From: Actinomycetota bacterium
GTDB taxonomy: Bacteria > Actinomycetota > Thermoleophilia > Solirubrobacterales > 70-9
Assembly (NCBI GenBank): GCA_005885405.1
Contig: VAYN01000018.1
Coordinates: forward strand, 87,596-151,595
Direction of reading: 5' to 3'
DNA: 64,000 bases
The first letter of the stretch is position 1. Every line of letters starts with the position of its first letter. The notes beneath the pieces were generated by a model. It saw only the letters and a program-made list of their open reading frames with translations, was not told the origin of the DNA and did not search any database. Below, piece by piece: positions 1 to 64,000 of this stretch. A program made the position numbers and the translations under genes.

Positions 1-1
1 C

Positions 2-1912
2 AGCCACCGTCGGCAGAGCGTCACCGAGTTCAGGCCAGCCGCGGAGCGGCCCCGGCCGCGCTGCATCACGCGCAGTGCCTTCGACGCGGCCCTAGTCGAG
101 GCCGCGCAGCTGCGCGGGGCGCGTCTGGCGCGGGGACGGGTGGACGGGGTCGAACAGCTCGACGGCGGTCATCGGCTGATCGCCGAAGAGGATGGTGAAC
201 GGTTTTGGCTGCGGGCCGGCACGGTGGTGGCCGCCGATGGCGCCACGTCGCGGATTCGCCGCACGGTCGTCGCCGGCTACGCGAAGCCCTTGGCCTATGC
301 CGTCCGCCAGTACTTCGTGACCGAGAAGCCTCTAGATCCCGTCTTCGACTGTTACATCCCGCTCGAATTTGAGGGTATGGTCCTCTCGGGCTACGGCTGG
401 GTGTTCCCGGTCGACGAGCACACTGCAAACATCGGACTGGGGTTTTACCGCGACGGCCTCCGCAGTACGCCACCGCTGACGAAGGCCCTGCGCGCCTTCA
501 TCGAGGAACTCGAGATGAAGGCGAGGCATCGCTTTGGCAGCCTACAACCGCTCGGCTCTCCTTATGGTTCTCCGCTGGGAATCCGCACCCGTATCGAGAG
601 CTCCGAGGTGCCCGGGGTTTACCTCTCCGGCGACGCAGCCGGCACCACCCATGCTCTGACCGGAGAGGGCATAGCATTCGCGATGCGCAGCGGAAACCTG
701 GTCGCCGAAGAGGTCCGGGTGCAGCTGCGGCGAAAGGGGGGCCGGGCCCGTCAGGACGGCGTCGTCAGTCGGCCCTTTCCGCAGCTGGGAATCGACGTCT
801 CGATGCTGAGCCGGGCTTGGAGTGTTGAGATGACCAAGGGGGCTGGCGGCTCGGCGGGAACCGCGCCCAAGCCCTTCCTGGGGACGGTCAAGAGGATGAT
901 GGGGGAGTCGGCTTACGAGACCGAGGCCCGCGGGACTCCAGCCTGGGAGGCCCTTGCGGCTCACGGGGACGACCTCTCGGACGGGCTCGAGCGCGCCAAC
1001 CGGGCACTCTTGGGCACACTTTCCAACCAGTTCCCCTTCGTCAGCGAGGTGATCCATCGCACCGTGAGGAAGCACCTCGGACCGATGTACGCCGCGATCG
1101 TCCTCGCGATCGCTGGGGCCGACGGGGCGCCGCTGACCGACCCGGCGCTGGACGCCGGAGTCGCCGCCGAGTCGGTCGGCGCCCTCCCGGAGCTGTTGAC
1201 GATGATGATCGACCGGACGCCGACGAAGGCGCTGAAGGTGAATAACGCCTTCGCCATCCTCACCGCCGACTTCGCCGCCGCCCGCGCTCTCAGCGCAACC
1301 GCGAAATTGGGAGCGGATGCAGTCTCGGCGTTCGCCCTCGCATGCCAGCAGGGGTGCCAGGGGGGCATGCGCGATTCGGCGGCTCGCTTCGCCGCCGACC
1401 GGTCGGTAGACGATTGGGTGCATGCAGCGCGCGAGACGACCGGGTCGGCAGTGAAGTTCGCGATCCAGCTGGGCCTGAAGTTGCGCGGCAGGGACCTCAC
1501 CCTTTCTCCCTCTCTGGAGCGCTACGCCACCGAGGCCGGCCTGGCGATCCGGCTAGCTGAGGAGATCGTCGATCTGGCGGTCGACGATCCAGGCGGCTAC
1601 GCGCAGACGGGCATGGACTTGCGACGAGGGACGTACCCGCTGGTGCTGCTGTATGCGATCGAAGCCGACCGCGGCCTCCCGACGCTGCTGGCGCGTCAGA
1701 ACGTCGAGGACCGTGACCCTGACGAGGTGGCGGTGGCGGTGCGGGAATGCGGTGCCCTCGATCGCGCAGTCGCCGAGTGTGCCAAACGCTCAGAACTCGC
1801 CGCGACCCTGGCTGTCACAGAGCCGTTGGGAGGAGAGGTGCTAAGTAGCCTCGCCGTCGTTCCCGCTGGCTACCTCTCTTCCAGGGTGCGCTGCGAGAAC
1901 GGCGCACCGTAG
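2..1912 (+). CDS. Geranylgeranyl reductase-family FAD oxidoreductase (5' truncated by window) fused to a degenerate polyprenyl-synthase-like domain
   Basis: Frame open from position 2 through the listed GTG at 140 (ITRSAFDAALVEAAQLRGARLARG...). GGR-like GVYLSGDAAGTTHALTGEGIAFAMRSG; C-terminal part resembles trans-prenyl synthases (AILTADFAAARAL; GLAIRLAEEIVDLAVDDPGG...DLRRGTYPLVLLYA). Confidence 0.75.
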   Translation, partial: SHRRQSVTEFRPAAERPRPRCITRSAFDAALVEAAQLRGARLARGRVDGVEQLDGGHRLIAEEDGERFWLRAGTVVAADGATSRIRRTVVAGYAKPLAYAVRQYFVTEKPLDPVFDCYIPLEFEGMVLSGYGWVFPVDEHTANIGLGFYRDGLRSTPPLTKALRAFIEELEMKARHRFGSLQPLGSPYGSPLGIRTRIESSEVPGVYLSGDAAGTTHALTGEGIAFAMRSGNLVAEEVRVQLRRKGGRARQDGVVSRPFPQLGIDVSMLSRAWSVEMTKGAGGSAGTAPKPFLGTVKRMMGESAYETEARGTPAWEALAAHGDDLSDGLERANRALLGTLSNQFPFVSEVIHRTVRKHLGPMYAAIVLAIAGADGAPLTDPALDAGVAAESVGALPELLTMMIDRTPTKALKVNNAFAILTADFAAARALSATAKLGADAVSAFALACQQGCQGGMRDSAARFAADRSVDDWVHAARETTGSAVKFAIQLGLKLRGRDLTLSPSLERYATEAGLAIRLAEEIVDLAVDDPGGYAQTGMDLRRGTYPLVLLYAIEADRGLPTLLARQNVEDRDPDEVAVAVRECGALDRAVAECAKRSELAATLAVTEPLGGEVLSSLAVVPAGYLSSRVRCENGAP

Positions 1913-2001
1913 AGCCGGTAACTCAGGGGCTATTGCTGCGGTGACGACCGCTAGGGCGGAAGCTTGCCCTAGGAGCTTCCGAGGACCCCCTCGGAGAGCA
2001 T

Positions 2002-2340
2002 CTACTCCTCCTCGGGGTCAGGGTCGGCTTCGGGCCGTTCCTCTTCTTCTTCAAGGTCGTCGTCGCTTGCTTCCAGCGCGTCGGCGGCGATCGCGCCGGG
2101 TTGGTTGCGGGTCTCGAAGCCCTCGAGCGCCCGGTCGCGGCCCTCTTCATCGATCGGGACCTCGTCGGAGACCCGCACCCACTCCGCCCCTTCGTAGCCC
2201 TCGAGGTTGTTGAAGACCTCTTGGTCGACCGAAGCGGAGTCATCGACGACCACCACGACCTCCGTCTGGGGGTTGAAATAGGTGCCCGGCTGGTTGAGCA
2301 TCTCCTCAACCTCGTAGATGTTTTCCTCGGGTCCGGCCAT
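2002..2340 (-). CDS. Hypothetical acidic protein (MAGPEENIYEVEEMLNQPGTYFNPQTEVVVVVDDS...)
   Basis: C-terminal part of ORF 2002..2835; start at 2340 overlaps the stop of the upstream gene by 1 nt (TGATG coupling). Confidence 0.6.
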   Translation of the reverse strand: MAGPEENIYEVEEMLNQPGTYFNPQTEVVVVVDDSASVDQEVFNNLEGYEGAEWVRVSDEVPIDEEGRDRALEGFETRNQPGAIAADALEASDDDLEEEEERPEADPDPEEE

Positions 2341-2813
2341 CAGCCCGATCCTATGAAATCCGCCAGTTGCCGTCGCGTCTCCGCCTCGACGTCGAGCGGC
2401 TCCAGCCCTTCCCTCATTCGGCGTTCGTTGCGAGCGACGACGAGCCCGCGCACCTCGGCCCGCAGCTCGCCGTCGATCGCCTCCTCTCCCCGGGGCTGCT
2501 CGGCGGCGGCGAGCAGGCGCTCGGCCTCCGCCTCGACGTCGAGCGGAGCCTCGCCTCGCTGCCGGCGGCGCTCCGATTTGGCCTCCAGCATCTGGCGCAC
2601 CTCGGCGGCCTGAATCGCGGGGTCGATCGGCTGGCTGCCAGCGACGCGCTTCTGGGGGCGCTCGTTGAGGATCGCGAACGGCCCGCCGCCCATCGTCTCC
2701 CAGCCGCCGCCCACCCGCTTCAGCAGGAGGCCGATCAGCGGGGCCGCCAATCCGGTGAAGAGGAGCAGCGCTCCGCCCTTCTGCAGCGCCGATAAAGCCA
2801 GCGGAAAGACCAT
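2340..2813 (-). CDS. Hypothetical membrane-anchored protein with two SHOCT-like C-terminal repeats
   Basis: N-terminal hydrophobic segment; repeated EVRxxxxAxxxRRxxxGxxPLDVEAExxRxL motif. Confidence 0.6.
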   Translation of the reverse strand: MVFPLALSALQKGGALLLFTGLAAPLIGLLLKRVGGGWETMGGGPFAILNERPQKRVAGSQPIDPAIQAAEVRQMLEAKSERRRQRGEAPLDVEAEAERLLAAAEQPRGEEAIDGELRAEVRGLVVARNERRMREGLEPLDVEAETRRQLADFIGSG

Positions 2814-2864
2814 GGGAGAAGGGTAAAGCGCCCATTTCAGGACCTCCGTCCGCTAACCTTGAGG

Positions 2865-2890
2865 ACCGGTTGACTGACCAGTCAATCGGT
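2865..2890. promoter_or_regulatory. Near-perfect inverted repeat ACCGGTTGACT-GACC-AGTCAATCGGT (TetR-type operator candidate)
   Basis: 10/11 arm match, 4-nt centre, upstream of acyl-CoA dehydrogenase. Confidence 0.6.
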
Positions 2891-2960
2891 GGAACGTTCG
2901 GCTCCCCGCCGGCGCTCCCGCAGACTTCAACGGAACCGCGAAGAAAAGGAGCACCGACCG

Positions 2961-4184
2961 GTGGTCGACTTCACCCTCACTGATGAGCAGAAGGACCTGC
3001 GCGAGCTGGCACACAGCTTCGCCGAGAAAGACATGCGGAATGTCGCCTGGGAGTACGACAAGGACGGCACCTGGCCCCAGGACGTGATCGAGAAGGCCTG
3101 GGAGGTCGGCTTGATGAACACCCACGTCCCCGAGGCCTACGGCGGTGCCGGCCTCGACTACCTCTCCGGCTGCCTGATCGAGGAGGAGTTCGGCTGGGGC
3201 TGCTCCGGGATCGGCACCTCGCTGGCCGCCAACGGCCTCGCTTCGGCGCCGATCACCCTCGGCGGTTCTGAGGAGACGAAAAAGAAATACCTCGGGATGC
3301 TGACCGAAGCGCCAAAGCTCTGCTCGTTCGGCCTGACCGAGCCCGACGCCGGCTCCGACGTCTCCGGGATGAAGACCAAGGCCGTGAAGAAGGGCGACAA
3401 GTACGTAGTCAGCGGCTCCAAGTGCTTCATCACCAACGGCACCTACGCCGACTACTTCACCGTCTTCGCCAAGACCGACCCTGAGGCCGGACACCGCGGC
3501 ATCAGCGCCTTCGTCGTCGACGCCGACCTCCCCGGGGTCTCCGTCGACAAGAAGGAGGACAAGATGGGTCAGCGGGCCTCCAACACCGCGACCATCTCCT
3601 TCGACGAAGTCGAGATCCCGGCCGAGAACCTCCTGGCCGAGGAAAACAAGGGCTTCAAACTGGCGATGATGACCCTCGACCGGACCCGTCCCGGCGTCTC
3701 GGCGATGGCCGTCGGCATCGCCCGCGCCGCCCTCGAGTACGCGACGGACTACTCCAAAGAAAGGGTCCAGTTCGGGGTCCCGATCGCGATGCACCAGGCG
3801 ATCCAGTTCATGATCGCCGACATGGCGACCAAGGTCGAGGCCGCCCGCCTGCTGACCTGGAATTCGGCATTCCTGCTCGATCAGGGCGTCCGCAACTCGA
3901 AGGTCTCCTCGATGGCCAAGCGCTTCGCCGCCGACTCGGCGATGGAGGTCACCACCGACGCCGTACAGGTCTACGGCGGTTACGGCTTCATCAAGGAGTA
4001 CCCGGTGGAGAAACTGATGCGCGACTCGAAGATCATGCAGCTCTACGAGGGCACGAGCCAGATCCAGCGCCTCGTCATCGCCAAAGAAGTCCTGCTCCCG
4101 CGCCAGGAAAGCACCCCGGCGCCGGACGCCAAGGCCCAGGCCTCCGAGCAGAGCCAGTCCGAGCAGGCCGCCGCAACGGTCTAA
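2961..4184 (+). CDS. Acyl-CoA dehydrogenase
   Basis: VDFTLTDEQKDLRELAHSFAEKDM N-terminus; FGLTEPDAGSDVSGMKTKA; YGGYGFIKEYPVEKLMRDSKIMQLYEGTSQIQR. GTG start at 2961 preferred over ORF start 2889. Confidence 0.93.
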   Translation: MVDFTLTDEQKDLRELAHSFAEKDMRNVAWEYDKDGTWPQDVIEKAWEVGLMNTHVPEAYGGAGLDYLSGCLIEEEFGWGCSGIGTSLAANGLASAPITLGGSEETKKKYLGMLTEAPKLCSFGLTEPDAGSDVSGMKTKAVKKGDKYVVSGSKCFITNGTYADYFTVFAKTDPEAGHRGISAFVVDADLPGVSVDKKEDKMGQRASNTATISFDEVEIPAENLLAEENKGFKLAMMTLDRTRPGVSAMAVGIARAALEYATDYSKERVQFGVPIAMHQAIQFMIADMATKVEAARLLTWNSAFLLDQGVRNSKVSSMAKRFAADSAMEVTTDAVQVYGGYGFIKEYPVEKLMRDSKIMQLYEGTSQIQRLVIAKEVLLPRQESTPAPDAKAQASEQSQSEQAAATV

Positions 4185-4206
4185 GCAAGACAAGCCGCAA
4201 CGAAAA

Positions 4207-4238
4207 GCCGTCGGCCCCCGGGGCCGGCGGCTTTTTTT
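4207..4238. terminator. Rho-independent terminator between convergent genes
   Basis: GCCGTCGGCCC...GGGCCGGCGGC stem followed by TTTTTTT. Confidence 0.8.
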
Positions 4239-4248
4239 GTGCCGCCGG

Positions 4249-6090
4249 TTAGCGCGCCGGAGCCGTGTCGCCGCGCTTTGAGGCCTTCAGGCGCTTGACT
4301 TTCTCAAGCTCGACCTTGCGCAGGCGGATCGCTTCGGGGGTGATTTCGACGCACTCGTCCTCGCGGACGAACTCGAGCGAGCCTTCGAGGGAGAGTCGGG
4401 TGGCCGGCGCCAGTCGGACCAGGACGTCGGCGCTGGCGGCGCGCATGTTGGTCTGCTGTTTGGCCTTGGTCGGGTTGACGTCGAGATCATCGGAGCGGGA
4501 GTTCTCGCCGACGATCATCCCTTCGTAGACCTCCTCGCCGGAGCCAACGAAGAGCCTGCCGCGGTCCTGCAGGCTCATCAGCGAGTAGCCGGCGCTCTGG
4601 CCGCGACGGTCGGCCACCAGCGAGCCGGTCTGGCGCGTGCGCAGCTCGCCCGCCCATGGCTCCCAGCGGTCGAAGACGTGGTGCAGCAGTCCGCTGCCGC
4701 GGGTCACGGTGAGGAACTCGGTGCGGAACCCGATCAATCCCCGCGCCGGCACCAGGTACTCCATCCGCACCCACCCGGTCGAGTGGTTGACCATCTGCTC
4801 AAGCCGCCCCTTGCGCCCCGCGAGCATCTGGGTGACGTCGCCGACGTGCTCCTCGGGGACGTCAATCGCCAGCCGCTCGACCGGCTCGTGGATCTGTCCT
4901 TCGATCTCACGGGTCACCACCTGTGGCTGGCCCGCGGTCAGCTCGTAGCCCTCGCGCCGCATGATCTCCAGCAGCACGACCAGCTGCAGCTCGCCGCGCC
5001 CCTGGACCTCCCAGGCGTCGGGACGACCGGTGTCTTTGACCCGGAGCGAGACGTTGCCGACCAGCTCGGCGTCAAGGCGCGCGCGAATTTGACGCGCGGT
5101 CAGCTTGTTGCCGCCCTGAGTGCCCGCCAGCGGCGAAGTGTTGATCCCGATCACGACCGAGAGCGAGGGCTCGTCGACGGTGATCACCGGCAGCGGCTGC
5201 GGGTTCTCCGGGTCGGCCAGCGTCTCGCCGATCGTCACCTCTTCAATCCCGGCGACGGCGATGATTTCGCCCGGGCCGGCTTCCTCGGCGGCGACACGTT
5301 CCAGCCCCTGGGTGACATAGAGCTCGGAGACGGCGGCGCGCTGGACGCTGCCATCGGCGCGGCACCAGGCGATCTGCTGCCCGGAGCGGATCGATCCCTG
5401 GTGGACGCGGCAGATCGCCAGCCGCCCGACATAAGGGGAAGCGTCGAGGTTGGTTACGTGCGCTTGCAGTGGCACCCCCTCGTCATAGGTAGGCGCCGGG
5501 ATCTTCTCCAGCATCAGGTCGAGCAACGGGGTCAGGTTCTCGCCTTCGACCCCTTCTTCGAGCGCCGCCCAGCCGTCCTTGGCGTTGGTGTAAACGATCG
5601 GGAAATCGATCTGCTCGGAGTCGGCGTCGAGGTCGAGGAAGAGCTCGTAGACCTCGTCCACCACCTCGGCGATCCTCGCGTCAGGCCGGTCGACCTTGTT
5701 GACGACGAGGATGATCGGCAGCTTTCGCTCCAGCGCCTTGCGGAGGACGAACCGGGTCTGCGGCAGCGGCCCCTCGGAGGCGTCGACCAGCAGCAGCGCC
5801 CCGTCGACCATCGTCAGCGCCCGCTCCACCTCGCCGCCGAAGTCGGCGTGGCCGGGGGTGTCGACAATGTTCAGCTTCGTCTCGCCGTAGGTGACGGCGG
5901 TGTTCTTGGCGAGGATCGTGATCCCCTTCTCGCGCTCGAGGTCCATCGAGTCCATCACCCGCTCGGCGACGTCCTGGCCTTTGCGGAAAGTGCCGGTCTG
6001 CCACAGCATCGCGTCGACCAGGGTCGTCTTGCCGTGGTCGACGTGGGCGATGATCGCGACGTTTCTGAGGTCTTCTCGGGCTTTGCTCAT
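4249..6090 (-). CDS. typA: Translational GTPase TypA/BipA
   Basis: [42 protein letters not shown]; full-length 613 aa. Confidence 0.96.
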
Positions 6091-6137
6091 GGGAAGGGAG
6101 AGGGTAGGGGAGTCGTTTGGCGCGCTGCGGGCAAGAA

Positions 6138-6161
6138 GAAGCCCGCCTTGCGGCGGGCTTC
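6138..6161 (-). terminator. Hairpin terminator downstream of csp
   Basis: Perfect 10-bp stem GAAGCCCGCC-ttgc-GGCGGGCTTC between csp and typA. Confidence 0.6.
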
Positions 6162-6187
6162 GAACTGCGAAGAGCGTTTAGCTGAAA

Positions 6188-6391
6188 TTACTGCTGCTGA
6201 ACGCTCGCTGCGGCTGGGCCTTTCGGGCCTTCTTCGGACTCGTAGCTCACTTTGGCGCCCTCGGTGAGGGACTTGAAGCCCTCGCCCAGAATCGCGGTGT
6301 GATGGACGAAAACGTCCTTCGAGCCGTCATCGGGCGTGATGAACCCGTAGCCCTTGTCGTCGCTGAACCACTTGACAGTTCCAGTCGGCAT
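6188..6391 (-). CDS. Cold-shock protein (CspA family)
   Basis: [37 protein letters not shown] at 6391. Confidence 0.95.
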
Positions 6392-6577
6392 GCATTGCCT
6401 CCACTTCATGTGCTGCGAACGCGGAGGATGCGATGAAGCAACGACTGCGAGCGCTACGCACAACTTTCGCCGGTATCTACCGGCCCTAACGAAGAGGACC
6501 GTAGCAGGATCCCACCCGGTTGCAGCGCCAAACTCGCCCGAAGAGCCGGCGCCGAGGTACTAACAATTAGGCGCCCG

Positions 6578-8908
6578 ATGCCGATACAGAAAGGAAGGAT
6601 GCAGGTCCCTCTTTGCACCAACCGCCCCGCGCGTGCGCTCGCGCTTGCAGCCGCCCTGGCGCTGCTGTTGCCCGCCGCCGTCGCTGCGGCCCAGCCCGAT
6701 CGAGCTGGGAGCAGGCTGACGCCTCCCCTCGAGGCGCTTGCCGATCCCAGCGTCGCCGCCAAGACGGTAACCGCGCAGGATGAGCAACTGGGGATTCCCT
6801 CGCACGGTCCCGGCAGTCTCGTCCGGAAGGGAGGAAAGGTCCTCGTCACCGCTCGCTTCGAGCGCGGCGCTCTCTCGGCCTTTCCGCGTCTGCGCAGCGC
6901 CGGGGCGCAGATCCTCAGTGCCAGCCGCCAGACCCAAACCGTCACCTTCTCGATCGAGCCAGCGCTGCTTTCCGCGGTCTCCTCGGTTGCCGGGCTCAGG
7001 GCCGCCTGGCCGGTGCGGGAGCCGATCGTCTTCGGGCCCGCCGGCCCCTGCGAAGGCGGAGCCGCGATCTCCGAGGGCCTCACCCAGCTCCGCGTCGACG
7101 ACGCCCGCCAGGCTTTCGAGCTGCGCGGTGCCGGCACCACCGTCGGCGTCCTCTCCGACTCCTACGACACCGACAAGCTGGGCGGCGCCGCGCCGGCCAC
7201 TGACGCCTCAGACGACGTCCTCAGCGGCGACCTCCCTGGCCCGGCGGGGTCCTGCAGCAACCAACAGCTGCCGGTTCGGGTGCTCGACGAGGGCCCGAGC
7301 GACCAGGGCGACGAGGGCCGGGCGATGCTGCAGATCGTCCACGACCTTGCTCCGCACGCCGACCTCGCCTTCGCCACCGCCTTCGAGAGCGAAGAATCGT
7401 TCGCGCAGAACATCGAACGGCTGGCGCAACCCGTCTCTGAGGGCGGCGCCGGCGCCGACGTGATCGTCGACGACGTCGCCTGGTTTGAAGAGCCTTTCTT
7501 CCAGGACGGGCCGGTGGCGGTCGCGATCGACAACGTCAGCGATCAAGGCGTCAGCTATTTCAGCGCCGCCGGCAACGACAACCTCCTGGACTCCAGCGGC
7601 CGGGAAATCGGTTCCTGGGAAGCACCCTCCTTCCGTGACTCGCTCGGCTGTCCGGAAGCCGTCGCCAAACTGGGCGGCTTCAACGGCTCGCACTGCATGG
7701 ACTTCAACCCGGGCTCCGCCACCGACACCACCTTCGGGATCAGCGTCAAGCCCAAAGAAGTGCTGACGCTGGACCTGCAGTGGGCGGAACCGTGGAACGG
7801 CGTCGTCACCGACCTCGACGCCTTCCTCCTCTCCAGCGGCGGGCAGCTGCTCGAAAGGTCCGCGACCAACAATGCTGGCCCGACCGGAACGCAGCGGCCG
7901 CTGGAGATCCTGCAGTGGGAAAACGAATCGAGCTCGACCAAGAACGTGCAGCTGGTCGTCAACCGCTTCTCCGGCCTCAGCCCGCGCCTCAAGTTCATCC
8001 TGCTCCAGAACGGGGGCGGGGTCAGCGCCGTCGAGTACCCGCAGTCAAGCGGCGAAGACGTGGTCGGTCCGACCGTCTTCGGTCACGCCGGAGCAGAGGC
8101 CGCGGTCGCGGTCGCGGCGGTCCCCTTCAACAACAGCGGCAAAGTCGAGTCCTATTCCTCGCGCGGCCCCGTCACCCACCTCTTCGGCCCCGTCGATGGG
8201 CCCGCTCCAGCGCTGCCGCTCGGAGTCCCCGAGATGATCCCGAAGCCGGACCTTGCGGCCACCGACTGCGGCGTCACTACCTTCTTCGCGTTCCTCTCCA
8301 GTGGCACCTGGCGCTTCTGCGGGACCTCGGCGGCGGCACCCCATGCCGCTGCGGTCGCAGCTCTCGTGCGCCAGGCGAAACCAAGCCTGCCCTCGCAGCA
8401 GGTTCGGAGCGCCCTCGCCAACTCCGCGACCCCCATTGGCACGTCCACTGCCGAGGCTGCGGGTGCCGGGATGATCGATGCCTTCGCGGCGATCGCCGGC
8501 CTGCCGGGGCCGATCGAAGCCGGCGACGGCCCGAGCGAACCGGCGCAGCCGCTTGAAAACCCCACCGCCGCAACCGCCACCCCGGAGCCGTCGCAAGGGC
8601 CCTCCGGCTCTCCGGCTCCGCTGCCGACCCCGACCCCCTCGACGCCGAGCACCTCGATCCTTAGGCACCCGCCGAAATTGGCCCGCACCGCCGGGCGGTC
8701 GGCGCGCCTCGCCTTCCGCTTCGGCTCCGATCAACCAGACGCCACCTTCCTCTGCAAGGTCGATCGCGCCCGCTTTAGCGCCTGCGCCTCCCGCTTCGTG
8801 CGCCGCTACGCGTTGGGCCGGCACCTGCTCCAGGTCAAGGCTCGGGGCGCTGCCGGTCTTTTCGACCCGACGCCGGAGAGCTTCCGCTTCCGGGTCGCCG
8901 CTCGCTGA
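6578..8908 (+). CDS. Secreted S8/S53-like serine peptidase
   Basis: Signal-peptide-like N-terminus; TVGVLSDSYDT; DEGRAMLQIVHDLAPHADLAFATA; FCGTSAAAPHAAAVAALV. Confidence 0.8.
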   Translation: MPIQKGRMQVPLCTNRPARALALAAALALLLPAAVAAAQPDRAGSRLTPPLEALADPSVAAKTVTAQDEQLGIPSHGPGSLVRKGGKVLVTARFERGALSAFPRLRSAGAQILSASRQTQTVTFSIEPALLSAVSSVAGLRAAWPVREPIVFGPAGPCEGGAAISEGLTQLRVDDARQAFELRGAGTTVGVLSDSYDTDKLGGAAPATDASDDVLSGDLPGPAGSCSNQQLPVRVLDEGPSDQGDEGRAMLQIVHDLAPHADLAFATAFESEESFAQNIERLAQPVSEGGAGADVIVDDVAWFEEPFFQDGPVAVAIDNVSDQGVSYFSAAGNDNLLDSSGREIGSWEAPSFRDSLGCPEAVAKLGGFNGSHCMDFNPGSATDTTFGISVKPKEVLTLDLQWAEPWNGVVTDLDAFLLSSGGQLLERSATNNAGPTGTQRPLEILQWENESSSTKNVQLVVNRFSGLSPRLKFILLQNGGGVSAVEYPQSSGEDVVGPTVFGHAGAEAAVAVAAVPFNNSGKVESYSSRGPVTHLFGPVDGPAPALPLGVPEMIPKPDLAATDCGVTTFFAFLSSGTWRFCGTSAAAPHAAAVAALVRQAKPSLPSQQVRSALANSATPIGTSTAEAAGAGMIDAFAAIAGLPGPIEAGDGPSEPAQPLENPTAATATPEPSQGPSGSPAPLPTPTPSTPSTSILRHPPKLARTAGRSARLAFRFGSDQPDATFLCKVDRARFSACASRFVRRYALGRHLLQVKARGAAGLFDPTPESFRFRVAAR

Positions 8909-8911
8909 CCC

Positions 8912-9601
8912 TCAGGCCGAGGAGCGGCTCGTCTGCCGCCGCATTACCCAGTGGCCGGCTCCCAGCAGCGCCAGCAGCGCGAGGGCGCTTGCAAGGACCA
9001 GCGGGTCGGTCAGCGAGAGGCCTTCAAGTCGGGTCCCGAAGTAGACCGAGATTGCGGTGATCGGCAGGTAGCCGACCAGCGTCGTCCAGACGAACCGCCA
9101 AAGCGGCACCCGCGCCGCCCCGGCGGCGTAGGAGACGATGCTGAAGGGGAGGATTGGGATCAGCCGCATCGCCAGCAGCAGCGTCGGCCCACCGCGCTCG
9201 ATCGCCCGCTCGACCCGTTCGAAGCGCTCCTCGCCGAACCAGCGGTCGAACAGCGGCCGCGCGATCGAGCGGCCGATCGTCCAGCAGACGAGCCCGTTGA
9301 GGAGCCAGCCCACCATCACCAGGAGGAGGGCGGGGAAGAAACCGTAGGCGAAGCCGGCGGCGGCGTCGACGATCTCGGCCGGGTAGAAGACGACGCTGTG
9401 GAGGAGGGCGAGGAAGAGGATCAGCAGTGGCCCCGCTACTCCGAGGCTGTCGATCTCCTCACGGACCTCGTCGTGGTCTCCCTGGAGCAGGGCGGTGACC
9501 GAGTCCCGCAGCGGGTCGACGGTGACGACGATCGCCGCCATCACCGCGATCCCCGCGAGGGTGATCCCAATCTCGGCCAGCGGCAAGCGATCCTTCTTCA
9601 C
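8912..9601 (-). CDS. TVP38/TMEM64 (VTT domain) membrane protein
   Basis: Multi-TM; AGFAYGFFPALLLVMVGWLLNGLVCWTIGR; LIPILPFSIVSYAAGAARVPLWRFVWTTLVGYLP. Confidence 0.85.
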   Translation of the reverse strand: MKKDRLPLAEIGITLAGIAVMAAIVVTVDPLRDSVTALLQGDHDEVREEIDSLGVAGPLLILFLALLHSVVFYPAEIVDAAAGFAYGFFPALLLVMVGWLLNGLVCWTIGRSIARPLFDRWFGEERFERVERAIERGGPTLLLAMRLIPILPFSIVSYAAGAARVPLWRFVWTTLVGYLPITAISVYFGTRLEGLSLTDPLVLASALALLALLGAGHWVMRRQTSRSSA

Positions 9602-9636
9602 CTGCCTAGGCTAGATGCCGGCTGAAACCGTGGCGC

Positions 9637-11763
<2,127 letters not shown>

Positions 11764-11848
11764 CGTCCACCAAGGCTAGGCCCCTCGAAGGCGGGACTCA
11801 CCCTCCCCGAGTTCGCAGTTTGCGCCGAGAGGTTCTAGGTTCGGGGCG

Positions 11849-12043
11849 ATGACTCCGCGTCCAGCCGCCGGGCTCTGCGACAGCTGCCGCCACCAGCGGC
11901 TAGTGCCGAATACCCGCGGCTCGGTCTTCTCGCTCTGCGAGCGCTCGCAGAGCGACCCCGCCTATCCGCGTTACCCGCGGCTGCCGGTGTTCAGGTGCCC
12001 GGGGTGGGAGCCGGATCCGGCCGCTCCCGAGCCGCCCCGATAG
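11849..12043 (+). CDS. Small Cys-containing conserved hypothetical protein
   Basis: CDSCRHQRLVPNTRGSVFSLCERS...YPRYPRLPVFRCPGWEP; overlaps convergent gene end by 53 nt. Confidence 0.65.
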   Translation: MTPRPAAGLCDSCRHQRLVPNTRGSVFSLCERSQSDPAYPRYPRLPVFRCPGWEPDPAAPEPPR

Positions 12044-12890
12044 CGGCTCCGATCAGGCCGAGGCCGAAGATCGCGGCTGCGATGCCGACGAGGAAGCCGA
12101 GGATCGGCACCAGGGCGAGGACCCGCAGTATCGCCAGCCCCGCCAGAAAGGCCCAGATCCGGCCTTTCGGCTCCTTGACGAGGCGCCGCCCGAGGGCATA
12201 GGCCGAGGCGACGTAGGCGAGCGCGACCAGCGGCAGCAGGGCGAGGAGGACGATGAAGGCGAGGGGGAGCCCGACCAGCGTTACCGCCGCAATTGCCCCG
12301 GCGACCGGCAGCGCGATCGCGACCGCGAACCCGATCCCGATCACCGGGCCGATGCGCTCCCGTGAGCGGGCCGCGACCGCCTCGGCCGCACGCGGCGCGA
12401 TCAGCAGCAACAGCACGCCGAGGATCGCCATCGAGATGCCGACGGCAAGCCAGAAGAGGAAGAAGCTGATGAAGGGGAGGAAGTCGACTGAGTCGAACCC
12501 GTCCTCCTTCGAGACGTCGCCGCGGACGATCGCCGCTCCGGCGACGATCGGTTGCTCGTCCCCGTAGTGGACGTTGCCCTTGATCAACGCCCTGGGAAGT
12601 ACCCGGGCCTGGCCACCGATGGTGACGAGGCTGCCGTCGATCATGCCGCTGACGAGGGCATCGCCGGAGACCAGGACGACGTCGCCATCGACGTGCCCAA
12701 GCAGGGTCAGGTCGCCGCTGACGATGAAGACACCGTCGACGGTCTGGCCGCGGGGGACGGTGACGTCGCCGGAGATGACGACGATCGCGTCGCCATCATC
12801 GGTCTCGGTTTGAGCGGCCGAAACCGTCGCCGGCAGAACGAACGCGGCGAGGAAGGCGAGGACGACCAGGGACGAGACGCGCCGCATCAC
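11991..12890 (-). CDS. Polymer-forming (bactofilin-like) N-terminal region plus multi-TM membrane protein
   Basis: Signal peptide; GDVTVPRGQTVDGVFIVSGDLTLLGHVDGDVVLVSGDALVSG beta-repeat; 4 TM segments. Confidence 0.75.
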   Translation of the reverse strand: MMRRVSSLVVLAFLAAFVLPATVSAAQTETDDGDAIVVISGDVTVPRGQTVDGVFIVSGDLTLLGHVDGDVVLVSGDALVSGMIDGSLVTIGGQARVLPRALIKGNVHYGDEQPIVAGAAIVRGDVSKEDGFDSVDFLPFISFFLFWLAVGISMAILGVLLLLIAPRAAEAVAARSRERIGPVIGIGFAVAIALPVAGAIAAVTLVGLPLAFIVLLALLPLVALAYVASAYALGRRLVKEPKGRIWAFLAGLAILRVLALVPILGFLVGIAAAIFGLGLIGAAIGAARERPDPAPTPGT

Positions 12891-12910
12891 GCCCCCAGCC
12901 TATCCCTCTG

Positions 12911-13309
12911 TCAGGCGCGCATCGGGTCCGGTTCACCGAGCTTGCTGCGGTCCGGCGCCTCGTAGACGCCACCGGGGACGCCGCCGATCACGACCATCCG
13001 CATCCCCTCGGCCCCGGGCCACACCTTCCGCTTCGTCGCCGGGCCAACGCGGACCATGTGGTCGGGGTCGAGCGGGAAGCGCTCGCCCTCGATCTCGATC
13101 TCACCGCTACCGCGAAGCGCCATGAAGACCTCCTCCTGGCCTTCCTCGGCGTGGTCGTGGTCGGGGTAGTCCCCGTAGTTCGGCGGCAGGTCGATCACCT
13201 GCAGGCCGAAGGCGGTCACGCCCAACTCGGCTCGCGCACGTTTGCAGCCGCCGAGGAAGATCGCCTCCATCTCGTCGATCTTCTTCACTGCGTAGTCGCT
13301 CATCTCCAC
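12911..13309 (-). CDS. Cupin-domain protein
   Basis: HDHAEEGQEEVFMALRGSGEIEIEGERFPLDPDHMVRVGP. Confidence 0.85.
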   Translation of the reverse strand: MEMSDYAVKKIDEMEAIFLGGCKRARAELGVTAFGLQVIDLPPNYGDYPDHDHAEEGQEEVFMALRGSGEIEIEGERFPLDPDHMVRVGPATKRKVWPGAEGMRMVVIGGVPGGVYEAPDRSKLGEPDPMRA

Positions 13310-13352
13310 TCCTCCACCTGTCTGGTTGCCGGGTTCTTGCCCGTCTCGTTAA

Positions 13353-13364
13353 ACGAACGTTCGT
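13353..13364. promoter_or_regulatory. Palindrome ACGAACGTTCGT in divergent cupin/TetR promoter
   Basis: Perfect 12-bp palindrome 16 bp upstream of tetR start. Confidence 0.6.
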
Positions 13365-13379
13365 GCTTTTTTATATCGT

Positions 13380-13970
13380 GTGTCTGTGACTCCCGTCACC
13401 GAGAAGGGCTCCGCCACCCGCGCCTCGATCCTCGACCGCGCCGTCGACCTCGCCTCCGCCGAAGGCCTGGAGGGGCTGACGATCGGCCGCCTTGCCGCCG
13501 AGCTGCAGATGAGCAAGAGCGGGCTCTTCGCCCACTTCGGCTCCAAGCAAGAGCTGCAGCTGGCGACCGTCGGCGCCGCCGCGGAGCGTTTCCGCGCCCG
13601 CGTCATCGACCCCGCTCTGGAGCTGCCCGATGGGGCTCCGCGGCTGCGGGCGATGGCCGAGAGCTACCTCGATCAGCTCCAGGATTACTCCGGCGGCTGC
13701 TTCTGGGCCGCCAGTTCGGCTGAGTACGACGACCGCCCCGGACCCGTCCGCGACGCGATCGCCGCCTCGCTCGATGCCTGGACCGGGGAGCTCGAGCGCC
13801 AGGCTCGGGTCGCCGGAGTCGAGAACCCCGAGCGCTTTGCCTTCGAGCTCTACTCGCTGGTGATGGGGGCGAACTCGCGCTATCGCCTCAGCGGCCGCGA
13901 GGCCGTCTTCGAGTACGCGCGCGATGCGATCGACGCGCTGCTGGCGGAGCTGCCCGGCGAAACCGGGTAG
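13380..13970 (+). CDS. TetR-family transcriptional regulator
   Basis: TRASILDRAVDLASAEGLEGLTIGRLAAELQMSKSGLFAHFGSKQEL. Confidence 0.93.
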   Translation: MSVTPVTEKGSATRASILDRAVDLASAEGLEGLTIGRLAAELQMSKSGLFAHFGSKQELQLATVGAAAERFRARVIDPALELPDGAPRLRAMAESYLDQLQDYSGGCFWAASSAEYDDRPGPVRDAIAASLDAWTGELERQARVAGVENPERFAFELYSLVMGANSRYRLSGREAVFEYARDAIDALLAELPGETG

Positions 13971-14010
13971 GTACGGTCTTCGGACCAAGCCCCCTCGGAA
14001 GGAGCCTCAG

Positions 14011-14856
14011 ATGGACATCGCGATCGGTCTTCCCAACGCCGTGCCAGGAACCAGCGGAGAGCAGCTGACCGAGTGGGCGCGGCGCGCAGAGGCCCGCGGC
14101 TTCTCCAGCCTCGGCACGATCGACCGCGTCGCCTATCCCAACCTCGAGCCGCTTACCGCGCTTGCCGCCGCGGCGGCGGTAACCGAGCGGATCGGGCTCG
14201 CCACCACCGTCCTGCTCGGGCCGCTGCGGGTCAACCCGGTCGTGCTCGCCAAGCAGGCCTACAGCGTCCACGTGATCTCCGGCGGCCGGATGACCCTCGG
14301 GATCGGGCTCGGCGGCCGCGACGACGACTACGAGGTCACCGGCGTCGACACCAGCACGCGCGGGCGGGACCTCGACGCGATGCTTGAGCGGATCAAGGAG
14401 GTATGGGAGGGGGAGGAGGTCGGCCCCGAGCACCACTCCGATCCCCGGATCCTGGTCGGCGGCTCGGTCGAGGCATCGTTTAAGCGCGCCGCCCGTTTCG
14501 GCGACGGCTGGATCGCCGCCGGGGCGCCGCCGGACCAGTTCGCCGAGTGGCGGCAGGGGTTCGAGCGGGCCTGGTCGGAGTCCGGCCGCAGCGAGCAGCC
14601 GCAGAACGCCGCCCTCGCCTACTTCTCCCTCGGCGACCGCGCCGAGGAGGACGCCCGCGCCTACCTCACCGACTACTACGCCTGGCTCGGAGAGGACACG
14701 GCGAACTTCATCGCCGGTTCGGCGGCAAAGGATGCGGAGACCGTCCAGCAGTACCTCGCCGCATTCGAGGGAGCCGGCTGTCAGGAGCTCTTCCTCTTCC
14801 CGAGCTCGAGCGACCCAGCCCAGGTCGACCTGCTGGCTGACGCCGCCGGGCTGTAG
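14011..14856 (+). CDS. LLM-class flavin-dependent oxidoreductase
   Basis: MDIAIGLPNAVPGTSGEQLTEWARRAEARGFSSLGTIDRV; GGRMTLGIGLGGRDDDY; GGSVEASFKRAARFGDGWIA. Confidence 0.9.
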   Translation: MDIAIGLPNAVPGTSGEQLTEWARRAEARGFSSLGTIDRVAYPNLEPLTALAAAAAVTERIGLATTVLLGPLRVNPVVLAKQAYSVHVISGGRMTLGIGLGGRDDDYEVTGVDTSTRGRDLDAMLERIKEVWEGEEVGPEHHSDPRILVGGSVEASFKRAARFGDGWIAAGAPPDQFAEWRQGFERAWSESGRSEQPQNAALAYFSLGDRAEEDARAYLTDYYAWLGEDTANFIAGSAAKDAETVQQYLAAFEGAGCQELFLFPSSSDPAQVDLLADAAGL

Positions 14857-14860
14857 CCGG

Positions 14861-15445
14861 GTGCCGGGCCCGCCCGACGAGCTCCCGGTCCTCCTCTTCG
14901 CCGCTCCCGCCGAGCTTGAGGCATGGCTGGAGGAGAACCACGAGTCCGCTGGCGGCGTCTGGCTGAAGATCGCGAAGAAAGGAGCGCCCGAGCCCAGCGT
15001 CACCTACGCCGAGGCCCTTGAGGTGGCGCTCTGCTTCGGCTGGATCGACAGCCAGAAGCGAGGCCTCGACGAGACCCACTTCCTGCAGCGCTTCACGCCG
15101 CGCCGCCCCCGTGGCCGCTGGTCGAAGATCAACCGCGAGAAGGCCGAAGCCCTGATCGAGGCAGGGCGGATGCGGCCGGCAGGCCTCGCCCAGGTTGAGG
15201 CGGCGAGGGCGGACGGCCGCTGGGAGGCCGCCTACGAGGGCCAGAGCGCGGCCAAGGTTCCGCCGGATCTGCAGCGCGAGCTCGACGCCAACCCGGCCGC
15301 GGCCGAGTTCTTCGCTTCCCTTGACGGCGCCAACCGCTACGCGATCCTCTACCGCCTCGACGAGGCGAAGAAGCCGGAGACGCGGGAGCGGCGCCTGCGC
15401 AAGTTCGTCGGCATGCTCGAGCGGGGCGAGAAGATCCACCAGTAA
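14861..15445 (+). CDS. YdeI/OmpD-associated family protein
   Basis: WLEENHESAGGVWLKIAKKGA...VTYAEALEVALCFGWIDSQKRGLDETHFLQRFTPRRPRGRWSKINREKAEALIEAGRM; GTG start 14861. Confidence 0.85.
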   Translation: MPGPPDELPVLLFAAPAELEAWLEENHESAGGVWLKIAKKGAPEPSVTYAEALEVALCFGWIDSQKRGLDETHFLQRFTPRRPRGRWSKINREKAEALIEAGRMRPAGLAQVEAARADGRWEAAYEGQSAAKVPPDLQRELDANPAAAEFFASLDGANRYAILYRLDEAKKPETRERRLRKFVGMLERGEKIHQ

Positions 15446-15465
15446 CCCTCCCTACACTCGACGGC

Positions 15466-16404
15466 GTGGATCGTGAGCTGCTGACGACGACTCTCGCCGA
15501 GGCGGGTGAGCCTCCGTACCGCACCAAACAGGTGTGGGAGTGGGTGGCGCGCGGGGCGCGCTCCTACGAGGAGATGACGAACCTGCCGGCGGGGCTGCGC
15601 GAGCGGCTCTCCGCGGCGGTGCCGGTTTCGACCCTGACCGTCGCCGCCGAGGCGAAGTCAGACGACGGGACCGTCAAGACCCTCTTCCACACCGCCGATG
15701 GACGGCCGATCGAGGCGGTGCTGATGCGCTACCGTGACGGCCGCCGCTCGGTCTGCCTCTCCTCGCAGTCCGGTTGCCCACTCACCTGCAGCTTCTGCGC
15801 CACCGGGCAGATGAAGTTCGGCCGCAACCTCGAGGTCGACGAGATCCTCGACCAAGCGCTCCACTTCCGCCGCAGTGAAGAGATCGACCACGTCGTCTTC
15901 ATGGGGATGGGGGAGCCGACGATGAACATCGACAACGTCCTTGCCGCCTGCGAACGGCTGCCCGACCTCGGCGTCACCAACCGCCGCACCGCGATCTCGA
16001 CGGTCGGCTGGGTGCCGGGGATCTACCGCCTGGCCGAATGCGAGATGCCGGTCAGCCTTGCCCTTTCCCTGCACGCTCCCAACGACGGCCTGCGCTCGCA
16101 GATCATGCCGGTCAACGAGCGCTACCCGATCGCCGAGGTCCTCGCCGCCTGCGAGCGCTACCGGGCCACCCGCCGTCGCAAGGTCTTCGTCGAGTACGTG
16201 ATGCTCGACGGCGTCAACGACCACCCCGAGCACGCCAACCTCATCCCCTACAACCCGACCGGTGCCTACGACGGCTCCTCGCCGGAGCGGATCGAGCGCT
16301 TCCGGGCGATCCTCGCCGAGCACCGGGTCACCGCCACCGTCCGCCTCACCCGCGGCCGCGACATCGACGCCGCCTGCGGCCAACTCGCCGCCACCGCCTC
16401 CTGA
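15466..16404 (+). CDS. rlmN: 23S rRNA (adenine2503-C2)-methyltransferase-like radical SAM protein with internal deletion
   Basis: SSQSGCPLTCSFCATGQMKFGRNLEVDEI; FMGMGEPTMNIDNV; RGRDIDAACGQLA; about 14 residues missing between PEHA and NLIPYNP. Confidence 0.9.
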   Translation: MDRELLTTTLAEAGEPPYRTKQVWEWVARGARSYEEMTNLPAGLRERLSAAVPVSTLTVAAEAKSDDGTVKTLFHTADGRPIEAVLMRYRDGRRSVCLSSQSGCPLTCSFCATGQMKFGRNLEVDEILDQALHFRRSEEIDHVVFMGMGEPTMNIDNVLAACERLPDLGVTNRRTAISTVGWVPGIYRLAECEMPVSLALSLHAPNDGLRSQIMPVNERYPIAEVLAACERYRATRRRKVFVEYVMLDGVNDHPEHANLIPYNPTGAYDGSSPERIERFRAILAEHRVTATVRLTRGRDIDAACGQLAATAS

Positions 16405-16424
16405 AACTGGCCAGTCAGCCAGTT
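16405..16424. promoter_or_regulatory. Perfect inverted repeat AACTGGC-cagtca-GCCAGTT upstream of P450
   Basis: 7-bp perfect arms, 6-nt spacer, 14 bp before P450 ATG. Confidence 0.6.
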
Positions 16425-16437
16425 ACGATCCCCGGGG

Positions 16438-17874
16438 ATGGCAACGGTCGATACCACGACGCCCGTCGCGCGCCCGCCGGAGATGTCCGGCAACCCGGTG
16501 CGGCGGGTCGTCGGCGACTTCGTCGACGAGTGGCGGGGGAGGGGGAAGTTCCCGCCGGGTCACACCGACTTCAGCTGGGTCCGCACCCACCAGATCGCCC
16601 ACGACCCGCTGCCGCTGCTGCTCGATGCCTACGAAGAGTTCGGCCCGATCTTCAGCCTGCGGCTGCTGCACTCGCGGGTCGTCTTCATGCTCGGCCCCGA
16701 GGCCAACCACTTCGTCACCGTCGGCCACCCGGAGAACTTCCACTGGCGCGAGTCGAGCTTCGGCGACCTGATCCCGCTGCTCGGCGACGGCCTGCTCACC
16801 GTCGACGAGGATTACCACGACCGCGCCCGGGCGATCATGATGCCCGCCTTCCACCGCGAGCAGATCGCGGCCATGACCGAGGCGATGACGATCGAGGCCG
16901 ACCAAGCGATCGTCGCGCTCCCCGTCGACGAGGTCGTCGACATCTACGAGTGGATGCGCAACCTGGCGATGCGGATCGCGATGCGGGCGCTGCTCGGGCT
17001 CGACCCCGACGAGGCCGGCAAGGGCGCCGCGGCAGCCGAGCACTTCGAGCGCGCGCTCGGCTACTACGGGATCGACTTCGGCCTGCGGCTGCTGCGCGGG
17101 CCGGGCTCGCCCTGGCGCAAGCTGGTCTCATCCCGCGAGGTCCTCGACGAGATCGTCTTCGGCGAGATCGCCCGCCGCCGCGCTCACCCTGATCCCGGCC
17201 GCCGCGACATCCTCAGCCTCCTGGCCGCCGCCCGCGGCGCCGGCGGCGAGGAATTCAGCGATCGCGAGATCCGCGACCAGTTGATGACGCTGATGTTCGC
17301 CGGCCACGACACCTCGACCTCGACCCTGACCTTCATGCTGCACGAGCTGGCGCGCCACCCCGAGGTGACCCGTCGCCTGCACGAGGAGCAGGACCGGGTC
17401 CTGGGCGGCGGCAGCCCAACCGCGCTGCAGCTGGAAAAGGAGATGCCCTACCTGGACACGGTCCTCGACGAGGTCCTGCGGCTCTACCCGCCGGCCTGGA
17501 TCGGCCCGCGGCGGGCGATCCGCGAATACGAGTTCGGCGGCTACACGGTCCCCCGCGGCGCCTACGTCAACTACTGCTCCTGGGCCAGCCACCGGCTACC
17601 CGAGGTCTTCCCCGAGCCCGAGGCCTTCATTCCCGAGCGCTTCACCCGCGAGCGCAAGGCAGCCCTGCCCCGCGGCGCCTACGTTCCCTTCGGCGGCGGC
17701 TCCCGGATCTGCATCGGCAAGCGCTTCGGCCAGACCGAGGTGAAGCTGGTCGCGACGAAGCTCCTCCAGCGCCTGCGAATCGACGCCCTCCCGGGCCGGA
17801 CGATGACGATCCGCCAGATGCCGACGCTCTCGCCCAAGGGCGGGCTGCGGATGCGGGTCTCGCCGCGCTCCTGA
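16438..17874 (+). CDS. Cytochrome P450
   Basis: LMTLMFAGHDTSTSTLTFML; YLDTVLDEVLRLYPPAW; FGGGSRICIGKRF heme loop. Confidence 0.96.
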   Translation: MATVDTTTPVARPPEMSGNPVRRVVGDFVDEWRGRGKFPPGHTDFSWVRTHQIAHDPLPLLLDAYEEFGPIFSLRLLHSRVVFMLGPEANHFVTVGHPENFHWRESSFGDLIPLLGDGLLTVDEDYHDRARAIMMPAFHREQIAAMTEAMTIEADQAIVALPVDEVVDIYEWMRNLAMRIAMRALLGLDPDEAGKGAAAAEHFERALGYYGIDFGLRLLRGPGSPWRKLVSSREVLDEIVFGEIARRRAHPDPGRRDILSLLAAARGAGGEEFSDREIRDQLMTLMFAGHDTSTSTLTFMLHELARHPEVTRRLHEEQDRVLGGGSPTALQLEKEMPYLDTVLDEVLRLYPPAWIGPRRAIREYEFGGYTVPRGAYVNYCSWASHRLPEVFPEPEAFIPERFTRERKAALPRGAYVPFGGGSRICIGKRFGQTEVKLVATKLLQRLRIDALPGRTMTIRQMPTLSPKGGLRMRVSPRS

Positions 17875-17899
17875 GTTCTCTGCGATTCTTTTCCATGTG

Positions 17900-19066
17900 A
17901 TGAAGTGGTTCATCGGGCTGCTGGCGACGATTGCGCTGCTGGTCGCGCCTGCCGCCCCCGCCGCCGTCTACTGGGACGAATCCGGGACCCTCGGCGCCGC
18001 CAACTTGGACGGCAGCAGCCCGAACCCGAAATATCTGCTCTTCCGGCATCTGGCAGGGCCGACCTGCGACGTGGCGGTGACCGCCACCCACCTCTACTGG
18101 TGCGAATGGTTCGGGATCTGGAGGGTCAACCTGGAAGGGCCGGCTGTTCCCACCCAGATCGTCTCCGGCCTCGACAACCCCGGTGGGATCGCCGTTGACG
18201 GCAGTCACGTCTACTGGGTCAACCGCGGAGCGGGCTCAATCGGCCGGGCGGCGCTTGACGGATCGGCACGCGAAGACAGCTTCATCTCCGGCCTCAGAGA
18301 ACCTTCCGAGGTGGCGGTCGACGATCGCTACCTGTACTGGGTCACCTTCAACGAAATCGGCCGCGCCCGCCTGGACGGCACCGGAATCGAGAAGGCATTC
18401 GTCGAAACGATCCCGGCCGGTCCTGGATTGGCGGCTGATTCGAACTATCTCTACTGGAGCGGTGAACGCGCGATCGGCCGCGCCCGTCTCACCGATGGGA
18501 AGGGAGTCGACCCAGACTTCATCGGCGGCCTGGACCACGTCGGCACGATCGCCGTCGACTCCGGGCACCTCTACTGGATGAACACGCCGGAAGGGATGTA
18601 CTACTCGACGATAGGTCGCGCCGCCACCGACGGCAGCGATGTGAACAAGTCCTGGATCCCGACGCAGAAGTTCAATGCGACGAGCGTCGCCGTTGACGGA
18701 CGCCCCTCGCCGCCTCCGCTTCCCCTGCCGTCACGGTCGTTCCACATCGGCAAAGTGAGCCACAGCCGCATTGACGGAAGCGCCGTCATCCACATCAGCG
18801 TCCCCGAACGCGGCGACCTCGTGGTCAGCGGCCCCGGGATCAGCTGGAGGGTGAACAAGGGACCGGAACCGCCCTCCTACCGCTACGGCTCCTTCAACTG
18901 GCGCCTCAAGCTCTGGCCGGGCAAAACCCGCTTCGGCAAGAAGATCCGCACCCGCCTCCGCAACAAAGGCCGCGCCCGGCTGACCCTGAAGCTGACCTAC
19001 ACCGAAGAAGGCCAGCTGCCGCTGACGGTCGAAAAGCGGCTGGCGCTAGTGCAGCGCCGCCGCTGA
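17900..19066 (+). CDS. Secreted YWTD-like beta-propeller protein
   Basis: Signal peptide; repeated (L/V)YW...GxIGRAxLDG units. Confidence 0.75.
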   Translation: MKWFIGLLATIALLVAPAAPAAVYWDESGTLGAANLDGSSPNPKYLLFRHLAGPTCDVAVTATHLYWCEWFGIWRVNLEGPAVPTQIVSGLDNPGGIAVDGSHVYWVNRGAGSIGRAALDGSAREDSFISGLREPSEVAVDDRYLYWVTFNEIGRARLDGTGIEKAFVETIPAGPGLAADSNYLYWSGERAIGRARLTDGKGVDPDFIGGLDHVGTIAVDSGHLYWMNTPEGMYYSTIGRAATDGSDVNKSWIPTQKFNATSVAVDGRPSPPPLPLPSRSFHIGKVSHSRIDGSAVIHISVPERGDLVVSGPGISWRVNKGPEPPSYRYGSFNWRLKLWPGKTRFGKKIRTRLRNKGRARLTLKLTYTEEGQLPLTVEKRLALVQRRR

Positions 19067-19085
19067 TCGAACCGCCTGCAGCGCC

Positions 19086-21230
19086 CTACTTGATGAACAG
19101 CATCTCCTCGTACTTCGGCAGCGGCCAGAGCTCGTCGGCGACGACGCTCTCGAGCTTGTCGGCCGCCTCGCGGACGTTGTCCATCGCCGCCAGCTGCTTG
19201 TCGCGGGCGTGAACCGCCATCTCCAGGCCCTCGAGGCCCGGGTCGGCATTGGCGGCTTCGAGCTCGCCGAGGCCGGCGACTAGCTCGTCGACGAGGCCGC
19301 GGACCTCGCCCTCGATCGCCGAGACCCCGGACTCGCCGATCAGGGCGAGGTAGCGCAGGGCGGCGGGCAGGATCATCGTCTTCGCGATCGAGAAGGTCGT
19401 CTCCGCCTCGATGTTGGCGCGGAGCCAGTACTGCTCGACCCAAACCTCGTAGCGGGACTCGAGCTCCGCTTTCGAGAGCACGTGGTAGTTCTCGAAGGCC
19501 TGCACGGTGCTGTCAGCGAGGACCTCCGGCAGCGCGTCCGGCGTCGTGCGCAGGTTCTTCAGCCCGCGCCGCTCGGCCTCCTGGTGCCACTCCTCGGAGT
19601 AGTTGTCGCCGCCGAAGCAGATCTGCTTATTGGCGAGGTAGGACTCTTTGACGATCTCGATCACGGCCTGCGGCATCTCCTCGCCGCCGTCCAGCTTCGC
19701 CTCGAGTTTGCCGGCGAGCTCGTCGATCGCCTCGGCCGCGATCGTGTTGAGGACCGTGTTCGGGAAGCCGAGCGACATGCTCGATCCCAGCGCCCGGAAC
19801 TCGAATTTGTTGCCGGTGAAGGCAAACGGCGAGGTCCGGTTGCGGTCGCCGCCGTGCATCGGCAGCGGCGGCAGCACCTGCGCCCCGAGGTCGAGGAAGG
19901 AGGCCGGGGTGTTGGGGTCGCCGAGGCCGGTCGCGATCGCCTCGAAGACTTTTTCCAGCTCGGCACCGAGGAAGATCGAGATGATCGCCGGCGGCGCCTC
20001 GTTCGCTCCGAGGCGGTGGTCCTGGCCGATGTTCGCGACCGAGGCGCGCAGCAGCCCCTGGTGCTTGTTAACCGCCTGAATCACCGCGGTGCAGAAGAAC
20101 AGGAAGTGGATGTTGTCCGCCGGCGTCTCGCCCGGGTTCAGCAGGTTGGCGCCGGTGTCGGTCCCCATCGACCAGTTGTTGTGCTTGCCGGAGCCGTTGA
20201 CGCCGGCGAAGGGCTTCTCGTGCAGGAGGCAGACGAGCCCGTAGCGGCGGGCGACGTTTTCCAGCGTCTGCATCAGCAGCTGCTGGTGGTCGGAGCCGAC
20301 GTTGGAGTTCTCGAAGATCGGCGCGATCTCGTACTGCGCCGGCGCCACCTCGTTGTGGCGGGTCTTGACCGGGATCCCGAGCTTGCGCATCTCCAGCTCG
20401 GACTCGAGCATGAAGGCGAGTACCCGCTCCGGGATCGACCCGAAGTAGTGGTCGTCGAGCTCATGGCCCTTTGGCGGCTTGGCGCCGAAGAGGGTGCGCC
20501 CGGTTGCGATCAGGTCGGGTCGCTCGAAGAAGTACTGCTCGTCGATCAGAAAGTACTCCTGCTCGGGGCCGACGGTGGTGAAGACGCGCTGGCTCTCTTC
20601 GTCGCCGAGCAACCGCAGCGCCTTGATCGCCGAGCGCGAGAGCGCATCCATCGAGCGCAGCAGCGGGATCTTGGCGTCGAGCGCCTCGCCGGTCCAGGAA
20701 GCAAACGCGGTCGGGATGCAGAGCAGCGCCCCGTTCGGGTTCTCGAGGATGAAGGCGGGGCTGGTCGGGTCCCAGGCGGTGTAGCCGCGGGCCTCGAAGG
20801 TGGCGCGGACGCCGCCGGTGGGGAAGGAGGAGGCGTCGGGCTCGCCCTGGATCAGCTCCTTGCCGGAGAAGCCGGCGATCGCCTCGCCTTCGCCGCCGGG
20901 CTCAAAGAAGGAGTCGTGCTTCTCCGCGGTGGCGCCGGTCAGCGGCTGGAACATGTGGGTGTAGTGGGTGGCGCCGTTCTCCAGCGCCCACTCCTTCATC
21001 GCCTCGGCGACGGCGTCGGCCAGGCTCGGGTCGAGCGCCTCGCCGCCCTCCAGGGTGGTCTGCAGCTTCTCGAAGACATCCTGCGGCAAGCGCTCCTTCT
21101 GCACGGAGGCGGAGAAGACGTTCTGGCCGAAGGGGTTGTTCTCCGGAAGGGTCAGGTCCTGCGCGCCGAGGGCTCCTCCGTTGGAGCTCCACTGGGCTGC
21201 GGTCACGTTCTGCTGGCGAATGCGAGTCAT
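19086..21230 (-). CDS. glnN: Glutamine synthetase type III
   Basis: 714 aa; [82 protein letters not shown]. Confidence 0.95.
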
Positions 21231-21344
21231 CGGTTCGGGTTCTCTCCCACTTATGCGCGCGCTCGTGGCGAGCGCGGTCGGTTTGAAGTCTCAGTCCCTC
21301 GAAAAGAGCATCACAGAGCCTAATAGGGCCTCGGTGATCGCGCT

Positions 21345-21362
21345 TTTGTACCGCCGTACAAA
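21345..21362. promoter_or_regulatory. Perfect inverted repeat TTTGTAC-CGCC-GTACAAA upstream of GSIII
   Basis: 7-bp arms in the glnN/NlpC intergenic region. Confidence 0.55.
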
Positions 21363-21393
21363 GCTGTGAGGGAGGCGCTTGTCCGCGGTGTCG

Positions 21394-21924
21394 CTAGGCG
21401 AGCGGCGTGGCGCTGAAGAGGCCGAGCGGGTGGCGCAGGCGGAAGCCGCCGGTGGGGCGCATCTGCTCGCTCCAACCGGGGCCGCTGCGGTCGCCGTCTT
21501 CGCTGTAGGAGGTGTCCCAGCGGAGGCCGGCGATCACCGCGAAGACGTGTTCCTTATTGGCGTAGATGCGGACCCAGGAGCCGCCGCCCCCGCCGCCCCA
21601 GCGCATGAATCCGGTCGAGTCCAGCGGCGATTCGAGCAGGCCGGCAGCGTGCATCACGTAGCTGACCGAGCCCGAGCAGTCATAGCCGCGGGAGTTCCAA
21701 CTGCGGTGTCCGCCGCCCCAGACGTAGGGACGGTGTCGGATCCGGTTTGCGGCTTCGATCATCGCCTTGACCGCGGGCGGGGCGGAGGCTGGGGCGACGG
21801 CGCGGCCTCCGGGCGTCAGCGTCGCCGCCGGGACCGCAGCCGAGGCCTGCGCGGCGCCGAGCAGGACACCACCGCAGAGCAGCGCGCACACCATCGTCGT
21901 CAGCAGCTTCCCCCACCTTCGCAT
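21394..21924 (-). CDS. Secreted NlpC/P60-like peptidase
   Basis: Signal peptide; RPYVWGGGHRSWNSRGYDCSGSVSYVMHAAGLL...EHVFAVIAGLRWDTS. Confidence 0.85.
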   Translation of the reverse strand: MRRWGKLLTTMVCALLCGGVLLGAAQASAAVPAATLTPGGRAVAPASAPPAVKAMIEAANRIRHRPYVWGGGHRSWNSRGYDCSGSVSYVMHAAGLLESPLDSTGFMRWGGGGGGSWVRIYANKEHVFAVIAGLRWDTSYSEDGDRSGPGWSEQMRPTGGFRLRHPLGLFSATPLA

Positions 21925-21948
21925 GAGGGATCTGTATCGACGCCTGGC

Positions 21949-22554
21949 TTAAGAGACTTGAGGGAGCTCCGGCGGTGAGCCGGTCGCGATCAGCGAGCCC
22001 ATCAGCACCCCGAGTAGGAGGTCCCGCAGCTCCTCACGCTCAATATCGCGATGCTCGATCCAGTTGAGGCAGGCGCCGTCCATGAACCAGAGCCAGCCGC
22101 TGACCGCCGTCCGCGCCTTCGGCGGGGCGCCGGCCGGGTAGAGGCCGGAGAGGATCCGCTCCGCAGTCGCCCGCCGCACCTCTTCGACTAGGTCGCGGAT
22201 CTCCGCCACCGCGGTCGCGCTCTGGATCAGGTTGCGGTAGGCGCCGGAGTTCTCCTCGACCAGGCCGAGGAAGGCGTCGAGGCTCGCGGTCAGCTGCTCG
22301 ACGGGGGGGAGGTTCGGGTCGGGTTCGGTGCGCACCCGCAGGCGCTCGGCCCAGGCGCTCAGGGTCTCCTCAAAAAACGCCTGCTTGCTGGGGAAATAGT
22401 GGTAGAGCAGCGCCTTCGAGATCCCTACCTCGGTGGCGATCTTGTTCATCGAGAGCTCGTCGTAGCGGTGGCTGGTGAAGAGCTCGGCGCCGCGCTCGAG
22501 GAGCTGCGCGCGGCGCTCGTCGACGTCCATGCGGCGGTAGGAGGGCTCGCTCAT
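21949..22554 (-). CDS. TetR-family transcriptional regulator
   Basis: RRAQLLERGAELFTSHRYDELSMNKIATEVGISKALLYHYFPSKQAFFEETL. Confidence 0.93.
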   Translation of the reverse strand: MSEPSYRRMDVDERRAQLLERGAELFTSHRYDELSMNKIATEVGISKALLYHYFPSKQAFFEETLSAWAERLRVRTEPDPNLPPVEQLTASLDAFLGLVEENSGAYRNLIQSATAVAEIRDLVEEVRRATAERILSGLYPAGAPPKARTAVSGWLWFMDGACLNWIEHRDIEREELRDLLLGVLMGSLIATGSPPELPQVS

Positions 22555-22572
22555 GTGACGGGAGTGTAGCGG

Positions 22573-22626
22573 CTTATTGACCGATGGTTGACAAGATTGC
22601 TACGGTGTTGACCGTCGGTCAATAAG
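22573..22626. promoter_or_regulatory. Tandem/inverted TetR operator region
   Basis: CTTATTGACCGATGGTT / GACCGTCGGTCAATAAG arms (15/17) with 20-bp spacer; embedded TTGACCG-T-CGGTCAA. Confidence 0.7.
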
Positions 22627-22672
22627 CACCCAGATCATCAACCCCAGATCGTCAACAGAACAAGGAGAAGCC

Positions 22673-24379
22673 ATGAACGACGACTACGTCCCGCCCGCAT
22701 TCCGTCACCGCTCCGAGCCCCCGCCCAGCCCACCCCCGCCGGATCACCGGCCGCCGCCTCCCCCGTCGATGAACCCGATCTCCAGGATCGAGTTCGAGCG
22801 CCTCTTCGGCGGCCGCGTCTTCGCCTGGATGGGAGGCCTCGCCGTCCTCCTCGGGGTCGTCTTCTTCCTGCGCTCGGCTGTCGACAGCAGTTGGTTCACC
22901 GAGGAGGTCCGCACCCTGATGGGGGCCGTGGGTTCCTTCTTGCTCCTCGTCTTCGGCGTCTGGCTGCACGAACGCCGAGGTCATATGGAGGTCGCGCGGG
23001 CCTTGGTCGCCGCGGCGATCCCGGGCTTATTTGCGACGACCGTCGTCGCCACCCAGACCTACGACCTAATCTCACCGGTGATCGGACTCGAGGCGGCGGC
23101 CCTGATCGGCGTCATCGGCGTCTTCCTCGCCGTGCGCTGGTCCTCGATGCTCGTCGGCAGCGTCGGCATGCTCGGCGCCCTGGCGGCGCCGATGCTGACT
23201 GGGACGACCTCCGAGGGCGGCTCGATCGCCTTCGTCGCGATGGCGCTCGCCGCCAGCGTCGGCGTCCTACTCTGGCAGCGCTGGAACTGGTTGTCGCTGG
23301 GCGCCTTCGCAGTCTCGGCGCCGCAGCTGGCCGATTGGGTGTGGACGAACAAGACGGAGGAGTCGACGCTCCTCATCCTCGCCGTCCTGATCGGGTTCTG
23401 GGTTCTCTACGCGGCCGCGGCCTTCGGCTACGAGCTGCGCAAGCGCGACGAGGAGAAGCTCCCCGCCGCCTCCTGGCTCCTGCTGCTGGCGAGTAGCACC
23501 TTGATCCTCGGCCTCGGCGGTTATGTCCTCGACCGAGTCGACGACCAGGTTGGCCTCAACGTCTGGATCTTCGGCTTCGCCGGCGCTCACCTCCTGCTCG
23601 GCGAGATCGCCAGGCGCTTTGGGGTCCACCGCGAAGTCGGCTCGCTGCTGACCGGCGGCGGGATCGGCCTCGCCAGTTTCGGGGTCGCCCACGCCTTCGA
23701 CGGCCCGACCGTGGTTGCCGCCTGGAGCGCCCTCGCCGCCGCGCTTGCCTTCGTGGCAACCCGCGCCGACGCAACGCCAAGCCCGGCGCTGTCCAACTCC
23801 GAGCGGCTGTGGGTGCTGTCCCTGGTCTTCCTCGGCCTGGGCATCGCCCACGTGCTCTTTGTCGAGGCGCCGCCGGTCGCGATCGCGCAAGGGGTCGACG
23901 ACCTCGGCGCCTCGCTGGTGGCGATCGCCTGCTGTGGCGCCGCCTCCGTCGCCTGCTGGTGGTTCGGCCGGGATATCGAGCCGACTACGGCGACCGTGGT
24001 CGGCTTCGTCGGCAGCGCCTCGTTCGTCTACCTCGGTTCGGTCGCGATCATTGATGCGATCGGCGTCAGCGACGCCGGCAACGCCGGTGAGGTCGGCCAG
24101 GCCTGGATGTCTGCCTTCTGGGCGGCAACGGGCCTCGGGGCGATCGTCTTCGGGATGGTGCGGCGGGCGCCGAACGTGCGCCTCGGCGGCCTCGCCCTGC
24201 TGGCGGTCACGATCGTCAAGGTCTGGACCTACGACCTCTCCGAGCTCGAGGACATCGCCCGCGCGATCTCCTTCATCGGCCTCGGGCTGCTGCTGCTGGC
24301 CGGCGCCTTCGCCTACCAGCGGTTCAAGCCCAGCAAGGAGGAAGAGGCCGAAGAAGCGTTCGAGGAGGAGCTCGCCTAG
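22673..24379 (+). CDS. DUF2339-like polytopic membrane protein
   Basis: Pro-rich N-terminus then many TM helices; FGGRVFAWMGGLAVLLGVVFFLRSAVDSSWFTEEVRTLMG. Confidence 0.85.
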   Translation: MNDDYVPPAFRHRSEPPPSPPPPDHRPPPPPSMNPISRIEFERLFGGRVFAWMGGLAVLLGVVFFLRSAVDSSWFTEEVRTLMGAVGSFLLLVFGVWLHERRGHMEVARALVAAAIPGLFATTVVATQTYDLISPVIGLEAAALIGVIGVFLAVRWSSMLVGSVGMLGALAAPMLTGTTSEGGSIAFVAMALAASVGVLLWQRWNWLSLGAFAVSAPQLADWVWTNKTEESTLLILAVLIGFWVLYAAAAFGYELRKRDEEKLPAASWLLLLASSTLILGLGGYVLDRVDDQVGLNVWIFGFAGAHLLLGEIARRFGVHREVGSLLTGGGIGLASFGVAHAFDGPTVVAAWSALAAALAFVATRADATPSPALSNSERLWVLSLVFLGLGIAHVLFVEAPPVAIAQGVDDLGASLVAIACCGAASVACWWFGRDIEPTTATVVGFVGSASFVYLGSVAIIDAIGVSDAGNAGEVGQAWMSAFWAATGLGAIVFGMVRRAPNVRLGGLALLAVTIVKVWTYDLSELEDIARAISFIGLGLLLLAGAFAYQRFKPSKEEEAEEAFEEELA

Positions 24380-24471
24380 GCCGATCAGCGGGAGCCGCGG
24401 GCATCTCTATAGCCTGCGGTTCCCGCGGCCTCGCCGCCCTACAAAGCCAAAACAGTGGAGGAAGCCTCTTA

Positions 24472-26472
<2,001 letters not shown>

Positions 26473-26486
26473 CGATCTCAAGCGAG

Positions 26487-27221
26487 TTGGAGTGCCTGGC
26501 CGAGTTGCTCGGCCGGGCGCGCTCCGCCGTCGCCCTGACCGGGGCCGGCGTCTCGGTGCCGTCGGGGATTCCGGACTTCCGGACGCCGGAGACGGGCCTG
26601 TGGGCGAAGGTCGACCCGATGGAGGTCGCCCACATCGACGTCTTCGAGCACGAGCCGGAGCGGTTTTGGTCCTACTACCGGCCGCGTTTCGAAGTGCTCG
26701 GGGACAAACAGCCGAACCGCGCCCACGAGGTGCTGGCCGAGCTTGAGCGCCGCGGCCTGATCGAGGGCTTGATCACGCAGAACATCGACCGCCTGCACCG
26801 GGCGGCGGGCTCTAAGAACGTCGTCGAGGTGCACGGATCGATCGAGACCTCCTCCTGCAGGACCTGCGCCGCGTCCTTCGAGCTCGAGGAGATGGACGGG
26901 CTCTTCGACGAGCGCGGCGTCGCGGTCTGCTCCGTCTGCCGCGGCGCGGTCAAACCCGACGTCGTCCTCTTCGGCGAGTTGCTGCCGGAGAGCGCGATGG
27001 CGCGGGCGAGCGAACTGGCCGAGCGGGCCGACCTGATCCTCTGCGTCGGCTCCTCGTTGGCTGTCTACCCGGTGGCGGGCCTGCCGCAAGTCACCCTCGA
27101 CCGCGGTGGCCGGCTCGCGATCATCACCAAGGGCGCGACTCCCTACGACGCCGACGCCGAGCTGAAGCTCGAGGGCGAGGTCGACGAGGAGCTCGCCGCG
27201 TTGCTGGCGGCGCTCGGCTGA
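26487..27221 (+). CDS. Sir2-family NAD-dependent deacylase
   Basis: VALTGAGVSVPSGIPDFRTPETGLW; ITQNIDRLHRAAGS..VVEVHGS; CRTC...CSVC zinc motif. Start uncertain (TTG 26487 proposed). Confidence 0.9.
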   Translation: MECLAELLGRARSAVALTGAGVSVPSGIPDFRTPETGLWAKVDPMEVAHIDVFEHEPERFWSYYRPRFEVLGDKQPNRAHEVLAELERRGLIEGLITQNIDRLHRAAGSKNVVEVHGSIETSSCRTCAASFELEEMDGLFDERGVAVCSVCRGAVKPDVVLFGELLPESAMARASELAERADLILCVGSSLAVYPVAGLPQVTLDRGGRLAIITKGATPYDADAELKLEGEVDEELAALLAALG

Positions 27222-27874
27222 TGGTCTCCTCGCCCGACGCGGTCGTCTTCGACAACGACGGCCTCCTGCGCGATACCGAGTCGGTCTGGACCAGGGCCGA
27301 GGAAGACCTCTTCGAGCGCCGGGGGCTGGAGTTCACGCCGGCGGACAAGCGCAAGCTGGTCGGCACCTCGGCCGAGATCGCCGGCGGCATCCTCGAGCAG
27401 CGCCTCGGCGAACCGGGGCGGGCGGCGGAGCTGATCGAGGAGCTGAACGCGCTCGTCGTCGCCGAGCTCGAGCACGGGGTGGATGCGATGGTCGGCGCCC
27501 GCGAGCTGCTCGAGAAGCTGCGCGAGCGCGACACCCCGCTCGGGCTCGTCTCCAACTCGCCATTGCGCTTCGTCCAGCGCTCGATCGAGATCGTCGGCCT
27601 CGGCCACCACTTCGACGTCATTCTCAGTGCGCACGAGGTGGCGGCGCCGAAGCCCGCCCCCGATCCCTACCTGGAGGCCTGCCGGCGGCTCGGGGTCGAG
27701 CCGGGGCCATCGGTGGTGGCGCTGGAGGACTCCCCAACCGGCGTGGCGGCGGCGCGGGCCGCAGGTCTGACCGTGATCGGCGTTCCGTCGATCGAGGGGA
27801 TCGCTCTGGAAGAGGCGCACCACATCGCCGGGACGCTGCTGGACGAAGTGATCATGCACCACCTCGCTCTCTAA
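27221..27874 (+). CDS. HAD-superfamily phosphatase/beta-phosphoglucomutase-like
   Basis: DAVVFDNDGLLRDTESVW; VSNSPLRFVQRSI; KPAPDPYLEACRRLGVEPGPSVVALEDSPTGVAAARAAG. Confidence 0.9.
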   Translation: MVSSPDAVVFDNDGLLRDTESVWTRAEEDLFERRGLEFTPADKRKLVGTSAEIAGGILEQRLGEPGRAAELIEELNALVVAELEHGVDAMVGARELLEKLRERDTPLGLVSNSPLRFVQRSIEIVGLGHHFDVILSAHEVAAPKPAPDPYLEACRRLGVEPGPSVVALEDSPTGVAAARAAGLTVIGVPSIEGIALEEAHHIAGTLLDEVIMHHLAL

Positions 27875-27878
27875 GACT

Positions 27879-27901
27879 CTAATCCTCAGGTAGAGGGTTA
27901 G
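27879..27901 (-). repeat. 23-bp palindromic dispersed repeat, copy A
   Basis: Minus strand CTAACCCTCTACCTGAGGATTAG; 20/23 identical to 31609..31631. Confidence 0.65.
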
Positions 27902-28773
27902 CCTCGAAGGACGCGACGTCGCCGCAGGATCCGCTCGCAGATTTCCAACAGATCTTTGACGTCCTGCCGCTGCTCGGGAGCCAGCTCCCCGCCGAGCGCC
28001 GCGTTCGCGGCCTCGCCGGCTTTCGCTTTCCGCTCCTGCAGCGCTCCCATGTCCTTCTCATGGCCTAGGTCGGCAAGGGCGTCCTTGAGCTCGGCCAGCA
28101 ATGCCTCCAGGCCGACCCGCAGCTGCAGCGTCGCCTCGCGGTCGCGGCCGGCGTCGAGGTCGGCGCGGGCGCGGAGGAGGAGGGTCTCGCAGGCGTCGGC
28201 CGATTCCCGGCCTCCGAGCATGGCGGCGACGCGTTCCTGGGGCCGCAGCTCTTCTTCGCGGCGGCGCCGGCGGGAGGCGCCGGGACCGGCCTCTACCTGC
28301 CGCGCCTCGCTGAATTTGCCGGCGGCGGTCTCCTCGCCGCTGCCGTAGCCGATCAGGACGCGCTCGGCCCCCTCGGCGGCAAGCTCGCGGCGGGAGTGCG
28401 GGTTGGCGCTGGCCAGCGCCTGCGCGTGCAGGGCGCGGTTCAAGAGCCCGAGGCCCTCCTCGACGAGGACGTCGACCGTGTCCTCGGCCTCGCAGGCTTC
28501 GTCGAGCCAGCGGGAAGCCGCCTCCTCCTCTTCGAAGGGGGCGAAGGCGCGGATCGCCGTCGCCCGCGTCAGGACGAGCGCCTTCGGCTCGCTCTCAGCC
28601 TCGGCCTTGCGCGGCCGGCGGCGCCGCCGGCCGCCGGCGAGGGGGGCGCCGATCCGCTGCAGGACGAGGACGCTCTCCTCGCCTGACTCAGGATCTCGGG
28701 ACAGGTAGCGGCCGTCGGCCAGCGGTAGGGGGCCGGCGAAATCGAACTGGACGAATCCGAATAGCTTGGACAG
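27898..28773 (-). CDS. Hypothetical protein; start appears non-canonical (CTG at 28773 proposed)
   Basis: Same frame as ORF 27898..28443, but coding-like sequence LSKLFGFVQFDFAGPLPLADGRYLSRDPESGEESVLVLQRIGAPLAGG... extends upstream with no ATG/GTG/TTG before an in-frame stop. Confidence 0.6.
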   Translation of the reverse strand: MSKLFGFVQFDFAGPLPLADGRYLSRDPESGEESVLVLQRIGAPLAGGRRRRRPRKAEAESEPKALVLTRATAIRAFAPFEEEEAASRWLDEACEAEDTVDVLVEEGLGLLNRALHAQALASANPHSRRELAAEGAERVLIGYGSGEETAAGKFSEARQVEAGPGASRRRRREEELRPQERVAAMLGGRESADACETLLLRARADLDAGRDREATLQLRVGLEALLAELKDALADLGHEKDMGALQERKAKAGEAANAALGGELAPEQRQDVKDLLEICERILRRRRVLRG

Positions 28774-28811
28774 GGCCCGGATTCTCCCCGTTCAGCGGAT
28801 CGGCTGCGAGT

Positions 28812-31097
28812 TCAGTCGCCGCCGGCGGAGAGGCCGCCGTTGGCGTTGTCCGGCACCGCGTACTTCGAGGGCCGCACCGGCACGCTCGGGTTCTCGATCT
28901 GACCGAGGCGGTTGACCAGCCGCTGCCACTGGTCCGGTTTCAGCAGGGCGGCGAATTTGGCTTCGGCATCGCCCGCGGTGGCGTGGTAGCCGACATGGAC
29001 GTGGTCGTAGTGGTCGGCCATCGCGAAGCTGGTTTCTCCCGGCAGGTCCTCGAGCGAGATCACCTGGTGCGGGTGCATCGTCCCCTGTAGGCGCAGGACG
29101 GCGTGGATCAGGTCGTCGGTCTCGGTACCGGGGCCCTGGTTGCCGGTCACCGGGGCGCCGTTGATGACGGCGATGTCGACCGCGTCGCCGCTGCTGTGCT
29201 CGGAGACGTTGCCGGAGGTGGTGAGGAGGCCGTGCCCGCACTGCAGCGAGGTGATCGTCAGTTCGAAGCCATTGGTGCTGAGGTACTCCAGCATCGCCAG
29301 GATGCGGCGGTCGATGCGGCCGCCGCCGATGTCTTCGCGGCCGCAGCTGTAGATCTCCAGACCCTTGTCGGCGAGGACGCGTTTCTGCAGCGCCTCCTTG
29401 GAGAGCAGGAGGACGCCGGCGCCGCTCAGTTTCGCGAATGGGCTCTTGCCTTTGGCGCGGTAGATCGCCGTCGCCTCGAGCAGCTTCCAGCCGTCGAGGA
29501 TCGGCTTCGGGTCGATCCGCGGAGCGCCTTTGCCGGCCGGCCGGATCGAGAAGTTGATGTGTGAGTCGATGCCGTCGTCGCCCTCGGCGACGCGGGCGAG
29601 GACGGTGCCGGCGATCACCTTCGAGCCGACCTTGAGCGAGCCCTTACCGCTGGCGGCGACCGCGGCTTCGACCGCGTCGCCAGCGGTCTCGCGCTCGCTG
29701 CCGGTGCGGCCAGGAAGGGCGCGCAAGCGTGGCCGCAGGTTCTCGCTTTCGACCGGGACCCGCTTCTCCTCGCCGGTCGGCATCACGACCAGGCGGCGGT
29801 TGCGGACGAGGTGGCCGAGCTCGGCGTAGGTGTAGCGGTTGCCGTAGGTGTCTTCGAGGACGACGAAGTTGCCGAGCCGGTCAGAGTGGCCGAGCTTGCG
29901 GATCACCCCGTCGTTGACGGCGACGACCGGTGCCCCCTCGTCGCTGAAGATGTTGATCCCACGCGGGGTGGGGGAGGAGGAGATGACTTCGGCGGCGTTG
30001 CCGTATTCGGGGCTCTCGCCCTTCTTCAGCGCCGCCCGGGCGGCGACGTCGTCGGCGTAGCGGGCATCGGCGGCAATCGGGAAGTGAGCGCCCTCGGTGA
30101 GGCCGGTCAGCGAGCCGACGAGGTCGGAGGGGAGGCGGCCGTAGGCGCGGGCGTAGAGGAGCACCTCCTGCACGTACCAGTCGGCGTGGTTGTAGGCGAA
30201 GATCGCCTGGTAGAGGTCGTCGTTGCCGCCGGCCAGCTTCAGGTAGTGGGCGGCGGCGCAGATCGCGTCGACGGGGTTGTAGGGATCTTTCTTGCCGTCG
30301 CCGTTGGCGTCGAGGCCGAACGCTTCCCAGCTCGAGGGCAGGAACTGCATCCAGCCGACCGCCCCGGCGCTGGAGACGTTGGTGTTGGTGCCGAAGGCGG
30401 TCTCGATTTTGTTGATCGAGGCAAGCACCTCCCAGGGGATCCCGTATTCGGTGCCGCAAGCCTGGTAGATCGGCAGCAGGAAGGGGGGGATTTCGAAGCT
30501 GTCGATGACGAAGTTGGGGACGCCGATCGGAGCCGGCCCGAAGGGGGCGATCGTCGTCGTCGGATTGGCGATCGTCGGGGCGCCGCCTTCGTCGTAGGGC
30601 GAGCCGCCGTCGGGGCCCTTCGGAGCCGGCTGGTCGCCGCCGCCGTTGGCGCTTGGGGCGGTGACGGCGCCGGTGCTGCTGTTGCCGCCGCCGAGATTGT
30701 CGTTGCGGGCAACGCCACCCTTGCTGCCGCTGCCGCCGCCGTCGATCTCAGATCCTTCCTCGACGCCGCCCTTGCCGGGGGCGGGGGCGGGTGACGGAGC
30801 GGGAGCGGGCGCCGGGATCGGCATCGCTTCTTCGCTCGTCGGAGCTGGGGCGGAGGGGGCCTCGCTGGTGTCCTCGGGCGATTCGCAGTCCGGGTCTTCT
30901 TCGTCGACGAGGGCATCGCCGTCGTCGTCGACGCCATTGGCGCAAGCGGGAGCCTGCAAGGAGGGAACGGCAGTGGTGGTCGTCGGGTCGACGGCATCGC
31001 TTTCGGAGAGCGGCTCGGCGCCCGCGAGGGTCGTGCCCAGCGCGCTCACCACCAGCAAGCTGGCGATGGCGAGTAGAAGTGCGAACTTGGTTCTCAT
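28812..31097 (-). CDS. Secreted multidomain peptidoglycan hydrolase (SLT + degenerate M23-like + M15/VanY-like)
   Basis: SLT: GIPWEVLASINKIETAFGTNTNVSSAGAVGWMQFLPSSW; M23-like: GAPVVAVNDGVIRKLGHSDRLGNFVVLEDTYGNRYTYAELGHL; C-term SEHSSGDAVDIAVINGAPV...DHYDHVHVGYH; ATG at 31097 before signal peptide. Confidence 0.85.
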   Translation of the reverse strand: MRTKFALLLAIASLLVVSALGTTLAGAEPLSESDAVDPTTTTAVPSLQAPACANGVDDDGDALVDEEDPDCESPEDTSEAPSAPAPTSEEAMPIPAPAPAPSPAPAPGKGGVEEGSEIDGGGSGSKGGVARNDNLGGGNSSTGAVTAPSANGGGDQPAPKGPDGGSPYDEGGAPTIANPTTTIAPFGPAPIGVPNFVIDSFEIPPFLLPIYQACGTEYGIPWEVLASINKIETAFGTNTNVSSAGAVGWMQFLPSSWEAFGLDANGDGKKDPYNPVDAICAAAHYLKLAGGNDDLYQAIFAYNHADWYVQEVLLYARAYGRLPSDLVGSLTGLTEGAHFPIAADARYADDVAARAALKKGESPEYGNAAEVISSSPTPRGINIFSDEGAPVVAVNDGVIRKLGHSDRLGNFVVLEDTYGNRYTYAELGHLVRNRRLVVMPTGEEKRVPVESENLRPRLRALPGRTGSERETAGDAVEAAVAASGKGSLKVGSKVIAGTVLARVAEGDDGIDSHINFSIRPAGKGAPRIDPKPILDGWKLLEATAIYRAKGKSPFAKLSGAGVLLLSKEALQKRVLADKGLEIYSCGREDIGGGRIDRRILAMLEYLSTNGFELTITSLQCGHGLLTTSGNVSEHSSGDAVDIAVINGAPVTGNQGPGTETDDLIHAVLRLQGTMHPHQVISLEDLPGETSFAMADHYDHVHVGYHATAGDAEAKFAALLKPDQWQRLVNRLGQIENPSVPVRPSKYAVPDNANGGLSAGGD

Positions 31098-31279
31098 CCC
31101 TAAGCGTCCCTGCCCACGCTCGGATTCCCCTCCCTGGGCAAGTGGCTGGAAGCTACCCACTAGTACGACCGTCCGCAACGCAAAGCGGCGCCCCCAACAA
31201 GTCCTTAATCAATGGCTGCAACATCCCTGGATCGGGAGATTTCCAGCCGAGCCGGATGTGCTCGTTAAGCTGCTGTGAC

Positions 31280-31612
31280 TTGACCGTTGAGGACTACGAG
31301 CAAGACGGGCTGCGAGCGCGGGCGGAGCAGGCGCTGGGCGAGCTGGCGCAAGCGCTGGTTGACAACCCGACGTTGCACGACGCGTTTACGGCCGCCTTGG
31401 GTGCGAGGGAGAAGGCCCTGGAGGCCCAGCAGGCGGCGATGAGCGCCCTCAACCTGCCCTCGGCGACCGACGTCGAACGGCTGGAGCGACGCTTGCGCTC
31501 CTTTTCCCAGCGCTTAGAGGACGTCGAGGAGGCGATCGACGACCTCAGCCGCGACCTCGGGGCGATGCGCCGCGAGAACGCTAAAAAAGCGACGAAAAAA
31601 GCGAAAGCCTAA
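31280..31612 (+). CDS. Small coiled-coil/phasin-like protein
   Basis: LTVEDYEQDGLRARAEQALGELAQAL...ERLERRLRSFSQRLEDVEEAIDDLSRDLGAMRRENAKKATKKAKA; TTG start. Confidence 0.6.
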   Translation: MTVEDYEQDGLRARAEQALGELAQALVDNPTLHDAFTAALGAREKALEAQQAAMSALNLPSATDVERLERRLRSFSQRLEDVEEAIDDLSRDLGAMRRENAKKATKKAKA

Positions 31613-31631
31613 CCCTCAACCTGAGGTTGAG
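31609..31631 (+). repeat. 23-bp palindromic dispersed repeat, copy B
   Basis: CTAACCCTCAACCTGAGGTTGAG; contains CTCAACC-TGA-GGTTGAG. Confidence 0.65.
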
Positions 31632-32248
31632 AATAGGGTGGCGACAGTGGACCCGGTCCGTTTCGCCGCCTCCGCCAACTCCTCGTCCGGCAACTGCCCG
31701 GCGCCGCTCTTCTCGAAGACGATCAGAACGGCCGCGGCTGCGACTCCATGCTCTGCGGCACTCGCGAGCAACCCCGCGGTCTGCATGTCCGCCCCCTCGG
31801 CGAGGACGGAGGGCATGTCCCGCTCGGGCCGGTAAAGGGTGTCGAGGCTGACAACCGGTCCTCGGTGCGCGCCAGGCAACACAGCGGTAAGAGTCTCGGT
31901 CAGGTCGCGCTCCGGTCGCTGCCCGTTGGCCTCGGCTACGATGAGCAGGTCGCCGAGCTCCAGGTCACCGAGAGAAGCGCAGGTTCCGACTCGGATCGCT
32001 CGCCGTACCCCCAGCTCGGCGAGGTCGGCGACGACGACCGCGGCGCTCGGACCGCCCATCCCGGTCGCCTGGATCGTCAGTTCGTCCCCGGTCGCGGTCA
32101 CCCCCGTGTAGCCCCAGAGGCCGCGGGCGTGGTTGCTCATCTTTGGTTGCTCGAGCAACTCCTGCGCCAGCATCAGCGCCCTGCCGGGGTCGCCGACGAG
32201 GATCGCGTCGGCGGCGATTGGGGCGGTCGGTCTGAGGCGGGCCGGCAT
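31616..32248 (-). CDS. Nucleoside phosphorylase family protein
   Basis: IAADAILVGDPGRALMLAQELL; TGMGGPSAAVVVADLAELGVRRAIRVGTCASLG; ADMQTAGLLASA. Confidence 0.88.
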   Translation of the reverse strand: MPARLRPTAPIAADAILVGDPGRALMLAQELLEQPKMSNHARGLWGYTGVTATGDELTIQATGMGGPSAAVVVADLAELGVRRAIRVGTCASLGDLELGDLLIVAEANGQRPERDLTETLTAVLPGAHRGPVVSLDTLYRPERDMPSVLAEGADMQTAGLLASAAEHGVAAAAVLIVFEKSGAGQLPDEELAEAAKRTGSTVATLFSTSG

Positions 32249-32424
32249 CTTCGCCGCCGAATCTAGCCGCCCAGGCACGGCTCCGACATCGGGGAGAAAC
32301 GGGGGCCGCCGAATTTGCTCCACCCGTCCAAAGACCCCCGGCCACCCCCTTCATAGCTTGGGAGCCGAGTAAATCCCAACGCGACCGGCGGGGCTGTGAA
32401 CCGCGCCGGGCTAGGAGGAATGGA

Positions 32425-33897
32425 ATGAAAAGGAGGTTGATGATCGCCGCTCCGGTAGCCGCGATCGCCTCGCTGGTATTGCCAGGTGCCGCCTTCGGCG
32501 CCGAAGCGCCGGCGGTCCTGGAAACCCCGGAGGCCAGCATCAATGCGATGTGGGTGATCGTCGCCGCCTGCTTGGTGATGTTCATGCAGGCCGGGTTCCT
32601 GCTCTTGGAGGTCGGGTTCTCCCGGGCCAAGAACGCGGGTGCAGGCGTGGCCAAGGTATTGGTGAACTTCTCGATCGCCTCGCTCTGTTACTGGGCGTGC
32701 GGCTTCGCGCTGGCGTTCGGTGGGCTCGGTGAGATCGCCGGGACGCACGGGTTCTTCCTCGACGTCGGCTCTTCGGTCGAAGAAGCCGGGGCGAGCATCC
32801 CCTTCGTCGAAACGTATTCGATCAGTCCCGCCGCGTTCATGTTCTTCCAGTTCGTCTTCTGCGCGGTCTCCCTGGCGATCGTCTGGGGCGCGACCCTGGA
32901 GCGGATCAAGTTCGGCGCCTACGTGATCTACGCGATCATCTTCAGCGCGGTTCTGTACCCGATCCTCAGCCACTGGATCTTCGGCGGTGGCTGGCTGCAG
33001 GTGAACGTCGGGATGCAGGACTTCGCTGGCTCCACGGTGGTCCACCTGATCGGCGCGACCGGGGCCTTCGCGGCGCTGCTGTTGCTCGGCCCGCGGATCG
33101 GCAAGTACACGAAAGACGGCAAACCGCGGGCGATCCCGGGGCACTCGATGCCGCTGGTCGGCCTCGGCGTGCTGATCCTCTGGCTCGGCTGGTTTGGGTT
33201 CAACCCGGGCTCGACGCTCGGCGCGATCGGCGGTCGCTTCGCTGAAGTCGTCGTCGTCACCAACCTGGCCGCCGCCGCTGGCGTAGTCGCCGCGGTCGCG
33301 ATCATGTTCCTGAAGACGAAAACGATCGACATCGGCATGGCCGGCAACGGCGCGATCGCCGGTCTCGTTGCGATCACCGCGCCCTCCGGCTACGTCGAGT
33401 ATTGGGCCGCTCCGATCATCGGCGCGATCGCCGGCGTGGTCGTCGTCTACGGCGTCCTCGCGATTGAGAAGCTGATCGACGACCCAGTCGGTGCCCTTTC
33501 GGCCCACGGCCTCGCCGGTATCTGGGGCACGCTCTCGTGCGGCATCTTCACCTCGCCGCGCCTAGCGGAACTGAACGAAGTCGGCGATCCGGGCCTCTGG
33601 TACAGCGGCTCGTTCCACCAGCTCGGCGCTCAGGCGCTGGGTGTCGGCGTCGCCTTCGTCTGTGTGTTCGTCGTCTCCTACGCGATCTTCTTCCTGATCA
33701 AGAAGACGATCGGGTTGCGGGTGACGGCGGAGGAAGAGGATGCGGGGCTCGACATCTCAGAGCACGGGATGTACGGGTACCCGGAGCAGTTCATCCCCCA
33801 GCCCGAGTACTCCACGGGTGCGCAGCTCGGCGGTACCTCGACGGCCCCAGCGGCCGCGAGACCGGCGGTCAGCACCCCGATGACCAGCGAGTCCTAG
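32425..33897 (+). CDS. amt: Ammonium transporter
   Basis: MQAGFLLLEVGFSRAKNAG; polytopic; GWFGFNPGS; HGLAGIWGTLSCGIF. Confidence 0.96.
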   Translation: MKRRLMIAAPVAAIASLVLPGAAFGAEAPAVLETPEASINAMWVIVAACLVMFMQAGFLLLEVGFSRAKNAGAGVAKVLVNFSIASLCYWACGFALAFGGLGEIAGTHGFFLDVGSSVEEAGASIPFVETYSISPAAFMFFQFVFCAVSLAIVWGATLERIKFGAYVIYAIIFSAVLYPILSHWIFGGGWLQVNVGMQDFAGSTVVHLIGATGAFAALLLLGPRIGKYTKDGKPRAIPGHSMPLVGLGVLILWLGWFGFNPGSTLGAIGGRFAEVVVVTNLAAAAGVVAAVAIMFLKTKTIDIGMAGNGAIAGLVAITAPSGYVEYWAAPIIGAIAGVVVVYGVLAIEKLIDDPVGALSAHGLAGIWGTLSCGIFTSPRLAELNEVGDPGLWYSGSFHQLGAQALGVGVAFVCVFVVSYAIFFLIKKTIGLRVTAEEEDAGLDISEHGMYGYPEQFIPQPEYSTGAQLGGTSTAPAAARPAVSTPMTSES

Positions 33898-33910
33898 GAG
33901 GCATGAGCGC

Positions 33911-34279
33911 ATGAAAAAGATAGAGGCGTACATCCGCCACGAGGCGTTCGAGCCGATCCGGACCGAGTTGCTCGACAAGGGGTTCCCATCCCTGTCGATC
34001 ATCGAGGCCAAGGGCTCGGGCCGTCAGAAAGGCATCGTCGAGCGGTACCGCGGCTCGACGCTGACCGTCAACGTCCGTCCGAAGATCAAGCTCGAGGTGG
34101 TGATCGAGGACAAAGACAAGGACATCGTCGTCGAGGTCATCCTCAGGCACGCTCGCACGGGCGAGGTCGGCGACGGCAAGATCTTCGTGCTGCCGGTGGA
34201 GGAGGCGATTCGCATCCGCACCGGGGAGGACGGCCAGTCCGTTCTTCAACTGCACGAGGAGTCGGAGATCCCCACCTAA
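33911..34279 (+). CDS. P-II family nitrogen regulatory protein with atypical T-loop
   Basis: MKKIEAYIRHEAFEPIRTELLDKGFPSLSIIEAKGSGRQKG...GEVGDGKIFVLPVEEAIRIRTGEDG. Confidence 0.93.
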   Translation: MKKIEAYIRHEAFEPIRTELLDKGFPSLSIIEAKGSGRQKGIVERYRGSTLTVNVRPKIKLEVVIEDKDKDIVVEVILRHARTGEVGDGKIFVLPVEEAIRIRTGEDGQSVLQLHEESEIPT

Positions 34280-34308
34280 CTCCGACGTTCCCCCAGAACA
34301 AGAGCCAG

Positions 34309-34332
34309 CGGGGCGGCCTCCGGGCCGCCCCG
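34309..34332 (+). terminator. Terminator after amt-PII operon
   Basis: CGGGGCGGCC-tccg-GGCCGCCCCG followed by TTTGT. Confidence 0.75.
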
Positions 34333-34345
34333 TTTGTCTATTGAG

Positions 34346-34448
34346 GGACGGAGGGGATACCCCTCGCCAAAGACCGTCGCGCAGCTAATCGGACTTGTGC
34401 TGCCGACGTGACTTCTTGAGCCTTTGTCGAGGGGTATCCCCTCCGTCC
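34346..34448. repeat. 103-bp element bounded by perfect 21-bp inverted repeats
   Basis: GGACGGAGGGGATACCCCTCG (34346-34366) and CGAGGGGTATCCCCTCCGTCC (34428-34448). Confidence 0.85.
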
Positions 34449-34495
34449 TGCGAGCCGGGGCAGCTCTCCGCTTTTAAGAGAGTTAGCCTCGCCCT

Positions 34496-35683
34496 ATGCC
34501 CGATCAGCGGATTTCCCTTGGTGAGGCTGCCCGGCGGTCGGGGGTGCCGGCGAGCACGCTTAAACGGTGGGCCGAAGAGAAGGTCGTGCCGGTGCGGAAA
34601 GGGCGCTGGACCGCGGCGGCGGCGGCGCAGGCTCGGGTGGTGTCGCGGATGCGGGAGCGGGGGTACTCGCTGGAGGACCTGAAGAGCGCCGGCAAGGAGG
34701 GGCGGCTCGCCTTCGGCTTCACCGAGGAGCTCTTCTCCGGCTCACAGGAGACCTACTCGATCGAGGAGGCGGCGGAAGAGACGGGCCTCGAGCCGGAGCT
34801 GGTCGAGCGGATCCTTGTGATTCTCGGGACGCCGCTTGGGCAGCGCGAGCTGAACAAGGACGACCTGGCGGCGCTGCGCCACTGCGCCCGCGTCCTCGCC
34901 GCCGGCTTTCCGCTCGTCGCCTTCCTCCAGCTGGTGCGCGTGTACGCGCAGTCGATGCGGCGGATCGCCGACGCCGAGGTGCGCCTCTTCCACCTCTACG
35001 TCCACGAGCCGATGATCCGCGACGCGATCCCCGAGCTGGAAATGGCCGAGGAGATGGGGGAGCTCGCCGCCGACATCCTGCCGCTGGCGGCGCCGCTGAC
35101 CGAATACCTGCACGAGCGCTACCTGCGCTTCTTCGTCGAACAGGACGTGGTCGGCCACATGGAGGCCGGCGCGTCGATGGACACCGCCGAAATCGCCCTC
35201 GGCCACGTCAACGTCACCCTCTGCTTCATCGACCTCACCGGCTTCACCCGCTACACCGAGGAGGAGGGGGACATCGAGGCGCTCGACGTGGTCGAGAACT
35301 TCGTCGCCACGGTCGAAGCGACGATGCCGCGGGAGGCGACGATCGTGAAGACGATCGGCGACGAGGTGATGGTCGTCTCGCCGGACCCGACCTCCTTGAC
35401 CGAATGGGCGGTCGAGTTCCTCGCCCGCTTCCCGCAGCGCCCGCAGCCGCGGGTCGGGATCCACTACGGCGATGCCGTCTACCGCGACGGCGACTACTTC
35501 GGCAGCCAGGTCAACCTCGTCCACCGGGTCGTCAACCGGGCTCTGGCCGGGGAGGTGCTTGTCACCGACGCGGTCTGCGGTGCAATCGCCGCCAGCGAAC
35601 GCCTCGAGTTCGAGCCGATCGGCGAGGTCAGCCTCAAGGGATTCCCGACCCCGACCGCGCTCTTCGTCGTCCGCGGAGCATGA
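34496..35683 (+). CDS. MerR-type HTH / Rv1264-like regulatory domain / class III nucleotidyl cyclase
   Basis: ISLGEAARRSGVPASTLKRWAEEKVVP; helical region with RVYAQSMRRIADAEVRLFHLYVHEPM; CFIDLTGFTRYTEEEGD...IVKTIGDEVMVV...GDYFGSQVNLVHRVVNRA. Confidence 0.88.
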   Translation: MPDQRISLGEAARRSGVPASTLKRWAEEKVVPVRKGRWTAAAAAQARVVSRMRERGYSLEDLKSAGKEGRLAFGFTEELFSGSQETYSIEEAAEETGLEPELVERILVILGTPLGQRELNKDDLAALRHCARVLAAGFPLVAFLQLVRVYAQSMRRIADAEVRLFHLYVHEPMIRDAIPELEMAEEMGELAADILPLAAPLTEYLHERYLRFFVEQDVVGHMEAGASMDTAEIALGHVNVTLCFIDLTGFTRYTEEEGDIEALDVVENFVATVEATMPREATIVKTIGDEVMVVSPDPTSLTEWAVEFLARFPQRPQPRVGIHYGDAVYRDGDYFGSQVNLVHRVVNRALAGEVLVTDAVCGAIAASERLEFEPIGEVSLKGFPTPTALFVVRGA

Positions 35684-36606
35684 GCGCGGCCGAGCTCTTG
35701 GCGCGGGTCGAGGCGGGTGGCCTCCTCTCCGGGCCGGAGCCGGTCCTGGTGATGCTCTCCGGCGGCCGCGACTCGGTCTGCCTGCTCGACCTGGCGGTGC
35801 GGGCGCGGGGTGCGGAGGCGGTGGGCGCCCTGCACGTGAACTACGGACTGCGGGAGGAGGCGGACGGGGACGAGGCGCACTGCGCGCGGCTGTGCGAAGA
35901 GCTCGGGGTGGCGCTGAAGATCGTGCGCGCAGTGCGGAGGGAGGACGCCGGCAACCTCCAGGCTTGGGCGCGCGAGCAACGCTACGCGGCGGCCGCTCGC
36001 CTGGCGGAGGAGCGCGACGCCGTGACCGCCAGCGGCCACACCGCCGACGACCAGGTCGAGACGATCCTCTACCGGCTCGCTTCGTCTCCGAGTCGGCGGG
36101 CGCTGCTGGGGATGCGGCCGCGCGAGGGCCGCCTGGTGCGGCCGCTGCTCGGCACTACCCGCGCCGAGACCACCGCCTACTGCGAGGAGCGTGGGCTGGC
36201 CTGGCGCGACGACGCCTCCAACGAGGAGAGTGATTACAAGCGCACCCTCGTCCGCCGCGACCTCGTCCCGCAGCTCGAGCAGGTCCATCCCGCCGCGAAG
36301 GAGAACGTGCTGCGGACGGCGGCGCTGCTGCGCGAGGAGGCCGAGCTGCTCGACTCGCTTGTCGACGCCGAGCTGGCGGCGGGGGAGGGGACGATCTCCC
36401 AGCAGCGCTTCGGCGATCTCCATCCGGCGCTGCGCCGCCTCGTCCTCCAGCGTCTCGCCGACGAGGCCGCCGGCCGCCCGGTCGCCGGCGCTGCCCGCTT
36501 CGCCGAGCAGGTCGCCGGCCTCAGTCGCGGCGGCGCAACCCTCGACCTCGGCGGCGGCGTCCGCGCCGTCCTCGAGAAGGGTGTCCTTCGCGCGGAGCGC
36601 CCGTAG
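35680..36606 (+). CDS. tilS: tRNA(Ile)-lysidine synthase
   Basis: VMLSGGRDSVCLLDLAVRARG; ASGHTADDQVETILYRL; RPLLGTTRAETTAYCEERGLAWRDDASNE; ATGA overlap with cyclase stop. Confidence 0.95.
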   Translation: MSAAELLARVEAGGLLSGPEPVLVMLSGGRDSVCLLDLAVRARGAEAVGALHVNYGLREEADGDEAHCARLCEELGVALKIVRAVRREDAGNLQAWAREQRYAAAARLAEERDAVTASGHTADDQVETILYRLASSPSRRALLGMRPREGRLVRPLLGTTRAETTAYCEERGLAWRDDASNEESDYKRTLVRRDLVPQLEQVHPAAKENVLRTAALLREEAELLDSLVDAELAAGEGTISQQRFGDLHPALRRLVLQRLADEAAGRPVAGAARFAEQVAGLSRGGATLDLGGGVRAVLEKGVLRAERP

Positions 36607-36631
36607 TCGCTCTATATCTAGACTGCGCGCC

Positions 36632-37162
36632 GTGGCGGACCCCGCGATCGGCGAGACCCTCGTCGCCAGAGATGAGCTGCAGCGGCGCATCGCCGAGCTG
36701 GGCGAGGAAATCAGCCGCGACTACGCCGGTCGCGAGCTGGTCCTGGTTGGGGTGCTGAAGGGGGCGGTCCTCTTCCTCGCCGACCTGATGCGCCACCTCG
36801 ACGTCCCCTGCGAGATCGATTTCATGGCCGTCTCCAGCTATGGATCGCTAACCGACTCCTCCGGGGTGGTCCGGATCCTCAAGGACCTCGACGCTCCGAT
36901 CAAGGACCGCGACGTCCTCATTGTCGAGGACATCGTCGACTCCGGGCTCACCCTGCACTACCTGATGCGCAACCTCAACGCCCGCGAACCGGCTTCGCTC
37001 CAGGCCTGCGCGCTGCTGACCAAGCCAGATCGTCTGCGCACCGACATCACCCCTCCGCGCTATGTCGGGTTCGAGATCGCTAACCGGTTCGCGATCGGAT
37101 ACGGCCTCGACCATGCGCAGAAGTACCGAAACCTAGATTTCGTCGCAGCGCTCGCTGAGTAA
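36632..37162 (+). CDS. hpt: Hypoxanthine phosphoribosyltransferase
   Basis: LVGVLKGAVLFLADLMRHLDVPCEIDFMAVSSYG; DVLIVEDIVDSGLTLHYL; GTG start. Confidence 0.95.
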   Translation: MADPAIGETLVARDELQRRIAELGEEISRDYAGRELVLVGVLKGAVLFLADLMRHLDVPCEIDFMAVSSYGSLTDSSGVVRILKDLDAPIKDRDVLIVEDIVDSGLTLHYLMRNLNAREPASLQACALLTKPDRLRTDITPPRYVGFEIANRFAIGYGLDHAQKYRNLDFVAALAE

Positions 37163-37198
37163 CGCGGAAATTCCGCCCTGGTACGCTGATTCTCACCT

Positions 37199-39148
<1,950 letters not shown>

Positions 39149-39161
39149 CTCCGAGGTTCTC

Positions 39162-39947
39162 GTGGCCAAGCTGATGGGGGTCGTCAACGTGACCCCCGAC
39201 TCGTTCTCCGACGGCGGTCTCTACCTGGACCCCGCTGCCGCGATCGCCCACGGGCGGGAGCTGGTGGCCACCGGGGCGGAGATCCTCGACGTCGGTGGCG
39301 AATCGACCCGGCCGGGAGCCGAGCCGGTGGCGGCCGAGGAGGAGATGAGGCGGGTTGTCCCGGTCGTCGAGGGCTTGCGGGAGCTCGACTGCGAAATCTC
39401 GGTCGACACCTCGAAGGCGGCCGTCGCGGCGGCAGCTCTCGAGGCCGGGGCGATGATCGTCAACGACGTCACCGCCCTTCGCGGCGACCCGGAGATGGCG
39501 CCGCTGTGCGCCGAGCGGGGCGCCACCGTCGTCCTTATGCACATGCTCGGCGAGCCGCGGACGATGCAGGTGGACCCGCGCTACGACGACGTCGTCGCCG
39601 ATGTAAAGGCGTTCCTCGCCGCGCGACTACAGGCCGCAACCGCGGCCGGGATCGCCGAGGAGCGGGTCTGGCTCGACCCCGGGATCGGTTTCGGCAAGAC
39701 CGCCGCCCACAACATGGAGCTGTTGCGGCGGCTTGGCGAGCTCCGCGAGCTCGGGCGGCCGCTGGTGATCGGGACCTCGCGCAAGAGCTTCATCGGCAAG
39801 CTCGACGGCTCCGCCGCGGGCGAGCGCCTCGGCGGCACGATTGCCTCCTCGGTCCTCGCCGCTGTCGAGGGGGCCGAGGTCCTGCGGGTCCACGACGTCG
39901 CCGAGATGCGCCAGGCGTTGGCCGTGGCCATGGCGATACTCGGGTAG
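39162..39947 (+). CDS. folP: Dihydropteroate synthase
   Basis: KLMGVVNVTPDSFSDGGLYLDP; DVGGESTRPGAEPV; GTSRKSFIG; GTG start. Confidence 0.96.
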   Translation: MAKLMGVVNVTPDSFSDGGLYLDPAAAIAHGRELVATGAEILDVGGESTRPGAEPVAAEEEMRRVVPVVEGLRELDCEISVDTSKAAVAAAALEAGAMIVNDVTALRGDPEMAPLCAERGATVVLMHMLGEPRTMQVDPRYDDVVADVKAFLAARLQAATAAGIAEERVWLDPGIGFGKTAAHNMELLRRLGELRELGRPLVIGTSRKSFIGKLDGSAAGERLGGTIASSVLAAVEGAEVLRVHDVAEMRQALAVAMAILG

Positions 39948-39956
39948 CTTCCAGCC

Positions 39957-40373
39957 ATGGAGAGCCACGACAACGGGATTGAGTCGAGCGCCGAAATCGA
40001 GTTGCGTGGCCTCTCGATCTACACCCACCACGGTGTCTCCGAAGCCGAGCAGGAGGTCGGGCAGCGGCTCGAGTTCGACATCTCCTTCGACGTCCCCGAC
40101 TGCGACGCCGTACTCACCGACCGGCTAGAGGACACGATCGACTACGGGGCTGTCTGCGACATCGTCACCCTCGCCGCGACCGAGCGCAGCTACAAAACGC
40201 TGGAGCGCCTGGCGCAGGTGGTGGGGGAGCGGTTAATGGAGCGCTACGGCTGCGAATCGGTCCGCGTCCGCGCCGCCAAGCCGGAGCCGCCGCTGCCGCT
40301 GGCAATCCAGGAGGTGGCGGTCGAGGTGACGCAAGAGCGCGCGGTCGCAGAAGACGACGACGCCGAGGGCTAG
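39957..40373 (+). CDS. folB: Dihydroneopterin aldolase
   Basis: IELRGLSIYTHHGVSEAEQEVGQRLEFDISFD; DTIDYGAVCDIV. Confidence 0.94.
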   Translation: MESHDNGIESSAEIELRGLSIYTHHGVSEAEQEVGQRLEFDISFDVPDCDAVLTDRLEDTIDYGAVCDIVTLAATERSYKTLERLAQVVGERLMERYGCESVRVRAAKPEPPLPLAIQEVAVEVTQERAVAEDDDAEG

Positions 40374-40376
40374 CCG

Positions 40377-40874
40377 TTGGCTGCAGAGAAGCGGACCGGC
40401 TACCTCGGCCTCGGCTCCAACGTCGGCGACTCTGCCGGCCACCTGCGGGAGGCGGTCGAGCTGCTCGAAGCCGAGGGGATCGAGGTCGACGCCGTCTCCT
40501 CCATCTACGTCACTGAGCCGGTCGGCGAGATCCTCGAACAGCCCGACTTCCTCAACGCCGCCGTCCGCATCCACACCGAGCTCGAGCCCGAAGAGCTGCT
40601 TAGCGCCTGCAAGCGGGTTGAGGCCGAGCGCGGCCGCTCCTTCGAGGCGCCCCGCCACAGCCCCCGTCCGCTCGACGTCGACCTGCTCCTCCTCGACGAC
40701 CTTGAACTCAGCACCGATCGCCTCACCCTGCCGCATCGCGAGGTGAGGACCCGCCGCTTCGTCCTCGTCCCCCTGCTTGAGCTCGACCCGGAGCTGACGC
40801 TCCCCGACGGGACCCGCCTGGCTGAGGCTCTGGCGGCCCTCCCGGCGGGGCAGCGGGTAGACCGAAGACCGTAA
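40377..40874 (+). CDS. folK: HPPK (2-amino-4-hydroxy-6-hydroxymethyldihydropteridine diphosphokinase)
   Basis: YLGLGSNVGDSAGHLREAVELL; RPLDVDLLLLDDLELSTDRLTLPHREVRTRRFVLVPLLEL; TTG start. Confidence 0.95.
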   Translation: MAAEKRTGYLGLGSNVGDSAGHLREAVELLEAEGIEVDAVSSIYVTEPVGEILEQPDFLNAAVRIHTELEPEELLSACKRVEAERGRSFEAPRHSPRPLDVDLLLLDDLELSTDRLTLPHREVRTRRFVLVPLLELDPELTLPDGTRLAEALAALPAGQRVDRRP

Positions 40875-40896
40875 AGTCTTAAATACTGAGCTGTTC

Positions 40897-40926
40897 TTGA
40901 CGCAAACCCTGCCGGTGTTCTAAACC
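40897..40926 (+). promoter_or_regulatory. Candidate promoter for DUF4231-TIR operon
   Basis: TTGACG - 18 nt - TAAACC immediately after folK. Confidence 0.4.
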
Positions 40927-40936
40927 CAGGTGGCGT

Positions 40937-41416
40937 ATGGAGAGCTCCCTCAGCGAAGTGGTGGCCGAGCCCGAGGTGCGGGAGCCGTTGCCCGCGCGCC
41001 CGGCCTGGGAGCGACTCGAGGAACAGATTGACTGGTACGACCGGAAAAGCCAGTCCGACCAGCGCGTCTACAAGGCGATGAAGGTCTGCCAGATCGTCAC
41101 CGCGGCGGCGATGCCCTTCGCGGCCAGCATTTCAGCCCCGATCTGGGTTGCCGGTGGCGGTGGCGCCCTAATCGTCGTCATCGAGGGCATCCAGCAGCTG
41201 ATGCAGTACCAGCAGAACTGGATCACCTACCGAGCCACCTGTGAGCGGCTCAAGCACGAGAAGTTCCTCTACCTCTCCCACGCCGGCCCCTACGCCGCCG
41301 CGCTCGATCCCGATGTCCTCCTCGCCGAACGGGTCGAGAGCCTGGTCTCCCAGGAGCACGCAGCCTGGGCGGCCAACCGCGAGGAAGTCGGCAAGAAGGT
41401 GGGGGGTGAGGGATGA
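40937..41416 (+). CDS. DUF4231/SLATT-like two-TM protein
   Basis: AWERLEEQIDWYDRKSQSDQRVYKAMKVCQIVTAAAMPFAASI...WVAGGGGALIVVIEGIQQLMQYQQNWITYRATCERLKHEKFLYL. Confidence 0.8.
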   Translation: MESSLSEVVAEPEVREPLPARPAWERLEEQIDWYDRKSQSDQRVYKAMKVCQIVTAAAMPFAASISAPIWVAGGGGALIVVIEGIQQLMQYQQNWITYRATCERLKHEKFLYLSHAGPYAAALDPDVLLAERVESLVSQEHAAWAANREEVGKKVGGEG

Positions 41417-42180
41417 CCGTCGAGACCGAGACCGGCCCTGCTCCCAGCACGACCTCGCAGAAGGTCTTCATCTGTTATCGCCGCCAGGAGACCGCCCCTT
41501 ACGCCGGCCGTCTCTACGACGCGATGGTTGCCAAGTTCGGCGCCGAGAACGTCTTCATGGACCTCGACCTGGACCCCGGCGTGGACTTCGTCGACCGGAT
41601 CACGCGTGTGGTCTCGGGCTGCGTCGCGCTGATCGTCGTCATCGGCCCCCGTTGGGCCGAGCTCGAGAACGAGGACGGGACGCGCCGCATCGCCGATCCC
41701 GAAGACTTCGTCCGCCTCGAGGTCGAAACGGGCCTGAAGCGCAACGACGTGAAGCTGATCCCGGCGCTCGTCGGCGGTGCCCGGATGCCGCGGCGGGAGG
41801 ATCTGCCGCCGGAGCTGCAGGGGTTGGCGCGACGCAACGCGCTGGAACTAAGCGAGGGACGCTGGCGCTATGACGTCGGCCGTTTGGTCGACACCCTGGA
41901 TGAGCTACTGCCGGTAGTCGAGAGCAGCCACCGAGTAGGGCCACCGCAGCCTTCGCCCGCGGCCAGAGGATGGCTGCCGGCCTTCGAAGGAGCCACCGTA
42001 GCCGGGCTCGCCGCACTCCTCGGGCGTCTTCTCGCCGAATCGATCGGCGAATTGAAGAACGCCGAACCCAACGAACCGGATCCGGAAATGATCGAACACA
42101 TCTGGACCGAGCTGGCGCGCCGGACCGGCAGCGGGTCTTCGCCGCACCGCCGGGCAGGTGGATCGCGAAGGGCCTCCTGA
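41413..42180 (+). CDS. TIR-domain protein
   Basis: KVFICYRRQETAPYAGRLYDAMVAKFGAENVFMDLDLDPGVDFVDRI...ALIVVIGPRWAE...DFVRLEVETGLKRN; ATGA overlap with preceding gene. Confidence 0.88.
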   Translation: MTVETETGPAPSTTSQKVFICYRRQETAPYAGRLYDAMVAKFGAENVFMDLDLDPGVDFVDRITRVVSGCVALIVVIGPRWAELENEDGTRRIADPEDFVRLEVETGLKRNDVKLIPALVGGARMPRREDLPPELQGLARRNALELSEGRWRYDVGRLVDTLDELLPVVESSHRVGPPQPSPAARGWLPAFEGATVAGLAALLGRLLAESIGELKNAEPNEPDPEMIEHIWTELARRTGSGSSPHRRAGGSRRAS

Positions 42181-42551
42181 TCGGCGGCATCGCGGGGCTC
42201 GTCGGCGGCCTCATCTGGACCCTCCCCGTCTACTACCCCGATGCGAAGGCAGAATTCGACAAACGCGCCTCCATAGAACTCGCCTCCCTCGCTGTCTCCG
42301 GCGGCGTTCTCGGCGTGCTGATCGGGTCGATCTGGCGGCCGCCGCGGCGCTCGGCTGCGTTTTGGTCGGGGGCGGTCGCCGGCTTGGTTGTCGCCGCCAT
42401 CGTCTGGGCGGTCTCCTGGAAGACGAAAACGGCGGACCAGCGGGTTTGGCTCTCGGGCCTGGCGGCGGCCCTGATTACGGCCTCGGTGGTGGCGACGATG
42501 CTGGCGCGCGATCGCGCCGGCGCGGGAACCCGCGCAGCCGAACCGGGCTAG
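42177..42551 (+). CDS. Multi-TM segment: separate CTG-start gene or frameshifted C-terminus of the TIR protein
   Basis: IGGIAGLVGGLIWTLPVYYPDAKAEFDKRASIELASLAVSGGVLGVLIGSIWRPPRRSAAFWSGAVAGLVVAAIVWAVSW...; no ATG/GTG/TTG in frame except 41970, which gives an Arg-rich out-of-frame-like N-terminus. Confidence 0.55.
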   Translation: MIGGIAGLVGGLIWTLPVYYPDAKAEFDKRASIELASLAVSGGVLGVLIGSIWRPPRRSAAFWSGAVAGLVVAAIVWAVSWKTKTADQRVWLSGLAAALITASVVATMLARDRAGAGTRAAEPG

Positions 42552-43303
42552 GCGGCGGCCGGCTCGCCGCGGAGCGGCGCCATCCACTCGGGCGGAATTA
42601 TCGGTGGCATCTTGCCCGGGTAATTCGGGACAAACCGCCTCGCCAAGTCGCCGGCGGGGCGAGCCTCGATCAGCGGCCGCAGGTCGTCGAGGGTCATCGC
42701 CAGCCCGATGCTGGGTGCGATTTGGAAATCGGCGGCGTTCGGGCGCTCGCCGTTGACGACGCCGCTCTTGACGTAGGCGTCGACCTTGTCGAGCAGGGCC
42801 GGCAGCTTCTCCAGGGCGCGGCGGGCGTTCTCGTCGCTGGCTTCGTTGAAGCGGGCGGAGAGGGCGACGATCGGCGCCGCGGTCTTCACCGCCAGCCCGA
42901 TCGGCATCCCGATCCGGGCTCCCTCGGAGTAGCCGCGCAAGGGGGAGTGGTCCTTCTTCATTCCCCACCAGAGGATCTGGCGGATCGGGTGCTGCAGCTC
43001 CTCGTCGCCGAAGCGCTCGGCCTCTTCGACCGCGGCCCGCTGGTCGGGGTCAGCGGGGAGCAGCGGCGGCTCCGGGCGCAGGCGGTCGAGCTCGTGGGCG
43101 ATCGGCCGCGAGCCCTGGACCTTGTCCCCGTCAACCTTCAGCGCCGGCACCGTGACGCCGGGGAAACCGGCGGCGCGCAGGACTCCCTTGGAGATCACCG
43201 GCAGCAGGTCGGTGCGCTTGTAGTCGATGCCCTTGTGCTTGAGCATCAGCTCGACGGCGATGCTCGGGTGCGAGGCCGGAATCACGAATAGGCGGGCTTT
43301 CAT
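42548..43303 (-). CDS. Glutathione S-transferase N-terminal domain protein
   Basis: ARLFVIPASHPSIAVELMLKHKGIDYKRTDLLPVISKGVLRAAGFPGVTVPALKVDGDKVQGSRPIAHELD. Confidence 0.85.
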   Translation of the reverse strand: MKARLFVIPASHPSIAVELMLKHKGIDYKRTDLLPVISKGVLRAAGFPGVTVPALKVDGDKVQGSRPIAHELDRLRPEPPLLPADPDQRAAVEEAERFGDEELQHPIRQILWWGMKKDHSPLRGYSEGARIGMPIGLAVKTAAPIVALSARFNEASDENARRALEKLPALLDKVDAYVKSGVVNGERPNAADFQIAPSIGLAMTLDDLRPLIEARPAGDLARRFVPNYPGKMPPIIPPEWMAPLRGEPAAA

Positions 43304-43371
43304 CGGGCGATCCTAAGCGGAAGCGACCCTGTTTGGCTACCTGGCCAGTCGGCGCCCGCGATAATCCCGCC

Positions 43372-44133
43372 ATGCTCCTCGCGGTCGACGTCGGCAACAC
43401 CCAGACCCACCTGGGCGCTTTCGACGGCGAGCGCCTGGTCGAGCACTGGCGCTTCCAGACTCGATCCGGCGCGACCGGGGACGAGCTGGCGGAGCGGATC
43501 GCCGGCCTCTTCTCGCTCTCGAAGATGTCCTTCGACGAGATCGACGCCGTCTGCGTCTCCTCGGTGGTGCCGCCACTCGGCAGCCAGTTCGAAGAGCTGG
43601 CGGAGCGCTACCTCGATGCCGGCTGCCTGACGATCGGGCCCGGGGTCAAGACCGGGATGCCGATCCGGATTGAGAACCCGCTCGAGGTCGGCGCCGACCG
43701 GCTCGTCAACGCGATCGCCGGCTACGAGCGCTTCGGCGAGGCCTGCGTCGTCGTCGATTTCGGGACCGGGATCAACATCGACGCCGTCTCCGCCGATGGC
43801 GAGTACCTCGGCGGCGCGATCGGCCCCGGCCTCGCGACCTCGCTCAGCGCCCTGATCGAACGCGCCGCCCGCATCACTCGCCTCGACCTCGATCAGCCTT
43901 CTGAGGCGATCGGCCGCTCGACCCGGGCAGCGATCCAGTCCGGGTTCGTCTACGGCTTCGCCGGCCTGATCGACGGCATCGTCCGCCGCATGGAAGACGA
44001 GTTGCCCAACCCGCGGCTGCTCGCCACCGGCGGCTACGCAGCCACCGTCGTCCCCTTCACCGAGACGATCGACGAGGTCGACGATCTGCTGACCTTGAAG
44101 GGACTGCGACTGATCCATGAGCGCAACCAATGA
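43372..44133 (+). CDS. coaX: Type III pantothenate kinase
   Basis: MLLAVDVGNTQTHLGAFDG; GADRLVNAIAGYERFGEACVVVDFGTGINIDAVSADGEYLGGAIGPGL. Confidence 0.95.
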   Translation: MLLAVDVGNTQTHLGAFDGERLVEHWRFQTRSGATGDELAERIAGLFSLSKMSFDEIDAVCVSSVVPPLGSQFEELAERYLDAGCLTIGPGVKTGMPIRIENPLEVGADRLVNAIAGYERFGEACVVVDFGTGINIDAVSADGEYLGGAIGPGLATSLSALIERAARITRLDLDQPSEAIGRSTRAAIQSGFVYGFAGLIDGIVRRMEDELPNPRLLATGGYAATVVPFTETIDEVDDLLTLKGLRLIHERNQ

Positions 44134-45130
44134 CAAGGAAACCGCCCGCCCGGCGCTGACCGAGCCGTTCGAGATCGGCGGCGTGCCGATCGCCAACCGG
44201 GTCCTGCTGGCGCCGCTGGCGGGGATCGGCAACTGGTTCGTCCGCCTCCAGGCCAAACGCCACGGCGCCGGCCTCGCCGTCTCGGAGATGGTCTCCAGCT
44301 TCGCGCTCCACTACCGCAACGAGCGCACGCTGCGGGAGCTGATGCGGATCCATCCCGACGAGCACCCGGTCTCGATGCAGCTGTTCGGCCACGACCCTGA
44401 GGTGATGCGCTCGGGCGCCGCGATCGCCGCCGAGGCCGGGGCCGACCTGATCGACATCAACATGGGCTGCCCGGTGCCGAAGGTGCGGAAGACCGGGGCG
44501 GGGGCCCAGCTCCTGCGCGATCCCGACCTCGCCCTGGCGCTGGCTCGCGGTGCCGCCGAGGGCAGCGGTCTGCCGGTGACGGTGAAGCTGCGCTCAGGGA
44601 TCGAGGCCGGCGACCGCTCCGGCTTCGAGCTGGCGATTCGCCTCGTCGAGGAGGCCGGCGTCGCCGCGATCGGCTTTCACCCCCGCGTCGCCACCAAGGG
44701 CCACAGGGGCAAGCCGGATTACGCGCTCGCGCGCGAGCTGGTTGAGCGGATAGGCGTGCCGGTGATCGTCTCCGGCGGGCTCTCCAGCGCTGAGGCCGCC
44801 CGCCGCGCCTACGAGGAATCGGGCGCCGACGCGGTGATGATCGCCCGCGGCTCCTTCGGCAACCCCTGGGTCTTCGAGGAACTCACCGGCCGCCGCACCG
44901 AGCCCCCGAGCCGGGAGGAGATGGTCGCCGAGTGGCTCTGGGTCACCGACCGGGCCGAGGAGCACCTTGGCGCCGAGCGAGCGCAGCGTTACCTGCGCAA
45001 ATTCCACCCCTGGTACGTGGAGCGGTTGGAGGCGCCGAAAGAGGTCGCGGACGAGCTCCAGCGCAGCGCCGATCTGGCTCGCGCACGGGAGCTGATCGCC
45101 GCGCTTGGATCGCCTGTCCAGGTCGCCTAG
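44117..45130 (+). CDS. dus: tRNA-dihydrouridine synthase
   Basis: IANRVLLAPLAGIGNWFVR; DINMGCPVPKVRKTGAGAQLLRDP; VSGGLSSAEAARRAYEESGADAVMIARGSFGNPWVF. Confidence 0.94.
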   Translation: MSATNDKETARPALTEPFEIGGVPIANRVLLAPLAGIGNWFVRLQAKRHGAGLAVSEMVSSFALHYRNERTLRELMRIHPDEHPVSMQLFGHDPEVMRSGAAIAAEAGADLIDINMGCPVPKVRKTGAGAQLLRDPDLALALARGAAEGSGLPVTVKLRSGIEAGDRSGFELAIRLVEEAGVAAIGFHPRVATKGHRGKPDYALARELVERIGVPVIVSGGLSSAEAARRAYEESGADAVMIARGSFGNPWVFEELTGRRTEPPSREEMVAEWLWVTDRAEEHLGAERAQRYLRKFHPWYVERLEAPKEVADELQRSADLARARELIAALGSPVQVA

Positions 45131-45301
45131 GAGCGCCCGCTACAGGGGCAGCGCCAGGCACTTTGGCCAACCAGCCACCATCGCTATAATCGCCGGCTCC
45201 CTGCCCGGGGTGCCACCGCCATTTGGGTGTGCATCAGGGCATTTTTTTAGGTCTGGGAGACCGCAAAAGCTTCCTTTTTCAATCGCAAAGCGAGGTCGTA
45301 C

Positions 45302-45781
45302 GTGCGTCAGGCCGTCATAACCCCCGAGGGGCTAGAAAAACTCAAAGAGGAAATCGAGTTCCTCTCGACGACCAAACGCCGGGAGGTCGCGGCTCGGATC
45401 AAGGAGGCTCGCGAGGACGGCGACATCTCCGAGAACGCCGAATACGACGACGCCAAGAACGAACAGGCCCTGCTCGAGGGCCGGATCGCCCAGCTGGAGG
45501 AGAAACTGCGCCGCGCCCAGGTGATCGACGAGAAAGCGATCAGCACCGACGAGGTCGCCTTCGGCTCGATCGTCCACGTCAAAGACCAGAAGACCGGCGA
45601 CTCCCAGAAATTCCAGATCGTCGGCTCGACCGAGGCGAACCCGCTCGAGCACAAGCTCTCGAACGAGTCGCCGATCGGCAAAGCGCTGATCGGGAAAAAG
45701 CGCAACGACATCGTCACCGTCGAGGTCCCGCGCGGGCCGAAGAAAAAACTGAAAATCACCAAGATTGAGAAATCGAGCTGA
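45302..45781 (+). CDS. greA: Transcription elongation factor GreA
   Basis: ITPEGLEKLKEEIEFLSTTKRREVAARIKEAREDGDISENAEYDDAKNEQALLEGRI. Confidence 0.96.
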   Translation: MRQAVITPEGLEKLKEEIEFLSTTKRREVAARIKEAREDGDISENAEYDDAKNEQALLEGRIAQLEEKLRRAQVIDEKAISTDEVAFGSIVHVKDQKTGDSQKFQIVGSTEANPLEHKLSNESPIGKALIGKKRNDIVTVEVPRGPKKKLKITKIEKSS

Positions 45782-45803
45782 GGCTCGTTAGGCTCGCGCC
45801 CCG

Positions 45804-47294
45804 ATGAGCGAGCCAGACGGACAGGAGCAACAGCAGGATCTCTCGCAGGTCCTCGAGGACCGGCGCGAGAAGCTCGGGCGGATCCGCGAGGCGGGGATCG
45901 AGCCGTTCCCGCACGAGTTCTCCGGGCGCGAGGAGATCGCCGAGGTGCGGGCCGCCCACGAGGGGCTCGTCGCCGGGATGGAAACCGAGTCCCGCCACCG
46001 GGTCGCCGGTCGGATCGTCGCCCGCCGCGGCCACGGCAAGGCCTGCTTCCTCGACGTCCGCGACGGCAGCGGCCAGATCCAGCTCCACGCCCGCAAGGAC
46101 GTGCTCGGGGAGGAGGCCTACGACCTCCTCGTCGACCTCGACCTCGGCGACATCGTCGGCGCCGAGGGGACGGCGATGGCGACCCGGCGCGGGGGAGAGC
46201 TCTCGCTGGCGATCGACCACTGGCGCCTGCTGGCGAAGAGCCTGCGACCGCCGCCGGACAAGTTCCACGGCCTCGAGGACCCCGAGACCCGCTTCCGCCG
46301 GCGCGAGCTCGACCTGATTGCCAACGAGGAGAGCCGGCAGGCATTCCGCACCCGCGCCCGCACGATTTCTGAGATCCGCCGCTGGTTCGACGAGCACGGC
46401 TTCGTCGAGGTCGAGACGCCGGTCTTGCAGCCGCTCTACGGTGGCGCCCTGGCGCGGCCGTTCACCACCCACCACAACGCGCTGGACCGCGACTTCTACC
46501 TGCGGATCGCGACTGAGCTCTACCTTAAGCGCCTCGTCGTCGGCGGCATCGACCGCGTCTACGAGCTCGGCAAGGACTTCCGTAACGAGGGGGTCTCGCA
46601 CAAGCACAACCCCGAGTTCACGATGCTCGAGTGGTACGAGGCCTACGCCGACTACGAGAAGACCGCGCACGATCTCGAGATGGTGGTCGCCGAGGTCGCC
46701 GAGCGGGTGTTGGGGACGACGAAGGTGATGCGGGGCGACGTCGAGATCGACTTCGCCCCTCCGTGGCGGCGGATCACCCTGCGCGAGGCGATCCTCGAGC
46801 GCTCCGGGATCGACATCGCCGAGCACCCGACCCGGGAGGCGCTGGCGGCGGCGATGGGGACCGAGCCCGATCCAAAAGAGGGTTGGGGCAAGCTCGTCGA
46901 CGGGCTGCTTTCGCGCGAGGTCGAGCCCGGCCTGATCCAACCGACCTTCATCCTCGACTACCCGGTCGAGCTCTCGCCTTTCGCCAAGAGCCACCGCTCG
47001 AAGGAGGGCGTGGTCGAGCGCTGGGAGGCCTTCGTCGGCGGCCTCGAGATCGCCAACTCCTTCACCGAGCTGAACGATCCCGACGAGCAGCGCCGGCGCT
47101 TCGAACAGCAGGCCGCCGAGGTGGCGCGCGGGGATGAGGAGGCCCAGCCCTTCGACCAGACTTTCGTCGAAGCGCTCGAACAGGGGATGCCTCCGACCGG
47201 CGGCGTCGGCCTCGGGATCGACCGCCTGGTGATGATGTTCACCGGTGCCAAGACCCTGCGAGAAGTGCTGCTCTTCCCGGCAATGCGCACGTAG
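45804..47294 (+). CDS. lysS: Lysyl-tRNA synthetase, class II
   Basis: RRGHGKACFLDVRDGSGQIQL; LEVETPVLQPLYGGALARPFTTHHNALDRDFYLRIATELYLKRL; GGVGLGIDRLVMMFTG. Confidence 0.96.
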   Translation: MSEPDGQEQQQDLSQVLEDRREKLGRIREAGIEPFPHEFSGREEIAEVRAAHEGLVAGMETESRHRVAGRIVARRGHGKACFLDVRDGSGQIQLHARKDVLGEEAYDLLVDLDLGDIVGAEGTAMATRRGGELSLAIDHWRLLAKSLRPPPDKFHGLEDPETRFRRRELDLIANEESRQAFRTRARTISEIRRWFDEHGFVEVETPVLQPLYGGALARPFTTHHNALDRDFYLRIATELYLKRLVVGGIDRVYELGKDFRNEGVSHKHNPEFTMLEWYEAYADYEKTAHDLEMVVAEVAERVLGTTKVMRGDVEIDFAPPWRRITLREAILERSGIDIAEHPTREALAAAMGTEPDPKEGWGKLVDGLLSREVEPGLIQPTFILDYPVELSPFAKSHRSKEGVVERWEAFVGGLEIANSFTELNDPDEQRRRFEQQAAEVARGDEEAQPFDQTFVEALEQGMPPTGGVGLGIDRLVMMFTGAKTLREVLLFPAMRT

Positions 47295-47384
47295 ATGTGC
47301 CGAGTTCTGCGTGAAAACCCGCTCTTAGCGTGCTCAAGCGCTCAGAAGCCGGACATCCGACCCCGGTAGAGTTAAGGGACAGAT

Positions 47385-47415
47385 GGATGCCTCCCGATAA
47401 GGGAACAGGGCGTCC
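47385..47415 (+). other. Predicted 5' leader hairpin upstream of clpC
   Basis: GGATGCC-TCCC-gataa-GGGA-aca-gGGCGTCC stacked stem. Confidence 0.5.
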
Positions 47416-47421
47416 GGCGGT

Positions 47422-47446
47422 ACAAATCCGGGTATCCCGGGTTTGT
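47422..47446. promoter_or_regulatory. Inverted repeat ACAAATCCGGG-TAT-CCCGGGTTTGT upstream of clpC
   Basis: 10/11 arm match, 3-nt centre. Confidence 0.6.
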
Positions 47447-47468
47447 TCAACCAGGAAGAGGTCTTCAT

Positions 47469-50060
<2,592 letters not shown>

Positions 50061-50070
50061 GCGGGGCCGC

Positions 50071-51207
50071 GTGGTGAGAGAGCCGGGCCGGGCCGCGATC
50101 GGCACCTGGAGCGGAGGGCGGTTCCTCCACTTCGGGGAGGCGATCGAGGAGGACCGACTGGCGGCGCTGCTGCGACCGGGGGAGGGGATCGACACGGTCC
50201 TCACCGCCGATGCCTACGGGCAGGGCGACGCTGACCGGGTTCTGGGCCGGGCGCTGGAGGGCGTGGTGCGCGACGACTATTGCCTGATCGGCGCCATCGG
50301 CCACGACTTCTACGAGGGCGAGCGCGAAGGGCCGAAAGGGTTCCCGCGCTTCACCGACCCGCGGCTGCGCGGCCCTCGGGAGTACGCCGACTACCTGCGG
50401 ATGGCGACTGAGAAGAGCCTAGGGAGGATCGGCGCCACCTCCTTCGACCTGCTGCTGCTCCACAACCCCGACCGCGTCGGCTACGGCAGCGAGGTCGTTT
50501 GGGACGGGATGGCGGCGCTGCGCGACGATGGGCTGACGGCGGGGATCGGCGTCGCCCCGGGGCCGGCGAACGGCTTCACCCTCGACCTGATCGACTGCCT
50601 GGAGCGCTTCGGCGACCGCATCGACTGGGCGATGATCATCCTCAACCCGCTCGAGCCGTGGCCGGGGGAGCTCTGCCTCGACGCCGCGGCGCGCCACGAC
50701 GTCCAGGTCCTGACCCGGGTCGTCGACTACGGCGGCCTCTTCTGGGACGACCTGCGGCCGGGGATGGAGCTGGCCAAATTCGACCACCGCTCCTTCCGTC
50801 CCGAGGGCTGGATCGGGCGCGGGCTGGAGAAGATCGAGAAGCTGCGGCCGATCGCCGAGCGGGCGGAGCTGACCCCGATGCAGCTGGCCTGCCAGTGGAA
50901 CCTCGCCCATCCCGCGGTCGCCTCCGTCGCCCCGACCCTGATCCAGGAGATCGGCCCGGAGGCGCGGCCGATCGAGGACAAGCGGGCCGAGTTGGCGGCG
51001 CTCCCGGCCGAGAACCGACTCAGCCCCGAGGACGTCGAAGAGATCCGCGCCGTCGGCGACAACACCGGCTCGATGGCGTTGAAGGGCGCCAGCCCCGAAC
51101 ACGGGGGCGAGGAGCGGCCCGACCGCTGGCCCCTCACCGAGGGCCTCGCCACCGTCGGCAGCCGTTGGGGCATAGACCCCGACCGCGACCTCGTCGCCAG
51201 CCGCTAA
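50071..51207 (+). CDS. Aldo/keto reductase family protein
   Basis: GIDTVLTADAYGQGDADRVLGRAL; SLGRIGATSFDLLLLHNPDRVGYGSEVVWDGMAALRDDG; MQLACQWNLAHPAVASVAPTLIQEIG. Confidence 0.88.
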   Translation: MVREPGRAAIGTWSGGRFLHFGEAIEEDRLAALLRPGEGIDTVLTADAYGQGDADRVLGRALEGVVRDDYCLIGAIGHDFYEGEREGPKGFPRFTDPRLRGPREYADYLRMATEKSLGRIGATSFDLLLLHNPDRVGYGSEVVWDGMAALRDDGLTAGIGVAPGPANGFTLDLIDCLERFGDRIDWAMIILNPLEPWPGELCLDAAARHDVQVLTRVVDYGGLFWDDLRPGMELAKFDHRSFRPEGWIGRGLEKIEKLRPIAERAELTPMQLACQWNLAHPAVASVAPTLIQEIGPEARPIEDKRAELAALPAENRLSPEDVEEIRAVGDNTGSMALKGASPEHGGEERPDRWPLTEGLATVGSRWGIDPDRDLVASR

Positions 51208-51237
51208 CCGCCGCGGGCGGCGATAGCGTCGCCGCCC

Positions 51238-52635
51238 GTGGAACGCAAGTGGTGGACCCTCGCCGGCGCCTGCGCCGGGCTCTTCGTCCTGATGCTGGAC
51301 TCGACCGTGGTCGCGCTGGCGCTGCCGGAGATCCGCAAGGACGTCGACGCCAGCGCCGAGGGGCTGCAGTGGGTGATGAACGCCTACCTGCTGGCGATCG
51401 CGGTCTTCGTCGTCACCGCCGGGCGGCTGGGGGACATGTTCGGGCGCAAGCGGGTCTTCCTCGCCGGCCTCGTCCTCTTCGCCATCGGCTCGGTCGTCTC
51501 CGGCGCGGCGCAGAACCAGGAGATGCTGATTCTCGGCCGGGTGCTGCAGGGGGCGGGGGCGGCGCCGATGCTCTCGCTCTCGCTGGCGCTGGTCTGCAAC
51601 GTCTTCCGGACCGAGGAGCAGCCGCGGGCGCTGGGGATCTGGGCCGCGGTCTCGGCGATCGCGCTGGCGATCGGCCCGCTTGCCGGCGGCCTCCTGATCG
51701 AACTCGACTGGCGGGTGATCTTCTGGATGAACCTGCCGGTCCTGGCGGCCGGCTTCGCGATCACGATCGCGGCGGCGCCGGAGTCGACTGACCCGGCCGC
51801 CGGCACCCGGATCGACTGGGCCGGCTTGGGGCTCCTCAGCGTCGGGCTCACCGCCGTCGTACTAGCTTTGGTCCAGTCGCAGGCGTGGGGTGCCGCTCCG
51901 CTGTTGTTGCCGGCCGGCCTCGGCATCCTCGCGGTTTTCTGGGATACCGAGCATCGGGTCCGCGCCCCGATCGTCGACTTCGCCCTCTTCCGCAACGGCC
52001 CCTACTTCGGCGCCAGCGCCGCCGCCTTCGCCCTCGTCGGCTCCTATTGGGCGGTGATGTTCTTCCAGCCCCAATACCTGCAGGACGTCCGCGACCACTC
52101 GCCGATCCTCAGTGGCCTGATGATCCTTCCGGTGACGGCGCCGATGATCTTCATCTCGCCCTTCTCGGGCCGGCTGATCGCTCGCTTCGGCGCCCGCGGG
52201 CTGATGACGGCGGGGATGGTCTGCGGAACCGTCGGGCTCCTGGTCCTGACCCAGATCGAGGCCGACACCTCCTACGGGCTCGTCCTCGTGGGCTACCTCC
52301 TCTTCGGGATCGCCCTCGGGCTCGTCTACGCGCCGATGTCGACCGCGGCGATGGCGGCGATGCCGCGGGAGAAGGTCGGGATCGCTTCCGGGGTCCTGGC
52401 AATGGATCGCGTTCTCGCGGGAGCGGTTGCACTCGCCGCCACCGGCGCCGTCTTCCGCGCCTTGCTCGGTGACGGCCACTCCTTCGTCAGCGCGATCGCC
52501 GACTCGACCTGGGTAGCGGCGGTCCTCTGTGCGATCGGCGCCATCCTCACTTGGGCCTTCGTCCGAGACACCGAGCAGAAGCAGTCACCCGAGCTGGACC
52601 AGCACCGTATGCACCACAAACGCTTCCATCTTTAA
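51238..52635 (+). CDS. MFS transporter (DHA2-like)
   Basis: LFVLMLDSTVVALALPEIRKDVDASAEGLQWVMNAYLLAIAVFVVTAGRLGDMFGRKRVFLAGLVLFAIGS. Confidence 0.93.
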   Translation: MERKWWTLAGACAGLFVLMLDSTVVALALPEIRKDVDASAEGLQWVMNAYLLAIAVFVVTAGRLGDMFGRKRVFLAGLVLFAIGSVVSGAAQNQEMLILGRVLQGAGAAPMLSLSLALVCNVFRTEEQPRALGIWAAVSAIALAIGPLAGGLLIELDWRVIFWMNLPVLAAGFAITIAAAPESTDPAAGTRIDWAGLGLLSVGLTAVVLALVQSQAWGAAPLLLPAGLGILAVFWDTEHRVRAPIVDFALFRNGPYFGASAAAFALVGSYWAVMFFQPQYLQDVRDHSPILSGLMILPVTAPMIFISPFSGRLIARFGARGLMTAGMVCGTVGLLVLTQIEADTSYGLVLVGYLLFGIALGLVYAPMSTAAMAAMPREKVGIASGVLAMDRVLAGAVALAATGAVFRALLGDGHSFVSAIADSTWVAAVLCAIGAILTWAFVRDTEQKQSPELDQHRMHHKRFHL

Positions 52636-52653
52636 CCCGGCTTGACAAAGCTT

Positions 52654-52676
52654 ATTCCGACCTGTCCACTCGGAAT
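52654..52676. promoter_or_regulatory. Perfect inverted repeat ATTCCGA-N9-TCGGAAT upstream of disA
   Basis: 7-bp arms overlapping a TTGACA-initiated promoter candidate (52642). Confidence 0.45.
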
Positions 52677-52721
52677 CGAGGAGACCGCATTCCAGAGCGG
52701 TTTCTGCCATCCTCTTAATCG

Positions 52722-53834
52722 ATGCCTGCTTTGTCTGGGGATGAGCTCCACGAGTTATCGGAACGCCAAGATCCCCGACTTCTAAGAGCGCTCGACGTCG
52801 TCGCCCCCGGCGGCTCGCTACGCGAGGGGATCGACAACATTGTCCACTCGCGGACCGGCGGACTGCTGGTCGTCGGCGACCTCGACGACATCTCCCACCT
52901 GCTCTCGGGCGGGATCAAGCTCGACGTCGACTACACGCCGGCGATGCTCTACCAGGTGGCAAAGATGGACGGCGCGATCGTCCTCAACGGCGAGGCGACG
53001 AAGATCGCCTGGGCCAACGTGCAGCTGATGCCGGACCCGACGATTCTCAGCTCAGAGACCGGCACCCGGCACCGCACCGCCGAGCGCGTCTCCAAACAGA
53101 CCACCGCTCTCGTCATCGCGATCTCCCAGCGCCGCGACGTCGTCTCCCTCTACGTCGAGGGGACGAAGTACATCCTTCAGGACATTCCCGCCGTGCTGGC
53201 GAAAGCGAACCAGGGCCTGGCGACGCTGGAGAAGTACCGCCAGCGCCTCGACCAGGTCTCCTCGCGCCTGACCCGGCTCGAGTTCGAGGGCGGCGGCGTT
53301 CTCCACGACGCCCTCTCGGTCCTCCAGCGGGCCGAGCTGGTGACGCGGATGGCGGTCGAGGTCGAGCGCTACATCGTCGAGCTCGGGACCGAGGGTCGGC
53401 TGATCGAGATGCAGCTGGAGGAGACGATGGTCGGCGTCGCCGCTGACAAGACGGCGCTGATCCGCGACTACAGCGTCGAAGACTCAGAGGGCAATCTGAC
53501 CTCGGTGCTACAGGCGCTCGGGCGGATGCCCCACCAGGACGTGCTCGACTTCGGTCGGCTGGCCGAGCTGCTCGGCTACGACCGCAAGGTCAACACCCTG
53601 GACTTTCCTGTCTCGCCGCGCGGATACCGGGTGTTGGGCCGGGTCCCGCGGATTCCCAAGCTTGTCGTCCAGAAGATCACCCACGAGCTGGGCGGGCTCG
53701 ACGAGGTCCTTGCGGCCTCAGATGAAGAGCTCGCCGCTGTCGACGGAGTCGGGCCCGCGCGGTCCAAGGACATCCGCGAGGGCCTGCGGCGGCTCCAAGA
53801 GGTTGATCTGGTCGACCGGTACTTGCAGAGCTGA
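52722..53834 (+). CDS. disA: DNA integrity scanning protein / diadenylate cyclase DisA
   Basis: LRALDVVAPGGSLREGIDNIVHSRTGGLLVVGD; FSDGIKLDVDYTP-like LLSGGIKLDVDYTPAMLYQVAKMDGAIVL; SETGTRHRTAERVSKQT. Confidence 0.97.
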   Translation: MPALSGDELHELSERQDPRLLRALDVVAPGGSLREGIDNIVHSRTGGLLVVGDLDDISHLLSGGIKLDVDYTPAMLYQVAKMDGAIVLNGEATKIAWANVQLMPDPTILSSETGTRHRTAERVSKQTTALVIAISQRRDVVSLYVEGTKYILQDIPAVLAKANQGLATLEKYRQRLDQVSSRLTRLEFEGGGVLHDALSVLQRAELVTRMAVEVERYIVELGTEGRLIEMQLEETMVGVAADKTALIRDYSVEDSEGNLTSVLQALGRMPHQDVLDFGRLAELLGYDRKVNTLDFPVSPRGYRVLGRVPRIPKLVVQKITHELGGLDEVLAASDEELAAVDGVGPARSKDIREGLRRLQEVDLVDRYLQS

Positions 53835-53871
53835 CGGCCCACTCGCCGTCGACAAACGAAAGGAGTCACCG

Positions 53872-54435
53872 ATTTCCGAGCTAGACGAGGCCACCGTGGA
53901 GGCTGTCTTCGAGGACGTGGAATACGTCTGCGACTTCGAGGAGGGCGACAAGGTCGTCTACCCGCATCATGGCGCCGGACTGGTGATGGCGAAAGAGACG
54001 CGGGAGCTGATGGGGGAGGAGCGTGAGTACCTCACGATCAAGATCCTCCACAACGAACTGACGGTGATGGTGCCGTGCGAAAACGCCGGCAAGGCGGGCT
54101 TGCGACGGGTCATCGACGAGGAAGAAATCAAGAAGGTCACAAACGTCCTCACGGACGACGTCTCGGAGATGCCGAAGAACTGGAACCGGCGCTTCAAGTA
54201 CAACCGCGAGAAGATCAAGACCGGCGACGTCTTCGAGCTGGCCGAGGTCGTCCGCAACCTCGCGATCCGCGAGATGGAAAAGGGTCTCTCCACCGGCGAG
54301 AAGCAGATGTACACCCGGGCGAAGAAGATCCTCGCCTCGGAGTTCATGTACGCGCTCGACAAAGACGAGGACGGCGCCGAGGAATACCTCGACGGCCTCC
54401 TCGAGGAGCGGTTCGCCGCCACTGCCTCCGCCTGA
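53872..54435 (+). CDS. carD: CarD-family transcriptional regulator
   Basis: FEEGDKVVYPHHGAGLVMAKETRELMGEEREYLTIKILHNELTVMVPCENAGKAGLRRVI; start either ATT 53872 (AGGAG 6 nt upstream) or GTG 53896. Confidence 0.93.
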   Translation: MSELDEATVEAVFEDVEYVCDFEEGDKVVYPHHGAGLVMAKETRELMGEEREYLTIKILHNELTVMVPCENAGKAGLRRVIDEEEIKKVTNVLTDDVSEMPKNWNRRFKYNREKIKTGDVFELAEVVRNLAIREMEKGLSTGEKQMYTRAKKILASEFMYALDKDEDGAEEYLDGLLEERFAATASA

Positions 54436-55126
54436 GAGTAGTCCCGCAGTAACTGCCGTTATCGCGGCCGCCGGCTCCGGAGAGCGACTCGGAGCCGGCG
54501 GCCCGAAGGCATTCGTCCCGGTCGCCGGGAAGCCGATGGTTGCGTGGTCGGTCGACGCCTTCCGCGCCTGCGAGTCGGTGCGCTCGATCGTCGTCGCGGC
54601 GCCGCCGGGGCACCGCGGCGACCTCGCCGGTCACGACCTCGCCGTCGTCGCCGGCGGCGAGATGCGGGCCGATTCGGTCGCCAACGCGCTCGAGGCGGTG
54701 AGGACGGAGTACGTCGCCGTCCACGACGCCGCCCGGCCGCTGCTGACGCCGGAGCTGGTCGAAGCGCTGGTCGCTGACCTCGACGGGAACCCTGAGGCTG
54801 CGGGGGTCATCGCCGCCGCCCCGGTCACCGACACGATCAAGCGTGGTTCCTTACGGACGCCTGGCGACCGAAAGGAACCACGAATCGTGGAGACGGTCAA
54901 TCGTTCGCAGCTCTGGGCGGCGCAGACGCCTCAGGTGTTCCGGACGGAGGCGCTGCGGGAGGCGCTCGGCGCCGCCGAGCGGCCGCAGGAGGCGACCGAC
55001 GAGGCGATGCTGGTCGAGTGGAACGGTGGCACCGTGCTGATCCACACGGTCGCCGAGCAAAACCTGAAGGTGACGACGCCGCTCGACCTCCGCGTCGCCG
55101 AGCTCCTGTTGGCTGAACGCGGCTAG
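54422..55126 (+). CDS. ispD: 2-C-methyl-D-erythritol 4-phosphate cytidylyltransferase; start non-canonical
   Basis: VTAVIAAAGSGERLGAGGPKAFVPVAGKPMVAWSVDAF; VAVHDAARPLLTPELV; N-terminal CTP loop lies upstream of the first ATG (54536), no ATG/GTG/TTG in frame; CTG 54422 is a candidate. Confidence 0.9.
   Translation: MPPPESSPAVTAVIAAAGSGERLGAGGPKAFVPVAGKPMVAWSVDAFRACESVRSIVVAAPPGHRGDLAGHDLAVVAGGEMRADSVANALEAVRTEYVAVHDAARPLLTPELVEALVADLDGNPEAAGVIAAAPVTDTIKRGSLRTPGDRKEPRIVETVNRSQLWAAQTPQVFRTEALREALGAAERPQEATDEAMLVEWNGGTVLIHTVAEQNLKVTTPLDLRVAELLLAERG
54842..54882. repeat. 11-bp perfect inverted repeat inside ispD
   Basis: CGTGGTTCCTT-N19-AAGGAACCACG. Confidence 0.8.
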
Positions 55127-55272
55127 TCCCGCATCAGCACGTAGACCAGCATCGCGGCGAAGCAGAGCTGCCCGATCGCGAGCGCGGTGCCGAGGTTCTT
55201 CGCCCCGAGGAGGAGCGCGAGCGCCGTGCCGGCGGCGAGCGCGGCGAGCAGGAGAAGGAGCTGACGGCTCAT
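55123..55272 (-). CDS. Small (49 aa) two-TM membrane protein
   Basis: MSRQLLLLLAALAAGTALALLLGAKNLGTALAIGQLCFAAMLVYVLMRD; below the ORF-track length cutoff. Confidence 0.6.
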   Translation of the reverse strand: MSRQLLLLLAALAAGTALALLLGAKNLGTALAIGQLCFAAMLVYVLMRD

Positions 55273-55300
55273 TCGGCGCGAAGTCTATGCTCGGCCTCCC

Positions 55301-56143
55301 ATGCTGACCGACTACCACCTGCACCTCCGCCCGGACGAGAACGGGACCACATTCGAGCGCTACTTCACGGCCGAGAACGTCGACCGCTACCTGGCCGCGG
55401 CAGAGGCCGCCGGGATCGAGGAGTTGGGCGTCTCCGAGCACGTCTACCGCTTCCGCCAGGCGCTCGACCTCTGGACCCATCCGCTCTGGGTCGAGAACGC
55501 CAAGGACGACATCGACGCCTACTGCGAGTTCGTCCGCGGCACGCCGCTACGGCTCGGGGTCGAGTGCGACTACGTCCCCGGCGCCGAGGAGCGGATCGAC
55601 GCGCTGCTGGGCGCGCGCGACTTCGACTACGTCGTCGGCTCGGTCCACTTCATCGGCGAGGGGGACGCCGCCGTCGACCACGACGGCTTCGACGTCTGGG
55701 AGGGCGACGGCGACGCCGACGAGATCTGGCGCCGCTACTTCGCAGCGCTCGCCGACTGCGCCCGCTCAGGCCTCTACGACATCCTCGCCCACCCCGACCT
55801 GGTCAAGGTCTGGGGCCGCGCCCGGCCGCTCCCCGACCGCGACCTGCGCAGCTTCTACGAGCCGGCGGTCGAGGCGATCGCCGAGAGCGGGATCGCGGTC
55901 GAGATCTCGACTGCGGGCCTGCGCAAGCCCGTCGGCGAGCTCTACCCCTCGCGCCAGTTCGCGGAGATGTGCATCGAGGCCGGCGCCGTCTTCGCCCTCT
56001 CCTCCGACGCCCACCTGCCCGAGCAGATCGGCTTCGAATACGGGCAGGCGGTGCAGTTCATGGAGGAACTGGGGATAGAAGAGATATGCGTCTTCGAGCA
56101 GCGCCAGCGCAGCCTGGCGCCTTTGGGCAGTCGCGTCCGCTGA
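55301..56143 (+). CDS. PHP-family histidinol-phosphatase-like protein
   Basis: MLTDYHLHLRPDENG; GVSEHVYRF; LGVECDYVPG; DILAHPDLVKVWG; ALSSDAHLPEQIG. Confidence 0.88.
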   Translation: MLTDYHLHLRPDENGTTFERYFTAENVDRYLAAAEAAGIEELGVSEHVYRFRQALDLWTHPLWVENAKDDIDAYCEFVRGTPLRLGVECDYVPGAEERIDALLGARDFDYVVGSVHFIGEGDAAVDHDGFDVWEGDGDADEIWRRYFAALADCARSGLYDILAHPDLVKVWGRARPLPDRDLRSFYEPAVEAIAESGIAVEISTAGLRKPVGELYPSRQFAEMCIEAGAVFALSSDAHLPEQIGFEYGQAVQFMEELGIEEICVFEQRQRSLAPLGSRVR

Positions 56144-56145
56144 GC

Positions 56146-56598
56146 ATGGTCGGCCTCGGCTACGACAGCCACCGCTTCGCCACCGGGCGCCGCCTCGTCC
56201 TCGGCGGCGTCGAGATCGAGCACGACCAGGGCCTCGACGGCCACTCCGACGCCGACGTCCTCACCCACGCGGTGATCGACGCATTGCTCGGCGCCGCTGG
56301 CGGCGGCGACATCGGGACGATGTTCCCCGACGACGATCCGGCCTGGAAGGACGCCGACTCGATCGACCTCCTGCGCACCGTCGTCGGGACGATCGCCGGG
56401 CCGATCATCAACATCGACGCGACGCTGATCTGCGAGCAGCCCCGCCTCGGCCCTTACAAGGCGGAGATGGAGCGGACACTCGCCGAGGCCACTTCGGCTC
56501 GGGTCAGCGTCAAGGCGACCAGCAACGAGGGCATGGGGTTCGTCGGCCGCGGCGAGGGGATCGCCTGCATGGCTGTAGCGAGCGTCGAGAGCGAATAG
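56146..56598 (+). CDS. ispF: 2-C-methyl-D-erythritol 2,4-cyclodiphosphate synthase
   Basis: GLGYDSHRFATGRRLVLGGVEIEHDQGLDGHSDADVLTHAVIDALLGAAGGGDIGTMFPD; KATSNEGMGFVGRGEGIA. Confidence 0.96.
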   Translation: MVGLGYDSHRFATGRRLVLGGVEIEHDQGLDGHSDADVLTHAVIDALLGAAGGGDIGTMFPDDDPAWKDADSIDLLRTVVGTIAGPIINIDATLICEQPRLGPYKAEMERTLAEATSARVSVKATSNEGMGFVGRGEGIACMAVASVESE

Positions 56599-56611
56599 TC
56601 TTCCGGCTGGG

Positions 56612-58261
56612 ATGGCGGACGCGAAACTGAGCGCGGCGGGCCTGCGAGGCTCGATTTCAGACTCGATCTTCGAGGTGAAGGTGCTGCGCGAGGCCGGGAT
56701 CGTCGGGCCGATGCGCCCCGACAAAGCGCTGAAGATCGGCAGCGCCTTCCTGCGCTGGGGCGCCTCCCCGGCCCTCGGCGTCACCACCGCGGCCATCCAT
56801 CACCCGCACGAGCTGGCGATCGTCGACGAAAAAGGCGCCCTCAGCTGGCAGCGCCTGCACCGCCGCTCCAATGCCCTCGCCCACTCCTTCGCCGCGATGG
56901 GGATCGGCCCCGGCGATGGGGTCGGGATCATGTGCCGCAACCACCGCGGCTTCATCGAGGCGACGCTTGCCGCGGCCAAGATCGGCGCCAGCGCCCTGTA
57001 CCTGAACACGATGTTCGCCGGCCCGCAGCTGGTCGAGGTGACCAGGCGCGAGGGGCCGAAGGCGCTCGTCTACGACGAGGAGTTCAGCGAGCTGCTGGCA
57101 GGGGTCGACAGCTCGGTGAAGCGGATCGTCGGCTGGTGCGACGGCGAGGTCTCCGACCCGACGCTGGAGAGCCTGATCCGGGGGGGCGACGAGTCCGACC
57201 TGAAGCCGCCGCCGGAGAAGCCGAAATTCGTCATCCTCACCTCGGGCACCACCGGCACCCCGAAGGGAGCCCAGCGCTCCAGCCCCGAAGGGCTATTGCC
57301 GATCGCCTCGCTGATCGACAAGATCCCCTTCCGCAGTGGGATGACGATGATGATCGCCGCCCCGCTCTTCCACTCCTGGGGCTTCTTCCACTTCGTGATG
57401 AGCCTGCCGACCGGCTCGACGATGGTGCTGAAGCGCAAGTTCGACCCCGAGGAGACGCTGAAGGCGGTCGAGCAGAGCCGCGCCGACGTCCTCGCCGCGG
57501 TGCCGGTGATGATCCAGCGCATCCTCACCCTGCCCGAGGAGGTCCTCAGTCGCTACAGCTTGCCATCGCTGAAGATCACCTCGCTCTCGGGCTCAGCGCT
57601 GCCGGGCGAGCTGGCGATCGAGTGGATGAACCGCTTCGGCGACAACGTCTACAACCTCTACGGCTCGACCGAGGTCGCCTACGCGACCGTCGCCACCCCG
57701 GAGGACCTGCGGGCCGCTCCCGGAACCGCCGGCAAGCCGCCCCGCGGGACGAAGATCTGCCTCTTCGACGAGCACGGCAAGGAGGTGCCGCAGGGGGAGG
57801 TCGGCCGCATCTTCGTCGGCAACGAAATGGCGATGGAGGGATACACCGGCGGCGGCGGCAAGGAGATGATCGACGGCCTCTACTCCAGCGGCGACGTCGG
57901 CCACATCGACTCCGAGGGGCGCCTCTTCATCGACGGCCGCGACGACGAGATGATCGTCTCCGGCGGCGAGAACGTCTTCCCGCGCGAGGTCGAGGACTTG
58001 CTCGCCGACCACGAGGCGGTCGAGGAGGTGGCGGTGATCGGGGTCGAGGACGACGAGTTCGGGCAGCGGCTGAAGGCGTTCGTGGTGGTTCGCACCGGGA
58101 TCGAGGTGTCGCCGGGGGACCTGACCGCGCACGTAAAGGCGAACCTCGCTTCCTACAAGAGCCCGCGGGAGATCGAGTTCATGGATGAGCTGCCGCGAAA
58201 CGCCACCGGCAAGGTCCTGAAGAAGGATCTGCGCGCCCGCGATAAAGAGACGTCCGCTTAG
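56612..58261 (+). CDS. AMP-dependent acyl-CoA synthetase/ligase
   Basis: FVILTSGTTGTPKGAQRS; YNLYGSTEVAYATVATPEDLRAAPGTAGKPPRGT; GLYSSGDVGHIDSEGRLFIDGRDDEMIVSGGENVFPREVE; NATGKVLKKDLR. Confidence 0.95.
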   Translation: MADAKLSAAGLRGSISDSIFEVKVLREAGIVGPMRPDKALKIGSAFLRWGASPALGVTTAAIHHPHELAIVDEKGALSWQRLHRRSNALAHSFAAMGIGPGDGVGIMCRNHRGFIEATLAAAKIGASALYLNTMFAGPQLVEVTRREGPKALVYDEEFSELLAGVDSSVKRIVGWCDGEVSDPTLESLIRGGDESDLKPPPEKPKFVILTSGTTGTPKGAQRSSPEGLLPIASLIDKIPFRSGMTMMIAAPLFHSWGFFHFVMSLPTGSTMVLKRKFDPEETLKAVEQSRADVLAAVPVMIQRILTLPEEVLSRYSLPSLKITSLSGSALPGELAIEWMNRFGDNVYNLYGSTEVAYATVATPEDLRAAPGTAGKPPRGTKICLFDEHGKEVPQGEVGRIFVGNEMAMEGYTGGGGKEMIDGLYSSGDVGHIDSEGRLFIDGRDDEMIVSGGENVFPREVEDLLADHEAVEEVAVIGVEDDEFGQRLKAFVVVRTGIEVSPGDLTAHVKANLASYKSPREIEFMDELPRNATGKVLKKDLRARDKETSA

Positions 58262-58344
58262 GCCCAGCCGGGCCGACGTAAATTGCGGGGGTCTTTGGTT
58301 GGAGGTTGGGGAAGCTTCCGGCGCTGGTAGTAGTTTTGCGCGGG

Positions 58345-59238
58345 ATGGGTGACCCAACGAGGCAGTTGCAGCAGGTCGGTGAGGCGACGCGTGCTATGCG
58401 TGGCGTCGCCGATCAGGCGCTCGAGTGGGTCAAGGTCAGCGAGGGCCGGGTCGCCGAGGCCGAAGCGCGCGCCGAAGCCGTCAAGGGCGAGCTGAAGGAG
58501 CGGGCGCTGCTGGCGATGCGGAAGGTGACCGCGGAGGCGCGGGAGCGGATCGCCGCCGAGCGCAAGGCGCGGACCGAGGCTGAGGCGCGGGCAACCGCCG
58601 CCGAGGCCGCCCGCGACCGGGCCGAGAAGAGCTTTGAGGAGTTGCAGCAGCGCTCCCAGGCCGAGCGCGAAGAGATCGTCGCTGCGAAGACCGACGCCGA
58701 GAGCGCGATCGCCCAAGCCCGTGTCGATGCGGATAAAGCGACGGCGACGGCGCGCAAGCAGGCCGAGGAAGACTTCAAGGCAAAGGTCGAGGAGGCCCGG
58801 CAGCAGATCCAGGCCGAGGCCGACCGGCGCATCGCCGCCGCCGAGCAGCGGGCCGCCGATGCCGAGGCCGCCGCTGCGGAGTCCCACGAAGCTGCGGTGC
58901 GGCTGGAGACCGAGATCGAGCAGCGGGTGATGGAGGGAACCGAAGACGTCCGCCGCGAGGCCGAGGAGAGCGTGCAGCGGCTGCTCGCGAAAGTCGAGCG
59001 CGAGGCCGAGGAGGCCGCCCGCGCCCGCGCCGAGGACCAGATGCGGGTCGAGGCCGACCGGATCCGCGTGCAGGCGCAGCGCCGCGAGGAGCGCGTCCGC
59101 GAGGCGACCGAGGACGAGATCAAGGCCAGCGTCAGCAAGGCCCGCCGCGAGGCGGCCGCAGCAGCCGAGGAGGTCGCGCCGAGCTGGCTTCGCAGCGGTG
59201 AGTCGAAGGCGACCACCGCCGGCTACCGCACGTTTTAG
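58345..59238 (+). CDS. Long coiled-coil hypothetical protein
   Basis: Continuous heptad-like Ala/Glu/Arg-rich sequence from about residue 30 to 270. Confidence 0.7.
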   Translation: MGDPTRQLQQVGEATRAMRGVADQALEWVKVSEGRVAEAEARAEAVKGELKERALLAMRKVTAEARERIAAERKARTEAEARATAAEAARDRAEKSFEELQQRSQAEREEIVAAKTDAESAIAQARVDADKATATARKQAEEDFKAKVEEARQQIQAEADRRIAAAEQRAADAEAAAAESHEAAVRLETEIEQRVMEGTEDVRREAEESVQRLLAKVEREAEEAARARAEDQMRVEADRIRVQAQRREERVREATEDEIKASVSKARREAAAAAEEVAPSWLRSGESKATTAGYRTF

Positions 59239-59263
59239 TCAAGTGATTTAACCTCGCCTCGCG

Positions 59264-60667
59264 ATGAGGGAGGTGAGGATCAGGGACACGCTGACGGGCG
59301 AGGTGCGGACCCTCGAGGACGAGGAGGTGGGCATCTACGCCTGCGGGCCGACGGTCTACAGCCGCATCCACATCGGCAACGCGCGCCCGTTCGTCGTCTT
59401 CTCGCTGTTCGCCCGGTTCCTGCGCTCGGAGGGCTACCGGCCGAAGTTGGTCGTCAACGTCACCGACATCAACGACAAGATCTACGTCGCGGCTCGCGAG
59501 GCAGGCAAAGGCTCGGAGGAGTTTGCCGAGGAGATGACTGCCGCCTATATCGAAGACACCGATCGTCTGGGCGTCGGGCGACCGGACTCAGAGCCGCTGG
59601 CGAGCGAGACCGTCGAAGGAATCGTCTCCCTGATCGCCGAGCTGGTCGAGGCGGGCCACGCCTATGAGTCAGGTGGCGATGTCTACTACCGCGTCCGCAG
59701 CTTCGATGACTACGGCAAGCTTTCCAACCGCCGCCCGGAGGACATGGACCAGGGCGAGGACGCCGGCTCGGCCTCGCTGAAGGAGGACCGCCTCGACTTC
59801 GCGCTGTGGAAGGCGCACAAGCCCGACGAGGACACGAGCTGGGACTCGCCATGGGGCCCGGGGCGGCCCGCTTGGCATATCGAGTGCTCGGTGATGGCCG
59901 AGCAGGAGCTGGGCGCCGCCTTCGCCATCCACGGCGGCGGCTCCGACCTCGTCTTTCCACACCACGAGAACGAGATCGCCCAGTCCGAGGGGGCGGGGCG
60001 GCCCTTTGCTCAACTCTGGATGCACAACGGGATGATCGAGACCGGGGCGGCGAAGATGTCGAAATCGGAAGGGAACATCTTTCAGCTCTCGACTGCGCTC
60101 GATACCTACGGGCGGGAGGCCGTGGTCGCTTATCTGATCTCGGGGCATTACCGGCAGCCTTTGGCGTTCGGTGAGGAGCAGATGGAGGAAGCGGTCGCCC
60201 GGGTGGAGAGGCTTCGAAACTTCTTTCGGGAGAACCCCCTTGTTCAGACCGCTGGGCAGGCCCCGGGGGAGGGGTCGGCGGGCAAACAGCGGGGAGGGCC
60301 CGGCGACCCCTCCCCCGGGGCCCGAATCGAGGCGTTTCGGGAGGCTCTGGCCGATGACTTCAATACGCCCAGGGCGCTCGCTGAGGTCTTTGAGTTGGTG
60401 GGGGAAGCAAATCGGGGTGAGGTTCCGAAGGCTGAGGCTGGTGGGGTGGTTGCGGAGATGCTCGAGCTCGTCGGTCTCAGCACCCTTACCCAGCCGGAGA
60501 AGGGTGCTGAGAGTGACGAGCGGGCGCTCGAGTTGATGCAGGAGCGGGAGGCGGCTCGGGCGGCTAAGGAGTTCGCCAGAGCCGATGAGCTGCGGGATGA
60601 GTTGGCGGGGATGGGGTGGACGGTTCGCGATTCGGCCGACGGACCCAGCCTCGTTCCCAAGACTTGA
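59264..60667 (+). CDS. cysS: Cysteinyl-tRNA synthetase
   Basis: YACGPTVYSRIHIGNARPFVVFSLFARFLRSEGY; WHIECSVMAEQELGAAFAIHGGGSDLVFPHHENEIAQSEG; KMSKSEGN. Confidence 0.96.
   Translation: MREVRIRDTLTGEVRTLEDEEVGIYACGPTVYSRIHIGNARPFVVFSLFARFLRSEGYRPKLVVNVTDINDKIYVAAREAGKGSEEFAEEMTAAYIEDTDRLGVGRPDSEPLASETVEGIVSLIAELVEAGHAYESGGDVYYRVRSFDDYGKLSNRRPEDMDQGEDAGSASLKEDRLDFALWKAHKPDEDTSWDSPWGPGRPAWHIECSVMAEQELGAAFAIHGGGSDLVFPHHENEIAQSEGAGRPFAQLWMHNGMIETGAAKMSKSEGNIFQLSTALDTYGREAVVAYLISGHYRQPLAFGEEQMEEAVARVERLRNFFRENPLVQTAGQAPGEGSAGKQRGGPGDPSPGARIEAFREALADDFNTPRALAEVFELVGEANRGEVPKAEAGGVVAEMLELVGLSTLTQPEKGAESDERALELMQEREAARAAKEFARADELRDELAGMGWTVRDSADGPSLVPKT
60259..60322. repeat. 19-bp perfect inverted repeat inside cysS
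   Basis: GGCCCCGGGGGAGGGGTCG-N26-CGACCCCTCCCCCGGGGCC. Confidence 0.9.
60475..60512. repeat. 13-bp perfect inverted repeat inside cysS
   Basis: TCTCAGCACCCTT-N12-AAGGGTGCTGAGA. Confidence 0.85.
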
Positions 60668-60683
60668 TGACAGACTGCGCCTG

Positions 60684-61337
60684 ATGGCGAACCAGTTCAT
60701 CTACGGGAGCAATCCCGTTGCCGAGGCCGAGCGCGGACGCCGACGGGTGCACCGGGTCTGGCGGGCGCCCGAAGCCTCCGGCGAGGAACTGGAGCGGCTT
60801 TGCGGTTCGCCCGACCACCAAGGGGTGGTGGCGGAGGTCGATCCCTACCCCTACGGAGATCCCACCGGGATGCTGCGGAAGGAGGGGGCGCTGCTCGTCG
60901 CCCTCGACCAGGTGCAGGACCCCCGCAACCTCGGCGCCGTCTGCCGCTCGGCTGAGTTCGCCGGCGCCGCCGGCGTCGTCATTCCGGAGCGTCGCTCCGC
61001 CGCGATCACTCCGGTCGTCTGCAAGACCTCGGCGGGTGCGGTGGAGCACCTCGAGGTCGCCCACGTCCGCAACCTCGCCGACTGGCTCGCCGAAGCGAAG
61101 GCGGCCGGGTTCTGGATTTGGGGCGCCGACGCGGAGGCCGAGCAGGCACCGTGGAAGACGGACCTGACCGGCTCCACGGTGCTCGTCCTCGGCGGGGAGG
61201 GGAAAGGACTGCGCCCCCGCGTCGCCGCAGCTTGCGACGGCCTCGTCGCCCTGCCGCAGCTCGGCCAAGTGGAGTCCCTCAACGTCTCCGCAGCGGCGAC
61301 GGCGCTTCTCTTCGAGGCCGTCCGTCAGCGCAGCTAG
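60684..61337 (+). CDS. rlmB: 23S rRNA (guanosine-2'-O-)-methyltransferase RlmB / TrmH family
   Basis: FIYGSNPVAEAERGRRRVHRVW; LVALDQVQDPRNLGAVCRSAEFAGAAGVVIPERRSA; VLVLGGEGKGLRP; QVESLNVSAAATALLFE. Confidence 0.94.
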   Translation: MANQFIYGSNPVAEAERGRRRVHRVWRAPEASGEELERLCGSPDHQGVVAEVDPYPYGDPTGMLRKEGALLVALDQVQDPRNLGAVCRSAEFAGAAGVVIPERRSAAITPVVCKTSAGAVEHLEVAHVRNLADWLAEAKAAGFWIWGADAEAEQAPWKTDLTGSTVLVLGGEGKGLRPRVAAACDGLVALPQLGQVESLNVSAAATALLFEAVRQRS

Positions 61338-61382
61338 CCACCTGCAAATGCAACGGCGGTTGCAGAAAGTCGCTATTTGGGG

Positions 61383-61410
61383 TTGACAGAACACCGCAGT
61401 GCGGTAAGAC
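61383..61410 (+). promoter_or_regulatory. Candidate promoter with palindromic operator in spacer, upstream of sigH
   Basis: TTGACA - 16 nt - TAAGAC; spacer contains ACCGCA-G-TGCGGT (61393-61405). Confidence 0.5.
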
Positions 61411-61431
61411 TAGCGCCGCAATAAGGGTGAA

Positions 61432-61444
61432 CCTCAGGTTGAGG
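61432..61444 (+). repeat. Core of dispersed palindromic repeat, copy C
   Basis: CCTCAGGTTGAGG, reverse complement of 31614..31626. Confidence 0.55.
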
Positions 61445-61514
61445 TGAGCCCGGTGAATAGGGCGCCTCTGGGGAGGTAAGTGGCGCCACGACCCTTCAGC
61501 AAGGAGAAGGATCT

Positions 61515-62222
61515 GTGGCACTATCGTCGCCTACGCAGGAACTGCCCCTCCCGGTTGCCGTAAGCACCCCTGGGCGCGCCTCCAACCCTAACCCTCAAGT
61601 AGAACTTGATGATCACTATCTCGTCGCCCTCGCTAAGGAGGGCCGGGCCGATGCCTACGACACGATCGTCCGCCGCTACCGCGGCTTCGTCCGTCTCAAG
61701 GCTTCGTCGTACTTCCTCCTCGGTGGCGAGTCCGACGACCTGATCCAGGAGGGGCTGCTCGGCCTCTACAAGGCGATCCGGGACTACCGGACCGACCGCG
61801 AGTCGAGCTTCCGCAACTTCGCCGAGCTCTGCATCACCCGCCAGATCATTACCGCGGTAAAGACCGCGACCCGGAACAAGCACACGCCGCTGAACCAGTA
61901 CGTCTCCTTCAGCCAGACGCCGGCCGCCGCCGGCGACTCGGAAACGACGCTGGACGAGATCCTTCCTGGCCCGAGCGTGCACGACCCGGTCAACCAGGTG
62001 ATCGCGACCGAAGAGCTGGAGAGCCTCGTCTCCTGTCTCTCCGGCGTCTCCGGGGTCCTCTCCGACCTCGAGAGCCGGGTCCTCTCGCTCTACCTCGACG
62101 GCCACTCCTACGAGGTGATCGCCGAGCGGTTGGAGTGCGACACGAAGACGGTTGACAATGCCCTGCAGCGGGTCAAGCGCAAGGTCGGCACCCACCTGGC
62201 CTCGCGGGAGGTCGCTGCTTAG
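61515..62222 (+). CDS. sigH: SigH (Spo0H-like) RNA polymerase sigma factor
   Basis: LVALAKEGRADAYDTIVRRYRGFVRLKASSYFLLGGESDDLIQEGLLGLYKAIRDYR; FRNFAELCITRQIITAVKTATRNKH; LESRVLSLYLDGHSYEVIAERLECDTKTVDNALQRVKRKV. Confidence 0.94.
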   Translation: MALSSPTQELPLPVAVSTPGRASNPNPQVELDDHYLVALAKEGRADAYDTIVRRYRGFVRLKASSYFLLGGESDDLIQEGLLGLYKAIRDYRTDRESSFRNFAELCITRQIITAVKTATRNKHTPLNQYVSFSQTPAAAGDSETTLDEILPGPSVHDPVNQVIATEELESLVSCLSGVSGVLSDLESRVLSLYLDGHSYEVIAERLECDTKTVDNALQRVKRKVGTHLASREVAA

Positions 62223-63226
62223 CCCACCCGCGGGAGATCGGCGAGGACGTAATCCAGCAGTTCGCGCCCGTGGTCTGAGGCGACGGCAACGTCGTCGGCC
62301 TTGACTCGGACCCGGTGCAGCGACTGCATGCGGAGGACGTCGCCGTCGGTGCGGTGGTTGGGAAAGACGCCGGCGTAGGAGACGCCGAGCCGCTCGAGGT
62401 GGTCGGCGACGAGGGCGGTCGCGGGCCGCTCCAGCGGTAGGTCGAGGTAGAGGGCGTCGAGGTTCTCGCGGTGGAAGAGGTGGCGGCGCTCGCCGGCGAC
62501 CGCCTCCTCCAGGTCCGCTCCCGGCTGCAGGACCGTGATCAGCGCCAGGTTGTGGTCGCGGTCGACCTCGACGTGTAGCTCGCTGCGCGGTGGCAGCTCG
62601 CAGTCGGCGGGCGGCTCGGCGACGCGCCCCCGCAGCCGGCAGAGCTCGATCGTCTGCGCGACGATCCCCCGGTGCCGCTCGGGCGCGTACACGTCGCGCT
62701 CATGCCCGTCGTTCAGCTTCGTGTAGAAGAGCGCCGCCGACTGCCGCCCCGTCCGCTCGCCGGCGGCATCGTTGCTGACGGAGGCCGGAATCCAGCCAAG
62801 CAGGAACCCGGTCTCGTGCGCGCCCAGCTCGATGTTCGCCTTCTGGCTGTAGGGGTGGGCGGCGGTTGCCTCGCTGTACATCCCGGCCAGTCCCCGCTCC
62901 TGCGCCCAGTCCATCAGGTACCTCTTCGTGCGGGTGAAGAGGTGTTGCCCGCGGGCGGCGGGAAGCGTGACCGCCTGCCCTGAATGACCGACCGCGTCAC
63001 CCGCCGCGGCAAGGCTCATCCCGATGTGGCAGAGGAGCTCTCCTGCAGGGGTTTCCGCGATGCAGGAGACGTAGGTGCCGGCGCCGATCCGGGCTCCGAC
63101 CTCGTCCGGGTTGTAGACCCACCGGACGTCATAAGTTTGACCATAAGCAGCCTCGATCGCGCCCGTCAGCACGGTACCCTCGTCCGGCCCCAAGAATCTG
63201 AACGTCACGTCCACCACGGACATCAT
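62219..63226 (-). CDS. GNAT-like acyltransferase-domain protein
   Basis: GELLCHIGMSLAAAGDAVGHSGQAVTLPAARGQHLFTRTKRYLMDWAQERGLAGMYSEATAAHPYSQKANIELGAHETGFLLGWIP. Confidence 0.65.
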   Translation of the reverse strand: MMSVVDVTFRFLGPDEGTVLTGAIEAAYGQTYDVRWVYNPDEVGARIGAGTYVSCIAETPAGELLCHIGMSLAAAGDAVGHSGQAVTLPAARGQHLFTRTKRYLMDWAQERGLAGMYSEATAAHPYSQKANIELGAHETGFLLGWIPASVSNDAAGERTGRQSAALFYTKLNDGHERDVYAPERHRGIVAQTIELCRLRGRVAEPPADCELPPRSELHVEVDRDHNLALITVLQPGADLEEAVAGERRHLFHRENLDALYLDLPLERPATALVADHLERLGVSYAGVFPNHRTDGDVLRMQSLHRVRVKADDVAVASDHGRELLDYVLADLPRVG

Positions 63227-63236
63227 TAGCCACCCT

Positions 63237-63310
63237 GCCCCCCTAGCTCAACCTGGGAGAGCGCCTCATTTGTAATGAGGAGGTTGCCGGTTCGATTCCG
63301 GCGGGGGGCT
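63237..63310 (+). tRNA. tRNA-Thr (anticodon TGT)
   Basis: GCCCCCC/GGGGGGC acceptor, GCTC/GAGC D-arm, CCTCA-TTTGTAA-TGAGG anticodon arm, GCCGG-TTCGATT-CCGGC T-arm; no encoded CCA. Confidence 0.95.
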
Positions 63311-63348
63311 TTCTGGACGCGGTAGCGGAGATCGAAGAAACGCTCGTT

Positions 63349-64000
63349 TTGCACTGGTCGAACTTCGGCCGGATCCCCGGCGGGGCGCTGCACGAGGAAG
63401 AGGGCATCGTCTGGTTCGAGACCCCGGTCCAGCGACTCCCCTACAACGGAGTCATCCACACCCGGCTTCCCGAGGGTGAGGACACCGACCGGGTCGTCGG
63501 GCGGGTGTGTGAGCGGATGCGGGCTCGGAACACCGACCTCTTCTGGATGGAGACGCCAAACGCCGCCCCTGCGGACCTGGGTGAACGGCTGCGGCGGCAT
63601 GGGCTGGAGCCGGTCGAGACCCTGATCGGGATGCTGCTCGACCTCGGGGACGATGACCGGGCACAGGACGAACAGGCGGCGGAGGTGAGGGTGGTCGAGG
63701 TTCACGATGACGACCAGCTCGAGCAGTTCATCGGACTCACCGCCGCCTACTGGGAGCTCGACGGGGGACAGCGCGAGGAGATGGCGGAGATCCACCGCCT
63801 CTACCGGCCCGGCTTCGCCTGGGGCCATCGCTACCTCGCCTACGACGGTGGCCGCCCGGTCGGGAAGGGGTACCTCTCGACCGCGGGCCCGCCCGGTGTC
63901 GCTTCCATCTATGGGATGAGCGTGCTGCCTGAGGCGCGTGGGCGGGGGGTGGCGTCGACCCTGACCGGAGCCCTGTTGCGGCGGGCACGAGAGGAGGGCT
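63349..64000 (+). CDS. GNAT-family N-acetyltransferase (3' truncated by window)
   Basis: Open frame to window end, absent from ORF list; LHWSNFGRIPGGALHEEEGIVWFETPVQRLPYNGVI...VASIYGMSVLPEARGRGVASTLTGALLRRAREEG; start TTG 63349 or further upstream. Confidence 0.8.
   Translation, partial: MHWSNFGRIPGGALHEEEGIVWFETPVQRLPYNGVIHTRLPEGEDTDRVVGRVCERMRARNTDLFWMETPNAAPADLGERLRRHGLEPVETLIGMLLDLGDDDRAQDEQAAEVRVVEVHDDDQLEQFIGLTAAYWELDGGQREEMAEIHRLYRPGFAWGHRYLAYDGGRPVGKGYLSTAGPPGVASIYGMSVLPEARGRGVASTLTGALLRRAREEG

Follow-up and report, generated by a model that had tools for sequence, protein, structure and literature searches.

The 64,000-nucleotide stretch of actinobacterial DNA analyzed here (the window) contains a small unit encoding SLATT and TIR proteins within a cluster of housekeeping genes, raising the question of whether this locus is an immune module and, if so, whether it is still intact. 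The original prediction was a compact defense unit composed of a TIR enzyme and a membrane effector, with three products. Our preferred reading, to which we assign a probability of about 0.6, is that a TIR-SLATT immune module of two genes was acquired horizontally at this locus and that the second of the two is broken in this genome. The predicted kind of unit, an acquired TIR-SLATT pair, gained support from its recurrence elsewhere and from its putative catalytic glutamate; its intactness and the count of three products did not.

Insertion site of the unit

The unit lies in an inserted stretch of 1,673 nt (positions 40875 to 42547) between folK (40377 to 40874) and a GST gene on the minus strand (42548 to 43303). 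The limits of the insert were drawn from the adjacency of folK and the GST gene in congeners. In seven of these, the two genes are direct neighbors that lie -26 to 77 nt apart, leaving the site empty, and the 11 remaining genomes in the genus all lack SLATT genes of this type. Insertion of the unit into a housekeeping cluster, as had been proposed, is thus borne out, and horizontal acquisition of the TIR-SLATT unit is supported. Insert and window have the same GC content (0.68), so base composition provides no foreign mark, and no convincing flanking repeats or target duplication were found around the insert. A promoter had also been proposed just after folK (TTGACG-N18-TAAACC). This suggestion is not supported: no sigma-70-like site was found in positions 40800 to 42700, and TAAACC shares just three of its six bases with TATAAT.

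The gap between folK and the GST gene is filled otherwise in three further congeners. In G130, it holds the end part of a gene for an anti-phage dCTP deaminase (L092, 782 to 1849, minus strand; PADLOC, 1.4e-111), with the contig ending within the gene; in G080, it holds a DUF3800 gene (L088, 1023 to 1763, minus strand; Pfam, 6e-14); and in G074, it spans about 1 kb in which no gene is clear. The corresponding gap in genus g5 contains ordinary genes, judged by eye to be radical SAM, DUF2855-like, kinase-like, and oxidoreductase-like, and these weaken the idea that the slot is a dedicated defense hotspot. The slot tolerates insertions, one of which is a defense gene. Because ordinary genes occupy it in genus g5, the location of the unit is weak evidence for a role in defense.

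The SLATT gene, the TIR gene, and the frame break

The first gene of the unit (40937 to 41416, plus strand) encodes a predicted membrane effector of 159 amino acids. In family scans, this protein scored well above the curated cutoffs of both NCBIfam SLATT_1 (9e-36; 122.7 bits versus 41) and Pfam DUF4231 (1.1e-23; 84 bits versus 24.7), in agreement with the DUF4231-like identity that it had been given. Its AlphaFold model (mean pLDDT, 89) is all-helical, with four helices, of which those at residues 22 to 64 and 69 to 89 span the hydrophobic stretch; a simple hydropathy scan gave a single peak, at residues 53 to 71. We found no relatives of solved structure by sequence or by fold, no match to PADLOC models, and, in the family scans, no separate nucleotide-sensing domain.

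The second gene, present like the SLATT gene in one copy in the genome, overlaps the SLATT stop by ATGA, as noted earlier. As now read, it encodes 255 amino acids (41413 to 42180, plus strand), comprising a TIR domain (residues ~17 to 150), a first membrane helix (residues ~186 to 214), and an out-of-frame tail. Its match to Pfam TIR_2 (1.4e-8; 35.7 bits versus a cutoff of 28) agrees with its prior identification as a TIR protein. The motifs quoted for it, VFICYRRQ and DFVRLEVETGL, are present, and the first glutamate of RLEVE, E103 (codon at 41719 to 41721, plus strand), is probably the catalytic one. In a sequence alignment with human SARM1 (E value, 5e-4), E103 is placed opposite the glutamate of DWVHKEI, which we take to be the catalytic residue E642. 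The equivalent glutamate is kept in all six relatives described below. A fold search with a TIR model from one relative returned SARM1 TIR domains as the best matches, with a TM-score of up to 0.86 on the target. The TIR protein is a putative NAD+-cleaving enzyme.

The hydrophobic segment downstream (42135 to 42551, plus strand) had been interpreted as a separate four-TM product. In six relatives (G011, G098, G090, G027, G150, and G022), the SLATT gene is followed by one uninterrupted open reading frame (ORF) of ~356 to 402 amino acids that encodes a TIR domain and about six hydrophobic helices, an architecture referred to here as TIR-6TM. In the structure model of one relative, six long helices come after the TIR fold, with moderate confidence in the membrane part, and Pfam searches recovered the TIR domain alone, with nothing above cutoff for the membrane part. 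The segment in the window has four hydrophobic peaks and is homologous to the C-terminal half of these proteins, corresponding to helices 3 to 6 in a shifted frame. Since the relatives have a single ORF and the segment in the window lacks a credible start codon, we read it as the end of the TIR protein. The three-gene reading is rejected on the basis of the six relatives.

The coding phase changes near positions 42100 to 42145 (plus strand). GC content by codon position follows the TIR frame to ~42,100 and another frame from ~42,130 to the end, and DNA alignment with G011, G098, and G090 revealed that ~44 nt, including helix 2, are absent from the window. With these ~44 nt gone, helix 2 is lost and the frame shifts. 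An assembly or binning artefact, with the real gene intact, could produce such a break, and the genome is a draft of 30 contigs that is 93% complete; a difference of ~44 nt, as opposed to a single-base error, and the intact neighboring genes make this explanation improbable. Alternatively, the copy in the window might still be functional, its halves being either produced independently (a one-helix TIR protein and a four-helix protein) or joined by recoding. The strong coding bias in both frames flanking the break, the intact TIR domain and SLATT, and a CTG that overlaps the TIR stop codon (CTGA) would fit a functional split. Arguing against it are the absence of ATG, GTG, and TTG from the new frame in positions 41970 to 42300, the lack of an evident slippery site, the missing helix 2, and the unbroken gene in 6/6 relatives, so that we give it very little weight.

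Our preferred reading is that a deletion split the TIR gene in the window; we favor this over an assembly fault, with a tolerated split less likely still. The break looks recent, since the TIR ORF and SLATT are still open and the downstream coding bias is still strong. With its TIR gene split near 42,100 to 42,145, the unit in the window is not the intact one that had been envisaged; its function has most likely been lost or strongly impaired, and the copy is probably decaying. A perfect 14-nt inverted repeat, with arms in the TIR domain (41484 to 41497) and the membrane tail (42406 to 42419), was also seen and is perhaps a chance occurrence in GC-rich DNA.

Recurrence of the TIR-SLATT pair

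Within the whole order, SLATT genes of this type were found in 9 of the 232 genomes searched, and a TIR gene lies directly downstream in 7 of those 9, from which we conclude that the pairing is not due to chance. In the two exceptions, G600 and G194, no TIR gene adjoins SLATT, and G194 carries a TIR gene on another contig. In G194, SLATT follows a long ORF resembling, by eye, a CHASE2-type membrane sensor (L081, 6446 to 9544, plus strand). Pairwise identities of SLATT and TIR proteins are moderately correlated (r = 0.68; 21 comparisons that are not independent), which fits joint inheritance of the two proteins.

Other phyla and viral contigs also contain the pair, as the original prediction required. 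In a sample of 397 genomes from the phylum, a TIR gene occurs within about 3 kb in five of eight SLATT genomes. Among other phyla and other actinobacteria, 10 of 16 full SLATT loci (L027 to L031 and L033 to L043) are close to a TIR gene, with three of the ten coming from mutually close relatives (Aquimarina). The neighbors of SLATT include Pfam ThsB_TIR proteins in L036, L039, and L040 and a directly adjoining TIR-STAND protein in L037. All three viral contigs with SLATT have an adjoining TIR-like gene, as judged by eye; in one of them (L147, 3574 to 4998, plus strand), the SLATT gene is 61% identical to that of the window and has short TIR-like genes on either side. A search of viral contigs for TIR-6TM gave two TIR matches only, both covering the TIR domain alone, and among the genomes and contigs compared, the TIR-6TM form was seen in this order only. 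A separate observation concerns G213, in which LSDAT_prok, a prokaryotic TRPM-type SLOG domain (3e-71), is fused to DUF4231 (3e-29) near two TIR genes (L133, 478 to 1779, plus strand); this fusion may tie related SLATTs directly to nucleotide sensing.

Instead of immunity, the pair could serve in housekeeping or in stress responses, for example in membrane-stress signaling via NAD metabolism. The neighborhoods of the relatives' pairs are varied and mostly metabolic, mostly without classical defense islands, and we found no phage assay on this subgroup in the literature, both of which would suit such a role. A rare and patchy distribution (the 9 of 232 genomes above), a clean insertion site, and the TIR-SLATT pairs seen in phage-like contigs point the other way, and we consider a housekeeping or stress function improbable. 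Just past SLATT in G011 are genes for a patatin-like phospholipase and a metallo-beta-lactamase-fold protein (L075, 10506 to 15176, plus strand).

Proposed mechanism and relation to known systems

The steps that we infer for an intact pair are NAD+ cleavage, a nucleotide signal, a response by SLATT as the effector, membrane damage, and phage defense. TIR-6TM would sit in the membrane and be triggered there, perhaps by a disturbance of the membrane or envelope during phage infection. By analogy with other TIR-based systems, the TIR domain would cleave NAD+ to an ADP-ribose-type product, to which the coexpressed SLATT would react such that the membrane is opened or disturbed and the infected cell halts before phage are produced. 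Because the SLATT protein in the window has no nucleotide-sensing domain, this model needs direct sensing or contact with TIR-6TM. A more specific version, in which the membrane TIR enzyme itself senses membrane events and passes a signal to a SLATT pore in the same membrane, dispensing with a cytosolic ThsA-type receptor, in an arrangement restricted to this order, is put forward tentatively, as a possibility that we regard as doubtful.

A different division of labor can be envisioned, in which TIR-6TM is both sensor and killer, acting through NAD depletion. SLATT would then be no signal-gated pore but a partner or regulator in the membrane, by which TIR-6TM is restrained or anchored. Such an arrangement would be in keeping with the overlapping genes, the membrane nature of both proteins, the lack of a recognizable nucleotide-binding domain in SLATT, and the closest similarity of the TIR domain being to SARM1, an NAD-depleting enzyme. 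The partners of SLATT differ widely, however, and include SLOG, reverse transcriptase, and nucleotidyltransferase proteins (PMC7159879, PMC12632851), a variety better suited to an effector than to a TIR-specific regulator. SLATT also adjoins soluble ThsB-type TIRs. We consider this alternative unlikely and favor SLATT as the effector.

The pairing itself has precedents. TIR-SLATT neighborhoods and SLATT as a predicted ADPr-regulated membrane effector have been published (PMC9503650), and SLATT has been predicted to be a pore-forming effector (PMC7159879). As in those neighborhoods, a TIR gene is conserved beside SLATT here. Firmicute phages (Streptococcus phage Javan281 and Staphylococcus phage SN10) also carry a TIR gene beside a two-helix SLATT gene, and these pairs are predicted to work alike, through an ADP-ribose-derived signal that acts on a membrane effector (PMC9503650). 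The comparable contigs in our set, L148 and L149, encode short TIR proteins, and L148 also has HTH and zincin-like genes in the vicinity. In contrast to the phage pairs, the TIR domain described here continues into about six membrane helices, and the unit is part of an actinobacterial chromosome.

Membrane-effector Thoeris of the TM-macro ThsA type (PMC11204291) shares with the present pair a TIR protein and an effector thought to disturb the membrane. The effector here is instead SLATT, without SIR2-SLOG or macro domains, and the TIR protein is itself predicted to be membrane bound. The neighbors of the TIR gene are folK, SLATT, and GST, and the scanned proteins gave no match to SIR2, SLOG, or macro, the domains expected in a ThsA; the TIR protein falls outside the ThsB family, with a weak and partial match to PADLOC ThsB (25.2 bits over 68 residues only) and a score of 23.4 bits against NCBIfam ThcB4 (cutoff, 220). 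In DRT10/UG17, where the SLATT gene is needed for defense, SLATT is likewise a proposed membrane effector (PMC12632851), but its partner is a reverse transcriptase with a noncoding RNA, whereas here it is a TIR protein. SARM1 and bacterial NADase TIRs have in common with this protein the TIR fold and the aligned catalytic glutamate; unlike SARM1, it has no ARM or SAM regulatory domains and carries a C-terminal membrane domain instead.

While the combination of TIR and SLATT had already been predicted by others, the TIR-6TM architecture paired with SLATT looks new. TIR-SLATT pairs are predicted in the literature, where we found no experimental tests of them. One genus displays a clean course of acquisition and decay, with an empty site, an insertion, and a broken gene. 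It is the intact relatives, rather than the copy in the window, that merit attention. They are minimal two-gene candidates in which the enzyme and the effector would both be membrane proteins, and because both reside in one minimal pair, the proposed link between the TIR product and SLATT is directly testable.
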